The notes below the pieces were generated by a model. That model was not told the DNA's origin, did no database searches, and worked only from the letters and a program-made list of their open reading frames with translations. Of a DNA stretch of 64,000 nt, positions 1 through 64,000 are shown piece after piece. The stretch's first letter is position 1. Every line of letters begins with the position of its first letter. The DNA is from Phycisphaerales bacterium (GTDB lineage: Bacteria; Planctomycetota; Phycisphaerae; Phycisphaerales; UBA1924). The stretch lies in contig JALWOY010000102.1 of the NCBI GenBank assembly GCA_027083355.1, positions 1 through 64,000 of the forward strand, read 5' to 3'. The translations under genes were made by a program, and so were the position numbers.

Positions 1-1
1 G

Positions 2-961
2 GCCCCCACTCCGGCCCCCACTCCGGCCCCCACTCCTTGTACCGAGTCCGATCGTCCCGAGATCCCCGGTTATGAGATCGAGTCGGCCCGCGGCGACGGC
101 GTGTTCCGGGGCCGCGACAGCACCACGGGCCAGCGCGTGCTCATCGCCCTGTGCGATGCCGACCGTGCCGGCCGAGCCGCGACACTGTCGCACCGCAACC
201 TCGCACGTGTGCTCGACACGGGACCGGCCGGCATCGATAACCTCGGCTTCCTCGTCATCGGCGACGACGGGGCGGGCACGATCTCGGACACACTCGAGCG
301 GCTCTCGCTCGAACCGCCGGCTTCGCTCGAAGGCGAGCGCGTGCTCCGCGTCCTCGGCCTCGACGCGACGGCGCCGTGGATCACGGAGATCGTGTCGAGT
401 GGGCGGCGGGTCTACGAACGCATCGTCCTGCACTGGATCGCCGACATCGCCGAGGCCGTCCAGCTCGCGCACGACGCGGGCCTCGCCCACGGCGGCATCG
501 GGCCTTCAACCGTCCACATCGACCGGCACGGCCTGCTCGTCCTGTGCTGGCTCGGCAGGTTCGATCCGTCGGCCGTCTTGAAGCCGGGCCCGGACGTGAT
601 CGAGACTCTCGCCCCGGAACGTGTCGCGGCGCTCGCATCGGGGACCCCGGTCGTGGACCCCGCGCCGGCCGATCTGTGGTCGCTCGGCCTGCTCGGGTTG
701 ACGTTGCTGACGGGCCGCTCGCCGTTTTCCTCCTCGCAGCCGCTGTTCGACATCGTGACGAAAACCATCGCGCCGCCGCACGAGGTGGACGAGGCGATCA
801 GCGAGAACGCCGGCGCGGCGATCATGGCGGCTCTGCACCGCGACCCGGCCGAGCGCCCGGCATCAGCCCAGTCGTTCGCCGAGTCGCTCCGCCTCGCGGC
901 CTCGGGTGCCGACGACGAAGGCGGGAAAAAACGCTTCGGGTTGTTCGGGAAGAAGGGCTGA
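2..961 (+). CDS. Protein pseudokinase, 5' end outside window
   Basis: The frame is open from the first bases, so the start lies upstream; 319 residues are visible. An APTPAPTP-like linker coded by three copies of a 12-bp repeat (bases 2-37) leads into a protein kinase-like fold that opens with the usual PGYEI. A DLWSLG motif and a TGRSPF segment match kinase subdomains IX-X, so the fold looks kept. The catalytic residues do not: the VAIK lysine region reads RVLIALCD, the HRD loop is replaced by AHGGIGPSTVHID, and no DFG is seen (CWLGRF in its place). I infer a catalytically dead Ser/Thr kinase homologue that binds or senses rather than phosphorylates. The C terminus is short and basic (GGKKRFGLFGKKG). 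Its partner is unknown, and the missing N terminus could hold another domain. Confidence 0.75.
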   Translation, partial: APTPAPTPAPTPCTESDRPEIPGYEIESARGDGVFRGRDSTTGQRVLIALCDADRAGRAATLSHRNLARVLDTGPAGIDNLGFLVIGDDGAGTISDTLERLSLEPPASLEGERVLRVLGLDATAPWITEIVSSGRRVYERIVLHWIADIAEAVQLAHDAGLAHGGIGPSTVHIDRHGLLVLCWLGRFDPSAVLKPGPDVIETLAPERVAALASGTPVVDPAPADLWSLGLLGLTLLTGRSPFSSSQPLFDIVTKTIAPPHEVDEAISENAGAAIMAALHRDPAERPASAQSFAESLRLAASGADDEGGKKRFGLFGKKG

Positions 962-1043
962 AGAAGCCCCGGATGTCTTGATGGCAAGAGCGGCACACAC
1001 GCAACCCGTCCGCCTGATACGCGGACCGGCCGCGCACCGGGGT

Positions 1044-1802
1044 CTATCGATCGCGGGCCAAAATCCCACCGACGGAGTGCCTCGCGTCGCCGAACGGGAC
1101 CAAATGGACCGCGCCCGGGGAATACCCCCCGTCGCCGCTGGAAACCTCTTCGCCACGCATGAAACGGGCGGCTTTGACGCTGCCATCGGCGCCGGCCGTC
1201 TGGAAGATCGGTAGATAGTCCGCGAGCCAGACGTTGCCATCCGACCGGGGCGGGACGTTCGCGGGGGCCACGGTATCGACGAATGTTGTTTTTTCCGACG
1301 GATAGGCGATCTGATAGACCGCGGGGCTGCCGTACTGCTCGATGCCCGTTCTCGTTTCGAGCCTCCAGAACGCGGGATCGGTCATCATGGTGCACGACAG
1401 CGCATAGGGCGTGGGTGCCTCGGGGACATACGGCGAATGCAGGTCCAGAAGCGACGCATCGGCATACCCCGCCGCGATCGCGTGGAACGGCCAGCTGTAG
1501 TCGTATTCAAAGAACCGGAATGTCTTGTCCGTTCCGAAAGACGCGTTCCCGTCCGCATCCCAATCGGTCGCGCCCATCCAGCGGTCCTCGTTGTCGGTCG
1601 AATAGACCGCGGCGACCTGCGCGATCCCCCGGAGATTGGCGAGATTCCGAGACTTCATCTGCGCCCGGCGGACCGCCGACAACGCCGGCAGGACAAGCGA
1701 AAGAAGAACAGCGATGATCGAGATCGTCACGATCATTTCGAGAAGGCTGAACCCAGACGGGGCGTTCGCCCTTTTCGGCATGTGGGGGTTGCTGCCGGTC
1801 AT
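1044..1802 (-). CDS. Type II secretion-type pseudopilin (prepilin N-terminal methylation domain)
   Basis: This 252-residue protein has a classic type IV prepilin N terminus: a short basic leader, then SG/FSLLEMIVTISIIAVLL with glutamate at +5 and a long hydrophobic helix. It should be cut and methylated by prepilin peptidase and assemble into a pseudopilus or a related surface complex. The rest resembles the many 'prepilin-type N-terminal cleavage/methylation' proteins of planctomycetes, with a sampled globular domain ending in a residue pattern like FGDARHSVGGI. I chose the ATG at 1802 because GGAGG lies nine bases upstream; a longer frame starts at 1892 but has no such site, and the internal ATG at 1778 lacks one too. 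No secretion genes flank it, so it is an orphan pseudopilin. Its specific role is unknown. Confidence 0.85.
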   Translation of the reverse strand: MTGSNPHMPKRANAPSGFSLLEMIVTISIIAVLLSLVLPALSAVRRAQMKSRNLANLRGIAQVAAVYSTDNEDRWMGATDWDADGNASFGTDKTFRFFEYDYSWPFHAIAAGYADASLLDLHSPYVPEAPTPYALSCTMMTDPAFWRLETRTGIEQYGSPAVYQIAYPSEKTTFVDTVAPANVPPRSDGNVWLADYLPIFQTAGADGSVKAARFMRGEEVSSGDGGYSPGAVHLVPFGDARHSVGGILARDR

Positions 1803-1913
1803 GGAGCCGAACCTCCGGGTGGCGGTGCTGTTGTTCCCGTTCCTGAACACCGGCGGTCGACGACGTGGCAAGTACGCCGAAGGAACGGGCATGGTGTTTT
1901 CCTCTCGCTGGTA

Positions 1914-2990
1914 CTATCCCGCCCTGCGTTTCAGCAGGACAACAACGCCCGTCAGGCAAACGGCGGACACCACAAGAATCGAAAAAAGCATAACCGTCCC
2001 GGCACCTCGGGGGCTCGGCTTCGGGTATGCGCGGCCGGGTTTTCGGCTGCTCTGTTCAGGTGAAGCCGGCGCCACCAGCATCGGCGTCGAAGCCTGACCG
2101 GCCCAGCCGCGGATCGGGTCGGGTCGGTCCGCCGACGGGATCGCCGCGAGGTCTTCAACCTCGGCTTCGCTGACGACCTCGGCATGCACAAGGGTGTACC
2201 GCCGGCTCGGCTGCCCGTCGTTCGCGTACAGCGACACGGTCTTCGGCAAAGAGAGATCGGTCCCCGGCACCTGCTCGTCACCTTCATACTCGATCAACGC
2301 CGTGGCCTCGTCGCCGAGCATGGATCGTGCATCATCGTCGTATGTCGAGCGCACGAGGGTCCAGCCTTGGCCGGGGCGATGCTCGAGTGTCCACAGAATC
2401 GTCGGCTTCCCGTCGGCCTTGAGGGCGACGGTCGCGGTTCGGCCCTCCCGGGAGATGACCTCGACGCGCAGCCCGCCGCTGCGCGCCAGACCGCGGGCAC
2501 TCCCGTAGAACAGGTGATTGAAAATGCCGTCGACGATCCCGCCGGCCATGGATCGGGAAAGCGTCCCCGCTTCGGCGGTCATCAGCCGGGTTGGCCCGAG
2601 CATCCAGACACCGTCTTTGCCCGAAGCCTGGTCGGAAAAGTGGCCCGGCTCGGGGTATGTATTGGCCAACCGGATCGTTTCGTTGTCCGCGACCCAGATC
2701 TCGTGGCGGATCCGTTCCCCTTCGCCGCGGAGTCGGCGTTGCCAAACCTCCAACCGATCGCGGTCGGGGTGCTCGGGGGCTTTGGCGACCTCCGCCGCGA
2801 TCCGTCGGAGTCTCCGCGGCGGCGGTACGTAGAGCATCTGCTCTTCGACAACGATGTAGAGCGGTGTCCCGAGCGTGAGACGTTCGGCGAGCGACAATCG
2901 TTGCTTTACCGCCTCGACGATCGGGCCGTCGCCATCGGACGGGGCGGCCGAGACGGCCCGGGGCACAACAAGAAGCGGCACCAAAGCCAT
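1914..2990 (-). CDS. Exported protein with C-terminal membrane anchor, function unknown
   Basis: The product is about 358 residues: a hydrophobic N-terminal signal (MALVPLLVVPRAVSA, cut before AP), a mixed beta-rich domain, and a final membrane helix (FSILVVSAVCLTGVVVLL) followed by KRRAG. That topology places the domain outside the cytoplasmic membrane with a short cytoplasmic tail. The middle, with its many strands and WVADNE, WMLGP and LWTLEHRPGQGW stretches, loosely recalls LolA-like or lipoprotein-sorting folds, but I cannot assign a family. The start is uncertain: the ATG at 2990 gives a tidy signal peptide without a clear ribosome site, while a GTG at 3041 adds a basic n-region and has CGGGGGA upstream. 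The pseudopilin gene follows 111 bases downstream on the same strand, so the two may be cotranscribed. Confidence 0.65.
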   Translation of the reverse strand: MALVPLLVVPRAVSAAPSDGDGPIVEAVKQRLSLAERLTLGTPLYIVVEEQMLYVPPPRRLRRIAAEVAKAPEHPDRDRLEVWQRRLRGEGERIRHEIWVADNETIRLANTYPEPGHFSDQASGKDGVWMLGPTRLMTAEAGTLSRSMAGGIVDGIFNHLFYGSARGLARSGGLRVEVISREGRTATVALKADGKPTILWTLEHRPGQGWTLVRSTYDDDARSMLGDEATALIEYEGDEQVPGTDLSLPKTVSLYANDGQPSRRYTLVHAEVVSEAEVEDLAAIPSADRPDPIRGWAGQASTPMLVAPASPEQSSRKPGRAYPKPSPRGAGTVMLFSILVVSAVCLTGVVVLLKRRAG

Positions 2991-3355
2991 GAGTGCAAGT
3001 CTTTTCGTGTTGCCCGCGCGTTCCCGCTCATGCCGGGGCACCGTCGCAATCCCCCGGCACAGGGGGTACACAAACCACGCGAAGCCAAGCATCGACAAGG
3101 CTTTCCCGAGAAAAGCATCGAAGATCAACAGGAAATGGATCAACAAGAGAATTCCCCCCTTGCTTGGCATTACAAATGTGTTGATGCCTGTTCCCGGGGA
3201 AGGGACAAGTAATAAAGAGGCAAGCGTGAGGAATGCTGGCGAAAAGCTGAACGGAATGAAAATGGCTTTTCGCGAACACCCAAACCGGTAGCCGTTATGG
3301 CGGTTGCCATACGCACTTCTTGTAGAGCTTACCATGACCCGCGGCTGAAGGGTGC
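2991..3355. other. Lower-GC intergenic region upstream of the exported protein
   Basis: This stretch lies between the exported-protein gene and the gdhA terminator and is visibly poorer in G and C than its surroundings. It probably carries the promoter of the minus-strand pair 1914-2990 / 1044-1802. An open frame continues through it from the exported-protein gene, reading hydrophobic residues, but base composition and the lack of a ribosome site argue against coding use. I see no clear promoter hexamers. Confidence 0.4.
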
Positions 3356-3382
3356 AACAAAAAACCCCGGGCTCGCCCGGGG
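3356..3382 (-). terminator. Rho-independent terminator of gdhA
   Basis: A perfect 7-bp stem (CCCCGGG at 3365-3371 with CCCGGGG at 3376-3382, 4-base loop) is followed on the minus strand by TTTTTTGTTG. It lies about 30 bases past the gdhA stop, in the right direction for that gene. Confidence 0.85.
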
Positions 3383-3412
3383 CTTGTGTTCGATTCGGAT
3401 GGGGTGTTTGGT

Positions 3413-4786
3413 TTACGGGAAGATCCCGCGGACCTTGTAGACCGCGCCGAGGTGTTCGAGGGCCGCGGCGAAGGCGGCGGTGCGGAGGTCGCAGCCGTAC
3501 TTCTCGCGGGCGACCATCGACCGACGGGCCGCGAAGACCATGTGGCGGTTCAGTTCGCGGTCGACCTGGTCGGCGTCCCACGTCACACAGGATTTGTTCT
3601 GGAGCCACTCGAAGTAGGACACCGTCACGCCGCCCGCGTTGGCGAGGATCGCCGGGATGACCTCGACACCCTTGTCCTGGAGCACGCGGTCGCCCGCGGG
3701 CGTGCACGGGGCGTTGGCGGCCTCGGCCATCACCTTGCAGTCCATCATGTTCGCCTGCTTGGGCTGGATCATCTGCTCGAGAGCACCGGGGATGAACACG
3801 TCGCACTTCGTCTGGTAGAACTCGTCCTCGCCGATCACCTCGACGCCCGCGGCGGCGTTCGTCCCGGACCCCGTCGCCGTCGGCTGCTTCTCGTAGCCCG
3901 CGATGCCGTAGTTTTCTTCGGAATACGCCGCCAGCGCGTGGCAGTCGATCCCGTTGTCGTTGCGGAAGGCCCCGGTGTGGTCCATGACGGCGATGACTTT
4001 CGCGCCCATGTCCTGGAGGATGCGTCCGGCCCACGAGTTCACGTTGCCGAACCCGAGCAGGGCGACGGTCATCCCCTGCAGCGGGATGCCGATGCCGGGG
4101 AGCATCTCGGCCAGCACGTCCGCGACGCCCTGACCGGTCGCCTTCTCGCGGCCCAGCGAGCCGCCGAACTCGACGGGCTTGCCCGTCACCACGCGCAGGG
4201 CGTTGTTGTCGGCGTGCTCGCTCGACAGCATGTAGGTATCCGCGAACCACGCCATGATCTGGGCGTTTGTCCCGACGTCGGGCGCGGGGATGTCGTGGTC
4301 CGGGCCGATCATGTGACTGATCGCCGCGCAGTATCGCCGGGTGACGCGCTGGAGCTCGCCCTCGGAGAGCGAACGCGGGTTGACCTTGACCCCGCCCTTG
4401 CCCCCGCCGAAGGGGATGCGTGCCAGCGCACACTTGAACGTCATGAGCAGGGCGAGGCTCTTGACGTCGTCGAGATGCACGTTCTCGTGATAACGGAACC
4501 CGCCCTTGTACGGACCGAGCACGTTGTTGTGCTGGATGCGGTACCCCTTGAACAGCTTGAAATGGCCGTCGTCCATGCGCACGGGGAAGTGCACCATCAC
4601 CTCGTTCTTGGGCTGGGCGAGGATGACCTTCACGCGGTGCTGGAGGTCCATCTGTTCAGCCGCGTTGAGCATCTGCCCCACGGTCTGGGTATAAAGGTTA
4701 TCGGGGTCGGTCGGGAACCCCAACTCGTCGAAGATCGCGTTGCGGGGGAGGACATCCGATCCGGTCGCGGGCGTTGCGGTGCTCAT
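3413..4786 (-). CDS. gdhA: Glutamate dehydrogenase (Glu/Leu/Phe/Val dehydrogenase family)
   Basis: This 457-residue enzyme should interconvert glutamate and 2-oxoglutarate plus ammonium with NAD(P), linking nitrogen and carbon metabolism in the cytosol. Family marks are clear: FKGYRIQHN near residue 78, GPYKGGFRYH near 91 with the substrate-binding lysine, the catalytic GGGKGG lysine near residue 130, TNAQIMAWFADTY, EFGGSLGREKATGQGV, and the Rossmann motif GFGNVNSWAG, where most relatives have GFGNVG. Length is normal for hexameric family members. The ATG at 4786 is favoured because GAGG sits nine bases upstream and homology begins soon after; the frame runs open to 4933 but that extension looks noncoding. 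It stands alone with its own terminator and is divergent from the receiver-like gene. Cofactor preference cannot be read with confidence. Confidence 0.95.
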   Translation of the reverse strand: MSTATPATGSDVLPRNAIFDELGFPTDPDNLYTQTVGQMLNAAEQMDLQHRVKVILAQPKNEVMVHFPVRMDDGHFKLFKGYRIQHNNVLGPYKGGFRYHENVHLDDVKSLALLMTFKCALARIPFGGGKGGVKVNPRSLSEGELQRVTRRYCAAISHMIGPDHDIPAPDVGTNAQIMAWFADTYMLSSEHADNNALRVVTGKPVEFGGSLGREKATGQGVADVLAEMLPGIGIPLQGMTVALLGFGNVNSWAGRILQDMGAKVIAVMDHTGAFRNDNGIDCHALAAYSEENYGIAGYEKQPTATGSGTNAAAGVEVIGEDEFYQTKCDVFIPGALEQMIQPKQANMMDCKVMAEAANAPCTPAGDRVLQDKGVEVIPAILANAGGVTVSYFEWLQNKSCVTWDADQVDRELNRHMVFAARRSMVAREKYGCDLRTAAFAAALEHLGAVYKVRGIFP

Positions 4787-5078
4787 CTGACAAAGCCTCG
4801 GGAATGGAGCGGGGAACCGGTCCCCGGCTCGGGGTCTGCCACCGCGATCGGCCCGATCTGCCTCACACTGAAACGACAGTTTCCGGACCGCCGCGCCCGG
4901 TGGCGTGGGGCGCGAGAATCGCAATCTTCTCAAGGTCGGCCCGGGCTTTCCACCTCGGGACGGAAAACCTCGAAATATTGAGAATGCGAGTACGGCTGTG
5001 ATGGTACAGTGGTTCGTCCCGCGGTTCTTCTTTTACAGCGATCTATTTTTCGGCCGTGCCGCAACCCGAGGAGCGAGC
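4787..5078. other. Divergent intergenic region between gdhA and the receiver-like gene
   Basis: About 290 bases separate two divergent genes, so both promoters should lie here. On the plus strand a TACAGT at 5005-5010 could be a -10 box, but the nearest TTGAGA (4978-4983) is 21 bases away, too far for a confident promoter. No gene is seen. Confidence 0.4.
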
Positions 5079-5444
5079 ATGATCGCGTATTCCGCCGGCG
5101 ACCTGCTCTGGGCGACCCGGATCAAGTCCACCGCCGATGCTCTGGGCATCCCGTGCCGCCCGGTCCGCGACGCGGGGATGCTCCGGGCGAGGTTGTCCGA
5201 TTCCGATGTTCGTGGTGTGTTGCTGGATCTGGAGGCCCCGGACCGGGCCCGGGCGCTGCTCGGTGTGCTCCGCGGGGCGGACGCGGGCGAGCGTGAGCGG
5301 GCGGTGCGGGTCGTGGCGTGGGGCCCGCATGTCGAGGCCGACCTGCTGGCCGAGGCCCGCGCGCTGGGGGCCGACGAGGTGATGACCCGGGGCGCGTTCG
5401 CCTCGGTATTGCCGGATCTGCTGGCGAGGCTCGAGGGCGATTGA
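5079..5444 (+). CDS. Small receiver-like (CheY-fold) protein, function unknown
   Basis: The product is 121 residues, and its alternating strand/helix pattern with DVRGVLLDLEAPD, VRVVAWGPHVEADLLAEARALGADEVM and a terminal helix resembles a response-regulator receiver fold. The central VLLDLEAP sits where a phosphoacceptor aspartate would be, but the acidic pocket at the N terminus and the conserved lysine are not evident, so phosphorylation is doubtful. The ATG at 5079 is chosen because GAGGAG lies just upstream; the frame extends further 5' without support. It precedes rpsA by 284 bases on the same strand, with no proven cotranscription. A degenerate regulator or adaptor is my best reading, at moderate confidence. 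Confidence 0.6.
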   Translation: MIAYSAGDLLWATRIKSTADALGIPCRPVRDAGMLRARLSDSDVRGVLLDLEAPDRARALLGVLRGADAGERERAVRVVAWGPHVEADLLAEARALGADEVMTRGAFASVLPDLLARLEGD

Positions 5445-5728
5445 CGGCGGATTTTCGGCCCCGCACTTCATTCCGGGCCGTGGCGGTGCTAATCTTGAGG
5501 CCCGGCGCACGCATCCGGCGTCGGAACACAGGCCGGACCACGCCGCGGCGCGCGCCGCGGGTGGCTTGCGACAAACCCGAACCGCCTCAGGAGAGGCGAA
5601 GGCGCCGCGTCGGTTCCCGGTTCGGCGCCGGCGGGAGTATGCGGATCGGCGTCCTCGCCCGGCCGGGCCGCCGACGACCGCGACCCCCGGACACACCGCC
5701 ATGAGGGCGGTGGGAGCAAAGGACATCC
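5445..5728 (+). promoter_or_regulatory. Long GC-rich leader of rpsA with hairpin beside the ribosome site
   Basis: No gene is seen in these 284 bases. A weak extended -10-like site (TGC TAATCT) lies at 5487-5495, which would give a transcript leader of roughly 230 bases. A perfect 7-bp stem (CACCGCC 5694-5700 with GGCGGTG 5706-5712, loop ATGAG) ends seven bases before the AAGGA ribosome site at 5719-5723. S1 is autoregulated through its own leader in enterobacteria; whether that applies here is inference. Confidence 0.4.
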
Positions 5729-7486
5729 ATGATTGATGAAACACTGATCGCGTCCCTCGGGGTCGAGGACGCCGACGCCGAGGCGCTGCTGGCCGAGGCA
5801 CTGGGTGATCGCGCGGACGCGGGGATGGACAGCCTGCTCGACTCGCGGATCGAGGAGCTCAGCCCGGGCAAACTGATCAAGGGCAAGATCATCGGGTTCT
5901 CCGGCGACGACGTCGTCGTCGAGGTGGGGCTCAAGAGCGAGGGGCTGATCCCGAAAGAAGAGTTCCAGAATCTCTCCGAGTTGAAGGTCGGCGACACCGT
6001 CGACGTGCTGCTCGAATCGATGGAGGGCGAGGGCGGGCTGATCCAGCTCTCCAAGCGCAAGGCCGACCGGCAGATCGCCTGGCAGCGCATCGTCGACACC
6101 ACCAAGGAGGGCGACCCGGTCGAGGGCGTCTGCATGCGGAAGATCAAGGGCGGGCTGCTCGTCGACATCGGCGTGCCGGTCTTCCTGCCCGCGTCGCAGG
6201 TGGACGTTCGCCGGCCGCACGACATCGGCGAGTTCATCGGGCGTTCGATCCGGGCGGAGATCCTGAAGATCGACACGGAGCGCCGCAACATCGTCATCAG
6301 CCGCCGCAAGCTCATCGAGCACGAGCGGGGCGAGGCGAAGAAGCGGCTGCTCGAGACGCTCAAGGAGGGCGACCTCGTCAAGGGCACGGTCAAGAACATC
6401 GCCGAGTTCGGGGCGTTCGTCGACCTGGGCGGCATCGACGGGCTCCTGCACATCACGGACATGTCGTGGGGCCGGGTGAACCACCCGTCGGAGATCGTCA
6501 AGATCAACGAGCAGATCGAGGTCAAGGTGCTCAACATCGACCTCGAGAAAGAGAAGATCGCCCTCGGGCTCAAGCAGAAGGAAGCCAGCCCGTGGGAGGA
6601 GATCGAGGCCCGCTACCCCGTCGGGAGCCGGGTCAAGGGCACGATCGTCAACCTCATGTCCTACGGCGCGTTCGTCCGGCTCGAGGACGGCATCGAGGGG
6701 CTGGTGCACATCTCCGAGATGTCGTGGACGCGGCGGATCAACCACCCGTCCGAGATCGTCGAGCCGGGGCAGGAGGTCGATGTCGTCGTCCTCGAGATCG
6801 ACAAGAACAAGCAGGAGATCAGCCTCGGCATGAAGCAGACCGAGGTGAACCCGTGGGAGCTCGTCAGCGAGAAATACCCCCCCGGCACCATGGTCGAGGG
6901 CGAGGTGCGGAACCTGGCCAACTACGGCGCGTTCATCGAGATCGAGCCGGGCATCGACGGGCTGCTGCACATCTCGGATATGTCGTGGACCAAGAAGGTC
7001 ACGCACCCCAACGAGCTGTACAAGAAGGGCGACGTCGTCAAGTGCGTCGTGCTCGACGTCGACCAGGAGAAACAACGCGTCAGCCTCGGCGTCAAGCAGC
7101 TCACCGAGGACCCGTGGCTCGAGGCCATCCCGAGCGCTTACCAGCCCGGCATGGTCGTCCGCGGCAAGGTCACCAAGATCACCAACTTCGGCGTCTTCGT
7201 CGAGCTGGAAGAGGATCTCGAAGGACTGCTGCACATCTCCGAGCTGGCCGACCACAAGGTCGAGAACCCGCAGGATGTCGTCCAGGCGGGCGACGAGATC
7301 GACGTCAAGATCCTCCGCGTGGATATCGCCGACCGCAAGATCGGGCTGAGCCTCAAGCGGGCCCAGTGGGGCGATTCCTCCGGCGGGGGCGGCGGCGACG
7401 AGCACCACTTCAAGGCCCCCGACACCCCCTCGCGCGGCGGCATGGACGAGCACGGCTCGATGGGGACCGACAAGATCAGTTTCTGA
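5729..7486 (+). CDS. rpsA: 30S ribosomal protein S1
   Basis: This 585-residue protein contains six S1 RNA-binding domains at about residues 45-113, 130-197, 212-283, 298-370, 385-457 and 472-543. The last four carry the strongly kept pattern of GAFV/E, DGLLHI and HPSE. S1 binds mRNA on the small ribosomal subunit and helps start translation of structured or weakly led messages. Six domains and this length match the standard long form. The C-terminal tail is glycine-rich and unstructured. The start at 5729 has AAGGA five bases upstream. It follows a long structured leader and ends shortly before a strong terminator, so it is probably transcribed alone. Confidence 0.95.
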   Translation: MIDETLIASLGVEDADAEALLAEALGDRADAGMDSLLDSRIEELSPGKLIKGKIIGFSGDDVVVEVGLKSEGLIPKEEFQNLSELKVGDTVDVLLESMEGEGGLIQLSKRKADRQIAWQRIVDTTKEGDPVEGVCMRKIKGGLLVDIGVPVFLPASQVDVRRPHDIGEFIGRSIRAEILKIDTERRNIVISRRKLIEHERGEAKKRLLETLKEGDLVKGTVKNIAEFGAFVDLGGIDGLLHITDMSWGRVNHPSEIVKINEQIEVKVLNIDLEKEKIALGLKQKEASPWEEIEARYPVGSRVKGTIVNLMSYGAFVRLEDGIEGLVHISEMSWTRRINHPSEIVEPGQEVDVVVLEIDKNKQEISLGMKQTEVNPWELVSEKYPPGTMVEGEVRNLANYGAFIEIEPGIDGLLHISDMSWTKKVTHPNELYKKGDVVKCVVLDVDQEKQRVSLGVKQLTEDPWLEAIPSAYQPGMVVRGKVTKITNFGVFVELEEDLEGLLHISELADHKVENPQDVVQAGDEIDVKILRVDIADRKIGLSLKRAQWGDSSGGGGGDEHHFKAPDTPSRGGMDEHGSMGTDKISF

Positions 7487-7510
7487 TCATGCACCACCGA
7501 CCCACGACAC

Positions 7511-7541
7511 AGACCCCGGCAACCGCGCCGGGGTCTGTTTT
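7511..7541 (+). terminator. Rho-independent terminator of rpsA
   Basis: A 9-bp perfect stem (AGACCCCGG 7511-7519 with CCGGGGTCT 7528-7536) is followed by GTTTTC. It lies 25 bases past the rpsA stop codon. Confidence 0.8.
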
Positions 7542-7703
7542 CGTACAGGACGCGGGGCGGCTCAGCAGAGCACGAGGTAGCAGATGAGCGAGAGGTACAG
7601 CACCCGCCGTTCGTTCGCCGTGATGGTCAGCAATCTCCTCAAGGCACACTCCTCTTTGGTTGTGCCCGGAGAGGTTCAACCCGCGTGCCGGGAGGGAGGC
7701 CCG

Positions 7704-9752
7704 ATGAACACGACCCCCGTTGTGCGCTCAAAAAAGGCGTTCGGCCGAGTTTTCGGACGCCGCGGGATCGGAGAGACCGCCGGTCGGTTGACCAGAATCA
7801 ACACCCGTTGTCGCGCCGCGGCATCATTGCTGGTGGTGCTGACGGCCCCCGTCCTTGCCGGATCGCAGCCCATCAGGCCCGAGACCCCGGCGGATGCACC
7901 GGTGCACACCCCCGCCGAGAGCGAAGCCCCCGCACCCGAACCGCGTGCTGTTCAAGCCGTCGGCCCGGATGCGACCGGGGGCGACCGGATCCCGCCGGAT
8001 CGGGCGCTCTCGGCCTTCGAGACTGTCCGCGGCTGGATCGATCAGGGCCGGGTGCCCGAGACCCCCGTGGCGGGACTTCCCCGGTCGTGGATCAGCACGG
8101 TCGTCCTCCGCCGAGGCGGGCAGATCATCGGGCGGGACACGTCGATCGCCAAGGAAGCCGGTGATACATCGATGACCCTCCAGCGAGCCGCGGCGCGCGC
8201 GCTGCGGCGGGCGATCGCCCGGATCGAGGGTGATCCGGACGCGTTGCGGTCCCAACGTGTCCGAGAGGGCCTGCTCGGGTCGCGGCTGACGATCGAGTTG
8301 ACACCCCACCGGGCGGTGCCGGTTCCCGAGGACGCGGGCCGGGCCGACCTGGACGATTGGGTGCGCCCCGGGGTGGAGGGGATGCTGGTGCGTCGCGGTG
8401 AGGATGTCGCGGCGAGCACGCCGGGGCTGATGCTCGCGTTGGGCCGATCTCCCTCGAACACGTTCGTGACGCTCGTTTCGCAGCTGGCCGATGATCCTTC
8501 CAAGGCGTTGCAGCCGGCCGACGAGCTGTTCGCGCAGGGGTTTTCGCTGTCACTGTTCAACACGGTCGAGGTCGCACAGATCGAGCCCGGCGCCGCACCG
8601 CTGATCCTGCACCGCGGCGGCCGGATCGCCCCGCCGGTGCGGAGCACCGCGGAACTGCGCACACTCGCGGACTCGATCGCGGCGAATCTGATCTCGCGGG
8701 CGTGGCCGGGGGTCGAGCGGCTGGGGCTGCGGGGGACGTATGACCCGCTGACGGGCCGATTCGACGACCGCCCCGCGTCGCCTTTCGATCAGGCGTTCGC
8801 GGCCGAGGCGTTGCTGCGGTATGCCGGGGCGCCCGGGATCGAGGCGGACCGGGCCGCGAAAGCCCGATCGGCGGCGCGTGCCGTCCTGGCGGCGCTCTCG
8901 GTGGTCGAGACCGCCGAGCGGGCGCCGTGGGGCGACCCGGTCTCCGCGTCGGCGTGCCTGAGCGCACTGAACCGGATCGACAAGCTCGAAATCGAGCGAT
9001 CCGACGAACTGCGCGCCCTGCGGGACCGTTGCCTCGAACAGGTCCGCGGCGCGTACGACCCGCAGAGCGGGTTCGACCCGATGATCCCCGCGGCCGCCCG
9101 CGGGGTGGTCGCGCGGGGCCTGATCGCGTCGGCGGGGCTTGAGCCTTGGGATCGCGACGCGCGGCTGCTGCTGGCGGGGGGCGCGATCCGGGCCGCATTC
9201 CGGGACGTGCCGCCTTCGCAGCTGCTCGGGTTGATGCCCGATCTGGGGTGGGCGGAGATCGAGCTGGCCCGGGAGACGGGCGTCCGGCCGCCCGCGGCCC
9301 CGGCGCTGATTTCGCTCCGCCGGAGCGTGCTGGCGCTCAAGCTGAAGCCCGATGACCTGCTCGCCGTGGACCGCGATCTGGCGGGCGGTTTGGTGTTGGA
9401 CACGGGGGGCAGCCCGCTCCCGACGTGGCAGACACTCCGCCCGCTCGGTCTGCTGGCGATGATGCTGGGGGACGAGCAGCTGACGCCGGGGACGATCGGC
9501 TCGGGCGAGGTGCCGCGGCAGCTGATCGAGGTGCTGGATATCTCACGCTTTTTGATTCAGCTGACGGCCGAGCCGCGGCTTGGGCACATGTACGCCGACC
9601 CGGCGGCGGCGCTCGGGGGCGTGCGGGTGTCGCTGTGGGACCAGCACATGCCGTTGACGGCGTCGGCGGCCGGGCTATCGGCGTTGTGCGAGACGCTCGA
9701 CAGCATGGAGCGGATCTCGAAGCGGTCCCCGCCGACCGCGGGTACGCCCTGA
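7704..9752 (+). CDS. Large exported protein of unknown function
   Basis: The product is about 682 residues. A basic N terminus leads to a hydrophobic segment (AAASLLVVLTAPVLAG, near residues 35-50) that looks like a signal peptide, followed by a proline/alanine-rich linker. The remainder is a soluble helical domain with an arginine-rich VVLRRGGQIIGR stretch near residue 130 and an alpha-helical body (many FDQAFAAEALLRYAG-like helices) that could be an alpha/alpha toroid, but I recognise no catalytic motif. I chose the ATG at 7704 because GGGAGG precedes it at good spacing; a frame start at 7584 has no ribosome site. It sits between rpsA and gyrA in the same direction. A planctomycete-specific periplasmic protein is the safest description. 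Confidence 0.7.
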   Translation: MNTTPVVRSKKAFGRVFGRRGIGETAGRLTRINTRCRAAASLLVVLTAPVLAGSQPIRPETPADAPVHTPAESEAPAPEPRAVQAVGPDATGGDRIPPDRALSAFETVRGWIDQGRVPETPVAGLPRSWISTVVLRRGGQIIGRDTSIAKEAGDTSMTLQRAAARALRRAIARIEGDPDALRSQRVREGLLGSRLTIELTPHRAVPVPEDAGRADLDDWVRPGVEGMLVRRGEDVAASTPGLMLALGRSPSNTFVTLVSQLADDPSKALQPADELFAQGFSLSLFNTVEVAQIEPGAAPLILHRGGRIAPPVRSTAELRTLADSIAANLISRAWPGVERLGLRGTYDPLTGRFDDRPASPFDQAFAAEALLRYAGAPGIEADRAAKARSAARAVLAALSVVETAERAPWGDPVSASACLSALNRIDKLEIERSDELRALRDRCLEQVRGAYDPQSGFDPMIPAAARGVVARGLIASAGLEPWDRDARLLLAGGAIRAAFRDVPPSQLLGLMPDLGWAEIELARETGVRPPAAPALISLRRSVLALKLKPDDLLAVDRDLAGGLVLDTGGSPLPTWQTLRPLGLLAMMLGDEQLTPGTIGSGEVPRQLIEVLDISRFLIQLTAEPRLGHMYADPAAALGGVRVSLWDQHMPLTASAAGLSALCETLDSMERISKRSPPTAGTP

Positions 9753-9985
9753 GCGCACAAAGCGGGTCGATGCTCGCGATCGACACGGCCGGGGGTTTTG
9801 TGAACGGGCTGCTGCCGATTTCCGGGGCTTTCGCGGCGTCTCGGTGGGGAGAAGCGGTCGGCGGCGTCGCCGGGATTGAGAGGCCGGCGAGCCTATAATT
9901 TCGGCCACGATCCGGACGCCTGTGCGGGGTCCCGTATGTCCCTGCTGCGCTGTGTGTTGGATCGCTTTCCCGAGGAATGTCGCGC
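9753..9985 (+). promoter_or_regulatory. gyrA upstream region with consensus -10 box
   Basis: A perfect TATAAT lies at 9894-9899, about 85 bases ahead of gyrA. The nearest TTGAGA (9876-9881) is only 12 bases upstream of it, too close to be a normal -35, so the -35 element is unclear. The rest of the region shows no gene. Confidence 0.45.
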
Positions 9986-12838
<2,853 letters not shown>

Positions 12839-12851
12839 ACTCGGGGGCGTC

Positions 12852-13226
12852 ATGGCGATGGACTGGTCGGACAACATCGTGCTCGCGCAGCTCGGCGACG
12901 AACCGCTGCTTTCGGAGGAGCTGAACGGGCTTGCCGAGCGGCTGGAATCGGCGGCGTCTTCGGGCGGTCCTGTGCCGCATGTCGTGCTCGACTTCGCGGG
13001 CGTTTCGTACGTCAACAGCTCGAACATCGCCCAGCTGCTGCGTCTCAAGAGGCTGCTCGAACAATCGGGCCGGCAGCTGCGGCTGTGCGCGATGGGCGAC
13101 GAGGTCTGGTCGGTGATGATGGTGACCGGTCTGGACAAGGTCTTCCGGTTCGCGCCCGACACGATGACGGCGTTGGCGGGCCTGCAACTCGACGACGCGG
13201 GCGATCCCGCGGGTTCCGAATCCTGA
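12852..13226 (+). CDS. STAS-domain protein (anti-sigma factor antagonist-like)
   Basis: The product is about 124 residues and is essentially one STAS domain: HVVLDFAGVSYVNSSNIAQL contains the typical strand, loop and helix, with serines at the site phosphorylated in SpoIIAA/RsbV proteins. Such proteins bind an anti-sigma kinase and are controlled by phosphorylation and by SpoIIE-type phosphatases. It begins 13 bases after gyrA and ends 13 bases before the TrkA-C gene, so the three may form an operon. No anti-sigma kinase is adjacent, but a SpoIIE-type phosphatase lies at 35041-36513. The start at 12852 has only a G-rich sequence upstream; 12858 is possible. Confidence 0.8.
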   Translation: MAMDWSDNIVLAQLGDEPLLSEELNGLAERLESAASSGGPVPHVVLDFAGVSYVNSSNIAQLLRLKRLLEQSGRQLRLCAMGDEVWSVMMVTGLDKVFRFAPDTMTALAGLQLDDAGDPAGSES

Positions 13227-13239
13227 GCGGGGGCGACGG

Positions 13240-13950
13240 ATGCCGGTGATTGCCCTGTTCGTGATCGCGGCGGTGTCGCTGGTGATCGTCCGCATCGGCG
13301 CGACGGCGCTGATGATGACGGGACTGAGCCGGGACGTGGCCGATTTCCAGTCGGTGTCGGCGTTCTTCGGGGTGGGGTTCACGACGTCCGAGGCCGAGAT
13401 GGTCACGACGCACCCGGTCCGCCGGAAGATCGTCAAGTATCTGATCATCGCGGGCAACGTGGGGCTGACCAGTGCGCTGGGCGCGTTGGTCGTCACACTG
13501 ATGGACACCGAAACGGAATGGTTCGACCGGTTCCTGGCGAGCACCGGCGGCGCCTCGTCGATCCTGATCCGCCTGCTCGTCGCCGTGATCGGGTTGGGGC
13601 TGATCTTTCTTTTCTTCCGGGTCGTGATCGTCCGCCGATTGTTCGAGACGGTGATCCGGTACACGCTGGAGCACTCGGGCGCGGTGCGTGCGATGGATTA
13701 CGAGACCCTGCTGCGCGCGCACGCCGGGTATGTCGTTTCCGAGTTCGAGATCGACCCCGGGCACCCGTTCATCGGCAAGTCGCTCATGGAGCTCCGGCTC
13801 AGCTCGAGGGGGGTGCTGGTATTGGGGATCTATCGAGAGTCCGGCGAATACCTCGGCACGCCGCACAAGGACAGTACGATCCTCGCCGGGGACGTGCTGA
13901 CGGTGTACGGCCGGGAGGAGCAGATCCGCGAGGTGCTCCAGCATGCATAG
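13240..13950 (+). CDS. Membrane protein with TrkA-C (RCK-C) domain
   Basis: This 236-residue protein has about three membrane helices in its N-terminal half (residues 1-20, 66-90 and 104-130). A soluble C-terminal TrkA-C domain follows, with FEIDPGHPFIGKSLMELRL, GVLVLGIYRESGEYLGTP and AGDVLTVYGREEQI. TrkA-C domains bind small ligands such as cyclic dinucleotides or nucleotides and gate ion or solute transporters. The membrane part has no K+ filter signature, so the transported solute, if any, is unknown. It follows the STAS gene closely and may be cotranscribed with it. A mobile structured repeat begins right after its stop. Confidence 0.75.
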   Translation: MPVIALFVIAAVSLVIVRIGATALMMTGLSRDVADFQSVSAFFGVGFTTSEAEMVTTHPVRRKIVKYLIIAGNVGLTSALGALVVTLMDTETEWFDRFLASTGGASSILIRLLVAVIGLGLIFLFFRVVIVRRLFETVIRYTLEHSGAVRAMDYETLLRAHAGYVVSEFEIDPGHPFIGKSLMELRLSSRGVLVLGIYRESGEYLGTPHKDSTILAGDVLTVYGREEQIREVLQHA

Positions 13951-13951
13951 C

Positions 13952-14087
13952 GCATCTTGCGCGAAGCTATTCCGAACGCCGACGCTGCCCCCGCCAAGCG
14001 TCGGATCTTGCCGGGGATTGCTCGGCGCACTTGATCCGATACTCCGGCTGCGTGCGCAGCCCCGGTGTCGGCGTCCAGGATCACACC
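13952..14087 (+). repeat. Dispersed structured repeat, copy 1 (136 bp)
   Basis: This spacer aligns along its full length with the reverse complement of 25694-25830. Both copies keep two hairpins: CCGACGCT at 13979-13986 with AGCGTCGG at 13997-14004, and a nested palindrome at 14036-14071 with core arms around GGCTGCG/CGCAGCC. Loops differ while stems are kept. Confidence 0.75.
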
Positions 14088-14205
14088 GGGTCCCGGAGGG
14101 CAACAGGAAACACCGCTCGCAGACAGTCGCGGCCCGGCGGGGGTGCATGCAACGCCGCCCGGCGAACGCGGTACAACACATACCGGCACCGATCCGGGCG
14201 GGTCT

Positions 14206-14979
14206 ATGCTCCAAGAAATGACAACTCTCCAGACACAACCCGACCGAGCGATCTCAACCCCGGCGGTTGAATTGCGTGGCGTGCACAAGACGTATTTCAA
14301 GCCCGACGGGTCGGTGATGGTCGAGGCCGTCCGGGGGGTCGATCTTCGCATCATGCGTGGCGAATATGTCGCGATCATGGGCGCTTCGGGTTCGGGCAAG
14401 AGCACGATGATGAACATCCTGGGCTGCCTGGATCAGCCCACGAAGGGTGAATACATCCTCGACGGGCTCGACGCGCGGGGGATGGACGACGAATCGCTGA
14501 GCAGGTTCCGCGGCGAGAAGATCGGGTTCGTCTTTCAGGCGTTCAACCTGATCCCGCAGTTGACGGTCGAGGAAAATGTCGAGGTGCCGCTGTTTTATCA
14601 ATCGACGCCGGCGAAGGAACGCCGTCGGCGGGCGGTCGAGGCGCTCGAACAGGTCGGGCTCGGCGAGCGACTGGGGCACCGCCCCCGGGAGCTCTCGGGC
14701 GGGCAGCAGCAGCGCGTCGCCATCGCGCGGGCGTTGGTCACACGGCCCGTGATCCTGATGGCCGACGAGCCGACGGGGAACCTCGACAGCACAACCGGGG
14801 CTTCGGTGCTCGCGTTGTTCGATTCGCTGCACAAGGCGGGTCTGACGATCATCATGGTGACGCACGAGGACAATATCGCCGAGCATTGCCACCGCATCGT
14901 CCGGCTGCGAGACGGGCGGATCGAGTCCGACGAGCGGACCACGCGGGGTGACCGGACCCCGGCGGCGGGCGATCCGTGA
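14206..14979 (+). CDS. ABC transporter ATP-binding protein, LolD/MacB type
   Basis: The product is about 257 residues with all ABC ATPase marks: Walker A GASGSGKST, Q-loop FVFQAFNLIPQLTVEENV, signature LSGGQQQR, Walker B VILMADEPTGNLD and a switch histidine in MVTHE. The GNLDS continuation and FNL/EN pattern place it with LolD, MacB and FtsE-like type VII ATPases, which use mechanotransmission to move lipoproteins, peptides or drugs from the outer face of the membrane. No FtsX/MacB-type permease is next to it; the following gene is an exported dockerin protein. The start could be 14206 or the ATG at 14218, neither with a strong ribosome site. The C-terminal tail is short and polar. Confidence 0.85.
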   Translation: MLQEMTTLQTQPDRAISTPAVELRGVHKTYFKPDGSVMVEAVRGVDLRIMRGEYVAIMGASGSGKSTMMNILGCLDQPTKGEYILDGLDARGMDDESLSRFRGEKIGFVFQAFNLIPQLTVEENVEVPLFYQSTPAKERRRRAVEALEQVGLGERLGHRPRELSGGQQQRVAIARALVTRPVILMADEPTGNLDSTTGASVLALFDSLHKAGLTIIMVTHEDNIAEHCHRIVRLRDGRIESDERTTRGDRTPAAGDP

Positions 14980-15062
14980 GATGCGCGTGAAATCGCGGGC
15001 CGTGGCATCCGAAGGACACTCCTGTCCAGGCGATTCCGCCGACGACGCAGGAGGACCCCGAA

Positions 15063-16730
15063 ATGCGAACCAGAAGCCTCACGGCGACGATACTGCTGAC
15101 GATTCCCGCCTTCGCTTCCGGGGCCGACCTTGTGATCGGCGACACCCCGGGCGAGGTGCTGGTGGTTGATTCGCCGCTCACGATCGACGGATCGCTGGTC
15201 GTCGTCAATGACGGGCGGGTGGAGCTCGGAACGAACGGCGTGCTGCGCGTGACCGACGAGATCCAGCTGGCCGGCGACGGGGCGCTGATCGGGACCGGCG
15301 GTCGGATCGAGTTCCCGCAGACCTACGACTATGAATCGCAGTTCCTCGTGTGGGACCGGGGCACGCTCGATCTCTCCGGGACGATCATCGACGGCGGGGG
15401 GCGTTCGTTCTCGGTCGCCGTGGGCGCGTCCGTCGTGTTCAACAACGTGGAGGTCGTCGACGGGTTCGCGACGTGGGCCATATTCGACGGCGGGGATGTC
15501 GCGCTCTCGGATGTCGTCAATACGGGCGAGTTCCTCCAGCTGGGCACCTCGTCGCTGTCGATGACGCGGTGCGACTTCGTGCTGTTCTGGCTGACACTGC
15601 CCGACGGGTCGGTGGTCGACACGGCGTTGCCGCCGCCGGGCGACGTGGCCTTGTTCGAGCTGAACGACCAGACGCCGTGGGCGAGCGGGATCCCCTACAC
15701 AACGCACATCGAGGACTGCACGCAGGTGATGTGGGCGGTGATGGCGCGGGACGGGGCGGATTCGACGATCCGCGATTCGCAGCTGCGCGTCGTGGGCAGC
15801 ATCTTCGAGCACGACGACGTCATCGAGATCGTGGGGCTGGCCAACGGGGCGGTGCTCGCCGACAGCACCTTCCAGTGGGGCCGACTCCGGCACCGGTTCG
15901 TGAACACGTCGGTGATGTCGTGGAACCTGTACGCGTGGCAGCAGACCGACCTGACCATCCGCACGAGCGTGGTGGGCGAGATCTTCTCCGAGGATCAGGC
16001 GATCGTCACCGTAGAACAATCGGTCTGCGATGGGTCCGGCGGGCACATCGAGACCTCCGGGCAGGGCCAGCTGTTCTTCCTCCATTCGCTGTGCCTGACG
16101 CAGTTGACCTCGCTGGACGACTCGCTCGTGGTCGTGGCGAGTTCCTCGTTCCTCAGCCCGATCATCGACGCGACGGACGGCGCGGTGATCGCGTTCTACA
16201 ACACGCCGACGTTCGGCGACCCGCGCGCCCACGACGCGGCGACGATCTTCGATGTCGCGATCGAGCCGCTGGAAGCGACGCGGGGCGACACGGTGCCCGT
16301 CATGGGCTCGGCCCGGGTGATCCGGGGGCCGGAAAGCCCGATCGACTTCGTGTCGTACGACGTGGCGTTCTCGGACGGGGCCGGCTGGAGCCTGATCGAC
16401 GGGCCGGTGGGCGAACCGATGCCGGGCGGTGTGCTGGCGGAGTGGGACACGGCCGCGGTCGCGCCGGGGCAATACCAGATCCGCGTCTCGATGACGCACT
16501 CGGGCGGGGGCGAGCCTGTCGAGGCCCAGGCCACCGCGACGATCGGCCTGCCCGATTGCCCGGCGGACCTGGCCGAGCCGTTCGGGGTGCTCGATCTGGT
16601 GGATATCGGTGTGTTCATCAACGGGTTCAAGGCGTCGGACCCGATCGCGGATCTGGCGGACCCGTTCGGCGTGTGGGATCTGGCGGATCTTTCCGCGTTC
16701 GTCGCGTCGTTCACGGCGGGCTGCAACTGA
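15063..16730 (+). CDS. Exported beta-helix-like protein with C-terminal GC-type dockerin pair
   Basis: The 555-residue product has a signal peptide (MRTRSLTATILLTIPAFASG, cut near residue 20). A long beta-rich body follows, whose repeated turns (ADLVIGD, LTIDGSLVVV, DLSGTIIDGG, VVFNNVEVVDG) suggest a right-handed parallel beta-helix, then an Ig-like segment. The C terminus (bases 16557-16727) holds two EF-hand-like repeats, AEPFGVLDLVDIGVFINGF and ADPFGVWDLADLSAFVASF, framed by cysteines. This tag is shared by the next five genes. AGGAGG lies eight bases before the ATG. Beta-helix domains often bind or cleave polysaccharides, but no catalytic motif is visible. I expect secretion and attachment at the cell surface or in a complex. 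Confidence 0.85.
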   Translation: MRTRSLTATILLTIPAFASGADLVIGDTPGEVLVVDSPLTIDGSLVVVNDGRVELGTNGVLRVTDEIQLAGDGALIGTGGRIEFPQTYDYESQFLVWDRGTLDLSGTIIDGGGRSFSVAVGASVVFNNVEVVDGFATWAIFDGGDVALSDVVNTGEFLQLGTSSLSMTRCDFVLFWLTLPDGSVVDTALPPPGDVALFELNDQTPWASGIPYTTHIEDCTQVMWAVMARDGADSTIRDSQLRVVGSIFEHDDVIEIVGLANGAVLADSTFQWGRLRHRFVNTSVMSWNLYAWQQTDLTIRTSVVGEIFSEDQAIVTVEQSVCDGSGGHIETSGQGQLFFLHSLCLTQLTSLDDSLVVVASSSFLSPIIDATDGAVIAFYNTPTFGDPRAHDAATIFDVAIEPLEATRGDTVPVMGSARVIRGPESPIDFVSYDVAFSDGAGWSLIDGPVGEPMPGGVLAEWDTAAVAPGQYQIRVSMTHSGGGEPVEAQATATIGLPDCPADLAEPFGVLDLVDIGVFINGFKASDPIADLADPFGVWDLADLSAFVASFTAGCN

Positions 16731-16731
16731 T

Positions 16732-16762
16732 CCGAGGCTCCGAGGACGCAGCCTCGGCGTCT
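16732..16762. repeat. Short hairpin repeat of the CCGACGCT family, variant
   Basis: CCGAGGCT (16732-16739) pairs with AGCCTCGG and is followed by CGTC, the same layout as hairpins at 13979, 25779 and 44589. The stem bases differ, but pairing is kept. Confidence 0.45.
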
Positions 16763-16796
16763 CACAACCCGGTTCGTGTACGGGGACTCCGATTCT

Positions 16797-16831
16797 GAGT
16801 GAGTCTTCGAGCAAAGGCTCGGATTCACTTT
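16797..16831 (+). terminator. Weak terminator-like hairpin after the beta-helix gene
   Basis: AGTGA and CGAGC arms pair with GCTCG and TCACT around an AAAG loop, with a small bulge, followed by TTTGTG. It is plausible as the end of the 15063 transcript, although the T run is short. Confidence 0.35.
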
Positions 16832-16857
16832 GTGCCCGGACCGCTCTGCTGTACAAT
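16830..16857 (+). promoter_or_regulatory. Candidate sigma-70-type promoter of the YVTN gene
   Basis: TTGTGC (16830-16835) and TACAAT (16852-16857) are separated by 16 bases and lie 43 bases ahead of the start codon. The -10 matches five of six consensus bases, the -35 only three. Confidence 0.45.
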
Positions 16858-16899
16858 CGGTGCCCCGCGGAAAGTCCGCGAGCCGAGAGAGAGGTCGTC

Positions 16900-19407
16900 A
16901 TGCGCACACAGGTCTTCGTTCTCGCCGTTGCTGTCGCCGCCTCGGCGGTGTTCGCCGCCGACACGCCCAATCCGGACGGCGATCCTGATTTCATCACCCG
17001 TGTCGAGGTCGCGTCGCAGGTGCCCGCGCCCGTGTTCAACCGCGCCCCCCGCGGGGCCGGCGCGGGCGTGTTCGTGTTCACGGGGAGCGACCCGGAGGGC
17101 GACGCGCCGAGCGATGTGGTTTTCACGCCGGACGGGCAGACGATCATCATCGCGCACCGCGAGAGCGAGAACCTGATTCTGTGGGACGCCGACACGCGGG
17201 CGTTCGTGGGCGAGGTGCCGCTGTCGGGGCTGGCCCAGGCCGTCGATGTGACGCCGGACGGGTCGACCGCGGTGGTCGCGTGCCTCGGCAACAACAGCGT
17301 CTCGATCGTCGATCTGGGCACGCTGACCGAGACGGCGGTGATCCCCGTCGGGCAGGTGCCGGGGTCGGTGTCGATCAGCCCGGACGGGACGCGGGCGGCG
17401 GTGCACGCGGCGTTCGACGGCACGACGTACATCATCGACATCGCCTCGGCGAGCGTCGAACGCACCATTCCCGGCATCGACACCTGGTCGCGTTTCTCGT
17501 TTTCCGGCGAGGCCCCCGCGACGAGCGTGCAGTACGGCGGACCCGAGTTCATCGACAACACGCGGTTGATCAACGCCGATTTCGGCAACGACGAGGTGGA
17601 GTTCATCAACGCCGCGACGGGCGCGGTGCACCGCGTCGCCGTCGCCGACAGCCCGTTCGGCGTCGGCCTCTCGGGCGACGGGACAACGGCGGTCGTGGTG
17701 CACAGCTTCGCCGCCCGGACACTGACGGTCTTCGATCTTGCGAGCGAGACCATCAGCAGCACCTTCCCGACCACGTTCGACATGTCGGGCCCGGTCGCGG
17801 TGAACACGGACGCGTCGCGCGCGGTCGTGGCGATCCAGAACGCGGCCCAGACGATCGACCTGGCCACGGGGGTGCCCGTGGGCTTCTCGATCAACACCGC
17901 GAGCAACAACGACCTGCTCCCCACGTTCGACGGGCAGTACGCCGTCAGCATCGGTTATCGAGGTTCGATCATCGACTTCGCCACCGCCTCGCTCGTGACC
18001 AACACGAACAACGCGGTGTCGTGCGAGATCGGCGCGGTCTCGCCGGTGGATTATCGCGCGGCGATGTGCTCGACCACGTTCGGCGACGACCTCGTGGTCG
18101 TCAACACCAACGGCGGCGGGAGCGCGGGGCTCGAAGCATTCCAACTCTCCGGGCCGGCACCCGAGGGCGACCGCTGCCGGACGGCCGCGATCAGCCCCGA
18201 CGGCTCGACCGCGGTGGGCATCTCGATCTTCAGCGACACCGCAACGGTCATCGACGCGGCGACCGGGGCCGTCACGGGCTTCGCCCCCCTCGGCCAGCGC
18301 CCCAGCGGTGTGGCGATCACGCCCGACGGGACGCGGGCCGTCGTGGCCAACCTCGATTCGAACTTCGCCAGCGTGATCGATCTGGCTTCCGCGTCGACCA
18401 CCAACATCAACATCTCCCGTCGGGCCGGCGCGGTCGAGATCAGCCCGGACGGTCAATACGCCTACCTCCCCGTGGTGGCCGACGGCGACGGCGTCTGGCG
18501 GATCAACCTCGACACGATGAGCGTCGAGGGCCCGAAACTCATCACCGGGAACATGGGCGGCATCGGCTACGCCTTCAGCCAGGTGAGCGGGATCGACCTG
18601 AGCCCCGACGGGTCGAGGCTCGCGGTGGCCGGCACGTTCGACAATCTCGTCACCATCATCGACACCGCCTCGTGGACGGTCGATCGCAACGTGCCCGTGG
18701 GTGACTTCCCCACGACTGTCCGATACAACGCCGACGGCACGCGGCTGTACGTCTCGATCAAGAACACCGACCGCGTGCAGGTCATCGACACGTCCATCGC
18801 CACACCGGTGGTGATCGCGTCCATCCCCGTCGGCGACCAGCCGTGGCAGCTCGTGCCCGATACCGCCAACAACCGGCTGTATGTCAACAACTTCGGCGAC
18901 ACCGCGATCGGTGTGATCGACCTGACCACCAACACGCAGACGTCGGTCATCCCGCTGGTGAACGTCTGCACGGGATTGCGGCTCGACGCGGGCTCGGGGC
19001 TGCTCTACGCGGCCCAGTCGGACTCGATCACGACGCTGGGCGGGGCCGCGGGCTATGCGCACACCGAGAGCGGTGCGATCGCGGTGATCGACACGTCCAT
19101 CCCGGCGATCGTCGACACGATCCCGCTGGACGTCGCCCCGTCGGCGATGGCGATGGACGCGGCGGGGACGCGGTTCGTGCTGCCCGCGCCGCAGGGCGAC
19201 GGAGCGGTGCTGGTGTCGTTGTTATCGGGCTGCAACGCGGCGGACCTCGCCGAGCCGTTCGGGGCGCTTGATCTGGCGGACATCTCGGCGTTCATCGTCG
19301 CGTTCACGGGCCACGACCCGGCCGCGGACATCGCCCCGCCCGCGGGCGTGTGGGATCTGGCGGACCTTCAGGCGTTCGTCATCGCATTCACGGGCGGGTG
19401 TCCATAA
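16900..19407 (+). CDS. Exported YVTN-type beta-propeller protein with C-terminal GC-type dockerin pair
   Basis: The product is about 835 residues. A signal peptide (MRTQVFVLAVAVAASAVFAA) precedes many propeller blades with the YVTN/surface-layer pattern: TPDGSTAVVACLGNNSVSIV, SPDGTRAAV, TPDGTRAVVANLDSNFASVI, NRLYVNNFGDTAIGVIDL. Such propellers form rigid binding surfaces on exported proteins; no enzyme motif is seen. The tail (19231-19404) carries two GC-type repeats, AEPFGALDLADISAFIVAF and APPAGVWDLADLQAFVIAF, between cysteines. GAGAGAGG just ahead of the ATG at 16900 fixes the start; an open frame extends upstream to 16609 but is out of context. It is the second of six consecutive genes with this tag and has its own leader and likely promoter. 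Confidence 0.88.
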   Translation: MRTQVFVLAVAVAASAVFAADTPNPDGDPDFITRVEVASQVPAPVFNRAPRGAGAGVFVFTGSDPEGDAPSDVVFTPDGQTIIIAHRESENLILWDADTRAFVGEVPLSGLAQAVDVTPDGSTAVVACLGNNSVSIVDLGTLTETAVIPVGQVPGSVSISPDGTRAAVHAAFDGTTYIIDIASASVERTIPGIDTWSRFSFSGEAPATSVQYGGPEFIDNTRLINADFGNDEVEFINAATGAVHRVAVADSPFGVGLSGDGTTAVVVHSFAARTLTVFDLASETISSTFPTTFDMSGPVAVNTDASRAVVAIQNAAQTIDLATGVPVGFSINTASNNDLLPTFDGQYAVSIGYRGSIIDFATASLVTNTNNAVSCEIGAVSPVDYRAAMCSTTFGDDLVVVNTNGGGSAGLEAFQLSGPAPEGDRCRTAAISPDGSTAVGISIFSDTATVIDAATGAVTGFAPLGQRPSGVAITPDGTRAVVANLDSNFASVIDLASASTTNINISRRAGAVEISPDGQYAYLPVVADGDGVWRINLDTMSVEGPKLITGNMGGIGYAFSQVSGIDLSPDGSRLAVAGTFDNLVTIIDTASWTVDRNVPVGDFPTTVRYNADGTRLYVSIKNTDRVQVIDTSIATPVVIASIPVGDQPWQLVPDTANNRLYVNNFGDTAIGVIDLTTNTQTSVIPLVNVCTGLRLDAGSGLLYAAQSDSITTLGGAAGYAHTESGAIAVIDTSIPAIVDTIPLDVAPSAMAMDAAGTRFVLPAPQGDGAVLVSLLSGCNAADLAEPFGALDLADISAFIVAFTGHDPAADIAPPAGVWDLADLQAFVIAFTGGCP

Positions 19408-19612
19408 CGGGTTCCCGGTTCCCATAAACCCCGCCTGAGTGGTGTTTCCTCGGGGGGTGTTGCATGGGGATATTGCCTAATTTTCGCGTATCCATGTGAC
19501 TTCTTCCAAAGAGTGTCGCTTTGTCTTGACCCGGTATCCCCAGTCTGAGAGGATGCGGGTTGAGGATCGCCCGAGGGGGGCGACTCACAACACGCGTGCA
19601 GGAGAAGGAAAA

Positions 19613-22045
19613 ATGAGAACAGAGAAATTCGCGCGGCGCTGCTGCGTCGTCGCCATCCCCACCGCCGCGTCGCTCGCGTTCGCGGCCGGTGAGGTCATGC
19701 CCGCGCCGAACGCCACGGTGACCGCCACGAAGACGAGCAACGCCGTCCCGGTCTTCCGGATGGACGCGTTCCAGGCGGACGACATTGTCGTGCCGCCGAG
19801 CCACCCGCCGATCGACCAGATCCCGCCGCTGCCGATGCCGAACCCGGAATGGGATATCCCGGACAATCTGGGCGGGCCGGGCAACGCGCTGTTTTATGAC
19901 CAGACCACGGGCCAGATCACGGAGATCCCGATCCAGCCGTCGAACAGCGGCCTGACGGGCGAGGTGGGCGGCTCGTCCTACGTCGGCGCCGACGGGTTCG
20001 ATTCGCTCGCGGACCTCTACGGCCCGCGCGGGTTCGGCACCATGTCCGCGCTCACCGACGCCGAGATCTCGACGTTCCCGTTCCGCATGAACGTCAAACT
20101 CGTCAATGAATACATCGACGCGGGCACCGGCGCCGCGTCGTATTTCGTCTGTTCCGGCGGCATGCAGGACGCCGAGGTGGTGCTCACCGCCGGCCACTGC
20201 GTCTACAAGCGCGACAACGACTCGACCGGGAGCGACTTCGGCTTCGCCGACCGCGTCTGGATCTATCCCGGGTGGGACGGCAACGGCCTAACCCTCGGCA
20301 ACCCCGATGTCCTCCAGTATTACGGCTGGGGCGTCAGCAGCGGCCTCGGCACCTTCACCGGATGGTCTGTCGACGGCAACTTCGACTGGGACATGGGCCT
20401 CGTCCGCATCACCCGCGCCGTCGGCATGCTCACCGGCTGGTACGGCTGGGCGTGGGGCGGCGACTGCACCACCAACTTCTACAACAACCCGTCGTACCCG
20501 GCCGAACCCTGCGGCTCCGGCAGTCTGCACACCGGGCGCGACATGTACAACTGGAACGGCAACTTCGACAGCTGCCCCGGCAACCAGATGCACATCAACA
20601 CCAGCCCGGGCTGCTTCACCGCCCTGTGGGGCGGGATGAGCGGGTCCAACGCCTACTACTTCGTGGGCAACACCCGGGTGGCCCACGGCGTGGCGTCGAA
20701 CTCCAATCGCACCACCAGCGGCAACTACGCCAAGATGTGGGAGTCGTTCAAGAACTACATGGAGGACACGTTCAAACCGAGCGCACGGGGCTCGGCGCTC
20801 GACCTCCAGTCGCTCCAGACCCGCTACGCCGAGAGCGTCGTGACCGCGGGCGACCAGCTCACCGGCGGCACCGCCCAGATACCCAACCCGACCAACAACG
20901 ACCCGGGCAGCGACACATACGGCATCACGGTCTACCTCTCGACGAACAACAACATCTCCACCTCCGACACGAACATCGGGGCGGGGTCGTACACATGGGA
21001 CTACGCCCCGATGCAGAACCTGACGCTGAACATGTTCAACGTCACCGTCCCCATCGGCACGCCCAGCGGGACCTACTGGGTCGGTGTCTACCTCAATGAC
21101 GGCCAGGACGCCGACAATTCCAACAACGACCCCGATCTGTGGGACGCTCACCAGATCACCGTCAACGGCGTGGCCGACCCCGTGGCCAACTCCGCCACCG
21201 CCCCCAGCGGAACCTTCTTTCACGGCGATACCATCGGCGTGGGGTACAACGTCACCAACCAGGGCGGCGACCCGTCCAACGCCGTCACCGTCGATGTCTA
21301 CGCCTCGACCAACACCATCATCTCGACCTTCGACACCCTGCTCGGCTCGTTCAACATCGGCACCTTCAGCGGCCAGCAGACCAAGAGCGGCACGCTGAAC
21401 GTCAATCTCCCGTCCACACTGATGGGCGATTACTACATCGGGTACATCATCTCCGCCAGCGACGATGTCAACAACGGCAACAACACCGCCGTCGACGCCA
21501 CGGCGCTCACGGTCGACGGACGGGCCGATCTGGAGGCCGTGGACTTCACCAGCCTCGAATCCGTGGTCAGCCTCGGAAGCGGGCTCGATGTCCAGTTCAC
21601 CGTCGTGAACACCGGCACCATCGCATCGGGGGTCTATGACGTCGATGTGTATGCCTCGACAAACACCATCATCTCGACCTTCGACACCCTGCTCGGCACG
21701 TTCAACCGCCCGAGCCTCGGCGTCGGCGGTACCTCCACCGTCAATGGCACGGTCACCGTCCCGTTGTTCATGGCCCCGGGCAACTACTTCATCGGCATGA
21801 TCGTCGAAGGCGGCGCCAACGAGAACAACCTGAGCGACAACTCCGCGTTCGACCCCGACACCGTGCAGATCGTCGACTGCATCGTCGACTTCAACAACGA
21901 CGGCCTGCTCGACCTTGCCGACATCGTTGCCTTCGTCAACGCGTTCCAGGGCCACATCCCGGCGGCCGACCTCAACAACGACGGTGTGTGGGATCTGTCC
22001 GACATCGTCGCCTTCGTCAACGCGTTCATGGCCGGCTGCCCGTAA
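19613..22045 (+). CDS. Exported trypsin-like serine protease with CARDB repeats and canonical dockerin pair
   Basis: The product is about 810 residues: a signal peptide, a V8/trypsin-like protease domain near residues 150-390, three CARDB-like adhesive modules near 400-745, and a dockerin pair. The catalytic residues can be read: histidine in VLTAGHC, aspartate in DWDMGLV, serine in GGMSGSN. The dockerin repeats, DFNNDGLLDLADIVAFVNAF and DLNNDGVWDLSDIVAFVNAF (21878-22042), keep the full DxNxDG calcium loop, unlike the GC-type repeats of its neighbours. GGAGAAGGA precedes the ATG at 19613. I expect an extracellular peptidase targeted by its dockerin to a scaffold or to the surface; its substrate is unknown. 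Two CARDB modules share a 66-bp near-identical stretch, a sign of recent duplication or conversion. Confidence 0.88.
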   Translation: MRTEKFARRCCVVAIPTAASLAFAAGEVMPAPNATVTATKTSNAVPVFRMDAFQADDIVVPPSHPPIDQIPPLPMPNPEWDIPDNLGGPGNALFYDQTTGQITEIPIQPSNSGLTGEVGGSSYVGADGFDSLADLYGPRGFGTMSALTDAEISTFPFRMNVKLVNEYIDAGTGAASYFVCSGGMQDAEVVLTAGHCVYKRDNDSTGSDFGFADRVWIYPGWDGNGLTLGNPDVLQYYGWGVSSGLGTFTGWSVDGNFDWDMGLVRITRAVGMLTGWYGWAWGGDCTTNFYNNPSYPAEPCGSGSLHTGRDMYNWNGNFDSCPGNQMHINTSPGCFTALWGGMSGSNAYYFVGNTRVAHGVASNSNRTTSGNYAKMWESFKNYMEDTFKPSARGSALDLQSLQTRYAESVVTAGDQLTGGTAQIPNPTNNDPGSDTYGITVYLSTNNNISTSDTNIGAGSYTWDYAPMQNLTLNMFNVTVPIGTPSGTYWVGVYLNDGQDADNSNNDPDLWDAHQITVNGVADPVANSATAPSGTFFHGDTIGVGYNVTNQGGDPSNAVTVDVYASTNTIISTFDTLLGSFNIGTFSGQQTKSGTLNVNLPSTLMGDYYIGYIISASDDVNNGNNTAVDATALTVDGRADLEAVDFTSLESVVSLGSGLDVQFTVVNTGTIASGVYDVDVYASTNTIISTFDTLLGTFNRPSLGVGGTSTVNGTVTVPLFMAPGNYFIGMIVEGGANENNLSDNSAFDPDTVQIVDCIVDFNNDGLLDLADIVAFVNAFQGHIPAADLNNDGVWDLSDIVAFVNAFMAGCP
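21290..21355 (+). repeat. 66-bp intragenic direct repeat, copy 1
   Basis: This segment of the second CARDB module matches 21641-21706 at 62 of 66 positions. Three of the four differences are silent and one gives Ser instead of Thr. The neighbouring sequence of the two modules is much less alike. Confidence 0.85.
21641..21706 (+). repeat. 66-bp intragenic direct repeat, copy 2
   Basis: This is the second copy of the segment at 21290-21355, in the third CARDB module. Both encode a strand pair reading VDVYASTNTIISTFDTLLG. Confidence 0.85.
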
Positions 22046-22074
22046 GCAGACCAGCCGATCGAATCGAATTCGCA

Positions 22075-22097
22075 GCCGCCCTCCGGGGCGGCTTTTT
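22075..22097 (+). terminator. Rho-independent terminator of the protease gene
   Basis: A perfect 6-bp stem (GCCGCC 22075-22080 with GGCGGC 22087-22092) is followed by TTTTT. It lies 30 bases past the stop codon. Confidence 0.8.
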
Positions 22098-22352
22098 CAT
22101 GCCCGGGAATATCTCACGCGGAATCGGTGTTCCGCCGCGTGGAGGATCGCGTGAGACAAAGAGGAGTTCATGTCATGCACGGGTTGATTTTTCTCGTGTC
22201 GGCGCTGGCGACGACACAGACATCCGCCGGTGTACCCCGACGCCCGGACCGCCCGCTCGGCACAGGGGCCGCGGGGTGGGAACTTGCCGCGAAGAGTTGA
22301 CCATGCCCCCCCCGAGAATCGCACGAAACACACCCGAATAAAGGAAAAAGAG
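22098..22352 (+). other. Intergenic leader region of the lamin-tail gene
   Basis: About 255 bases between the protease terminator and the next gene. The promoter and leader of 22353-23150 must lie here, but I find no clear -35/-10 pair. Small open frames are present without ribosome sites. Confidence 0.35.
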
Positions 22353-23150
22353 ATGATTCGCCCCACGATCGCAATCGCTTCACTTACACTCGCCGCGGGT
22401 TTGGCCAACGCGGGGGTTGCCGCCAACGAACGGATGGTGCAGTACGCCTCGGTCGACCTCACGAACGCGGTCGTCGAGCTGCACAACTACGGCGATTCCA
22501 CGATGCCGCTCGACGGCTGGCGAATCTGCACGCACAACTCGGTCATGCAGTTCCGCTACTCGGCCGCATCGGGCCTCAACGGCGTGACGCTCCAGCCCGG
22601 CGAATCCCTGTTTATCTACTGGAACGATGACGCACCGGCCGACCCACACAACATCAACCGCAGCGATATCGGCGGCTTCTTCGCCCTGCCGCTCGACCAG
22701 AACGCCTTCTCGCTCGAACTCTTCTGGCCGAACGGCGGTCTGCTCAGCTTCGGCTCGATCGACGACATGGTCGACCACATGCAGTGGTCCGTGGGCGGCG
22801 TCAGCGACGCCGGCGCCGACGCCCGTTCGCAGCAGGCCGTAAACGCCGGGCTATGGACCGACGCCTCGGCGTGGATCTCCACCGCGGCCGACAGCGTGAA
22901 TATCGCGCTCGTCCCCAACGGCGGGGTCCTGCAGGGACCGGGCGATTTCACCGTCGAAGGCCCGCCCGCGGGCTGCAACGCCGCCGATATCGCCGAACCG
23001 TTCGGCGTGCTCGACCTGGCCGACATCGGCATCTTCGTCTCGGCCTTCATCGCGGGCGACAGCGCGGCGGACGTCGCCGAACCGTTCGGTGTGCTGGATC
23101 TTGCCGACATTTCCGTGTTTGTTTCCTCGTTCACCGCCGGGTGCCCCTGA
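22353..23150 (+). CDS. Exported lamin-tail-domain-like protein with GC-type dockerin pair
   Basis: The 265-residue product starts with a signal peptide (MIRPTIAIASLTLAAGLANA). The mature part opens with AVVELHNYGDSTMPLDGWRI and later LQPGESLFIYW, which fits a lamin-tail (LTD) domain, an Ig-like beta-sandwich found on many exported bacterial proteins and often joined to nucleases or adhesins. No nuclease domain is present. The tail (22974-23147) carries two nearly identical repeats, AEPFGVLDLADIGIFVSAF and AEPFGVLDLADISVFVSSF, within a cysteine pair. AAGGA lies eight bases before the ATG at 22353. It is the fourth gene of the dockerin series; a role in surface attachment or matrix binding is inference. 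Confidence 0.82.
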   Translation: MIRPTIAIASLTLAAGLANAGVAANERMVQYASVDLTNAVVELHNYGDSTMPLDGWRICTHNSVMQFRYSAASGLNGVTLQPGESLFIYWNDDAPADPHNINRSDIGGFFALPLDQNAFSLELFWPNGGLLSFGSIDDMVDHMQWSVGGVSDAGADARSQQAVNAGLWTDASAWISTAADSVNIALVPNGGVLQGPGDFTVEGPPAGCNAADIAEPFGVLDLADIGIFVSAFIAGDSAADVAEPFGVLDLADISVFVSSFTAGCP

Positions 23151-23217
23151 GCCTCTTCAGAAAACACGCGCACACATGAATGGCCCCGCGGCCTTCATGC
23201 TTCTCCCCCAACGCGGC

Positions 23218-23245
23218 TTGAAAAAAGCCGAGGTTGCTGTATGCT
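23218..23245 (+). promoter_or_regulatory. Candidate promoter of the fifth dockerin gene
   Basis: TTGAAA (23218-23223) and TATGCT (23240-23245) are 16 bases apart, about 70 bases ahead of the start codon at 23317. The match is five and four of six consensus bases. A small CGGCTT-GAAA-AAGCCG hairpin overlaps the -35. Confidence 0.45.
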
Positions 23246-23316
23246 CTCTACATACGAACGCTCTGTTCGTCGTGGGAACGAAACAGTGAATTCCTGTAGA
23301 CCCTGAAGGAGAGACC

Positions 23317-24138
23317 ATGATCCGCACATCCATCGCGTGCCTGCTCGCCATCGCCGGGCTCGCCTCGGCCGAAACCGTCGTGCTCACCATCGACAACACC
23401 CAGTCCAACATCGACATCGACGCGACGCTCTCGACACCCGTCGGCGACGACACGGACACCGCCTTCACCCCCGTCAGCGGGACCATCGAGATCGAGCTCG
23501 ACGACTACGGCACCCCCACCGCCATCACGCTGCACGACTTCCTCATCGTGCTCGACAACGACATCACCATGAACTTCGACTACGGCTTCGCCGGCAGCGC
23601 CACCTCGACGCTGAACAACGCGATGGCGATGTACGCCACACCCGGCACGCCCACCGGGCCGGTCCCCGTCGCGGGAGCTTCGTTCTCCTTCCCGAACGTG
23701 CCCAGCGATCTCGCCGGGACCTATACCTACGACTACTCCTTCTTCCTCGTCGGCTCGGACAGCGGCTCGGGCGACCTCTCCGAGTTCGGCACCTCCAACA
23801 CCCCCATCGCGGGCGATGTCATCAGCGACGGCTCGACCGTCACCCTCTCCGGCACACTCGACATCAACACCACGCAGACCGTCATCGACGGCGTCGCCGA
23901 CCTCACCCTCGTCGGCACCGCCACCCTCATCGCCACGGGCGATGTGCCCCCGCCCGCGGGCTGCAACGCAGCCGACATCGCCGAGCCGTTCGGCGTCCTC
24001 GATCTGGCCGACATCCAGGCCTTCGTCAACGCGTTCCTCGCCCAGGACCCGGCCGCGGACATCGCCCCACCGACGGGCGTGTTCGACCTGGCCGACCTCC
24101 AGGCGTTCGTCACCGCGTTCTCGGCCGGCTGCCCCTGA
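23317..24138 (+). CDS. Small exported beta-rich protein with GC-type dockerin pair
   Basis: The 273-residue product has a signal peptide (MIRTSIACLLAIAGLASA) and a beta-strand-rich domain of about 190 residues with no recognised catalytic motif. A proline spacer (GDVPPPAG) leads to the dockerin pair (23962-24135): AEPFGVLDLADIQAFVNAF and APPTGVFDLADLQAFVTAF between cysteines. AAGGAGAG lies just before the ATG. The next gene encodes a protein of the same layout (TVVLTID versus TVLTLDL at the mature start, then IEIELDDYGTPTAITLHD versus ITIETDDVSAPTMLILHD), so the two are paralogues from a tandem duplication. Function is unknown beyond probable export. Confidence 0.82.
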   Translation: MIRTSIACLLAIAGLASAETVVLTIDNTQSNIDIDATLSTPVGDDTDTAFTPVSGTIEIELDDYGTPTAITLHDFLIVLDNDITMNFDYGFAGSATSTLNNAMAMYATPGTPTGPVPVAGASFSFPNVPSDLAGTYTYDYSFFLVGSDSGSGDLSEFGTSNTPIAGDVISDGSTVTLSGTLDINTTQTVIDGVADLTLVGTATLIATGDVPPPAGCNAADIAEPFGVLDLADIQAFVNAFLAQDPAADIAPPTGVFDLADLQAFVTAFSAGCP

Positions 24139-24194
24139 ACGTCCGCCGGCGTGCGAAGCCGCCCATAACGACCCGTGAGCGTCCGAAAACGGTC

Positions 24195-24239
24195 GCCGGG
24201 GGTGTTTCTGGTGCCCCACGCGCACCCGGGCGTTTTCAT
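24195..24239 (+). terminator. Possible terminator after the fifth dockerin gene
   Basis: CGCC and GGTG arms can pair with CACC and GGGCG around a long loop, followed by TTTTC. The stem has internal mismatches, so this is a weak call. Confidence 0.35.
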
Positions 24240-24338
24240 GCGCTGAAAAAGACAATGCGATGTGAGCAAATCGTGCTACACTCGTCTATGGAGGGTACGC
24301 CGATCTGTCACGGCGTCCATAAGCAGAGAGGTTCAGAC

Positions 24339-25394
24339 ATGCGCAGAAAGTCCATCGCGGCGATCTCCCTCGCCGCCGCCGCTTCGTTCGCGTCGGCCCA
24401 GAATACCGTGCTGACACTCGACCTCGTGCCCCCGTCCGACGGCGACGCCTCGGCCGAGTATTTCACCTTCCTCGGCACCGACAACGACAGCGGGGCCGCG
24501 GATAGTGCGATGGGCACCATCACCATCGAGACCGACGACGTCTCGGCCCCGACGATGCTCATCCTGCACGATCTCTCGATCACGCTCGACCCGTCGGTCG
24601 CCCTCGCCGGCACGCTCGACGCCGGCCAGTTCCTCGGCAGCGGCACGTGGAGCCTCAACCTCGACGGCGTGATGTACCCGCTCAGCGAGCCGCCGATCGA
24701 TGGGGACTCCGTCGACGCGAGGGGCTTCGGCGGCTCCGGGGTGTTCGAGTTCCCCGATCTCCCGCTCACGCTGCTCGGAGACGCGGCCACGTCCTACGAC
24801 TTCATCGGCCTCGCCCCCGTCACGATCGACCCCCCGATCGACCTGTCCACGCAGGACAACGCCGACGCGATGCTGACCAATGTCGTCGTTTCCTCCGACG
24901 GCGAGACCGTCACCCTCACCGGCACGCTCACCGTCATGCAGTACACCATCCCGTGGGAGCCGGCCCTCGTCGAGACCCGTCTCGGCACCACGATCAACAT
25001 CACCGCCCAGGCCCCCGACCCCACCATGGGCTCGAACGTCTGCTCGCGGGTGGACATCGCCGAGCCCTGCGGCCTGCTCGACCTGGCCGACATCCTCGCG
25101 TTCGTCAACGCGTTCGCGAACCAGGACCCCATCGCCGACATGGACAACAGCGGGCTGTTCGACCTCGCCGACGTGCTCTCGTTCGTCACCCTCTTCCAGA
25201 AGGGCGGGTGCTTCGGGGACGCCAGGGGCAAGGGCGGCTTCGGCGGGTATGACTGCTATTCCATCGGCATGAACTTCGACGAGGGAGACGCCACGTATGC
25301 CCTCGGCGAACACGGCACCCTCACCGCCGGCATGGCCGTCGGGGGCGCCTGCCTCATGCTCGGCTTCTCCGCGATGCGACGCCGCATCGGCTGA
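24339..25394 (+). CDS. Exported protein with hybrid dockerin pair and C-terminal membrane anchor
   Basis: The product is about 351 residues with a signal peptide (MRRKSIAAISLAAAASFASA) and a beta-rich domain paralogous to the preceding gene product. Its dockerin pair (25041-25211) is a hybrid: the first repeat is GC-type (DIAEPCGLLDLADI) and the second keeps a calcium-like loop (DMDNSGLFDLADV). Unlike the other five, the pair is not terminal. About 60 residues follow, with a glycine-rich linker and a hydrophobic helix (AGMAVGGACLMLGFSAM) ending in RRRIG, like a membrane anchor or sorting signal. GAGAGG upstream supports the ATG at 24339. This could be the membrane-held member of the set. A frame open since 23337 belongs to no gene upstream. 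Confidence 0.82.
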   Translation: MRRKSIAAISLAAAASFASAQNTVLTLDLVPPSDGDASAEYFTFLGTDNDSGAADSAMGTITIETDDVSAPTMLILHDLSITLDPSVALAGTLDAGQFLGSGTWSLNLDGVMYPLSEPPIDGDSVDARGFGGSGVFEFPDLPLTLLGDAATSYDFIGLAPVTIDPPIDLSTQDNADAMLTNVVVSSDGETVTLTGTLTVMQYTIPWEPALVETRLGTTINITAQAPDPTMGSNVCSRVDIAEPCGLLDLADILAFVNAFANQDPIADMDNSGLFDLADVLSFVTLFQKGGCFGDARGKGGFGGYDCYSIGMNFDEGDATYALGEHGTLTAGMAVGGACLMLGFSAMRRRIG

Positions 25395-25424
25395 CCCGAT
25401 CCCCTAACCACACCACACAACGAG

Positions 25425-25450
25425 CCCCCGGCGCGAGCCGGGGGTTTTTT
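25425..25450 (+). terminator. Rho-independent terminator of the last dockerin gene
   Basis: A perfect 8-bp stem (CCCCCGGC 25425-25432 with GCCGGGGG 25437-25444) closes a GCGA tetraloop and is followed by six T. It sits 30 bases past the stop codon and is the strongest terminator in the window. Confidence 0.9.
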
Positions 25451-25456
25451 CACGAG

Positions 25457-25480
25457 CCCCCGGCGCGAGCGGGGGTTCTT
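25457..25480 (+). repeat. Degenerate tandem copy of the terminator hairpin
   Basis: ACGAGCCCCCGGCGCGAGC is repeated immediately after the terminator, with a shorter 5-bp stem and TTCTT after it. It belongs to the AACGAGCC-type hairpin family also seen at 25573 and 28702. Confidence 0.6.
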
Positions 25481-25572
25481 CATTCCAACCCGTTTCAAGC
25501 CCCTTCTTGCCTCGGTAGGATGGACTTCCACCCCGTCTCTCCTCCACCCTCCTCTTCGGCTTTAAAACGTGG

Positions 25573-25604
25573 TCAACGAGCCGCGACCGTCAGGGAGCGG
25601 TCTT
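25573..25604. repeat. AACGAGCC-type intergenic repeat
   Basis: GTCAACGAGCC followed by GCGACCGTCAGGGAGCGGT forms the element that, from memory, recurs widely in planctomycete genomes. It shares its first 11 bases with the copy at 28702. Confidence 0.5.
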
Positions 25605-25621
25605 CTTACAATCAACCGGGA

Positions 25622-25648
25622 AAGAAAAGACCCGGGATTGCACCCGGG
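25622..25648 (-). terminator. Probable terminator downstream of the O-antigen ligase-like gene
   Basis: A CCCGGG stem (25631-25636 with 25643-25648) is followed on the minus strand by TCTTTTCTTT. It lies about 180 bases past the minus-strand gene ending at 25832, beyond the dispersed repeat. Confidence 0.45.
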
Positions 25649-25693
25649 CCTCGTTACACAGAACAACTTGCTCCATCCTGTTTCATGCGCCGT

Positions 25694-25830
25694 GGTGTGG
25701 TTCTTGACGCCGACACTGAGGCTGCGCACGCAGCCGAAGTGTCGGATCGAGTGCACCGAGTCACCCTCCTGCAAGACCCGACGCTTCGCAGGCTCAGCGT
25801 CGGCGTCTGGAACATATTGACGCAAGATGC
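25694..25830 (-). repeat. Dispersed structured repeat, copy 2 (137 bp, inverted)
   Basis: On the minus strand this aligns end to end with 13952-14087, roughly four bases in five identical. Both palindromes are kept, CCGACGCT/AGCGTCGG and an outer CCGACACT/AGTGTCGG enclosing GGCTGCG/CGCAGCC. It abuts the stop codon of the O-antigen ligase-like gene, as copy 1 abuts the TrkA-C gene. Confidence 0.75.
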
Positions 25831-25831
25831 T

Positions 25832-27058
25832 CTACACAACGCTTTCGCCCCGAGCCCCGTCTCCCATCGCCCCGAGCCGCCACAGGTACGCCAGCAACAA
25901 CATCAGCAACAACGCCACCCAGTCCTTCATCAGCGTCAGGTCGAGCATCGACGCCCCGAGGAAACCCGCCAGCGACACCACCGCCGTCGCCGTCCGCGGC
26001 TCACCCAGCCGGCGACGAACCCCCGCCAGGGCCGACCCGATCATCCACACGAACGTCCCCAGCCCCAGCACGCCGCGCTCGGCCAGCAGCTCCAGCGGGA
26101 TATTGTGCGCCCACGGGATGATCCCGCGTTCCGGCACATAGCCCGCGGGGAAACGCACGCGACCCGCGTACCACTCGGGCCGGTAGAAATCGCCGAACGT
26201 GAACACGCCCTTGCCAAGCAGGGGCGATTCGCGGAACATCGCCCACGCCACGAGATACAGCCCCACCCGGCCGTCGCGGCCGAGTTTGAGGAAGTCCGCC
26301 GCCCGGGCCCGCGCACCGTACACGTCGCCCGCGTACAACGCCAGCCCCGCCAGCAGCAGCCCGCCGAACGCCCCGAGCGCCCAACGCCAGCCGAGGATCA
26401 GCAACGTCCAGACGAACACCACCCCCGCCGTTGTCAGCCACGCGTTGCGGCTCTTGCTCGCCACCAGCGCGATCAGCACCGCGGGCGCCACGACCACCGC
26501 CCCGGCCGCCAGCCACCGCCGCCCACGCTCTCGCAACGCCTCGAACAGGAACGGCAGCAAAATCGGCACCAGCACCAGGTCGTTCGGGTGCGGCAGCGAC
26601 GCCCGCACACGGTCCGCGGCCACCGGGTCGGCGTGCCAGCTGAACACCCCCACACCCCCCGTCACCGCCTGCACCGCCCCGTCGATCGAGATCAACGCCG
26701 CCACCAGGCCGAGCGTGAGCTGCAGCCGGCCCGCGGCCGCCGGTGTGTCGAGCACGCGCTGCGCCACCACGAACACGAGCGCCACCACCGGGGTGAAGAC
26801 TGACAGTTCGATGCTGAGCGATCGGTCGGTGGAGAACACGACCGAGAGCAGGTGCACGAACAGGAACGCCCCGACGGGCCACAGCCCGCGCAGCCTCGCC
26901 GCGGGCGGGCCGAACGCCGCGTCGAGCACGCCGAACAGCGCCACGCCGTAGATCAGCGGATCGCGGTGCGGCAGCAGCCGGCCCGCGGGCAGCGTCAGCA
27001 GATACGCCAGCAGCAGCGCCTCGGCCAGCCGACGCCAGATGGTGCTCCGCCCGCTCAT
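25832..27058 (-). CDS. O-antigen ligase / polymerase-like membrane protein
   Basis: The product is about 408 residues with ten or more predicted membrane helices. A Wzy_C/WaaL-type region near residues 280-330 reads RDGRVGLYLVAWAMFRESPLLGKGVFTFGDFY and IPWAHNIPLELLAERGVLG; the WAHN histidine corresponds to the conserved site in O-antigen ligases. Such proteins join or polymerise lipid-linked glycans on the outer face of the inner membrane. I chose the ATG at 27058, with GAGG upstream; the frame is open to 27175, just two bases from the preceding stop, but that part reads a repeat-like GC hairpin rather than protein. It follows a glycosyltransferase gene on the same strand, which supports a surface-polysaccharide role. 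Confidence 0.8.
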   Translation of the reverse strand: MSGRSTIWRRLAEALLLAYLLTLPAGRLLPHRDPLIYGVALFGVLDAAFGPPAARLRGLWPVGAFLFVHLLSVVFSTDRSLSIELSVFTPVVALVFVVAQRVLDTPAAAGRLQLTLGLVAALISIDGAVQAVTGGVGVFSWHADPVAADRVRASLPHPNDLVLVPILLPFLFEALRERGRRWLAAGAVVVAPAVLIALVASKSRNAWLTTAGVVFVWTLLILGWRWALGAFGGLLLAGLALYAGDVYGARARAADFLKLGRDGRVGLYLVAWAMFRESPLLGKGVFTFGDFYRPEWYAGRVRFPAGYVPERGIIPWAHNIPLELLAERGVLGLGTFVWMIGSALAGVRRRLGEPRTATAVVSLAGFLGASMLDLTLMKDWVALLLMLLLAYLWRLGAMGDGARGESVV

Positions 27059-27177
27059 CCGGACCACATCCTCAATGCGCCCTTGCCAAATACCCCACTC
27101 GACCCCACGCAAAAGAAGCCCGAGCGGGAGCGAGGGCTCACTTCCCTCGCGCAACCCGATCACAGACAACTGCATCC

Positions 27178-28539
27178 TCACGCCGACCCGTCCTCGCCCG
27201 ACACGAACGCGCACACATCGTCCGCCCAACGCGCCCAGGTATGATCGCGCAGCGTCCGTGCCCGCCCCGCCTCGGCCATCGCCGCCAGTTTTTCGGGCGA
27301 CGCGAGCAGTTCGCCCGCCACCCGCCGAGCCTCTCCCGGAGAACCGAACGCGGCGATCTCCGTGCCGATGTCGAACAACTCCTCCAGACCGCCCCGTCGC
27401 TCGCACAAACACGCCGTCCCGCTCGCGGTGATCTCGAAGGGCTTGAGGTTCAACCCGATGTCGTCCTGCCAGCGCATCGTGTTCAGCGCGAGCCGGCCCA
27501 TGCCGTACATCTTCGAAAGCTCGCGGTAGGGCACGCCGCCGTAGCGCTTCGCGTTGTGCGGCCAGCCCTCCAGCGCGTCGTCGCCGAACACGGCGCAGTC
27601 GAAATGCTTCGAAAGATAGGCGATCGTGAACGCCCGCCGGCACCGCTCGATCGAACGTGCGCACTCGGCGATATCCACGAACGCCTTCGGCTTCTTCTTC
27701 AACCACCGCATCGCGCCCGCAAGGCCGGGGTCCTGCGCCACCGCCGCCGCCAGCCGATCGAGCACGGGCGTGCCGGGCGATTCGATCTGCGACCCGATCC
27801 ACGCGTCGAGCAGCGCGTCCATCCCCGGCTCGTCGCCCCCGCCCGCCTCGGCCGCCGCCGCGCCCATCCGCCGCCGCGCCCCGGCCGCCGCCTCCCGGCG
27901 GATCGCGTCGAGGTCGGGATCATCACTCTCGAGCGCGCGCACCATCGTGTCCGTCGGCGCGGGGTCCCCCGGGCCGAGGTTGAACACGATGTCGTGCCTC
28001 GGCGTCGCGCCGGGCCAGGGCTTGAACACCTCCGGGTTCACCCCGTACCGCCGTGCCAGCACGCGCCCGAACCCGAGCACGTCGCGCATCTCGCCCGCGA
28101 GCCCCCGGTTGTTGATCACATGAAACAGCCGCGACTCGGCCACCACCGGCGACCGGAACAGCGGCTCCATCTTGCCCTGCTGCGCCCAGTGCGGCGCGTC
28201 GAGCCACAGCAACACGTGCCTGATCCGGGTCCGCTCGAAAAAACTCATCGGCGCCGTCCCGCTCGGTCCGGGCGACATCCCGAACAGCATCAGCCCGTTC
28301 GCCCACATCGCGATCGTGAAATCGATCCCGTTCGCCTCGACCAGCGACCGGGCGATCTCCCCGATGCCCGCCGCCAGCACGGACCGGCCCTGGGGCTGGG
28401 CCACTTGGGATAGAAGCCGATGCATCGGCTCGAGCTCCCACCGGATCACCTCGTGCCCCGCCTGCCGGAACCCCGACTCGACATCAAGCAGGATGTCCCT
28501 CGAATTGGTGCCCGGGTGGGCCATCATCAGCACACGCAT
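27178..28539 (-). CDS. Glycosyltransferase, CgeB/GT1-like
   Basis: This 453-residue cytosolic protein begins MRVLMMAHPGTNSRDILLDV, a Rossmann start typical of GT-B enzymes. The C-terminal domain has YRELSKMYGMGRLALNTM, GLNLKPFEITASGTACLCE and a late RTLRDHTWARWADDV helix, matching the 'glycosyl transferases group 1' (CgeB-like) family whose members transfer sugars from nucleotide donors in spore or surface glycan synthesis. A 70-residue Ala/Arg-rich insert sits mid-protein. GAGGGG upstream supports the ATG at 28539. It precedes the O-antigen ligase-like gene and probably shares a pathway with it. Donor and acceptor are unknown. Confidence 0.8.
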   Translation of the reverse strand: MRVLMMAHPGTNSRDILLDVESGFRQAGHEVIRWELEPMHRLLSQVAQPQGRSVLAAGIGEIARSLVEANGIDFTIAMWANGLMLFGMSPGPSGTAPMSFFERTRIRHVLLWLDAPHWAQQGKMEPLFRSPVVAESRLFHVINNRGLAGEMRDVLGFGRVLARRYGVNPEVFKPWPGATPRHDIVFNLGPGDPAPTDTMVRALESDDPDLDAIRREAAAGARRRMGAAAAEAGGGDEPGMDALLDAWIGSQIESPGTPVLDRLAAAVAQDPGLAGAMRWLKKKPKAFVDIAECARSIERCRRAFTIAYLSKHFDCAVFGDDALEGWPHNAKRYGGVPYRELSKMYGMGRLALNTMRWQDDIGLNLKPFEITASGTACLCERRGGLEELFDIGTEIAAFGSPGEARRVAGELLASPEKLAAMAEAGRARTLRDHTWARWADDVCAFVSGEDGSA

Positions 28540-28701
28540 CGCATCCCCTCAAGCAGACCCGGGCCGACAGGCCCGACAAACCGGCAGGTCCGAAAAGATA
28601 CCATCGGCCCGCTGGCGGCACGGCATCAACCCACACAAAACAACCCCACAGCCCCAACCCCGTACCGCGAGGGTTCATACGGATACCAAAAACCCGTCTG
28701 C

Positions 28702-28738
28702 GTCAACGAGCCCCGGGCGCAAGCCCGGGGATTCTTGG
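28702..28738. repeat. AACGAGCC-type hairpin repeat
   Basis: GTCAACGAGCC leads into a GCCCCGGG...CCCGGGG hairpin followed by ATTCTTGG. It resembles the terminator and its tandem copy at 25421-25480 and shares its start with 25573. Confidence 0.55.
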
Positions 28739-28795
28739 TCGACAGGCTCTTCCTCGCCCGGAGCTCGTGGTGTGGGCAGAGGGATACCGGTTCCA

Positions 28796-28857
28796 CCTCT
28801 CCCCGGTCGCCGGGGAGAGGTCGACGACGCGCCAGCGTCGGCGGGTGAGGGGCTTCA
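28796..28857 (+). repeat. REP-like element, copy 1
   Basis: A perfect 11-bp stem (28796-28806 with 28810-28820, CCTCTCCCCGG arms) is followed by a GC-rich stretch ending GGGTGAGGGGCTTC. The same order of parts is found inverted at 29066-29110. Confidence 0.65.
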
Positions 28858-28955
28858 TCTTCTTCCACTTCTTCATGCCTCGCCGATCAATGCACCCGAC
28901 AGAACAAGGAGAAAGCGGGGAAAGAGAGCGGTTTGCGAAATCCTGTTCCGTGTGG

Positions 28956-29027
28956 CACGGCCATTTTGGCCGTGTGAACCGGCTGCGTGTCGCAAGTGCG
29001 TCCCAAGGCACGGCTCACAGAGCCGTG
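28956..29027. repeat. Two CACGGC-stem hairpins
   Basis: CACGGCC/GGCCGTG (28956-28974) and CACGGCTC/GAGCCGTG (29009-29027) are perfect stems of 7 and 8 bp with short loops. They share a core and lie between the REP-like copies. Confidence 0.55.
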
Positions 29028-29065
29028 GCACATGCGAAATGATGAACGACCGCTCAGAGCTGAGG

Positions 29066-29110
29066 GAGCCCCTCACCCCGGCCCACTCCCCGCTTGCGGG
29101 GAGAGGGAGC
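29066..29110 (-). repeat. REP-like element, copy 2 (inverted)
   Basis: On the minus strand it reads CCCTCTCCCCG, a short loop, CGGGGAG, then GGGTGAGGGGCTC style sequence, matching copy 1 in order. The pair therefore flanks about 200 bases as an inverted repeat. Confidence 0.6.
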
Positions 29111-29193
29111 TCCTGCGCTCACGCCCAGCCTTGTTCCGGGAAAAGCACGAGAATGATCTTGAATCCATATCAACCATCCCACCCGGCTTGCAC

Positions 29194-29222
29194 AAAAAAA
29201 CGAGAGCCAACGGCTCTCGTTT
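29194..29222 (-). terminator. Strong Rho-independent terminator
   Basis: A perfect 9-bp stem (ACGAGAGCC 29200-29208 with GGCTCTCGT 29212-29220, loop AAC) is followed on the minus strand by seven T. It ends whatever minus-strand transcript crosses 29230-29450. Confidence 0.85.
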
Positions 29223-29450
29223 GCCCCCCAAAAGGGGTAATCCACAGGAAAGAAGCTCTCCTCCAGCTTCTCCCTGATTGGGTCTTCCCTGCCGGTGATC
29301 CGGCAAGTTGTTCTCTCACCTCCCTTTCGGGCGGTATCCGAAACACCTCATGATTCCGGTGCCGGACCGCCCAAGCGGGCGGAAGCGCAGCATAACGTCA
29401 GTGACCGCTCCCGCAACCTCTGCGCCCCACTTTCTTGGGGGATTTTTTGT
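29194..29450 (-). ncRNA. Candidate structured RNA of unknown class
   Basis: On the minus strand this interval is a chain of at least seven short hairpins. They include CCCC/GGGG near 29430, CCGCCC/GGGCGG near 29375, GGTGT/ATACC near 29340, a GAAA-capped stem near 29325, TTGCCGG/CCGGCAG near 29300, GAAGCT/AGCTTC near 29260 and CCCC-TTTT-GGGG near 29230. A strong terminator closes it. AATCC near the 5' end can pair with GGATT near the 3' end as a closing stem. It lies downstream of the GT39-type gene, so it could also be a structured 3' UTR. It carries no motif I know from RNase P, tmRNA, SRP RNA or common riboswitches. 6S RNA cannot be excluded. Confidence 0.4.
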
Positions 29451-29489
29451 TTTTCCACCGACTATCACCGAATAAGGTCCGAGAACTCA

Positions 29490-31031
29490 TCAAAATTTCA
29501 GCAAATACAAGCGGAAACGGTACTTGTGAACTTTCCAAACCGTCGAGTTATCCACAATTACGGGTGTCAGCCGCCCCCCAAAGCGTTCGATAACCTGTTC
29601 CGATTCATCGCTCGACGCGTCATCTCGCAGTAGAAGAAGCACGTCATCTGTACCTGCCGAGTGATCCTGCAACCACCTGAACGTGGGGTCCCATCGGATC
29701 AAAAATGATATCCCGGGTGGGGCCGATTGCTCGACAGCCAGCAGTACTTCGGGCCGGGCTTCGATCAATCCGTCTGCTTCGATCCGCAATTGTTCGATGC
29801 CCCGCGCCGACGCCCAATCGGCAATTGCTGCGCCCAATCTCTGGCCGACCGGCGTGCCGCTCGTGCCCCGCCGCCTCGGCTCGATCACGCCGATGTAGAC
29901 CCCCGCCGCGACGAGGAGCACCGTCGGCCACGCCGCGGGCCGGCCCAGCAGCAGCACCCGGGCGATGCGCTCGCGGCGGGGGTGTAGCCAACAGCCCAAT
30001 CCGGCGACGACATCCCCCACCAACGGGGGGATCAGCACGGCCGCGGGCAGGGTGTAGCGCGGGTTGCGGACGCCCATGACCATAAACAGCCCGACCGCGA
30101 TCAGCCAGGCCCACGCCAGCACCCGGGCGACCGAAAATGCGCGTTCCCGCGTTTCATCGCCGGCGGCTTCGTCGCGGGCGTCGCGTCCCCACGGGAAAAG
30201 CAGGGCGAGCGAGACGGGCAGACTCTGGATGAACGCGGCGGGGATGAGCGTCGCCACGCCGACCAGCCGGCCCGGCTCGAACAGGAACGCCTCGGGGCTC
30301 TGATAGATTGGATCAACAGGTTCGGCCCCTGCTGCCCGGAGGATGAGCCAGGCGAACATCCCGACAACTCCGCCCGCGAGAGTGATCGTGATCCAGACGG
30401 GGCCGAGCAGGGGCTTGATGGACCGCTTCGCGACGCACGCAGCAGCGACGACCGCGAGCACCACGGGCAGCGAAGCCGGCCCTTTGGCCAGGGCGAACCA
30501 GACCACGCCGGCGGCTGCGGTGATCGCGCCGAGGATTCTGACGCGCCGCGTGCGCGCAAAGACGAGCGCATCGATGAGGCACAGCGCGGCGATCTGGGTG
30601 CCGAGGTTGTTGAGGGCCTCGATCTCGGCGGCCCGGCCCGTCTCCCACATCACGGGCATGAGCGCCTGCGCCAGCCCTGCGGCGAGGGCCGCCCGCGGAC
30701 CGAACCAGCGCCGGGCGAAGCCGAACGCGACAACCGCCATCAGCGTGGCGCTCAGCGCCGAGACGGCCCGGGCGGCGAAGGGGGTTCGGCCGAGCAGTTC
30801 GGACATCCCCGCGATGGCCCAGGGCATGCCGGGCGGTTTGCGGAGATAGGGCTGGCCGAACATTCGGGGGACGAGCCAATGGCCGTGGTCGAGCATCTCG
30901 TAGGCGGGGACGACGCGGTGGGCCTCGGTCGAGTGCAGCCCGCCAACGCCGAGGCGTGTCCAGTAAACGAGCGCACAGACGAGCAGGAGCAGGAGGATCT
31001 GGACCGGGGACGAGCCCGCGGCGCGCTTCAC
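29490..31031 (-). CDS. GT39/ArnT-like membrane glycosyltransferase
   Basis: The product is about 513 residues with roughly ten membrane helices. Near the N terminus it has the GT39/PMT pattern: the first helix, then LHSTEAHRVVPAYEML with the catalytic acidic residue, then YLRKPPGMPW, as in ArnT-type enzymes that move lipid-linked sugars onto lipid A or proteins at the outer face of the membrane. A helix-rich core follows with a late GVRNPRYTLPA motif also typical of the family, then a C-terminal soluble domain. It starts with GTG at 31031, overlapping the TGA of the phosphatase gene by GTGA, with GGAG eight bases upstream. The two are therefore translationally coupled. Substrate is not predictable. 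Confidence 0.82.
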   Translation of the reverse strand: MKRAAGSSPVQILLLLLVCALVYWTRLGVGGLHSTEAHRVVPAYEMLDHGHWLVPRMFGQPYLRKPPGMPWAIAGMSELLGRTPFAARAVSALSATLMAVVAFGFARRWFGPRAALAAGLAQALMPVMWETGRAAEIEALNNLGTQIAALCLIDALVFARTRRVRILGAITAAAGVVWFALAKGPASLPVVLAVVAAACVAKRSIKPLLGPVWITITLAGGVVGMFAWLILRAAGAEPVDPIYQSPEAFLFEPGRLVGVATLIPAAFIQSLPVSLALLFPWGRDARDEAAGDETRERAFSVARVLAWAWLIAVGLFMVMGVRNPRYTLPAAVLIPPLVGDVVAGLGCWLHPRRERIARVLLLGRPAAWPTVLLVAAGVYIGVIEPRRRGTSGTPVGQRLGAAIADWASARGIEQLRIEADGLIEARPEVLLAVEQSAPPGISFLIRWDPTFRWLQDHSAGTDDVLLLLRDDASSDESEQVIERFGGRLTPVIVDNSTVWKVHKYRFRLYLLKF

Positions 31032-31669
31032 CCGGCGGCTCCGATGGTGTGTCCGTCCTTGAGTGCGCGCGCGATCTCGTCGCGCCAGGTGCGGTACATC
31101 TCTTCGAGGTGCGGGTTCTTGGCCGGGTCGTGGCGGTATTGCCGTGTTTCTTCGAGCGCCTTGTCGTCGTCCCAACCTTGGACGATGCTCCGGTAGAGGG
31201 CGACGGCGCAGCCGGTGCGCTGGGCGCCGGCGGCGCAGTGGACGAGGACGGGCTGCTTTTCGGGGTCGGTCATGATGCGGAGGGCCTCGACGTAGTTGTT
31301 CGGATCGCCGGTGCCGTCGCCTTGCATGAGCAGGACGGTTCGTTCGACGCCGAGCGAGTCGGTGGCGGCCTGTTCCCGGCGTTCGCCGGCGGGGTCGTGG
31401 TCGTGCGCACCGAAGTCGATGATGGTTCGGATGCCGTATTTCTCGACGACGGTGCGCATCGCCTGCGGGGTCAGTTCGCCGGAGCGGTAGATCGCGCCCT
31501 CCCGGACGACGCCGAAGTTTTTGGGCACGAGATTCGGGACCACGCCCTCGACCACGAACCACGCGAGCAGCGCGAGCAGGCCCGCGGCGAGGGCGGCGTT
31601 GCGGGCGAAACGGGGCCACGACCAGCGATGATCCACCCTCGGCGAATCTGCCGATGAAACGGTTGGCAT
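31028..31669 (-). CDS. Membrane-anchored dual-specificity/tyrosine phosphatase
   Basis: The 213-residue product has one N-terminal membrane helix (NAALAAGLLALLAWFVV) and a DSP-like phosphatase domain. The active-site loop is HCAAGAQRTG, a full CX5R with the catalytic cysteine and arginine, and a general-acid aspartate is available in the DFGAHDHDP region. Early strands reading VVREGAIYRSGELTPQAM and IRTIIDFGA match bacterial and eukaryotic-like atypical DSPs of the Siw14/PFA-DSP kind. Some of these act on phosphoinositides or polyphosphates rather than protein. It overlaps the GT39-type gene, so a role in glycan or lipid phosphate turnover is possible. The ATG at 31669 lacks a clear ribosome site. 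Confidence 0.85.
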   Translation of the reverse strand: MPTVSSADSPRVDHRWSWPRFARNAALAAGLLALLAWFVVEGVVPNLVPKNFGVVREGAIYRSGELTPQAMRTVVEKYGIRTIIDFGAHDHDPAGERREQAATDSLGVERTVLLMQGDGTGDPNNYVEALRIMTDPEKQPVLVHCAAGAQRTGCAVALYRSIVQGWDDDKALEETRQYRHDPAKNPHLEEMYRTWRDEIARALKDGHTIGAAG

Positions 31670-31711
31670 GAAATATGCTAGGAGGACCGCCCCGGCGGCT
31701 AGAGTTGAGCG

Positions 31712-32410
31712 ATGCACAGTGCCGATCGACGACAATCCGCCGACGAGCAATCCCGCAAAAAGGGGGGTGCGCGCGGTCCGTCGGCGGGGTCCGCCTATCC
31801 CGCCCCGGTCGAGCGGCTGATCGTCGAGCTGGGGCGGCTGCCGGGGATCGGGCGTCGGTCGGCCGAGCGGCTCGCGTTCCACCTGCTCAAGGCATCCACC
31901 GACGAGGCGATGGCGTTGTCGGGGGCGATCGCGGACCTCAAGCGGTCGGTGCGGCATTGCTCGGTGTGTTTCAACCTGACGGACACGGACCCGTGCGCGA
32001 TCTGCGGCGACACCCGGCGTGACCGGAGCAAGATGCTCGTCGTCGAGCAGCCGAAAGATCTGATTGCGATTGAGCAGACGGGGATGTATCGGGGGCTGTA
32101 CCACGTGCTGATGGGCCGGCTGAGCCCACTTGACGGGGTTGAGCCGGAGGATCTGACGATCTCGGCGTTGCTGTCGCGGGTGGACGACGCCTTGAAGAAC
32201 GCGGGGGGCGAGCCGATCGGCGAGGTGATTCTGGGTCTGAACCCGACGCTGGAGGGCGACGGGACGGCGATGTATCTGCACGACGAGCTGGCGGGCCGGG
32301 GCGTCGCCGTGACGCGGCTGGCGCGGGGGCTGCCGACAGGCGGGGCGTTGGAGTACGCGAACAAGGCGGTGCTGGCGGACGCGATCGAGGGCCGGCAATC
32401 GATGCAATAA
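31712..32410 (+). CDS. recR: Recombination protein RecR
   Basis: The 232-residue protein has the RecR order: a helix-hairpin-helix (GRLPGIGRRSAERLAFHLL near residues 41-59), a four-cysteine zinc finger (CSVCFN...CAICGD near 83-98), a Toprim domain (LVVEQPKDLIAIE) and a C-terminal LARGLPTGGALEYAN motif. RecR works with RecO, and often RecF, to load RecA at gaps. A basic, low-complexity N-terminal extension of about 30 residues is longer than usual. It is divergent from the phosphatase gene with only 42 bases between. dnaX and the yaaB-type gene that often accompany recR are not here. Confidence 0.95.
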   Translation: MHSADRRQSADEQSRKKGGARGPSAGSAYPAPVERLIVELGRLPGIGRRSAERLAFHLLKASTDEAMALSGAIADLKRSVRHCSVCFNLTDTDPCAICGDTRRDRSKMLVVEQPKDLIAIEQTGMYRGLYHVLMGRLSPLDGVEPEDLTISALLSRVDDALKNAGGEPIGEVILGLNPTLEGDGTAMYLHDELAGRGVAVTRLARGLPTGGALEYANKAVLADAIEGRQSMQ

Positions 32411-32523
32411 CTCTTGTCAAGTCGCTTGGAATTCCCGATGATGATCTGTAGACTGACAACCGGAAGGCCCTGTATTCCGCGAACTCCCACGTCGCACGTG
32501 GGCATCGGCGAAAGCCATAGCGG

Positions 32524-33375
32524 TTATGGGGTCTTTCGTTTTGCCCCTTTGGTTCTGGATCTGTCGTATTCAAAATCCTTCGGGACGAGTTTCCAGTGCC
32601 GGTATGGGTGTTCCCACTTGCTGGCGGGAGAACCCTGTTGACCTGTGCTTGTGCCGATATTGAAGCGGGGGTACAGCACCGCGATGCGCGCGCGGATGTG
32701 CCTGTAGACCTGTTCTTTTTCGCGGGTGCGTTTCCCGCGGATTCTGGACCCGGGTGGTTTCACTTTGTGTCTGTCGTTCAGCCGGAATGCCATCGCGCCG
32801 AGCACAACATCGAGGCATTGGGAGAGAATGTGTTTCTTCGAGTCGATCTCCGCGATCTGGTCTTCGCGGATGACGACGCGTGCGCGTCTGAATTCGGGTC
32901 TGCGAGACAACGCCGCGAGGCAGGATCGAAAAACCGCGACCTGTTCCGCCGTTGCCGGCATCTTGTCGAGAAGGATACGGATGTTTGTTTGCTCGCCGGG
33001 TCTGCCCGCGTATTGAAGCCCGAATGCGTGCTTGACCAACTGGAAGTAGAGCCGGTGATAGCGGGTTTCTCTTTGTTCGCGGGTGAGCACCGGGACGTGC
33101 TGATTCTGTGTGAACATGATGCGGATCTTGGCTCTGCCCGCTTCCAGTTCATCGAACAACGCGTCCATCATGTCGCGATATCGCGGGCCGACAGAAGGTG
33201 TCACGCCCTGCCATTTCAATTCCCCGGTCAGGCCGAGGGTGTCCTTTTTGTTCTGGAGGTTCGAGATCACGGCGGCAAGGTCCGAGCTCTCAACCAAGAT
33301 CCCGCCGTAGAAGTTGGAAAAGTATTCGCCACGACCGACAGATTCATCGCAATAGATCACGAGTTCACGAGCCAT
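32524..33375 (-). CDS. DUF3800 protein (RNase H-like fold)
   Basis: The 283-residue product opens with LVIYCDESVGRGEYFSNFYGGI, the DUF3800 hallmark YxDES, and continues with helices containing GELKWQGV, KIRIMFTQNQ and LDVVLGAMAFRLN. The family has an RNase H-like fold with acidic active-site residues (here D near 10, E near 50, and D/E late in the domain). Some members occur with phage-defence systems, but most lack a proven role. The start is 24 bases from the divergent rpoN start, an unusually tight spacing. The end lies 113 bases from the convergent recR stop. Base composition is lower in GC than the flanking genes, which may point to transfer. Confidence 0.8.
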   Translation of the reverse strand: MARELVIYCDESVGRGEYFSNFYGGILVESSDLAAVISNLQNKKDTLGLTGELKWQGVTPSVGPRYRDMMDALFDELEAGRAKIRIMFTQNQHVPVLTREQRETRYHRLYFQLVKHAFGLQYAGRPGEQTNIRILLDKMPATAEQVAVFRSCLAALSRRPEFRRARVVIREDQIAEIDSKKHILSQCLDVVLGAMAFRLNDRHKVKPPGSRIRGKRTREKEQVYRHIRARIAVLYPRFNIGTSTGQQGSPASKWEHPYRHWKLVPKDFEYDRSRTKGAKRKTP

Positions 33376-33399
33376 CCGCGAGCAGCGTAGCCCATTCTC

Positions 33400-34980
33400 A
33401 TGCGATTCGAAACCTCCCAACATATGAAGCTCGGCCAGCAGATGAAGCTGGCGCCGCGGATGATCCAGTCGATGGAGATCCTGCAGATGCCGCTTGCCGA
33501 GCTGGAGGAGCGGATCGAGCAGGAGTTGGCGAGCAACCCGACGCTCGAGCTCGTCGAGGTCGAGCCGGACGAGAATGCACCAAGAGAAACCCAGCCCGAC
33601 ACGGACGGCGAGCTGGATCTGAGCGACCCCGGCGAGGTGGACTTCGCGCGGCTCGACACGTTCGAGGAAGCGAACCCGGACGCGGCGGCGAACACGTTCG
33701 ACGAGGGCGGCGTGGAAAAGCCTGAGCAAGACCGGGCCGACCATTATGAAGACCGCCGCTCGTCGGCCCGGCTCGACGGGGAGCCGAACGCGAAGATGGA
33801 AGCGATGGCGTCGGCGCCGGCGCGTGGGGTTTCGCTGGGTGAGCAGTTGCTGGCGCAGTGGAACGTTTCAGATGTTTCCGAGCCGCTCAGACCGATCGGG
33901 GCGGCGATCATCTCGTTCCTGGACGAGGACGGGTATCTGCGCGTGCCGCTCGAAGAGGTCGCGGAGAAGGCACCCAAGCCGGGGGGGGTCGAGCTGTGGC
34001 CCCCGTCGAAGGAGGACATGGAGCTGGCGCTGCAGGCGGTGCAGCTGTTGCTCGAGCCGGCGGGCGTGGGGGCGCGGGACGCGCGGGAGTGTCTGCTGCT
34101 GCAGCTGGATGCGCAGCTGGACGCGCTCGACACGGCCGAGGACGGCGAGGCGCGGGCGGTGGCGCCCGCACCGGTGCTGCGGCGTGCGCGGGTGATCGTG
34201 GACCGGTACCTCGACGACCTGATGAAGAACCGGCTGCCGAAGATCGCCGAGGAATCGGGGATGTCGATGGACGAGATCCGATCGGCGATCGAGGCGCTGC
34301 GTCGGCTGAGTCTTGCACCCGGCCGGAGGCTCGTCGCGGAGCGCACCGAGCCGATCATCCCCGACGCGATCGTCGAGTATGACGAGGACAACGACCGGTA
34401 TATCGCGTATCTGAACGACTCCCGGCTGCCGAACCTGCGGATCAACCGCGAGTATGCGATGATGAGCAAGGACCGGGCCGTGCCCAAGGCGGACCGGGAT
34501 TTCATCAAGACGAATCTTTCGAATGCCCGGTGGCTGATGGACGCGGTGGAGCAGCGTCGGAGCACGCTTCTGCGGGTGGTTCGCGCGGTGGTCGAGGCGC
34601 AGCGTGACGTGTTCGATCACGGGATCGAGGCGCTCAAGCCGCTGCCGATGACGCGTGTGGCCGAGCAACTGGGTGTGCATGTGGCGACGGTGAGCCGGGC
34701 GGTGGCGGACAAATACATCCTGACCCCCATCGGCGTGCTGCCGCTGCGCGGGTTCTTCACGGGGGGGCTGGCGACCGAGAGCGGGGAAGAGGTGAGCGCC
34801 AACGCGGTGAAGGCGGCGTTGAAAGAGCTCATCGACAACGAGGACAAGGCGAAACCCCTGAGCGACGAAGCGTTGGCAAGGGCGCTCAAGGAAAAGGGTT
34901 TCGAGATCGCCCGCCGGACGGTCGCGAAATACCGCGGGCAGATGGGCATCCCCGGCGCACGGATGCGCAAGCAGTTCTGA
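33400..34980 (+). CDS. rpoN: RNA polymerase sigma-54 factor
   Basis: The 526-residue protein has all three sigma-54 regions: the N-terminal glutamine-rich activator-responsive region (MKLGQQMKLAPRMIQSMEIL), an acidic region II, the core-binding domain, the helix-turn-helix with TRVAEQLGVHVATVSRAVADKYI, and the RpoN box ARRTVAKYR near residue 504. It directs RNA polymerase to -24/-12 promoters and needs an enhancer-binding AAA+ activator; none is in the window. An Ala/Glu-rich spacer of about 80 residues between regions I and III is longer than in E. coli. The ATG at 33424 is an alternative start. The next plus-strand gene encodes a SpoIIE-type phosphatase. Confidence 0.95.
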   Translation: MRFETSQHMKLGQQMKLAPRMIQSMEILQMPLAELEERIEQELASNPTLELVEVEPDENAPRETQPDTDGELDLSDPGEVDFARLDTFEEANPDAAANTFDEGGVEKPEQDRADHYEDRRSSARLDGEPNAKMEAMASAPARGVSLGEQLLAQWNVSDVSEPLRPIGAAIISFLDEDGYLRVPLEEVAEKAPKPGGVELWPPSKEDMELALQAVQLLLEPAGVGARDARECLLLQLDAQLDALDTAEDGEARAVAPAPVLRRARVIVDRYLDDLMKNRLPKIAEESGMSMDEIRSAIEALRRLSLAPGRRLVAERTEPIIPDAIVEYDEDNDRYIAYLNDSRLPNLRINREYAMMSKDRAVPKADRDFIKTNLSNARWLMDAVEQRRSTLLRVVRAVVEAQRDVFDHGIEALKPLPMTRVAEQLGVHVATVSRAVADKYILTPIGVLPLRGFFTGGLATESGEEVSANAVKAALKELIDNEDKAKPLSDEALARALKEKGFEIARRTVAKYRGQMGIPGARMRKQF

Positions 34981-34996
34981 ACCTGGCACGGCGGAA

Positions 34997-35021
34997 CCCC
35001 CGGGCTGGAATAGCCCGGGGG
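34997..35021 (+). terminator. Hairpin after rpoN, no T run
   Basis: A perfect 10-bp stem (CCCCCGGGCT 34997-35006 with AGCCCGGGGG 35012-35021) follows the rpoN stop by 16 bases. No T tract follows, so termination by this hairpin alone is uncertain. Confidence 0.4.
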
Positions 35022-35040
35022 CGGACCGAGTTGAACGATC

Positions 35041-36513
35041 GTGAAGGGGCAGCAATCCGAACACAGGTCGAGGATCGGTTCTCGGGCAGGGTTGATCGCC
35101 GCGGCGCTGCTCGTGCAGGCTGTCGTGCTGGCGACGGGGTGGATGATCACGTTCAGGGTGGTGCAGCGGTCGTTCGCCCGCGAGATCGAGCAGCGCACGA
35201 TCGCGGAGAACCGCGAGCTGGCCGAGCGGATCGCGGCGTTGTTCCCGGACGATATCCCCGAGAACGTCGCCTACGGCTCGCCCGAATGGGAGCGTCTTCA
35301 GCGCATCATCGAGAGCGACGCGATGAAGAAGCTGCCCGCGGGCGGGTTCGCGTGTCTTGTCGGTCCCGACGGCAAGCTGCTGTGCCATCCCGATATCCGC
35401 CGGTCGCCTTCGCTGCGTCGGTACAGCTTTGTCGGGAAGGATCTATTGAGCGGGCTGGAACCCGGGGCCGAGTCCGCCCCGTTGCTGAAGAGCGACAACG
35501 AGAGCGGGATCATCGAGTTCACCGCCGGCGATTTTCATTACGTCGCGACGGCCCCGCTGGCGAACTCCGGGCTGCGCCTGCTTGTGCACCAGCCGGTCGG
35601 GGCGCTTGTGAAGATGAGCAAGCGGAGCACGCGATGGGTGATGGGGGTGGCGCTCGTGGCGGCGATCGGTGTGCTGGGTGTCACCGGGGTGGGCCTTCAC
35701 CGGCTCCTCGGGCAGTATGAGAATGTGCACGAGGCGCTCAACCGGCAGTTGCACGAGAACCTGCTCGTCGCCCGGAGCATCCAGCAGAGCACACTGCCGG
35801 CGTCGATCCCCAGCCCCCCGGGGTACGACATCGCGGGATGGTCACGGCCCGCCGATGAAACCGGGGGCGACACGTTCGACGTGATCTCGCTGCCCGAGGG
35901 CGAGGGGCCGGCGTGTTCGATCGGCTCGGTGGAAGAAACCCGCCGCGTCGCGCTCCTGTTGGCCGACGCGTCCGGGCACGGCATCGGGCCGGCGCTGGCC
36001 ATCACCCAGTTGCAGGCGATGAACCGGCTCGCGTGGCATCTCGGGGCGTCGATCCTCGACGTCGCCCGGCTCGTCAACGAACAACTGTACGACCGGCTCC
36101 CCGGCGGCCGATTCGTCACGGCGGTGTTCGCCGTGCTCGACGCGGAGACGCATACGGCCGAGTTGTTCAGCGCCGGGCAGGGGCCGATGTTCGTGTGGGA
36201 GGCACGCCGGCGGCGGGCTGTCGCGATCGAGCCCAACACCTACCCGCTGGGGATCGATCGGGTACTCGGCAGCCTGGAGACGACGAAGCTCACGCTCGGC
36301 CGGGGCGATGTGCTCTGCTTCGTCAGCGACGGGATCGTGGAAGCCACCGGGCCGGACGGCGAGCAGTTCGGGCACGACAGACTCGTCGCGCTGATCGGCG
36401 ACGGCGAGGACGCGAACGAGATCGCCCGGCGGATCGGCGAAGCGGCCGACCGATTCACCGAGGGGGCGCCGCAGAACGACGACCGGACGGTGTTGGTCGT
36501 GCGTCGGGTGTGA
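35041..36513 (+). CDS. Membrane SpoIIE-type PP2C phosphatase (RsbU-like)
   Basis: The 490-residue product has two membrane helices (about residues 17-38 and 200-222) with an external sensor domain of about 160 residues between, possibly Cache-like, then a SpoIIE/PP2C domain. Metal-binding acidic residues are seen in LLADASGHG, VSDGIVEATG and QNDDRTVLVV. Such enzymes dephosphorylate STAS anti-sigma antagonists in response to an outside signal. A STAS protein is encoded at 12852-13226, but a link is only inference. It starts with GTG and has a weak ribosome site. Its stop codon abuts that of the convergent permease gene, sharing TGATCA. Confidence 0.85.
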   Translation: MKGQQSEHRSRIGSRAGLIAAALLVQAVVLATGWMITFRVVQRSFAREIEQRTIAENRELAERIAALFPDDIPENVAYGSPEWERLQRIIESDAMKKLPAGGFACLVGPDGKLLCHPDIRRSPSLRRYSFVGKDLLSGLEPGAESAPLLKSDNESGIIEFTAGDFHYVATAPLANSGLRLLVHQPVGALVKMSKRSTRWVMGVALVAAIGVLGVTGVGLHRLLGQYENVHEALNRQLHENLLVARSIQQSTLPASIPSPPGYDIAGWSRPADETGGDTFDVISLPEGEGPACSIGSVEETRRVALLLADASGHGIGPALAITQLQAMNRLAWHLGASILDVARLVNEQLYDRLPGGRFVTAVFAVLDAETHTAELFSAGQGPMFVWEARRRRAVAIEPNTYPLGIDRVLGSLETTKLTLGRGDVLCFVSDGIVEATGPDGEQFGHDRLVALIGDGEDANEIARRIGEAADRFTEGAPQNDDRTVLVVRRV

Positions 36514-38343
36514 TCACCCGGTGCCGGCGAGCTTGCGCACGGTGAAATCAAACCCGCGGACCATCGACGCCCGGACGCCGAACACAATGCCGAAATGGAT
36601 CATCGCGGAGAAGACGGCCCCTGTGACGAGGGCGATCCGGGCGACTGTGGGGCCGTCCGGCCCGCCGACAACGGTTTCGAGCATGGCCGACTCGGGGAAA
36701 ACGGAGGCGTAGAGGAGCGTGGCGGGATTCATGGCGGAGACGGCGGGCCCGAGGATCTGGATATCCGACCCGCTCTGCCACCCGCACAGGCCGACGATGC
36801 CGGCGATCACCCCGACGACCCCGACGGCCCCGACGACCGAGGCGATCGTGCCCTTGCTTTTCAGCGACCAGTGCAGGCCGATCATCACGCAGAACGCGGT
36901 GAACGCGACGAGCACCACGCCCACGATCAGGCCAGACTCGGGGAGCACGAGCGGCACCTGCATCGGCGAGGTGCTGAACCGCACGGGGACGGTCACCCCG
37001 CCTCGGCCCAGCCCGCCCGAGAGGACATAGACGCCCGCGAAGACGAGCGTGCCGACCGGCACCGCGAGCATGGGCAGCAGATAGGCGACCAGCCCACGCA
37101 GCTTGCCCGAGAGGTACACCGACGGTGTGATCGGGGTCGTCAGGATCAGGTCGAGTGTGCCGTCCTCGCGTTCCCGGCTGACGGCGGTGGCGGCCATGTT
37201 GATCGCGATGAGCGTGATCACCGCGGACTCGGTCCAGACGATCGCCAGCAGGATCTGGCGGAATTCATCGGGCCCGATCGCGCCGCCGTGGAGGGCCGCG
37301 ACGAGAACGAGCCCGCCCAGCCCGCCGGCGATCACGAATGACCAGCGCCCGAGGATCTTCCAGGGGGTGCTGTTGCGGGCGGCGGCCTCTCGCCATGCGA
37401 TCGGGTTCGGCCAGACGTGACGCGGCGCCCGGTGCATGCCGACGACGACCCCGTCGGCGGTCGTGACCTGCCGTGTGTTGCGCGTTTTCGACCTGAGCCC
37501 GCCGGCGCGAACGGTGAGGGCGCTGGCGGCGAGCAGGAGCACGCCGATGCCGGCGCTGATCGAGCACCAGGCCGTGACGGGGTGTTCGAGGAACAGCGCC
37601 GAGATCCCGGACAGGCTGCCGGGTTCGGCGCGGGGGTAGCTGGCGGGGTTGAGCAGCGCCCGCAGGGCCAGGAACGGGTTGAGCCCGGTCCACCACGTCA
37701 CCCCCGGTCGGCCCGAGAGCGAGTCGAGCGCGGCCGTGACGGCGATGTAACTGACGACGACGACGTAAAAAGTGAATACAGCCCGCCGACCGACGACGCG
37801 GCTGACGGCCAGGGCGATCGCGATCGACCCGACCAGGAACGCGGCGCACCCGGCGATGAGGAAGCTCGCGAAGATCGAGGATGCGGGCACGCCGCCGAAA
37901 TACTGGGTCGTGGCGAAGAGGGGGAGGCTGGCAAAGAGCAGCGCGAGGACGAACAGCAGGCGGCCGATCAGGTTCCCGAGCACGATCTGCGCCGCCGAGA
38001 GGGGCGTGGTCAGCAGGATGTCCCACGTCTTGGGGTTGGATTCCTGTGCGATCGCGCCCGCCATGAACACGGGGGCGAGGATGCAGATCAGGACGATCTG
38101 GAGGTAGGCGATGACCGTGAAGCTCGACGCGCCGGCCTCGGCCAGCTCGCGGTAGCTCGGCGCGCCCCCCGATCCGGGCGAGGCGTTGAGCAGCAGCGAC
38201 CAGAGCAGCACCACGATCAGCACCGCGAGGTAGGCCGACCGGACGTAGTTGTGCATCTTTCGGCGGGACCCGTTGCGGACGAGACGCACCGCGATCGGGT
38301 TGAACACCACGAGCCCCAGAAACCAGCGGAGGATGGCGGGCAT
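36514..38343 (-). CDS. ABC-2 type transporter permease, double length
   Basis: The 609-residue protein has about twelve membrane helices in two halves, each with ABC-2 features: AQESNPKTWDILLTTPLSA followed by LGNLIGRLL in the first, VSREREDGTLDLILTTPI then LSGKLRGLV in the second. The ExxxxTwdlLLtTPls motif is the mark of ABC-2 export permeases. Fusion of two permease halves in one chain is common in planctomycetes. No ATPase gene overlaps it on the same strand; the nearest is the GldA-like gene at 40238 on the other strand. The substrate is unknown. The stop abuts the convergent phosphatase gene. Confidence 0.82.
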   Translation of the reverse strand: MPAILRWFLGLVVFNPIAVRLVRNGSRRKMHNYVRSAYLAVLIVVLLWSLLLNASPGSGGAPSYRELAEAGASSFTVIAYLQIVLICILAPVFMAGAIAQESNPKTWDILLTTPLSAAQIVLGNLIGRLLFVLALLFASLPLFATTQYFGGVPASSIFASFLIAGCAAFLVGSIAIALAVSRVVGRRAVFTFYVVVVSYIAVTAALDSLSGRPGVTWWTGLNPFLALRALLNPASYPRAEPGSLSGISALFLEHPVTAWCSISAGIGVLLLAASALTVRAGGLRSKTRNTRQVTTADGVVVGMHRAPRHVWPNPIAWREAAARNSTPWKILGRWSFVIAGGLGGLVLVAALHGGAIGPDEFRQILLAIVWTESAVITLIAINMAATAVSREREDGTLDLILTTPITPSVYLSGKLRGLVAYLLPMLAVPVGTLVFAGVYVLSGGLGRGGVTVPVRFSTSPMQVPLVLPESGLIVGVVLVAFTAFCVMIGLHWSLKSKGTIASVVGAVGVVGVIAGIVGLCGWQSGSDIQILGPAVSAMNPATLLYASVFPESAMLETVVGGPDGPTVARIALVTGAVFSAMIHFGIVFGVRASMVRGFDFTVRKLAGTG

Positions 38344-38387
38344 GGACCGATGGTACGGCCCGGGGCGGCGTCGGGTTGCACGCCCGG

Positions 38388-40121
38388 CTACAGATCAGCC
38401 CCGAGCGCTTTGTGCATGGCCTCGATGAGCTGCTGGATATCGAACGGTTTGAACAGAACGGCCGACATGCCCTCCTGGCTGGCGCGGACGATCGAGTGGT
38501 GCGGGTCGTAGCCGAACCCGGTCATCAGGATCACCGGCGCGTCGGGGCAGTGCCGGCGGGCGGCGCTGAAGACCTCGTAGCCGTTGCGGTCCGGCATACG
38601 GATATCGCTGATCACGATATCGAACGGGGGCGATTCGCCGCGCGAAACGGCTTCCAGCGCCTCGATCGCCTCTTCGCCGGACTGGACCACTGTGGCCCGG
38701 CACCCCCTCGCCTTGAGCACGGCGAGGATGACCTTGCAGATCTTCTGCTCGTCGTCGGCGACGAGGACGCGTTTGCCCTTGAGCAGCGGGTCGTCGTTGC
38801 TTCCGGCCATCGCCCGGTCGATGCCGAGGAGCGTCTGCGGCCCCGACGCGACGTTGGCGACCCGCCCGCGGATGGCCTCAACATCCTCGCGGATTCTCGC
38901 GAGGTGCCCGGCGGTCTCGGGGTCGAGGTTCGCTGTGCCGACCTCGTCGAGTTCCTTGACGATGTCAGCCAGTGGTTCTTCCAGTTCACCGCCGACGCGG
39001 TCGCTGACGTTGAGGTTTGTCGCCGAGCGTTCGACGACCAGCAGGTCGAGCATGTGCAGTGCGATCGCGATGTACCGGCCGAAAATCTCGAGGAACTGCC
39101 GCTCGTCGTCGTCGAACGCCTCCGGTTGTTTGCTCTCGACATCCATGATGCCGATGACGCGGTCGTGCATCCGCAGCGGGACGGTGCAGCTCGACTGGGC
39201 GCCGTGCAGGCCGGGAATGAACCGCTCGTCGGTCGAGGCGTCGCGGCAGATGTAGCTCTTGCCGGTTGCGGCGACGTACCCGCTGATCCCGCTGCCCTCC
39301 GTCTCGGGGGACAGGTCCAGGTCGTGGATCTCGGGGGGGAGGCCCGCCGAGATCACCAGCTCGAGTTTTTTGCGTGACTCGTCGATGAGGAAGATCGCGA
39401 AGTGGTCGTAGCTGAGCACCTCGTGCATGAGCCGGACGATCTTCTCTTCCATCAACTGGAGCCGCTGGTACGTGTTTCGTTCACGGACGGCCGATGCGTC
39501 GAGCCGGACGAGTTCGAGGCCGGCCTTGTCGATCGCGTCGAGCTTGCGCATCGAGCGTCTGGCGTCGGTGATGTCTCGCACGATGACGGCGAGGCGTTCG
39601 ACCTGCCCGTCGTCGCGGCGGGACGTCCCGGCGGGGATGATCTCGAGCTCGTAGGTGTTCTCCGCGTCCGGTGATTCGACCTCGAACCGGCAGACCTCGG
39701 CGCACACGCCGGTGCGGCGTTTGAGCGCGGCGGTGTTGTGCTGGTCGAACCAGTCCCTCGCCTCGCGGATGCACACCCCGACTTCTTCCCTGATCTGTTC
39801 GTCGAGCCTGCGGTAGAACCCGTTGGCCCAGAGCACGCGGCCCTGCCGGTCGGCGAGGCAGACGCCCTCGCCGATCACCTCGAGCAGCACCCGTTCCTGC
39901 TGCTCGTCGGGCTGAGCGGGCGAGGCATCGGTGGAATCCTCGTCGACCAGTTCCGCATCGTACCCCCCCTGCCGGAGGGTCCGCACCAGTTTTTCGAGTT
40001 CCCCGGCCCGGGCATCGACGTCGAGCGATGAGAAGGTATCGCCGAGCAACGCGCAGACCGCCTCGTCGCAGACCCGACGCCCGCCGACCAGCAGCACCTT
40101 GCTCTTGGTTTTCGTCGTCAC
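38388..40121 (-). CDS. PAS-GAF-receiver signalling protein
   Basis: The product is about 577 residues: an N-terminal region of about 60 residues, a PAS domain near 60-170 (VIGEGVCLADRQGRVLWANG), a GAF domain near 215-355 with IMDVESKQPEAFDDDE at its end, a coiled linker, and a receiver domain at about 450-577 with FDIVISDIRMPDRNG and the lysine in VLFKPFD. There is no histidine kinase or output domain, so the protein probably takes a phosphate from a separate kinase and signals through contact. GTG at 40121 is the best start; the frame runs upstream to 40229 without support. It is divergent from the GldA-like ATPase gene by 116 bases. Confidence 0.8.
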   Translation of the reverse strand: MTTKTKSKVLLVGGRRVCDEAVCALLGDTFSSLDVDARAGELEKLVRTLRQGGYDAELVDEDSTDASPAQPDEQQERVLLEVIGEGVCLADRQGRVLWANGFYRRLDEQIREEVGVCIREARDWFDQHNTAALKRRTGVCAEVCRFEVESPDAENTYELEIIPAGTSRRDDGQVERLAVIVRDITDARRSMRKLDAIDKAGLELVRLDASAVRERNTYQRLQLMEEKIVRLMHEVLSYDHFAIFLIDESRKKLELVISAGLPPEIHDLDLSPETEGSGISGYVAATGKSYICRDASTDERFIPGLHGAQSSCTVPLRMHDRVIGIMDVESKQPEAFDDDERQFLEIFGRYIAIALHMLDLLVVERSATNLNVSDRVGGELEEPLADIVKELDEVGTANLDPETAGHLARIREDVEAIRGRVANVASGPQTLLGIDRAMAGSNDDPLLKGKRVLVADDEQKICKVILAVLKARGCRATVVQSGEEAIEALEAVSRGESPPFDIVISDIRMPDRNGYEVFSAARRHCPDAPVILMTGFGYDPHHSIVRASQEGMSAVLFKPFDIQQLIEAMHKALGADL

Positions 40122-40237
40122 GACATGCAATCCATCTCGACCGGCTCCGCGGAAGTCTAGCGAGCTGCCCGGGGGCTGTTCCGGCGTTCTATCCTTTTCA
40201 CGATCGGCACAACCCTGATACGCTCTCAACCATTCTC

Positions 40238-41194
40238 ATGATCCATGTGCATGAAGTGAGCAAATCTTTCGGCCGGACGCGGGCCGTTCGGGGCGTCGGT
40301 TTCACGCTCGAAAAAGGGGGTGTGACCGGGCTGCTCGGGCCGAACGGCGCCGGAAAAACCACCACAATCCGCATGATCGCGGGCTTCCTCGTTCCCGACG
40401 CGGGCCGGATCACCCTCGCGGGGCACGACGTGGCCACCGATCCGATCCCCGCCAAACGCCTCCTGGGCTACCTGCCGGAATCAGCACCTCTGTATCCGGA
40501 GATGACCACCGGGCGGTATCTGGACTACCGGGCGAGGCTGTTCAATCTGGGGCGCACAGATCGCCGGGCCGCGGTCGGTCGCTCGATCGAACGGTGCCGG
40601 CTGGGCGAGGTTTCGGACCGGCGGATCGGCGTGTTGAGCAAGGGCTACCGCCAGCGTGTCGGGCTTGCGTCGGTGCTGTTGCACGACCCCCCCGTGCTGA
40701 TCCTCGACGAGCCCACCAACGGGCTGGACCCCTCGCAGATCCGGACGACGCGCGGTCTCATCCGCGAGTTGGCCGAGGACCGGACCGTGCTGCTGTGCAC
40801 GCACATCATCCCCGAGGCGGAGCGGACATGCGAACGCATCCTGGTGATCGCCGGCGGCCGGTTGATCGCCGACGGAACGCCGGCCTCCCTCGCCGGGGCG
40901 AACGAGGCCACCGAGATGATCTGCCGCGGCCCCGCGGACGACGGCCTCCGCAGGGCGATCGCCCGGCATGTCGGGGGTGAGAATGCGGAGCTGACCACCG
41001 GGAGCGACGGGTGGGTCCGTGTGGTGATCCGCGGCTGGGCGGACGTCGGCGAGGGCCTGCACGAGGCCGCGGTGTCTGCGGGTCGGGTGGTCCGTCGGCT
41101 CGGTCCGATCCGGCTTTCTCTGGAAGAGCGCGTCGTGGATCTGATCGAGAACGTTGCCCCGGCTTCCGAGTTCACCCGTGGGGGTTCGTCGTGA
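40238..41194 (+). CDS. ABC-2 transporter ATPase, GldA-like
   Basis: The 318-residue ATPase has Walker A GPNGAGKTTT, signature LSKGYRQRVGLA, Walker B VLILDEPTNGLDPSQI and a switch histidine in CTHIIPEAE. A C-terminal domain of about 90 residues follows. LSKGYRQR and EPTNGLDP, with the next gene fused from permease and GldG-like parts, point to the GldAFG-type complex, first known from gliding Bacteroidetes but widespread elsewhere in non-gliding bacteria. The ATG at 40238 lacks a good ribosome site. Its TGA overlaps the GTG of the next gene by GTGA, so the two are translationally coupled. Confidence 0.85.
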   Translation: MIHVHEVSKSFGRTRAVRGVGFTLEKGGVTGLLGPNGAGKTTTIRMIAGFLVPDAGRITLAGHDVATDPIPAKRLLGYLPESAPLYPEMTTGRYLDYRARLFNLGRTDRRAAVGRSIERCRLGEVSDRRIGVLSKGYRQRVGLASVLLHDPPVLILDEPTNGLDPSQIRTTRGLIRELAEDRTVLLCTHIIPEAERTCERILVIAGGRLIADGTPASLAGANEATEMICRGPADDGLRRAIARHVGGENAELTTGSDGWVRVVIRGWADVGEGLHEAAVSAGRVVRRLGPIRLSLEERVVDLIENVAPASEFTRGGSS

Positions 41195-43989
41195 TCCGGC
41201 CCGTGCTGGCGACCGCGAGCCGGGAGGCGGGGGCGATGTTCCGCACGCCCGCGGGCTGGATCGTCACGGCGTTGTTCGCGTTGCTCGCCGGGGTGGTTTT
41301 CACCGTGCAGACCCTCACGCCGGGGGAACCGGCGACGATGCGAGGATTTTTTTCTCCCGCGGCGTGGCTCTTAATCGTGATCGCGCCCGCGGTTTCGATG
41401 CGGCTGTTCAGCGAGGAGCTGAAGTCGGGGACGATCGAGCCGCTGCTGACCGCGCCGGTTTCCCCGCTCACGGTCGTGCTGGGCAAGTACGCGGGGGCCG
41501 TTTTCTTTCTCGCGTGCATGCTGCTGCCGACGGTGGTGTTCCCGTTCGTGCTGGCGTGGTGTGCCGACGGGCCGATCGACGCGGGGGCGATCGCCTCGGG
41601 CTATCTCGGCCTGCTCCTCGTCGCGATGTTGTATCTGGCAGTGGGGATGTTGATCTCGACACTGACCGACAGCCAGGTGCTCTCGTTCCTTGTCACGATG
41701 ATCGTGCTGCTGCTGGCGATGATCGCGGCGGGGCCGGTCGCCCGGCGGGCACCCGTCCGCGTCGCGGGCGTGCTCTCCGAATTGTCGGTGCCGGGGCGGG
41801 CGGCGGACTTCGCCCGCGGTGTCATCGAAACGAGACACGTCGCGGCTCTTTTGGGCGCGTCCGGGTTCATGCTCGCGGGTGCGTGGCTCGCGCTCGTCTG
41901 GCGGCGCACCGGTGGGCGGGCATACGCAAAGGCCGTGCGCGCATCGGTGTTCCTCGTCGCCTGGGGCGTGATCGCGGTATCGCTGGGCATCATCGGCGCG
42001 AACACGAACGCGAGGTTCGACACGACCGCCGGGCGCGTGCACGCCCTCGGCCCGCGGACAACGGCGAGGCTGCGCACGCTCGATCAGCCCGTCGAGCTGG
42101 TCGTCGCCGTCGATCGATCGGGGCTCGATCCGCGCGCGCGCGACCGTGTCGACGACGTGCTCGACGCGTTCGACCACGCTTCGGAGATGCTGGACGTCAC
42201 GATCATCGACACGGGTTCGGCACGCGGGCGGTCCATGTACGACGACCTGCTCGCCCGGCTCGACCGGCGCGACATCCCCGCCCGGCAGCGGCAGGCGGGC
42301 GTCGCCGGGGAGATCGTCGCGAGGGCGCGATCGATGCTCCGGGCGCTGGACACGCTCGGCTCGGCGTCCGGGCGTCCGGGCGAAGAACAGGGCCGATCCG
42401 GGCGGTACGCCGCGTGGGCACGGATCGCGTCGAGGCAGCTGAAAGACATCCTCGCCGAAACGCCGGACGGTACGAACGAGACGGCGCCGACCGCGGACGC
42501 CGCGACACGCACGGACGCGGCGCGCCGCGTGTCCGACTTCGCCTCCCGGCTTTCTTCCCAACTGAGCGCTGCGCTCGACGAGATCCGCTCGGCCCGGGCG
42601 GGCACGGGCGCCGACGACACGGGGTCGCGTCGCCTCGAACAGGCGCTCGAATCTCTGCGGGGCGATGCCGCGTTGATCGCCGAACTCGGGCGTTCGCTGG
42701 GCAAGACGGACATGCAGCGCGTCGCCGACGCGCTCGGCTCGGGTGCCGCGGTGTTGTTGATCGGCCCGCCGCGTGACGACGGTTCCCCGGGGCTTGTCGC
42801 GATCGACCCGGACGAGCTGTACCCGCCCGCCGAGGTCTTCGCGATCGACGATTCGGCCGCACGGATCGCCACCACCGACCGGGCCGAGCAGCTGATCGGT
42901 TCCGCGCTGGCGGTGTTGAGCGACCACGCCCGGCCGATCGTGGTCTTCGTCCACGGTGAGAACACGCGCTGGGTCGGCAAGGCGGGCGTGATGACGGGCC
43001 TGCTCGACCGCTTGCAACGCGCCGGCATCGATTACGCCGAGTGGGCCGCCGTGATCGAGCCGGACCCGCCCCGGCTCGACACGATCGACCCGACGGGCGA
43101 CCGGCCGGTGGTGTATTGCGTGATCAGCCCGGATTCGGCTGCGGCGGCGCGGCCCGACGACCCGAAGAGCCGGACCGGCACGGCTCGGGCGAGCCGTCTG
43201 GGCGAGGTTGTCTCGTCGCTCGTCTCGGGTGGATCGGCGGTGCTGGTGAACCTGGCGCCGTCGGTTTTCCCCACCTTCGGCGACGCCGACCCGATCGCCG
43301 CCGCGCTCGAGCCGTTGGGGATCGAGGCGGGAAGCGGGACACCGGTGCTTTCCGATGTCCCCGGTCGGGCGGGCGTGTCGACGACCCAGCGGCTGGTCCC
43401 GCCGGCGTCGGATGATCCGATCGCGTCGGCCGTCGCGGGCCTGCCGATCGCGCTGGAATGGCCCGTCCCGCTCGAAATCAACGGCGACGCGTCGGCGATG
43501 TTGACGCTTGATGCCTCCGCCGACCGATGGGCCGAGACGCAATGGCTGAGCCTGTGGCGGACACCCCGGAATCAACGGGCCCTGCTGGCCGATCAACCCG
43601 CCTTCGACCCGGGCGAATCGCGCGGGCCGTGGGTGGTGGCGGCGAGGGCGCGCGGGACGGCGTTCGGCGTTGGGCCGGGCGCGGGTCGGTCGCGCGTGGT
43701 GGTGGTCGGGTCGAACACGTGGATGCTCGACCATGTGTGGAGAGCGCAGCGTGTGGTGAACAACAGGCCGGTGCTCGTCAACCCCGGCAACCCCGAGTTG
43801 TTCGAGGCCTCGGTGCTCTGGCTGGCGGGCCGGGATGAGCTGATCGCGCCGAGCCCGACGGCCAGGCCGGTCTCGCTGGTGAGGCCGCTATCCGGGCGAA
43901 CGATCGCGGTGATCCGGTGGTCGCTGATCGGCGGTTTGCCTCTCCTGATCCTGATCGCGGGGGTCGCCCACCGCGTGGTGCGGGGTTGA
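41191..43989 (+). CDS. Fused GldF/GldG-like ABC permease and auxiliary protein
   Basis: The product is about 932 residues. The first 260 form an ABC-2 permease of about six helices (RTPAGWIVTALFALLAG, MRLFSEELKSGTIEPLLTAP). A helix near residue 260 begins a long periplasmic domain like GldG (TARLRTLDQPVELVVAVDRS, DDVLDAFDHASEMLDVTIID). A final helix near 905-925 anchors it. In Bacteroidetes the two parts are separate genes; here they are one chain. An Ala/Arg-rich region near 390-500 is variable. It starts with GTG inside the TGA of the ATPase gene. Its last 102 bases overlap the convergent zinc-ribbon gene. Gliding is not implied; cargo is unknown. Confidence 0.82.
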   Translation: MIRPVLATASREAGAMFRTPAGWIVTALFALLAGVVFTVQTLTPGEPATMRGFFSPAAWLLIVIAPAVSMRLFSEELKSGTIEPLLTAPVSPLTVVLGKYAGAVFFLACMLLPTVVFPFVLAWCADGPIDAGAIASGYLGLLLVAMLYLAVGMLISTLTDSQVLSFLVTMIVLLLAMIAAGPVARRAPVRVAGVLSELSVPGRAADFARGVIETRHVAALLGASGFMLAGAWLALVWRRTGGRAYAKAVRASVFLVAWGVIAVSLGIIGANTNARFDTTAGRVHALGPRTTARLRTLDQPVELVVAVDRSGLDPRARDRVDDVLDAFDHASEMLDVTIIDTGSARGRSMYDDLLARLDRRDIPARQRQAGVAGEIVARARSMLRALDTLGSASGRPGEEQGRSGRYAAWARIASRQLKDILAETPDGTNETAPTADAATRTDAARRVSDFASRLSSQLSAALDEIRSARAGTGADDTGSRRLEQALESLRGDAALIAELGRSLGKTDMQRVADALGSGAAVLLIGPPRDDGSPGLVAIDPDELYPPAEVFAIDDSAARIATTDRAEQLIGSALAVLSDHARPIVVFVHGENTRWVGKAGVMTGLLDRLQRAGIDYAEWAAVIEPDPPRLDTIDPTGDRPVVYCVISPDSAAAARPDDPKSRTGTARASRLGEVVSSLVSGGSAVLVNLAPSVFPTFGDADPIAAALEPLGIEAGSGTPVLSDVPGRAGVSTTQRLVPPASDDPIASAVAGLPIALEWPVPLEINGDASAMLTLDASADRWAETQWLSLWRTPRNQRALLADQPAFDPGESRGPWVVAARARGTAFGVGPGAGRSRVVVVGSNTWMLDHVWRAQRVVNNRPVLVNPGNPELFEASVLWLAGRDELIAPSPTARPVSLVRPLSGRTIAVIRWSLIGGLPLLILIAGVAHRVVRG

Positions 43990-44397
43990 GATCAGATCGG
44001 ACCCGCTCAGGTCGGTGCGCTCGGCCCCCGATCGGCGGTAGGCCGCCTGGACCGGCGTGCCCCGCCCACACTCGGGGCAGGTGAACATACCGAGCCTCGG
44101 CGAAAGCCCGTGCAGGCTGTAGCCGCAGAACGCACATCCCGCGCGAGAGATCCTCGGCAGGCTGGCGATGAACAGCCCGACAACAAAGACCATGGCGGTG
44201 TACGGGTACATGATGCTCCGCAGGACGGGCAGGTAGATCCGCCCGTGGGTCCACTCGCTGAGCAGCCAGTGCAGATAGTTCAGCCCGATCAGACCGGCGA
44301 GCCCGAGCAGCACGGCGACAAACCCCGCCGGACGCCGGCGATGCCGGGCCGCCAAGACCCAGACCAGCATGGCATATCCGACGAACAGAGGGATCAC
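43888..44397 (-). CDS. Small membrane protein with zinc ribbon
   Basis: The product is about 169 residues with three membrane helices, then a zinc ribbon (CAFCGYSLHGL...CPECGRG) on the inner side. The CxxCGYxLxGL...CPECG pattern recurs in many Phycisphaerae membrane proteins of unknown role. The GTG at 44397 is chosen because GGAGG lies nine bases upstream. The last 34 codons are antisense to the 3' end of the GldFG-type gene and are rich in D, R, Q and P, unlike the rest, so the tail may be recently gained by stop-codon loss. Another reading would end the protein near the ribbon, but no earlier stop exists. Confidence 0.7.
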   Translation of the reverse strand: MIPLFVGYAMLVWVLAARHRRRPAGFVAVLLGLAGLIGLNYLHWLLSEWTHGRIYLPVLRSIMYPYTAMVFVVGLFIASLPRISRAGCAFCGYSLHGLSPRLGMFTCPECGRGTPVQAAYRRSGAERTDLSGSDLISTPHHAVGDPRDQDQERQTADQRPPDHRDRSPG

Positions 44398-44588
44398 GGG
44401 TCGCGCCTCCGGGGTGCGGTCTTCTCCAATCGTACGTCTGAAGTTGCCGTTCGCCGGGCGAAAGATTGCACCACGGAGAACACGGAGAGCCACGGAGAGG
44501 GGTTGTTTTCCGGAAAGAAGAGAAGACGCCGAGCCTGAACCGTTTTGGCGGAGGCTCGGATCGGGGGTGGGGATGAGCGGAGAAGCAT

Positions 44589-44617
44589 CCGACGCTTCGC
44601 AGATCCTCAGCGTCGGC
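44589..44617. repeat. CCGACGCT-family hairpin
   Basis: CCGACGCT, a 12-base loop, then AGCGTCGGCGTC. It matches one end of the dispersed repeat at 25779-25811, but no further part of that element is present. Confidence 0.6.
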
Positions 44618-44668
44618 GTCCGTGTCCGCGTCTGTGTCGGTGTCCGGATTGGTGTCGATATCCGCGAG
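44612..44668. repeat. Degenerate hexamer repeat (GTCNGN), about nine units
   Basis: Units such as GTCGGC, GTCCGT, GTCCGC, GTCTGT and GTCGGT follow one another without gaps. The tract grows out of the CGTC end of the hairpin at 44589. Confidence 0.65.
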
Positions 44669-44693
44669 AAAAAAGACAGGTGCTCGGGGCGGT

Positions 44694-45812
44694 TCACCGC
44701 CCCTGCTTGAAGAACGTCTTGAGCGATTCGTAGATGTCGTCCTTGCGGTTGACCCGGCTCGTGATGAGCTGCGGGCCGCGTTCATCGGGCGTTCCGTTGG
44801 GGAAGGCCTCGTGCAGGACGTTGATGAAGTTGCCCGAGCCGTAGGCCGACGCCACTTGGCAGTATCCGAACATGTTGCTCGACGGGAGCAGGTGCTCGTC
44901 GATGAGTTTGACGCAGAGCTTGTTGTCGGCCTCCGATGAGTTGTCGCCGTCGGAGAAGTGAAAAAGGTAGATGTTCCAGTCGTTGGGGTCGTAGTGCTCG
45001 GCGAGCAGGTCCTTGCAGAGGGCGTAGGCACTCGAGATGCGTGTGCCGCCGTCCTCGCGGATCGAGAAGAACGTCTTCTTGTCGACCTCGCCGGCGCGGA
45101 CGTCGTGAACGATGTACCGGCTCTCGATGCCCTCGTAGTTGCGCCGCAGCCAGGTGTCGATCCAGAACGCTTCGAGGCGGACGAGTTCCTTCTGCTCGTC
45201 ACCCATCGAGCCGGAAACGTCCATCATGTAGACGATCACGGCGTTGGACTGCGGGGCCTTGACCTCGTTCCACGAGCGGTAGCGCATGTCGTCGCGGATG
45301 GGCACGATGATCGGGTTGTCCGGGTCGTACTCGCCCATCGCGAGCTGGCGTTTGAGGGCCTCCTTGTAGGAGCGTTTGAAGTGTCGCAGGGCGCTGGGGC
45401 CGACGGGTCGGACGCCGGAGTATTTGTCGCGGATCGTGGTCAGCCGGTGGCTTCCCTTGGGATCGATGCGGGGCAGTTCGAGCTCGTCGGCGAGGATGTC
45501 GGCGAGTTCTTCGAGGCTGATGTCGACCTCGGTGATGTGCTTGCCTTCTTCTTCGCCGCCTGCGTTGTCGCCCGATCCGGGCTGGCCCGCGGCCGCGTCG
45601 CCCTCGTCGCCCTCGCCCATGCCCACGCCGGTCGAGTTGTCGCCGTAGCGGAAGGTGGGGATGTCGATGTCGTGGACGGGGATCGAGACCAGTTTCTTGC
45701 CCTCGCGGCCGATGAGCTCGTCGCGCGAGAGGAACTTGCGCAGATCCTTGCGGATCTTGCCCCGCACGATCTGGCGGAAGCGTTGATGATCCTGTTCGAT
45801 CTTGCTGACCAT
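44694..45812 (-). CDS. DUF444 family protein with von Willebrand A-like domain (YeaH-like)
   Basis: The product is about 372 residues and matches the YeaH/DUF444 family: an N-terminal VSKIEQDHQRFRQIVRGKI, an acidic Gly/Glu spacer, then a VWA-like domain with the MIDAS motif DVSGSMG and the late GGTRISSAYAL and FHFSDGDNSS. In other bacteria this protein is made with the PrkA serine kinase and SpoVR under stress or starvation; neither gene is adjacent here. Function is still poorly known. I place the start at ATG 45812, where family homology begins; the frame extends to 45890 through a strong hairpin and is unlikely to be translated there. Confidence 0.88.
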   Translation of the reverse strand: MVSKIEQDHQRFRQIVRGKIRKDLRKFLSRDELIGREGKKLVSIPVHDIDIPTFRYGDNSTGVGMGEGDEGDAAAGQPGSGDNAGGEEEGKHITEVDISLEELADILADELELPRIDPKGSHRLTTIRDKYSGVRPVGPSALRHFKRSYKEALKRQLAMGEYDPDNPIIVPIRDDMRYRSWNEVKAPQSNAVIVYMMDVSGSMGDEQKELVRLEAFWIDTWLRRNYEGIESRYIVHDVRAGEVDKKTFFSIREDGGTRISSAYALCKDLLAEHYDPNDWNIYLFHFSDGDNSSEADNKLCVKLIDEHLLPSSNMFGYCQVASAYGSGNFINVLHEAFPNGTPDERGPQLITSRVNRKDDIYESLKTFFKQGR

Positions 45813-45856
45813 GCGTCCGTGCTGCTTCCGGCGCCGGCCGCGCCGCTGTGGACACC

Positions 45857-45878
45857 CCCCCGGTCTTTGGGCCGGGGG
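45857..45878 (-). terminator. GC hairpin between the flippase-like and DUF444 genes
   Basis: CCCCCGG (45857-45863) pairs with CCGGGGG (45872-45878). It lies just past the minus-strand gene ending at 45906. No T run follows, so it may be an attenuating or mRNA-stabilising structure instead. Confidence 0.4.
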
Positions 45879-45905
45879 TTCTGCCTTCACAATGTACGTC
45901 TCATC

Positions 45906-46859
45906 TCATCGGCCGGATTCGCCGCCCTGTTGATCGAAAGGGCTTTGTTCGTGCTTTGAAGCGAGGCGAGACCGATGTTCGGAGAGAATCCGTGCTGCCC
46001 AGAGCGATCCCGCCAAACCGATCGGCAGCGCAACGGCGACCTCGGCGGCCCGGTTGATGACGTCGGCAAGCAGCCCGATCTGCACCGCCGACGCCGCCCG
46101 GACCCCCCACTCGCGGACGCCCAGCCCGTTACCCGCCAAGGGGATCAGCAGGGCGATTTGGCTGACCGCGGCGACGAACAACGCCGTCTGAAAATCCAGC
46201 GGCGAGCCGACCATCGCGAAGGCGGCGGCGTAGCGGCCGATCCACACCATCGTGTCGAGGTATCGCAGCAACCCCGCCAGCGCCAGCCGCCACCACCACG
46301 GGCCGTGCCGGGGGAGCACCAGCGCGGCGATCCCCAGCAAAACGGGCACCGGGAGGCACCACAGCCACCCGAGCGCGGGCGGGCTCATCCGCACCAGCAG
46401 GGCGATCACCAGCAGCACCCCGATCGATCCCGCCGTGAGCGAGACCGAGGCCACCAGCACCCGGGCCGAGTCGGCGTAGCGGATGCCGTTGACGTGCTTG
46501 TGGTACGCGAGCCGGCCGAACATGCCCGGTTTGAACGGCAGGTAGTTCAGCAGCCACGCGCTGCCGATCAGCGCGAGCATCTCGCCCAGGCCCACACGCC
46601 CGTACCGGTTCTGGAGCACGGCGAACGACGTCCCCACCAGCAGCCAGTTGATCACCGGGAGCACGACCACCGCCGCGACCACCCACCACGGCGCCCGCCG
46701 GGCCGATTCCAGCGCTGAATCGATCTCGCCCCGATTGGAGGCGATCGCCCAGATCGCGGCGACGAACAACGCCGCACCGAGGGCAAAGCCGGCGATGTGT
46801 CGCCACACCCGGCCTCGACCGCCGGGCCTCGGTTCTCCGTTGAAACCGGGGAAGTTCAC
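45906..46859 (-). CDS. LPG-synthase-TM/AglD-like integral membrane protein
   Basis: The 317-residue protein has about eight membrane helices and the pattern of the UPF0104 / lysylphosphatidylglycerol synthase transmembrane family: WWVVAAVVVLPVINWLL early, a conserved NYLPFKPGMFGRLAYHKHV segment, and a late IPLAGNGLGVREWGV. Members act as lipid or polyprenol-sugar flippases, or their function is unknown. There is no catalytic LPG synthase domain. It starts with GTG at 46859, overlapping the TGA of the upstream gene by GTGA, so it is coupled to the exported protein. The C-terminal tail is polar. Confidence 0.8.
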   Translation of the reverse strand: MNFPGFNGEPRPGGRGRVWRHIAGFALGAALFVAAIWAIASNRGEIDSALESARRAPWWVVAAVVVLPVINWLLVGTSFAVLQNRYGRVGLGEMLALIGSAWLLNYLPFKPGMFGRLAYHKHVNGIRYADSARVLVASVSLTAGSIGVLLVIALLVRMSPPALGWLWCLPVPVLLGIAALVLPRHGPWWWRLALAGLLRYLDTMVWIGRYAAAFAMVGSPLDFQTALFVAAVSQIALLIPLAGNGLGVREWGVRAASAVQIGLLADVINRAAEVAVALPIGLAGSLWAARILSEHRSRLASKHEQSPFDQQGGESGR

Positions 46860-49426
46860 GGCCGGCGGGCGCCCCGCAGAACAGACGCCTTGCTCGAGCC
46901 GGCGAGGGCGTCGATGCCCGGCCCGGCCGTGGCGTATGTGATGCGTCCGCCGCGGAGTCTTTGCGAGAGCAGCGCGGCCAGCGTGGCGAGCGAGCCGTCC
47001 TCGCTTTTTTCCGCCGCCTCGAACAGCGGATCATCCGCGTCCGGAACACGCGTCATCAGGACGAGGGCCGCGACGACCCGCGGCGTGGTCAGCCTGCGGA
47101 CGGCGTCGAGTCCGGTCTCGCGGCGCACGGCGTCGTCGAAGGGCTTCATCGCCTCGGCCTGCGTCGCGTTGGGCAACGCCGCGAGCATGAGCGCCCGCTG
47201 CGTGCCGATCGCGTCTGCGTATCTTGAGGCCAACGCCCCGACGACCGCCTTCGCGCCCGGACGGTCGCCGCGCCGGAGCCATGCCGCCGAAGCCTCGATC
47301 GCGGTGACGAACTGTTCCGGGGTTGCGGCGTCTCGGACGAGCGACGCGAGCGTGTCGGCGTCGAGCCTCGATTCGGGGCGGGTCATGCGCGTGAATGTCG
47401 TGGTCGAGGCGCTCAGGCCGAACGGGCCCGCGACGTAGGCACCGTTGTTGTCGATCGCAGGCGATTGCCAGACCTGCCAGCGTTGTCGGATCGCGGCGCG
47501 GTCCGCCGCGTCGAAGATCAGCCCGTTGATGCCCGCCTCCGCGTCGACGTCGAGCGTGATCTGCTCGGCGGGGCCGAGCCGGAACCGGCGGTCATAATCC
47601 GCCACGACGGGCTGGGGCGGCGAGACCAGCCGGTCGTCGTCGTCGACGGCGACACCGAGAAGGAACCGAGACGAGATCGTGCGGCTCGGCCCGATCGAGA
47701 GCGGCCAGGGCGACGTGTTCGTCACCGTGATTTTCAGGTGGACGCGCCGGCCGGGGCCGAACGAGTCCTGCGCCGGCGCCAGCGACAGCGACATCAACGC
47801 CGCGGGGTCGCTGATGAACTGGTCGAGCGACTCGGGCACCCGAGCAATGAGGCGTTGCATCTTTTTCCCGGCGGGCGTGACGGGGTCGGTCCGGCCCGTC
47901 AGCTCCATCGCCCTCGAGCGCGCCCACGCCCCGTAGGGGACGAACGACTCGTTGCGCAGGATGAACTCGTACTCCGCCGCCGCCTCCTTGTCCTTGCCCT
48001 CTTTCGCGAGCAGCTCGGCCTTGCACACGCGCATGATCGAGGATCTGGTCCCGATCTCGTCGAGGTACGCGTGCGTCTTTTCCAGATCACCCGAGCGCAG
48101 CGCGATCCACGCCTCGAGCGGCTTGCGGATGCGGTCCCATTCTTCCTGCCCGATCACCTTCGGCAGCTGCGGGACCGTCGCCATCACCTTGTCCATCTCG
48201 ATGTTCGCCAGCGCCCGCATGAACTGGATCGAGACCAGCGTCGCGGCGAAGTCCCTGAACGCCTGCGCCCGCTTCTTCGGGTCGTCGAGCTTCGTCGCCT
48301 CCTGAACCTCCTTGAACTTGTGCTGGACGTATCGGTCGAGCTCGTGCAGACCCGTCAGCAGCGCCTGTTTGTCCTGCGCGTCCATGGCGGCGATGATCCG
48401 CATCTTCTCGTACAGCGGGTCGAGGAACACCTCCTCCGGGGGGACGAGCAGCCGGTCCGGCACGTCCCGCTGGAGATCGCGCTCGTATTTCAGCCGGGCG
48501 TTGTCCCGGGCCAGTTTCAGCTCGCGCTCGATCGTGTCGAGCACGACGCGGGGCCCCTCCAGCAGCCAGCGCATCGCCAGCTGCTCCACTTTGTGCCGAG
48601 GCTCGAGCAGACCCGCCCGCGAGAGGATCGCCACGCCGTTGGAATAGAACCGCATCGCCTCGCGCATCGCGCCCTCGACGGCCAGCTGCCGCGAGATGGC
48701 GAAGTGCACGTTGGGGTCGATCGGGTCGGCCCACATCAGGTTCAACTGCAACTCGAGCAGACCGGCCAGCGAGTCGGGATCGTCGCCGGCATACTCGGCG
48801 TAGTAGTTCACCGCCAGGTGCTGCGCCTCCTTGTTCGTCCGGTCCAGATCCGTCGCGAGCGTCAGCAGCCGGAGGAACCCGTCGAGATCGCCCCGCTCCC
48901 GCTCGATGAGCGCCGCGTCCAGGGCGAGCCGGCTCCGCACCGTCGGGGCGATCGACACGCCGCGGGGCCCGAGCAGCCGGTCGTAAACCGCGAGCCGATC
49001 CTCGGCCGTCTGTTTCGAAGCGATGCGCGCGGTGATGAGCCTCAGCTGGGCGACGGTGTCGGACGGGTCGAGCGCCACGATCCGGGCCGTCGCCTCGGCG
49101 AGCAGATCGGGGTCGCCCGCGTTGAACGCCGCGGCCGTGCGGAGCCGCGCGAGATCCGCGTCGTCCGGGGTCAACTCGGCGATGATCCCGAGCAACCGTG
49201 CGGCGATCTCGTAGTCCTCGGGCGTGGGCGACGCGGGCAGCCGAAGGTCGAGCAGGGCCGCCCTGGTCGCGTGCTCCGCCGCGGCCGAGGCGACGGGGTC
49301 ATCGCCCCCGGACGCGGGCCGCACGGCCCACGCCGTGAGCAGGACCGTCAGGAGAGTGGCGACGAGACGAGCACGTCGAAAAGTCGCCAGCACAACCAGA
49401 GACACCCGGCAATCAGGATCACACAC
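46856..49426 (-). CDS. Large exported helical-repeat protein
   Basis: The 856-residue product has an N-terminal hydrophobic signal (LVATLLTVLLTAWAVRPASG). A long alpha-helical part follows, with TPR-like spacing (DYEIAARLLGIIAELTPDDADLARLRTAAAF, then AEATARIVALDP), then a beta-rich segment near 540-640 (VHLKITVTNTSPWPLSIGPS) like an Ig fold, then more helices. I expect a periplasmic scaffold. GTG at 49426 with GGAG nine bases upstream is the best start, although it lies inside the preceding small gene by 79 bases in another frame. The GTGA overlap with the flippase-like gene suggests joint action at the membrane. Confidence 0.72.
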   Translation of the reverse strand: MCDPDCRVSLVVLATFRRARLVATLLTVLLTAWAVRPASGGDDPVASAAAEHATRAALLDLRLPASPTPEDYEIAARLLGIIAELTPDDADLARLRTAAAFNAGDPDLLAEATARIVALDPSDTVAQLRLITARIASKQTAEDRLAVYDRLLGPRGVSIAPTVRSRLALDAALIERERGDLDGFLRLLTLATDLDRTNKEAQHLAVNYYAEYAGDDPDSLAGLLELQLNLMWADPIDPNVHFAISRQLAVEGAMREAMRFYSNGVAILSRAGLLEPRHKVEQLAMRWLLEGPRVVLDTIERELKLARDNARLKYERDLQRDVPDRLLVPPEEVFLDPLYEKMRIIAAMDAQDKQALLTGLHELDRYVQHKFKEVQEATKLDDPKKRAQAFRDFAATLVSIQFMRALANIEMDKVMATVPQLPKVIGQEEWDRIRKPLEAWIALRSGDLEKTHAYLDEIGTRSSIMRVCKAELLAKEGKDKEAAAEYEFILRNESFVPYGAWARSRAMELTGRTDPVTPAGKKMQRLIARVPESLDQFISDPAALMSLSLAPAQDSFGPGRRVHLKITVTNTSPWPLSIGPSRTISSRFLLGVAVDDDDRLVSPPQPVVADYDRRFRLGPAEQITLDVDAEAGINGLIFDAADRAAIRQRWQVWQSPAIDNNGAYVAGPFGLSASTTTFTRMTRPESRLDADTLASLVRDAATPEQFVTAIEASAAWLRRGDRPGAKAVVGALASRYADAIGTQRALMLAALPNATQAEAMKPFDDAVRRETGLDAVRRLTTPRVVAALVLMTRVPDADDPLFEAAEKSEDGSLATLAALLSQRLRGGRITYATAGPGIDALAGSSKASVLRGARRP

Positions 49427-49677
49427 GATGGGATCTCCACCAACCAGCCCACGGACCGTCCGCCGCGGGGGAAGAAACGATCATTGATGCACACGCAGCA
49501 CACCAGCTGGCCCGCCATGAACAGCGTGATCCCGCCGATCACGCACGTCGCCGCCGCCCCGGGCCAGACGACCGGGCCCGAAAAGATCAGCCAGAGCCCG
49601 CTCGCCCCCAGCAACACCGACCACGGCGCCGCCACCACGGCGAGCATGAACAGGCTGAGACGCCTCGACGCGACCAT
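49348..49677 (-). CDS. Small membrane protein, function unknown
   Basis: The 109-residue product has three hydrophobic helices (LFMLAVVAAPWSVLLGASGLWL, AAATCVIGGITLFMAG, IPSCVILIAGCLWLCW) with a short CVCIND loop. No family is recognised. The ATG at 49677 has only a weak ribosome site. Its 3' end overlaps the next gene by 79 bases on the same strand, so it heads the three-gene run through the flippase-like gene. Confidence 0.55.
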   Translation of the reverse strand: MVASRRLSLFMLAVVAAPWSVLLGASGLWLIFSGPVVWPGAAATCVIGGITLFMAGQLVCCVCINDRFFPRGGRSVGWLVEIPSCVILIAGCLWLCWRLFDVLVSSPLS

Positions 49678-49852
49678 GCCCGACAGTCTACGGGATCACG
49701 CGGTGCGGAGTTCTTTTTTCGGCGATCGGAGCGCCCCGCGATGAGCCGGCATCGAGAAATGACGGACCCCGCCGGTCGGCCGGGATCGCCGCATCGCACC
49801 CGGCCCCGCCCGTGACGCTGAAACGCCCGGTCGCCGGCCCGTGCCGGGAAAC

Positions 49853-51601
49853 TTACCCCAGCGCCATCGTCATCAGGAACTCGGCGTTGGACTTCACCTT
49901 CTTCAGCCGGCTCTTGAGCAGCTCCATCGCCTCGACGACGTTCATATCCGCCAGCACCTTGCGCAGGCGGTAGACAAGCTCCAGCTCCTTCGGGTCGAGC
50001 AGCAGCTCCTCGCGCCGCGTGCCCGAGGCCGCCACGTCGATCGCGGGATAAATCCGCTTCTCGACGAGGCGCCGGTCCAGGTGCAGCTCGCTGTTGCCCG
50101 TGCCCTTGAACTCCTCGAAGATCACCTCGTCCATCTTGCTGCCCGTGTCGACCAGAGCCGTGCCGATGATCGTCAGGCTCCCGCCGCGCTCGATGGCCCG
50201 GGCGGCGCCGAAGAACTTCTTGGGCCGCTGCAGGGCGTTGGAGTCCAGGCCGCCCGACATGATCTTGCCCGAGTGCGGGATGTTCGCGTTGTACGCCCGC
50301 GCCAGCCGCGTGATCGAATCCAGCAGGATCACCACGTCGTCGCCGAACTCGACCATCCGCTTGGCCTTCTCGATCACCACCTCCGCCACCGCGACGTGCC
50401 GGTCGGACTGCTCATCGAACGTGCTCGCCACGACCTCGACCGACGGCGCCGTGTTCCGCTTGAAGTCCGTCACCTCCTCGGGCCGCTCGTCCACCAGCAG
50501 CACCATGATGTGCACGTCGGGGTAGTTCTTCGTGATCGCCTGCGTCATCTTCTGCAGCAGCACCGTCTTGCCCGTCCGCGGCGGGGCCACCACCAACGCA
50601 CGCTGACCCTTGCCGATCGGCGCCACCAGATCCACGATCCGCATCTCGATCTGGTCCGGCTCCGTCTCGAGCACGTACCGCTCCTCGGGATGCAGCGGCG
50701 TCAGGTCCTCGAAATGCACAAGATCATGGATCTCGTGCGGGTCGCGGCCGTTCACGCTCTCGACACGCAGCAACGCGAAATACCGCTCGCTCTCCTTCGG
50801 CGGGCGGATCGCCCCGCGAACCGACATCCCCCGCCGCAGCCCGAACCGGCGGATCTGGCTCGGTGAAACATAAATATCATCCGGACCCGGCAGATAACTC
50901 TGCTCGGGCGACCGCAGGAAGCCGAACCCGTCGGACATCGTCTCGAGCGTCCCCTCGCCGTACATGATGCCCTGCCGCGTCGCGCGCGCCTTGAGCACCT
51001 TGAAGATCAGTTCCTGCTTCGGCGTGTCCTTGAAGTCCTCCAGCCCCTCCTTCTCGGCCACCTCGAACAACTCGTCGAGCTCCATCCGCTGCAGCTCGCC
51101 GATCGTGATCTGATCGCCCGGCTCGAGCGGCCCCTTCTCCGCGGCGATCCGCTCCAGCTCCGCCGCCTCGCGCTCCAGCTCCTCGTCGCTCGGCAGCACG
51201 TTGTTGCCGTACCGGCCGAACCCGTTGGACTGGTTGCCGCCCGACGAGCCCTTCCGCTTCTTGCGCTTGCGGCGGCGACCTTCCCGCGCTTCGCCTCCCC
51301 CGGAACCACCCCCGGAACCGACCGACTGATTCGTGTCTGTACCGCCGACATTCGGCTTCTCGACGCTCTCGGATTTGGTGGTTTCGGCCGCATCCGCGGA
51401 CGCGGTTTTTTCAACCGAGGCGCTCTCCGCCCGGCCTTCCTCGGACGCGGCACTCTTGTCGGCCCCGGTTTCGGTTTTCTTCTGGGATGCCGACGCGGCT
51501 TTCTTTGTCGACGCCTTGCTCCGGCGCGTCCGCTTCGGCTTGGACGGCGTCTGCGCCGAGTCGTCCTGCTGCGCCACCGTCTCGGTCTCGGATTTCGTCA
51601 T
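49853..51601 (-). CDS. rho: Transcription termination factor Rho
   Basis: The product is about 582 residues. After an N-terminal extension of about 160 residues rich in Lys, Ser, Thr, Ala and Glu, the Rho N-terminal and RNA-binding (cold-shock-like) domains appear ([23 protein letters not shown]). The ATPase follows with Walker [10 protein letters not shown], Walker [17 protein letters not shown] and the Q-loop SGGLDSNAL. The hexamer unwinds RNA and ends transcription. Long charged insertions of this type are common in high-GC bacterial Rho proteins. AAGGA ten bases before ATG 51601 fixes the start. It follows coaE after 210 bases and may have its own promoter. Confidence 0.95.
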
Positions 51602-51811
51602 GGAAACATTTCCTTCTACGCGTCTGTGCCCTGTCGACGGCCCGGCCGTGTACCCGGTCACCCGCCACACGAGACTCTCGGAACCCCCCCGGTAAACGCT
51701 GAACAACCACGCAGACTCGGGGGTGTGTGCCCGGCTCGTCTGATCAGCCCGCCGAACCCGATCGGTCGCGCCGCGGACACGCCGGGACACACGCCGATCG
51801 CTCTCGGGATG
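51602..51811 (-). other. coaE-rho spacer, probable rho leader
   Basis: This 210-base gap on the minus strand starts with TTGACA overlapping the coaE stop (51806-51811 region), a fair -35, but no good -10 is found 17 bases on. Rho genes often have regulatory leaders; nothing specific can be proved here. Confidence 0.35.
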
Positions 51812-52420
51812 TCAACTGGGGTCTGATCCGCGCCGGATCTGTTCAAAGGCCTCACGGACCCCGGCTTCCAACTCTTCCGGGTTGCCCGCGTTCAGTACCA
51901 CATAATCCGACCTTCGACGCTTCTCATCAAGGGGCAGCTGTGCTTTTTCTCGCCGATCCAGCTCCGTCTCGTCCCAGCCCCGGCCCTCACGCACCCGTCT
52001 CAGACGCTCCGGACGTGGGCAATCCACAAAGATCACGGCGTCACACGCACGCTCCAGGCCGGCCTCGAACAACAGGGGGGCGTCGATCACAAAGCCCGAC
52101 GCGCCGCTTTCCACCGCCCGCTCGAACGCCGCCCGGCGCTTCCCCTCCAGCCGGGGGTGGATCACTGATTCGAGCCATTCCCGCTCGGCGTCGTCGTTGA
52201 ACACGATCCGCGCCACCGCCGACCGGTCGATCTGCCCGGCCGCGTCGAGCACCCCGTTTCCCCACCTCGCCACGAGCATGCCGCGGACTTCCGGATCCAG
52301 AAGGCACGCCTTCGCCTCGGCGTCGGAATCACTCACGACACAACCGAGCCGCTCCAGAATGCGCGCGACGGTGGTCTTTCCCGATCCGATCCCCCCCGCC
52401 AGACCGATCACCGGGATCAA
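51812..52420 (-). CDS. coaE: Dephospho-CoA kinase
   Basis: The 202-residue enzyme makes the last step of coenzyme A synthesis, phosphorylating dephospho-CoA at the ribose 3' hydroxyl with ATP. It opens with the P-loop GLAGGIGSGKTT, then SDSDAEAK, IHPRLEGKRR, FVIDAPLLFEAGLE and DEKRRRSDYVVLNAG, all family marks. The start is TTG at 52420, overlapping the TGA of the bPH2 gene as TTGA, with GGGAGGGGG upstream; the in-frame extension to 52498 lies inside the bPH2 gene. Coupled translation is likely. Confidence 0.93.
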   Translation of the reverse strand: MIPVIGLAGGIGSGKTTVARILERLGCVVSDSDAEAKACLLDPEVRGMLVARWGNGVLDAAGQIDRSAVARIVFNDDAEREWLESVIHPRLEGKRRAAFERAVESGASGFVIDAPLLFEAGLERACDAVIFVDCPRPERLRRVREGRGWDETELDRREKAQLPLDEKRRRSDYVVLNAGNPEELEAGVREAFEQIRRGSDPS

Positions 52421-52914
52421 GGCGCCACCCCCTCCCGCTGACCGACGATGCCGCGGACACGCCGGAGACGCTCCTCCGAATTGCCAACCATATACCAAAC
52501 CACTTCGTACCCCGCGGTCCCGGCCGAGGCAAAGGCCAGGGTGCCCAACCCGAGCAGCCGGGCCGGCAGGGGCCGATCGAGGGCCACCGACTGGACTTTG
52601 GCGATGGGCAGCTCATCGCGCCGGCGGTGGAGCACGCCCCGTTGCGCCCAGACCGACCCGCCCGTCAGGCCGTACACCCGGGCGGCCCAGTCCGCCACCG
52701 CCCAGACGAGGCGGGCGAGAACCGCCAAAACGGTCAGCAGCACGATGGTCGATGTCTGGACTCCCGACCCCAGCCCGGCCCACCGCCACGCCCAAGCAGC
52801 CGCCGCGACCGCCGCGCCGGCCAGGACGATCCCCGTCAACTGTCCGAGCGGCGCGACCACGATCATCAGCGGGTGCGGCCGCAGCACGAACTCGTCTATG
52901 CCGGGGTTGTTCAC
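52417..52914 (-). CDS. Bacterial PH domain (bPH2, DUF304) membrane protein
   Basis: The 165-residue product has two membrane helices (about residues 22-48 and 58-75). A bPH2 domain follows (VYGLTGGSVWAQRGVLHRRRDELPIAKVQSV, LPARLLGLGTLAFASAG). Proteins of this YdbS/YdbT kind are widespread but poorly understood; roles at the membrane in stress or secretion have been suggested. It starts with GTG at 52914 overlapping the hpt TGA (GTGA) and ends overlapping the coaE TTG. It is thus in the middle of a coupled three-gene run. Confidence 0.82.
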   Translation of the reverse strand: MNNPGIDEFVLRPHPLMIVVAPLGQLTGIVLAGAAVAAAAWAWRWAGLGSGVQTSTIVLLTVLAVLARLVWAVADWAARVYGLTGGSVWAQRGVLHRRRDELPIAKVQSVALDRPLPARLLGLGTLAFASAGTAGYEVVWYMVGNSEERLRRVRGIVGQREGVAP

Positions 52915-53516
52915 ACCGCCGCTCCGCCGCCCCCGCCGCTGCCGGCGCCCGCGGTTGCGTCCGGGTTCAGCGTCGCGATGTCCGGCAGATTGCGGTAATA
53001 CCCGTTGTAATCCAGTCCGTAGCCCACCACGAACTCGTCCGGGATCTCGAACCCCGCGTAGTCCGGCTCGATCGGCATCACCCGACGCTCTTTCTTGTCC
53101 AGCAGCACCACCACCCGCACGCTCGCCGGCGACCGCTCCTGCACCAATGAACGCACCAGGTACAGCGTGTTGCCCGAGTCGAGGATGTCGTCGACCAGCA
53201 CGACGTGCTTGCCCTCGAGCCCCTCGGGCAGATCCCCCCGCAGGTGCGCCCCCTTCGATTCCATCGTCTCGCCCGCGTAGCTCGAAACCGTCACCAGCCC
53301 CATGCTCAGCTTCATCGGCAGCCGACGGATCAGATCCGCCACGAACACGATCGAACCGGTCATGATCGGCACCAGCACCACCCGGTGCTCACGCTCCGAA
53401 GAGCCCTCCGCCTCCAACTCCCGCTTCAGGTCCGCCGCCAGACGCTCGGCGATCTCGCCCACACGCTCGGCGATCTCGTCGCGCCCGATCAGCACCCGTT
53501 CGATCTCTTGCAGCAT
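52911..53516 (-). CDS. hpt: Hypoxanthine phosphoribosyltransferase
   Basis: The 201-residue enzyme salvages hypoxanthine (and guanine) to IMP/GMP using PRPP. The PRPP-binding loop VVLVDDILDSGNTL is near residue 105, and PIMTGSIVFVADLIRRL and FEIPDEFVVGYGLDYN match the family. A glycine-rich tail ends it. ATG 53516 lacks a strong ribosome site, but homology begins at once. It lies 43 bases after the aminotransferase gene and overlaps bPH2 by GTGA. Confidence 0.92.
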   Translation of the reverse strand: MLQEIERVLIGRDEIAERVGEIAERLAADLKRELEAEGSSEREHRVVLVPIMTGSIVFVADLIRRLPMKLSMGLVTVSSYAGETMESKGAHLRGDLPEGLEGKHVVLVDDILDSGNTLYLVRSLVQERSPASVRVVVLLDKKERRVMPIEPDYAGFEIPDEFVVGYGLDYNGYYRNLPDIATLNPDATAGAGSGGGGGAAV

Positions 53517-53559
53517 GCACGCAGGATAGGGAACCCCGGCCCGGCCCGCAGGGCGAGCA

Positions 53560-54888
53560 TCAGCCCGGCCCCCGCTCGGCCTCCAGCTCCGCCGCCAACG
53601 CGTCCGCGAGGTACGCGTACTGCGCCTCGCTGTTGTAGATCTGGGCGCTGATGCGGATCGTCCGCCGCCCGTCGAATTCTTGCCCGCCGAGCTGATCACT
53701 CGACCGCCACACCGGCACCTGCACCCCGTGCCGCGCCACCAGCGCGTCCTGGAGCGCGTCCGCGTACGCCGTCGGCCTCGACGCCAGCCGCTCACGCAAC
53801 CCCGCCGCCACGCGCGGCAGCTCAAGAGCCGCCATCGGCCCGATCAGCCCGTCCGCGTAAGGCCGATCCAGCCCCAGCCGCTCGACGAGGATCTCCCGTC
53901 CACGCAGCACCAGATCCCGGTTCGCCCGGATGATCCCCGGCCAATCCGTCCCCGCGATCTCGGGCAGCGCCCCCACCGCGTCGGCCACCGCGCACATCGG
54001 GGTGTAATCGTCCGTCCCGATATACCCGAACTCCGTCGCGAACCGCCCCCGCCCGCGCCGCCCGCCCGGCAGCCGGGCCGAGTTGCTCAGCACCAACGGC
54101 CGGAAGTCTTTCTGGAGATCCCGCCGGACCCACAGCATCGCCGCCCCTTTGGGCGAGCAGAGCCACTTGTGGCAGTTCGACGTGTAGAACGCCGCACCCA
54201 GCGCGGGCAGGTCGAAATCCACCGCCCCCGGCCCGTGGGCCCCGTCGACCACCACCATCACGCCCCGCTCGCCCAGCAACCGGCACAGCCGCGCCACCGG
54301 CATCGCCACGCCCGACGGGCTTGTGATCTGGCTCAGCATCGCCACCCGCGTGCGGGGTGTTACCCCCGACAGCACCGCCTCGACGATGTCGTCCTCGCCG
54401 ATCGGCGTCCCGTGCGTCGCCGGTGTCGGGAAGGGCACCTCGACATACCCCGCTCCCGCCCGCGCCGCGACCCGCGCGAGATTGAACCGGCACGCCGGGT
54501 AGTCGTGGCTCGTCGTCAGCACCTCATCGCCCGGCCCGAGCGGGGCCTCCAGCCCGACGCCCCGGGCGATGTTGTCGAGCACCGTCGCCACCGCCGTCGT
54601 CGCGTTGGGCAGAAAAACGACATCCTCCCACGACGCGCCGACCACCCCCGCCACCTCCCGCCGGGCCCGGTCGAGCAGCTCCCACAGATCGACGCAGAAG
54701 AACGAGACCGCCTCGCGTTCCATCCGGTCGCGATAGCCGCGCTGCGCGTCGAGCACGATCTTCGGGCACGCCCCGAACGAGCCGTGGTTCAGATGGACAA
54801 GCCCCGGGTCGAGGCACCAATGCCGGGCGAGCGGGGAGGGCGCGGGAAGCCGCCGCGCGTTGCCGGGCCTGTCCGCCGGCTTATTCAT
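53560..54888 (-). CDS. Class V aminotransferase (isopenicillin-N epimerase-like)
   Basis: The 442-residue PLP enzyme begins with a region reading LDPGLVHLNHGSFGACPKIV, typical of the CefD-like group. NATTAVATVLDNI, VVVDGAHGPGAVDFDL and the PLP lysine in SNCHKWLCSPKGAAML follow. Relatives include epimerases, cysteine desulfurase-like enzymes and lyases; substrate cannot be read from sequence. The start ATG 54888 overlaps the stop of the PDZ protein gene by eight bases (ATGAATAA), so their translation is coupled. The frame extends to 55047 inside that gene, without support. Confidence 0.85.
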   Translation of the reverse strand: MNKPADRPGNARRLPAPSPLARHWCLDPGLVHLNHGSFGACPKIVLDAQRGYRDRMEREAVSFFCVDLWELLDRARREVAGVVGASWEDVVFLPNATTAVATVLDNIARGVGLEAPLGPGDEVLTTSHDYPACRFNLARVAARAGAGYVEVPFPTPATHGTPIGEDDIVEAVLSGVTPRTRVAMLSQITSPSGVAMPVARLCRLLGERGVMVVVDGAHGPGAVDFDLPALGAAFYTSNCHKWLCSPKGAAMLWVRRDLQKDFRPLVLSNSARLPGGRRGRGRFATEFGYIGTDDYTPMCAVADAVGALPEIAGTDWPGIIRANRDLVLRGREILVERLGLDRPYADGLIGPMAALELPRVAAGLRERLASRPTAYADALQDALVARHGVQVPVWRSSDQLGGQEFDGRRTIRISAQIYNSEAQYAYLADALAAELEAERGPG

Positions 54889-57196
54889 CGACGAAAAGCC
54901 CGTAAAGCGACGACTGCTCGGGGTTCTGGTCGTTGTACGTCCCGGTCGGGAAAGCGGCGTTGTTGGTCCGCGTCGGCGTGTGCGTGCCCCCGCCGAAGAT
55001 GTCCGACCCACCCCCCAGATCCATGAAGCACGAGAAACTGAACACACCGTCGTCGTTGTAGTGGTAGGTGTTCGATCCGGACCGCCCCATCACGGCCCCC
55101 GGATTCGCCGAATAACGGTCATCGCCGGCCAGATCGAGAAACACCGCGACCGCCTGCATCGCGGCGGCCCCGAGGCCCAGCCCGTCGCATCGGTAGGCGT
55201 CGTTGCCGGCGCGGTCGATCAGCATGCCGACGGACTCGTCCCACGTGCCCGCCTGCGAGGCGGCGGTCTTGGACCAGTAGGTGTCGTCGCCCGCGTCGTC
55301 GACGAGGATGCCCGCCGCCTGATGGGCCGCGAAGGCCTGCCCGTATCGGTTGCCGAAATACAGATCGTTCCCGCCCGCGTCGTGCATGATGCCCAGGCCC
55401 CAGTAGTAGCCGCCCGCCTGCGAGAACTCGCCCGCCTCGTATTGGTCGTTGCCCGCGAAGTCGTAGAGCGCCCCGACCCCGCCGACGGCGTAGCCCCGGA
55501 TACCGTAGCCGAACCCCTGGCTCATCCCGAGGAAGACCGCGGGCGTGCCGTACGCCGACCCGAACGCCGTCCCGTTGGCGCGGTAGAGGTCGTTGCCCCC
55601 GGTGTCGATAATCGCCCCGAACCCCCGCGGCCCGCCGACGCCCTGGCAGAGTTTCTCGCCGATGTAGACATCCGAACCGGCGAGGTCGATCACCAGCCCC
55701 GCGCCGTAGAACCCCGCGCCGATCGAGAACCCGGCACCTTCACCCGTGTTCTCGTAGCGGTCGTTGCCGGCGCGGTCGATCAGCACCCCGACGCCGAACA
55801 GCCCCGCGCCGATCCCGAGCTGCCCGGCCGATCGGTACACGTCGTTGCCCGCCCGGTCGTCGATCAGGGAATAGCCGAACACGCCAGACGCCGGCCCGAT
55901 CGCCCCGGCCTCGGCCTCGTAGACATCGTCGCCGGCCAGGTCGACGATCGACTGCTGCCGGGTCGGGCTTTCCGTGTTGAGCCCCGCGCTCTTGTGATAG
56001 ACGTAATGGTCGTCCCCGCCGAGATCGACCACGGCGGCGATCGCGGTCATGTCGTAGGTGTTCTCGCCCTCGCCCCCGAGCACGCGCAGATTGCCGAACT
56101 CGTCGCGTGTGATCGCGAGGATGTCGCCCTCGACGTAGGGGCGGACATCCTCGGGGATCATGTTCTCGGCCATCGGCGAGAGCCCGTCGACGCCCACCTC
56201 CCGCACCTTGTCCTCCCAGGCGTAACCACGACGGGCGAGCCGATCGAGGTGCGCCGCGATCAGCGGGCCCGCCTGATCGGCGCTCATCTGGATCACGAGC
56301 AGGTGCTCCGCGGCGTGCTGGCCGTAGATCGACCAATCCTTGCGCATCTGCGCGACGAGCGCCAAAGCCAGATCCCAGGCGTTCCACCCGCGCTGCGCCT
56401 CGTCGCTCGACATCAGCACCTGCGCGTAACCCCCGTCGTCCTCGGGCAGATCCAGCACGCCCCGCAGCAACGCCGAGACACGGCCCAGATCATCCCCCGC
56501 CCGCGCCGCGCCCATCCCTCGGACCTCACCGACCAACGCCGCGACGGACGATTCAACCGCATCGAGGCTCAGCGGCCTGCGGAACACGTTGACCACGGCC
56601 GGCAGCGAGTTCGGGTCGAGATACTCCTCCTGCTCGCCCTTCAGATCGTCGAGCAACGCCGACAGCCCGCCGTCGGCGTCGACAACCCCGTGCTCCGCGG
56701 CACGATCGAGCAACATGCCCTCGAACGCGCCGGCCGCCGGCGGAGCGATCGAACGACCACCCAGGCCGCGCTTGATCGTGCCCGACCAGCGATCCCGATC
56801 CGAGAGCTTCACCTCGACCGTGAACACCTCGCCCCCCGGCCCGCCCTTGGGCACCGACGCGTTCATCCGCGCCTCGGGCGATCGGCGGAACACCAGCGTG
56901 ACGCGGTCGCCCGGTGATTTCGCCTCGATCGCGGCCCTGAAGCCGGCGGCATCGACTTCCACGCCGTCGACCGAGACCAGGTTGTCCCCTCGCTGCACCC
57001 CCGACTTGGATGTGAACGACATCCCGCCCAGCGGCCCGGGGTAAACCCACCCGACCACCGGCCCGTCGTCGGTGTCTCGCACGGACAATCCCAGGTAGGG
57101 CTGCCGATCCCACGAACGCGGGTCCTTCCCGCCGGTGTCCCCGCTCCCGGAAACAACCGACGCCAGACAAACGGCGATGGCGCAGAACATGCTCAT
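54881..57196 (-). CDS. Exported PDZ protein with GxDxY repeats
   Basis: The 771-residue product has a short signal peptide (MSMFCAIAVCLASVVSG), a PDZ domain near residues 35-105 (YLGLSVRDTDDGPVVGWVYPG, GVQRGDNLVSVDGVEVDAAGF), a helical middle part and a C-terminal half with about twelve repeats centred on GGDDHY, AGDDVY, AGNDVY, AGNDRY, AGSDVY, GGNDLY and the like. Each is followed by a glycine-rich segment of 25-45 residues. The repeats recall RTX-type calcium turns but are longer and aromatic. The protein should act in the periplasm or at the surface. GAGGGAG ten bases ahead supports ATG 57196. It is first in a run with the class V aminotransferase. Function is unknown; processing of glycans or a structural coat are both open. 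Confidence 0.78.
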   Translation of the reverse strand: MSMFCAIAVCLASVVSGSGDTGGKDPRSWDRQPYLGLSVRDTDDGPVVGWVYPGPLGGMSFTSKSGVQRGDNLVSVDGVEVDAAGFRAAIEAKSPGDRVTLVFRRSPEARMNASVPKGGPGGEVFTVEVKLSDRDRWSGTIKRGLGGRSIAPPAAGAFEGMLLDRAAEHGVVDADGGLSALLDDLKGEQEEYLDPNSLPAVVNVFRRPLSLDAVESSVAALVGEVRGMGAARAGDDLGRVSALLRGVLDLPEDDGGYAQVLMSSDEAQRGWNAWDLALALVAQMRKDWSIYGQHAAEHLLVIQMSADQAGPLIAAHLDRLARRGYAWEDKVREVGVDGLSPMAENMIPEDVRPYVEGDILAITRDEFGNLRVLGGEGENTYDMTAIAAVVDLGGDDHYVYHKSAGLNTESPTRQQSIVDLAGDDVYEAEAGAIGPASGVFGYSLIDDRAGNDVYRSAGQLGIGAGLFGVGVLIDRAGNDRYENTGEGAGFSIGAGFYGAGLVIDLAGSDVYIGEKLCQGVGGPRGFGAIIDTGGNDLYRANGTAFGSAYGTPAVFLGMSQGFGYGIRGYAVGGVGALYDFAGNDQYEAGEFSQAGGYYWGLGIMHDAGGNDLYFGNRYGQAFAAHQAAGILVDDAGDDTYWSKTAASQAGTWDESVGMLIDRAGNDAYRCDGLGLGAAAMQAVAVFLDLAGDDRYSANPGAVMGRSGSNTYHYNDDGVFSFSCFMDLGGGSDIFGGGTHTPTRTNNAAFPTGTYNDQNPEQSSLYGLFVDE

Positions 57197-57362
57197 GTGC
57201 AACAGGCTCCCTCGGGGTTTCCACTCAGCATACAGACGACTCGGCCTGGCCACCGGTCAATCGGCTCGACACCGAGAACCGACACGCCGCACGAGCGGGC
57301 TTTCGTGTCGGCACGCGGCCCGACGACACGCGAGACCCCCGCTCGCGGGCATACGGTCCCGC

Positions 57363-58292
57363 GTGCCCGAGACGATCCCCGTCATCGTGGGCCCCACCGC
57401 GGGCGGCAAGACCACGCTGGCCGTGCGCATCGCGCAATACCTGGCCGAGCAGAACCGCTCCGCCGAGATCATCTCCGCCGACTCGGTGCAGATCTTCCGC
57501 GGGATGGATATCGGGTCGGCCAAGCCCGACGAGCGGGAACGGGCCGGCATCCCCCACCACCTGATCGACGTGGCCGAACCCGAGGACCGATTCACCGTCC
57601 ACGACTGGCTCGCCGCGGCCGAGCGCGCCGTCGCCGAGATCCGCAGCAGAGGGGCGGTCCCGATCGTGGTCGGGGGGACGAACCTTTATATCAAAGCGTT
57701 CCTCGACGGGCTGTTCGAGGGGCCCGAGCCGGACGAAGCCCTGCGCGAGCAACTCAGAGCGCTCACACAGGCCGAGCGCCGGGCCGAGCTGGAGCGCGTC
57801 GACCCCGCCGCGGCCGGGCGCATCCACCCCAACGATGAGCGCCGGACCGTGCGCGCGCTCGAGGTCTTCCGCCAGACGGGCGTCCCGATGTCGGAACACC
57901 AGAAGCAGTGGGACCGCCAGCCCCGACCGGGTGCGGTGCTGCTGGGGCTGGACTGGCCGATCGAGGCGATCAACCGCCGGATCAACCAGCGCGTCAAGCA
58001 GATGATGGAGGCGGGGCTGCTCGACGAGGTCCGCCGGCTCGGCCCCCGGCTCGGCCCGCAGGCGCGCGAGGCGCTGGGGTACAAGCAACTCCTGCGGCAC
58101 CTCGCCGGGGACTGGACGCTCGAAGAAGCCGTCGAGCAAATCAAGATCGAAACCCGGCGGTTCGCCAAGAACCAGCGCACCTGGCTCCGCCGGCTTCGGG
58201 CAACCCCCGGATCAAGGTGGTTTTGCCCACATCAGGAACAACCAGAAAAGATCGCCCGCGGCATGGTCGATGCGTGCCGTTTCGGTGCCTGA
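57363..58292 (+). CDS. miaA: tRNA dimethylallyltransferase
   Basis: The 309-residue enzyme adds a dimethylallyl group to adenosine 37 of tRNAs that read codons starting with U. The P-loop is VGPTAGGKTTLA, followed by ISADSVQIFRGMDIGSAKP, PIVVGGTNLYIKAFLDG and the late TRRFAKNQRTWLRRL, all standard. A GTG at 57363 is the only sensible start, with a weak ribosome site. It is divergent from the PDZ protein gene by 166 bases. The last 25 residues after the core are variable. miaB and hfq are not near. Confidence 0.93.
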   Translation: MPETIPVIVGPTAGGKTTLAVRIAQYLAEQNRSAEIISADSVQIFRGMDIGSAKPDERERAGIPHHLIDVAEPEDRFTVHDWLAAAERAVAEIRSRGAVPIVVGGTNLYIKAFLDGLFEGPEPDEALREQLRALTQAERRAELERVDPAAAGRIHPNDERRTVRALEVFRQTGVPMSEHQKQWDRQPRPGAVLLGLDWPIEAINRRINQRVKQMMEAGLLDEVRRLGPRLGPQAREALGYKQLLRHLAGDWTLEEAVEQIKIETRRFAKNQRTWLRRLRATPGSRWFCPHQEQPEKIARGMVDACRFGA

Positions 58293-58336
58293 GAAGCCAT
58301 ACGGCCCACACCAACCCCCTTATTTGGGGATATTCC

Positions 58337-58366
58337 GGGGCCGGGATTCTTCGAAAATCCCGCCCC
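58337..58366 (+). terminator. GC-rich hairpin between miaA and topA
   Basis: GGGGC and GGGATT arms pair with AATCCC and GCCCC around a short loop, with one bulged C. No T run follows, so it may be an attenuator rather than a terminator. Confidence 0.35.
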
Positions 58367-58459
58367 CGAGTCGGTGTTCGGGCTTGACAAAGGGCCGAAA
58401 GGCGTGTTCCCTCCGTTCCACAGCCCGACCCAAGACCCGGCAATATACCAAACACAATC

Positions 58460-61216
58460 ATGGCGAAGAAAAGCACACGCAAAACCACGAAAAAGCCGGC
58501 GTCGAAGGCGACCAAGGCCCGCGGCAAGCAGACGTACAAGGCGGGCTCGGCCAAGGGCAAGAACCTCGTCATCGTCGAGAGCCCGTCCAAGGCCAAGACC
58601 ATCAACAAGTATCTCGGCGACGACTACGTCGTGCTCGCGAGCATCGGGCATGTCCGCGACTTGCCCAGCAAGAACCCGAAGGGTGTCAAGCGCCCGGTGC
58701 CCGGGGTGGATCTCGACAAGCATTTCAAGCCCGAGTACGAGATCCTCTCGGGCAAGGAACAGGTCATCAAGGACCTGAAACGCGCGTGCAAGGACGTCAC
58801 GAGCACCGGTGGCGACGTCTGGTTCGCGACCGACCTCGACCGCGAGGGGGAGGCCATCGCGTGGCACCTCGCCCAGGAGCTCGGCATCTCGCCCGAGCAA
58901 GCCAAGCGCGTCGTCTTCGCCGCGATCACCAAAAAGGAGATCGAGCGGGCGTTCGCCAACCCGCACCCGATCGACACCGACCGCGTCAACGCCCAGCAGG
59001 CCCGGCGCATCCTCGACCGGATCGTGGGTTATCAGGTGTCGCCCCTGCTGTGGAAAAAGGTCGCCCGCGGGCTCAGCGCCGGGCGGGTGCAGTCCGTGGC
59101 CGTCCGGCTCGTGGTGGACCGCGAGCAGGAGATCCGCGCGTTCATCCCCGATGAATCGTGGCAGGTCACCGCGTGCTTCGCCCTGTCTCAGGAGCAGGCC
59201 GAGGCGCTCGGACCGGCGTGGCGCGAGTTCCTCTCGACAACGACCTCCGACAAGAAAAAGAGCGGCCCCCCGACCGTCAAGGCCCAGAACGCCTGGCTCA
59301 GCGAGCACGAATCCATCCGGGCCGAGCTGGTCGAGGTCGGCGGAGAAAAATTCGAGCTCAAGAGCAGCGGCCAGGAAGAAAAGATCGTCGATCTTGTCCC
59401 GCGGGTTATGGATGTCGCGCGGCTGGCGGGGCTGAAGCGGATCGACTCGGCCGTCACCGAAGACGAGGAGGGCAAAGGCCCGGCCCGGTACAGGCGGCGC
59501 GTGTGGGGCGAGGCCGACCCGTCGACGCCCTACACGATCAAGCGCATCGAGACGAAGCGCACCTCCACGCGTCCGAGCGCCCCGTTCATCACGTCGACGC
59601 TCCAGCAGGCCGCCTCGACCCGGCTCGGGTTCAACGCCCAGCGCACGATGCGGGCCGCCCAGACGCTCTACGAGGGGGTGAACATCCCCGGCGAGGGGCC
59701 GGTCGGCCTGATCACCTACATGCGGACCGACTCGACGCACCTCTCCGCCGAGGCGATCGACATGGCCCGCCGCTACATCGGCGAGACGTTCGGGGATGAC
59801 TACCTGCCCGGCAAGCCCAACTTTTTTACCAGCAGCAACAAGGACGCCCAGGAGGCCCACGAGGCGATCCGCCCGACCGCGGTCATCCGGCACCCGGACA
59901 AGGTTTCCAGGAGCCTGAATGCGGATCAGGCGAAGCTGTACCGCCTGATCTGGGAGCGGTTCGTCGCCTGCCAGATGACTCCGGCGCAGTGGGATTCGAC
60001 ATCGATCCTGATCGAGGGCGGCACGGACCCCGCGACCCCCTGCGTGTTCAAGGCGACTGGCCGGCGGCTCGTGTTCGACGGGCACTACCGCGTGACGGGC
60101 GTGCCGATGAACGGGGACGACATCGTGCTGCCCGATCTGGCCGAGGGCCGCGACATGCGGCCCTTCGCGATCGACCCGCAGCAGAAGTTCACCTCGCCCC
60201 CGCCCCGCTACACGGAGGCGAGCCTGATCAAGACACTCGAGAGCGAGGGCATCGGGCGGCCCAGCACCTATGCGTCGATCATCAGCGTGATCCAGAACCG
60301 CAAGTATGTCGAACAGATCGACCGGCGGTTCTACGCGACCGATCTCGGCGAGGTCGTCACCAACAAGCTCAAGGAGGCGTTCCCCGATCTGCTTGACGTG
60401 GGGTACACCCGCGAGATGGAGGCCAAGCTCGACAAGATCGAGGAGGACCACCTCGACTGGATCGCCATGCTCGAGGCGTTCTACGGCCCGTTCAAGGCGT
60501 CGCTCGAGCGGGCCGAGGAGGAGCTCAAGCACGCCAAGGCCGAGGTGCAGCCCGCGCCGGAGGAATACCGCTGCCAGAAATGCGGGTCGTCGCTGGTGTA
60601 TCGGTTCGGCAAAAACGGCCGGTTCCTGTCGTGCTCGACGTACCCCGAGTGCGATTATGCGTGCCCTTGCGATCGCCGGGGAAGACCCCGCCCCGCCGAG
60701 TTCGTCAACATCCGGTGCCCGAAGACGGGCCGGCCCATGATCCGCAAGACGGGTCGGTTCGGGCCGTTCGTCACCACACTGCTCGAAGACGGCGAAAGCC
60801 CCGACGCGGGGATCATCCTGAATATCGACAAGAAGGGGCACGTCACGGCCCCCTCCCCCCCGCCGCTGGTGACCGACCTGCCGTGCCCGATCTGCGAGAG
60901 CCCGCTCAACCTGCGCGACGGGCTGCGGGGCCCGTGGCTCGGGTGTTCGAGGTTCCCCAAGTGCCGGGGCCGGGGGAAATGGGGCGAACTCGACGAGGCG
61001 AAGAAGGCCGAGCTGAAATCGCAGCTGGAAGAACACCTGCGCCGGCACCCGATCCCGATCATCGAGACGCTCGACGGCCGCCCGCTGACGGACGAACGGG
61101 GCAAGCCCGTCAAGGACGCCCCGACCGTCGACGAGCTGCTGCTGGACGAGGACCCGCGCGTGTCACCGCCCCCCGGCGCGGAAGGCCGGCGGGCCGAACT
61201 CGAGCCCGCGGTCTAG
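58460..61216 (+). CDS. topA: DNA topoisomerase I
   Basis: The 918-residue enzyme relaxes negatively supercoiled DNA. After a Lys-rich N terminus the Toprim domain begins (LVIVESPSKAKTINKYL, DLDREGEAIAWHL). The active-site tyrosine is Y420 in LITYMRTDSTHL. Two C-terminal zinc ribbons (CQKCG...CSTYPEC and CPICE...CSRFPKC) bind DNA, with a third region between that has partly lost cysteines. The C-terminal tail is acidic and proline-rich. The start has no strong ribosome site, but the basic extension is usual. gyrA in the same window gives the opposing activity. Confidence 0.95.
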   Translation: MAKKSTRKTTKKPASKATKARGKQTYKAGSAKGKNLVIVESPSKAKTINKYLGDDYVVLASIGHVRDLPSKNPKGVKRPVPGVDLDKHFKPEYEILSGKEQVIKDLKRACKDVTSTGGDVWFATDLDREGEAIAWHLAQELGISPEQAKRVVFAAITKKEIERAFANPHPIDTDRVNAQQARRILDRIVGYQVSPLLWKKVARGLSAGRVQSVAVRLVVDREQEIRAFIPDESWQVTACFALSQEQAEALGPAWREFLSTTTSDKKKSGPPTVKAQNAWLSEHESIRAELVEVGGEKFELKSSGQEEKIVDLVPRVMDVARLAGLKRIDSAVTEDEEGKGPARYRRRVWGEADPSTPYTIKRIETKRTSTRPSAPFITSTLQQAASTRLGFNAQRTMRAAQTLYEGVNIPGEGPVGLITYMRTDSTHLSAEAIDMARRYIGETFGDDYLPGKPNFFTSSNKDAQEAHEAIRPTAVIRHPDKVSRSLNADQAKLYRLIWERFVACQMTPAQWDSTSILIEGGTDPATPCVFKATGRRLVFDGHYRVTGVPMNGDDIVLPDLAEGRDMRPFAIDPQQKFTSPPPRYTEASLIKTLESEGIGRPSTYASIISVIQNRKYVEQIDRRFYATDLGEVVTNKLKEAFPDLLDVGYTREMEAKLDKIEEDHLDWIAMLEAFYGPFKASLERAEEELKHAKAEVQPAPEEYRCQKCGSSLVYRFGKNGRFLSCSTYPECDYACPCDRRGRPRPAEFVNIRCPKTGRPMIRKTGRFGPFVTTLLEDGESPDAGIILNIDKKGHVTAPSPPPLVTDLPCPICESPLNLRDGLRGPWLGCSRFPKCRGRGKWGELDEAKKAELKSQLEEHLRRHPIPIIETLDGRPLTDERGKPVKDAPTVDELLLDEDPRVSPPPGAEGRRAELEPAV

Positions 61217-61257
61217 CGATGCCGCCGCCGGGTTCGCTTCTTTTCTATACTCGACCC

Positions 61258-62073
61258 ATGAAACCCCGCGTGTGCCACCCTGTCGGGCTGCTCGTCGCCG
61301 CGTCGATGCTCTCGGCGACCGGCTGCGGCAACATCGACCTCGACCTGAGCAAGGCCCGCGGCGCCGAGAGCCTTTCGGTGCTCTTCAAGCCCACCTCGCC
61401 CGAAGACGCGGTCGAGATGGCGCTGGACGAATACGACGCCGACCGGCGCTACCGCGGGACGGCCCTGCTCGCCAACGCGCCCTACGCGGGCGAAGAGCCG
61501 TATCTCAAACTGTTCGAGGACGCGGCGAAAGACGAGGACGCCGGGGTGCGGCAGGTGGGCGTCCGCGCACTGGGCATCCACGGCACTCCGGAGCACGTCC
61601 CGCTTCTCGTCGAGCGGCTCGAGGACGAGCAATGGCAGGTGCGGATGGAGGCCGCGAGGGCGCTCCAGCGTCTGCACAACGACGTCGCCGTGGCCCCGCT
61701 GATGGAGCGCCTCGACCCCGAAAAGGAAGACCAGCCCGCTGTGCGCGCCGAGGCGGCGCTCGCGCTCGGGCAGTACCGACAGCAACGCGTGGTGCAGGCA
61801 CTCGTCGCGGCGCTGAACGACCCGAGTCTGGCCGTGAACCACAACGCGCTGCGTTCGCTCGAAACGCTGACGGGGCAGAACTTCGGTTTCGAGCCCGCCG
61901 AGTGGCTCGCGTGGCTTGATACCGCCGACGACCCGTTCGCCGCGGGCCGGGTCTACACCTATCCCGGCTTCCACCGCGGCAAACTCTGGTACGAATACAT
62001 CCCGTTCATGCCGCAACCGCCCAACGAGGCCGAGTCGGTCCCGGTCGGCCTGACGCCCCGGTTCGATTCGTAA
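61258..62073 (+). CDS. HEAT-repeat lipoprotein
   Basis: The 271-residue product has a signal peptide ending in a lipobox-like SATGC (cysteine near residue 23). It is followed by helical repeats of the HEAT/PBS type: DEDAGVRQVGVRALGIHGT, DEQWQVRMEAARALQRL, AVRAEAALALGQY and LAVNHNALRSLETLTG. Such repeats bind other proteins. It is probably anchored in the outer or inner membrane. The C-terminal part has a YEYIPFMPQPP segment without family match. It lies 42 bases after topA. Function unknown. Confidence 0.8.
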   Translation: MKPRVCHPVGLLVAASMLSATGCGNIDLDLSKARGAESLSVLFKPTSPEDAVEMALDEYDADRRYRGTALLANAPYAGEEPYLKLFEDAAKDEDAGVRQVGVRALGIHGTPEHVPLLVERLEDEQWQVRMEAARALQRLHNDVAVAPLMERLDPEKEDQPAVRAEAALALGQYRQQRVVQALVAALNDPSLAVNHNALRSLETLTGQNFGFEPAEWLAWLDTADDPFAAGRVYTYPGFHRGKLWYEYIPFMPQPPNEAESVPVGLTPRFDS

Positions 62074-62089
62074 CACCGAGGAGCGATTG

Positions 62090-63079
62090 ATGAAGGCGAT
62101 CGTCAAACGCGGGGGGGATGTCCTGCTCGACAGCGCCGCGGCCGAGCCCGAGCCCGGGCCGGGCGAGGCGCTCATCCGCACAACACTCGCCGGGATCGGA
62201 GCGAGCGATCTCGCTGTCGCGCGGGGCGAGATCCCCCACGAGGGCGTGATGGGACACCAGTTCGTCGGCGTCGTCGAACGCCTCGGGCCCGACGCCGACG
62301 ATGGTTGGGTCGGCGCCCGTGTCGTCGGCAACATCAATATCGCCGATCCCGCCGGCGAGCTCGCCCGCAAGGGCCTCGGCAATCACGACAGGGCCCGCCG
62401 CGTGCTCGGGCTGCACGGCAAGGACGGGTGTTTCGCCGAGCGGTTCACGCTGCCGGTCTCGAACCTCGCCCGCGTGCCCGACGCGCTCGACGACGTCCAG
62501 GCGGTGTTCGCCGAGCCGATCGCCGGTGCGGTCCACACCTCGCGCATCGTGCACCTCCAGGGCAAGGGCTTCATCACCGTGATCGGCGACAATCTCTCGG
62601 CCCTGCTGTGCACGCAGGTGATGGAGCCGCTGAACAACACCGTCCGCCTGCTCGGCCGCCGACCCGAACGCTTCGAGCGCGCCGAGCGCTGGGGTGTGCG
62701 GCACCGGCATATCGAAGAAGTCGGCCTGCGCGGCGATCAGGACGTGGTCATCGTCACCACCGGGTCGGCCCGGGATTTCGCGCTCGCGCTGGGCATGGTC
62801 CGCCCCCGCGGCAAGGTCGTCCTGCGCACCGAGCCGATCCCGCTGCCGGGCACAGAAAACCGCCCCGACGCGGGGGTCGACCTCACCCCGGTGATCCGCG
62901 ACGAGATCGAGGTCTACGGTGCCCGCTGCGGCTCGGTCGCCGACGCGATCGCCGCGCTGACCGCGGGCGGCATCGACCTGACCGGTCTGGCGACGAAAAC
63001 CGTCGGACTCGGCGAAGCGATCTCGGGGCTGCGCGCCGCAGATCAGCCCGGGCAGATCAAGGTCCTCATCAAACCGTGA
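62090..63079 (+). CDS. MDR-family dehydrogenase lacking zinc ligands
   Basis: The 329-residue protein has the medium-chain dehydrogenase/reductase fold: a GroES-like part with GVMGHQFVGVVERLG, and a Rossmann part near residues 155-260. The usual catalytic cysteine of GICGTD is replaced (GIGASDLA), GHE is GHQ, and the four-cysteine structural zinc loop is gone. This argues for a zinc-independent member or a non-enzymatic descendant. Nucleotide binding is not clear either, since the glycine-rich loop is weak (ITVIGDNLSALLC). GAGGAG precedes ATG 62090. It lies 16 bases after the HEAT lipoprotein gene. Confidence 0.75.
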   Translation: MKAIVKRGGDVLLDSAAAEPEPGPGEALIRTTLAGIGASDLAVARGEIPHEGVMGHQFVGVVERLGPDADDGWVGARVVGNINIADPAGELARKGLGNHDRARRVLGLHGKDGCFAERFTLPVSNLARVPDALDDVQAVFAEPIAGAVHTSRIVHLQGKGFITVIGDNLSALLCTQVMEPLNNTVRLLGRRPERFERAERWGVRHRHIEEVGLRGDQDVVIVTTGSARDFALALGMVRPRGKVVLRTEPIPLPGTENRPDAGVDLTPVIRDEIEVYGARCGSVADAIAALTAGGIDLTGLATKTVGLGEAISGLRAADQPGQIKVLIKP

Positions 63080-63149
63080 ACCCGCCCCGTGACCCGGCCG
63101 GCCCGGCCGGCCCGGCCGCGAGAGGAACGGGGCGGTACCCTGTGCGCAC
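63080..63149. other. GGCC-rich spacer
   Basis: A short tandem of GGCCGGCCC units lies at about 63098-63118. No gene or terminator is evident. Confidence 0.4.
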
Positions 63150-64000
63150 ATGCCCGTCTCCATCTTCATCCAGACGCTGAACGAGCAGGACAACCTGCCG
63201 GGGCTGCTCGAATCGGTCGCCTTCGCCGACGACATCGTCGTGCTCGATTCGATGAGCACCGACGACACGCGGGCCGTCGCCGAGGCGGCGGGGGCGCGTT
63301 GGTTCGAGCGTCCGTTCGACGGCCGCGGCCCGCACCAGAACTGGGCGATGGAGCACATCGACTTCAAGCACCGCTGGGTGTTCTACCTCGACGCCGACGA
63401 GCGCATGACCCCCGCGCTCCGCGCCGAGATCGAGGCGATCGCCGACGCTTGGGACCGCGGCGAAAAGAGCAGGGACAGGGGCGACCCCGTCGCGTATTAC
63501 TGCGGGCGGAAGAACTACTTCCGCGGCAAGTGGCTCAAGCACGCGATGCCCCCGGGCAACATCATGCGGTTTTTCCAGCCGCCGCACATCCGCTTCGAGC
63601 GTTTGGCCAACCCGACGCCGATCGCCGACGGCGAAGTGGGCTATCTCCGCGAGCACTTCATCCACTACAACTTCAGCAAGGGCCTCGCCGAGTGGTTCGA
63701 GCGGCACAACCGATACAGCACCTACGAGGCCAAAGAGACGATCAAGGCCTTGGCCGACCGACCCGTCCGCCTCGGCAATCTGTTCAGCCGCGACCGCAAC
63801 ACGCGCCGCCTCGAGCTGAAAAATCTGAGCTTCCGCATGCCGATGCGGCCCGTGCTCAAGTTCATCTACATGTACGCGATCGGGCTCGGCGTCCTCGACG
63901 GCCGTCCGGGGCTGACATACTGCACGCTCCAGGCGATCTACGAATACATGATCGTGCTGAAGGTCAAGGAGATGCAGAGGCGCGCGAAGGGGCTGCCCGG
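63150..64000 (+). CDS. Family 2 glycosyltransferase, 3' end outside window
   Basis: At least 283 residues are coded and the frame is open to the end of the window. It starts MPVSIFIQTLNEQDNLPGLL and continues with FADDIVVLDSMSTDDT and the metal-binding FYLDADERM, the GT-A signature of family 2 enzymes such as WaaE-type heptose- or glucose-transferring proteins. Such cytosolic enzymes add sugars to lipid-linked or LPS-type acceptors. The region after residue 110 (GRKNYFRGKWLKHA) fits the same subgroup. The ATG at 63150 has no strong ribosome site. Confidence 0.85.
   Translation, partial: MPVSIFIQTLNEQDNLPGLLESVAFADDIVVLDSMSTDDTRAVAEAAGARWFERPFDGRGPHQNWAMEHIDFKHRWVFYLDADERMTPALRAEIEAIADAWDRGEKSRDRGDPVAYYCGRKNYFRGKWLKHAMPPGNIMRFFQPPHIRFERLANPTPIADGEVGYLREHFIHYNFSKGLAEWFERHNRYSTYEAKETIKALADRPVRLGNLFSRDRNTRRLELKNLSFRMPMRPVLKFIYMYAIGLGVLDGRPGLTYCTLQAIYEYMIVLKVKEMQRRAKGLP

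Follow-up and report, generated by a model that had tools for sequence, protein, structure and literature searches.

Why do six neighbouring genes for exported proteins share one small module, and what might read it? The question arises from a 64,000-nucleotide stretch of Phycisphaerales DNA (the window), in which six consecutive plus-strand open reading frames at 15063-25394 each encode a signal peptide and a module whose two EF-hand-like repeats are flanked by a pair of cysteines (Table 1). A preliminary description had seen here six adjacent exported proteins with unrelated bodies and one C-terminal dockerin-like tag, had proposed docking or surface retention in a cellulosome-like or matrix system with a partner encoded elsewhere, and had regarded the genes as independent cargo units.

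Table 1. Tagged genes of the window and their modules
Feature	Position	Strand	Evidence
Tagged protein 1, 555 aa, signal peptide, beta-helix-like body	15063..16730	+	no Pfam match; by eye
GC-type dockerin of protein 1, two 13-residue AxPxG-type loops, ends GCN before stop	16557..16727	+	NF041540, 39.6 bits
Tagged protein 2, 835 aa, YVTN beta-propeller	16900..19407	+	TIGR02276, 125 bits, over cut-off
GC-type dockerin of protein 2, ends GCP before stop	19231..19404	+	NF041540, 34.5 bits
Tagged protein 3, 810 aa, trypsin-like motifs TAGHC and GMSGS, two CARDB stretches	19613..22045	+	PF07705; motifs visible
GC-type dockerin of protein 3, two canonical 12-residue EF-hand loops, ends GCP before stop	21878..22042	+	NF041540, 44.0 bits; model pLDDT 96.5
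Tagged protein 4, 265 aa, lamin-tail-like body	22353..23150	+	below Pfam cut-off
GC-type dockerin of protein 4, both loops of 13-residue AxPxG type	22974..23147	+	NF041540, 40.9 bits; model pLDDT 96.4
Tagged protein 5, 273 aa, beta-rich body, paralogue of protein 6	23317..24138	+	
GC-type dockerin of protein 5, ends GCP before stop	23962..24135	+	NF041540, 42.7 bits
Tagged protein 6, 351 aa, paralogue of protein 5	24339..25394	+	start by RBS AGAGAGG and signal peptide
GC-type dockerin of protein 6, not terminal	25041..25211	+	NF041540, 36.6 bits
60-residue tail of protein 6, hydrophobic stretch then RRRIG, PEP-CTERM-type anchor look without PEP motif	25212..25391	+	sequence; GC3 0.90

A tagged cluster within a genome-wide set

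All six modules are members of the GC-type dockerin family NF041540, an NCBIfam model that names the domain only, with scores of 34.5-44.0 bits over a curated cut-off of 29 bits; PF00404 (Pfam Dockerin_1) matched none of the six proteins at E-values up to 0.1. The six adjacent exported proteins with a common module are thus borne out, and the module is terminal in five of them, Gly-Cys adjoining the stop codon, the exception being protein 6. The start of this protein, set at 24339 on ribosome-binding-site evidence, corrects an earlier one, and its tail reads as coding; the succession of module, hydrophobic stretch and RRR may represent a relic, or a re-gained form, of the dockerin-plus-PEP-CTERM arrangement described below for f2 and f3. 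As for the bodies, the YVTN propeller, the CARDB stretches and the paralogy of proteins 5 and 6 (37% identical) hold, whereas the trypsin-like part of protein 3 is recognised by its two motifs alone, a Pfam search giving no peptidase match, protein 4 scores 27.2 against the Pfam lamin-tail domain (cut-off 34.3), and protein 1 looks beta-helix-like by eye only. The intergenic gaps of 169, 205, 307 and 166 nt, with 200 nt upstream of the ATG at 24339, fit separate leaders and hence independent cargo units; a scan of the cluster for sigma-70 promoters and terminators gave nothing above shuffled sequences.

The search of the same genome for further module-bearing proteins, suggested at the outset, returned 113 NF041540 matches in a metagenome-assembled genome of 3.4 Mb (234 contigs, 91.6% complete), and no member of the family was found in 14 control genomes. 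From the stretches around these matches, and not from a rebuilt genome, 111 tagged open reading frames were read as DNA, 99 of which carry a cysteine at the stop codon or within three residues of it (Cys-Pro in 77). A simple signal-peptide score was passed by 102 of the 111, the majority of the remainder being cut at contig or locus ends. With about 110 tagged proteins, roughly 4% of its genes bear the tag, the gene total being estimated from the 3.4 Mb. Adjacent tagged pairs less than 4 kb apart number 34 against about 14 expected at random, roughly 2.5 times as many, and six in a row is therefore moderate clustering only, one cluster of a genome-wide system. Furthermore, the tag is abundant in all sampled genomes of the window's own family (f1) and densest there. 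The relatives that a public scan lists by name are MAGs of Phycisphaerales, UBA7812 and UBA1926 among them.

Pfam analysis of 95 tagged proteins found mainly FG-GAP and Kelch propellers, subtilases, reprolysin-like and M14 peptidases and MauG-like peroxidases, with few glycosidases. NCBIfam assigned tagged bodies to choice-of-anchor families B, D, J and Q, as well as to families otherwise known with T9SS, LPXTG or MYXO-CTERM ends. This cargo suits a general surface tag, not a cellulosome.

The module and its predicted fold

Each repeat consists of a loop and a helix. We parsed 178 loops, of which 76 are of the canonical 12-residue EF-hand kind and the other 102 have the 13-residue form D-x-A-x-P-x-G-x-x-D-x-x-D (AxPxG), which retains the first and the last two acidic positions (D1, D10, D13) and has lost the middle ligands; both forms occur in both repeat places. 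The module may bind calcium. The N- and C-terminal cysteines co-occur, with both present in 98 modules, neither in seven and one only in six (n = 111), and three modules have a second pair, formed by a CPCD motif and a cysteine in the last helix. Such pairing points to disulfides, including a terminal one.

Two modules were modelled confidently by AlphaFold, one having variant loops in both repeats (pLDDT 96.4) and the other canonical loops in both (pLDDT 96.5), and the predicted fold looks dockerin-like. The best solved match to the canonical-loop model is a dual-binding dockerin of C. cellulolyticum (Foldseek probability 0.96), and all five structures listed by VIA for the variant-loop model are dockerins, although the matches are weak in absolute terms (Z below 4, Foldseek E at least 0.36), low scores being usual at 55-58 residues. 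Typical tags stop at the folded module, carrying no transmembrane segment, basic tail or sorting-signal motif, and the predicted fold reaches their last residues; a simple sorting signal that is cleaved off, named at the outset as a finding that would defeat docking, is therefore unlikely. One protein (L054:8686-9657) has its module directly behind the signal peptide and its body after it, an arrangement that speaks against an obligatory C-terminal processing step.

Tag signatures and their possible reader

Tags of different genomes differ in a consistent manner. We compared tags from six genomes, those of the other genomes being the best-scoring matches to one model or profile and not random samples, a choice that should make genomes look more alike, not less. 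The window's genome has the flavour LDLxDIxAFVxAF, G032 has LTIFDFLAFQNLF, G189 LDFFDVQAFLxAF, G090 VNFADLNxVLSxFG, G113 VDFADLSxVLxNFG and G084 VDAADLAALLSAWG. Identity over tag positions 7-20 is 0.59-0.78 within genomes and 0.32 between them, and leave-one-out assignment placed 173 of 176 tags in the correct genome. The same holds across repeats: identity of repeat 1 to repeat 2 is 0.643 inside one tag and 0.647 between different tags of a genome, but 0.314 when the two repeats come from different genomes. Information on the genome peaks at positions 10 and 14; positions 10 and 17 are among the predicted recognition positions of type II dockerins (PMC5590126), but the signature also takes in probable core positions (13 and 16) besides probable exposed ones, a point that weakens the case for docking.

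The likeness within a genome could reflect descent from one ancestral tag per lineage, the module being a passive stabilising end-cap that spread by duplication and has no partner. A small stable domain, probably closed by a disulfide, would suit such a role, tags do cluster in tandem, and other genomes hold a few near-identical tag pairs (L180/L181, L231/L232). In the window's genome, however, codon identity between tags is 0.615 against 0.585 expected, and DNA identity exceeds 85% in one of 4371 tag pairs, so recent gene conversion or copying is rejected as the source of the signature. Synonymous sites thus show almost no recent copying, yet helix positions are alike in more than 100 proteins, an agreement that a partnerless cap does not need. 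Old, slow duplication under protein-level constraint could nevertheless lie behind part of the likeness.

Orthologous bodies speak to the same point. An endonuclease/phosphatase-like protein of the window's genome (G000:C66) has orthologues throughout the order, and in its body tree f1, f4 and f2/f3 each form a group supported at 98 or more (100/100 for the f1 clade). The aligned part of the f1 bodies shows 42-56% identity to the query, yet each f1 orthologue terminates in the flavour of its own genome: the orthologous tags agree between genomes (0.317) like random tags (0.310), and with unrelated tags of their own genome at 0.623. The f4 orthologues end in the f4 dockerin flavour, and in the f2 and f3 orthologues a PEP-CTERM end comes after dockerin-like repeats. 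This body was traced fully, and a second, a subtilase, in four genomes. No body-specific tag sequence is kept on orthologous bodies, which also counts against the end-cap, and we regard that explanation as improbable.

A signature shared across about 100 unlinked loci, by both repeats and on orthologous bodies is what selection by a common partner would produce, and it favours docking to one non-cohesin partner per genome. We lean, with modest confidence, towards a docking tag that is not cleaved and that retains a variety of exported proteins at the cell surface by way of a single, lineage-specific partner, and the docking or surface retention proposed at the outset, with the partner encoded elsewhere, is the reading that best fits more than 100 unrelated cargo proteins, the dockerin-like look of the fold, the signature and the exchange with PEP-CTERM described below. 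Once exported by Sec, the module would fold extracytoplasmically into two EF-hand-like hairpins paired as in dockerins, and a disulfide from the first cysteine to the near-terminal one would join its ends. The tag would stay uncleaved, and either repeat could be bound non-covalently by one genome-specific surface partner, not a recognisable cohesin, which would retain tens to about two hundred unrelated exported proteins. The per-genome signatures suggest that such a partner exists and is single, a single reader being the simplest explanation of a uniform signature in each genome.

The reader could also be a secretion machine, which is the main rival: the folded, disulfide-bonded module would be an export signal for a genome-specific outer-membrane system (type II-like or other), the protein then being released or retained. 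Substrate recognition by type II secretion systems is species-specific, and the near-strict C-terminal position, the one signature per genome and the diverse cargo fit a machine as well as a receptor. The protein with its body behind the module is at odds with an export signal, however, and the same signature in both repeats better suits a symmetric docking face; we consider this explanation unlikely.

If docking is correct, changes in the partner from genus to genus should follow those at tag positions 10, 13, 14, 16 and 17; families f1 and f4 should have the partner, and f2 and f3 should either lack it or have a different one. Such pairs would form a new orthogonal set of docking modules useful for protein assembly.

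Cohesins, PEP-CTERM proteins and known systems

The obvious partner of a dockerin is a cohesin, as in cellulosomes or in the 'planctosome' proposed for Nemodlikiaceae among freshwater Planctomycetes (PMC6461901). That proposal, the dockerin-like fold and two cohesin-like/HYR/dockerin proteins at G000:C229 in the window's genome would all agree with classical cohesin docking. In a class-wide sample of 198 genomes, 27 have PF00963 cohesins, and matches within f1 are confined to two of the 11 genomes sampled there, the window's own and G096, both below the cut-off. A profile built from cohesins of the class picked up the C229 cassette as well as four genomes serving as positive controls, all being sources of its rows or similar to them, and it found no recognisable cohesin in 17 of the 18 other tag-rich genomes of the order and one weak match in the last (G102). 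Moreover, the C229 proteins bear canonical, non-GC dockerins (PF00404 matches a C229 protein), and the adaptor body is missing in the other ten sampled f1 genomes. Cohesin docking of the tags is accordingly very improbable.

No receptor was found, three candidates being set aside. In almost every tag-rich genome cohesins were rejected by PF00963 and by the class-specific profile; the C229 cohesin/HYR adaptor was rejected as a general receptor, and so was a 241-aa C229 protein of cohesin-like look, which has no Pfam match and whose body occurs in five of 61 family genomes. The idea of a known cohesin as conserved, co-occurring receptor fails with them, and the label 'cellulosome-like' finds no support, given also the few carbohydrate-active bodies. 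As the MAG is 91.6% complete, the receptor gene may sit in the missing part.

Tagged families (f1 and f4) have few or no PEP-CTERM proteins, and sister families are mostly the reverse. Nine or more tags occur in 19 genomes of the order; each of these has under 20 PEP-CTERM matches, nine of them none, and at least 33 occur in nine of the 15 genomes with fewer tags (among the matches listed); the contrast gives a Fisher p of 1e-4, which overstates independence as few family-level events underlie it. Some genomes, such as G066 and, within f4, G155 and G167, have neither GC-type dockerin tag nor PEP-CTERM. Exosortase genes are kept nearly everywhere, including f4 genomes without any PEP-CTERM match, which shows that PEP-CTERM-type processing was not lost outright. 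In the tagged families the tag would largely have taken over from the PEP-CTERM anchors seen in sister families. More broadly, we propose tentatively, as a possibility short of a favoured conclusion, that GC-type dockerins are the cargo side of an undescribed Phycisphaerales surface docking system that displaced PEP-CTERM anchoring and whose partner, without sequence relationship to cohesins, co-evolves with the tens to about two hundred tags of each genome.

All three f2/f3 orthologues of the C66 body are PEP-CTERM proteins carrying dockerin-like repeats. As a general rule, PEP-CTERM proteins are not the usual carriers of such repeats, which were present in one of 19 sampled.

A literature search returned no paper on 'GC-type dockerin' and none on dockerins together with PEP-CTERM. 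The cellulosomal dockerins of Clostridium thermocellum and C. cellulolyticum resemble the tag in their two EF-hand-like repeats, apparently similar fold, symmetric repeats and species-specific signature, the same kind of species specificity being described for them (PMC12484212, PMC5590126). They differ from a system in which nearly all genomes are without recognisable cohesins or scaffoldins and cellulases are few, and in which the tag has a near-strict terminal position, a probable terminal disulfide and 13-residue AxPxG loops. The planctosome likewise concerns Phycisphaerae dockerins outside cellulose degradation and includes a protein similar to that at G000:C229, but the planctosome-like cassette is sporadic, has non-GC dockerins and cannot serve tag-rich relatives that lack it. 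PEP-CTERM/exosortase and GlyGly-CTERM/rhombosortase (PMC1569441, PMC3237569) are also many-to-one C-terminal tag systems in which homologous bodies carry different tags. The GC tag, in contrast, is a folded soluble domain without motif, helix and basic end, and is therefore not a substrate of exosortase- or rhombosortase-type membrane proteases. New with respect to these systems are the absence of cohesins, the opposite distribution to PEP-CTERM, the per-genome signatures and the orthologous bodies that carry their own genome's tag.

Loop forms, cysteines and placement of the tag

Within the window's own genome, 102 of the 178 loops of the GC-type dockerin tag take the 13-residue EF-hand-like form DxAxPxGxxDxxD, and similar loops occur in several further genera of f1, the family that includes this genome. 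Genus g6 carries the same terminal tag with much longer loops, for example DIANTDGDPIPDGVIDNGD (L281 and L033, genome G119), and this long-loop form is another flavour of it. Three modules contain an additional cysteine pair, formed by CPCD close to the start and a Cys within the last helix, and their sequences suggest that a second disulfide may be present. One GC-type dockerin lies near the N-terminus, immediately behind the signal peptide and followed by ~230 residues. In another tagged protein, the tag has three repeats instead of the usual two.

Coordinates of the features (L numbers: stretches taken around matches, with their own coordinates)
Feature	Location	Remark
722-aa ORF	window:7584-9752	immediately precedes gyrA
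Modules with 13-residue loop	window:16557-16727, 19231-19404, 22974-23147, 23962-24135; also L256, L257, L140	
Modules with extra cysteine pair	L054:7072-7236, L069:1450-1614, L078:2545-2709	
Protein with N-terminal tag	L054:8686-9657	
Protein with three-repeat tag	L063:5866-6837	
Cohesin-like/HYR/dockerin cassette and 241-aa protein	L051:3654-9650	own genome, contig C229 (G000:C229)

Exosortase genes and the ORF beside gyrA

Eight genomes of f4, another family in which the tag occurs (G084, G102, G137, G155, G161, G177, G182 and G197), keep one to three exosortase genes each; because they yielded zero PEP-CTERM matches, this exosortase has no visible substrate there. Pfam gave zero matches for the 722-aa ORF.

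A cohesin-like cassette

Two adjacent proteins on C229 combine cohesin-like, HYR and canonical dockerin repeats, and they are followed by a protein of 241 aa that carries a GC-type dockerin. The cohesin/HYR part of the pair was not found in any of the ten other sampled f1 genomes; it resembles the adaptor of the 'planctosome', the cohesin/dockerin proposal for freshwater Planctomycetes.
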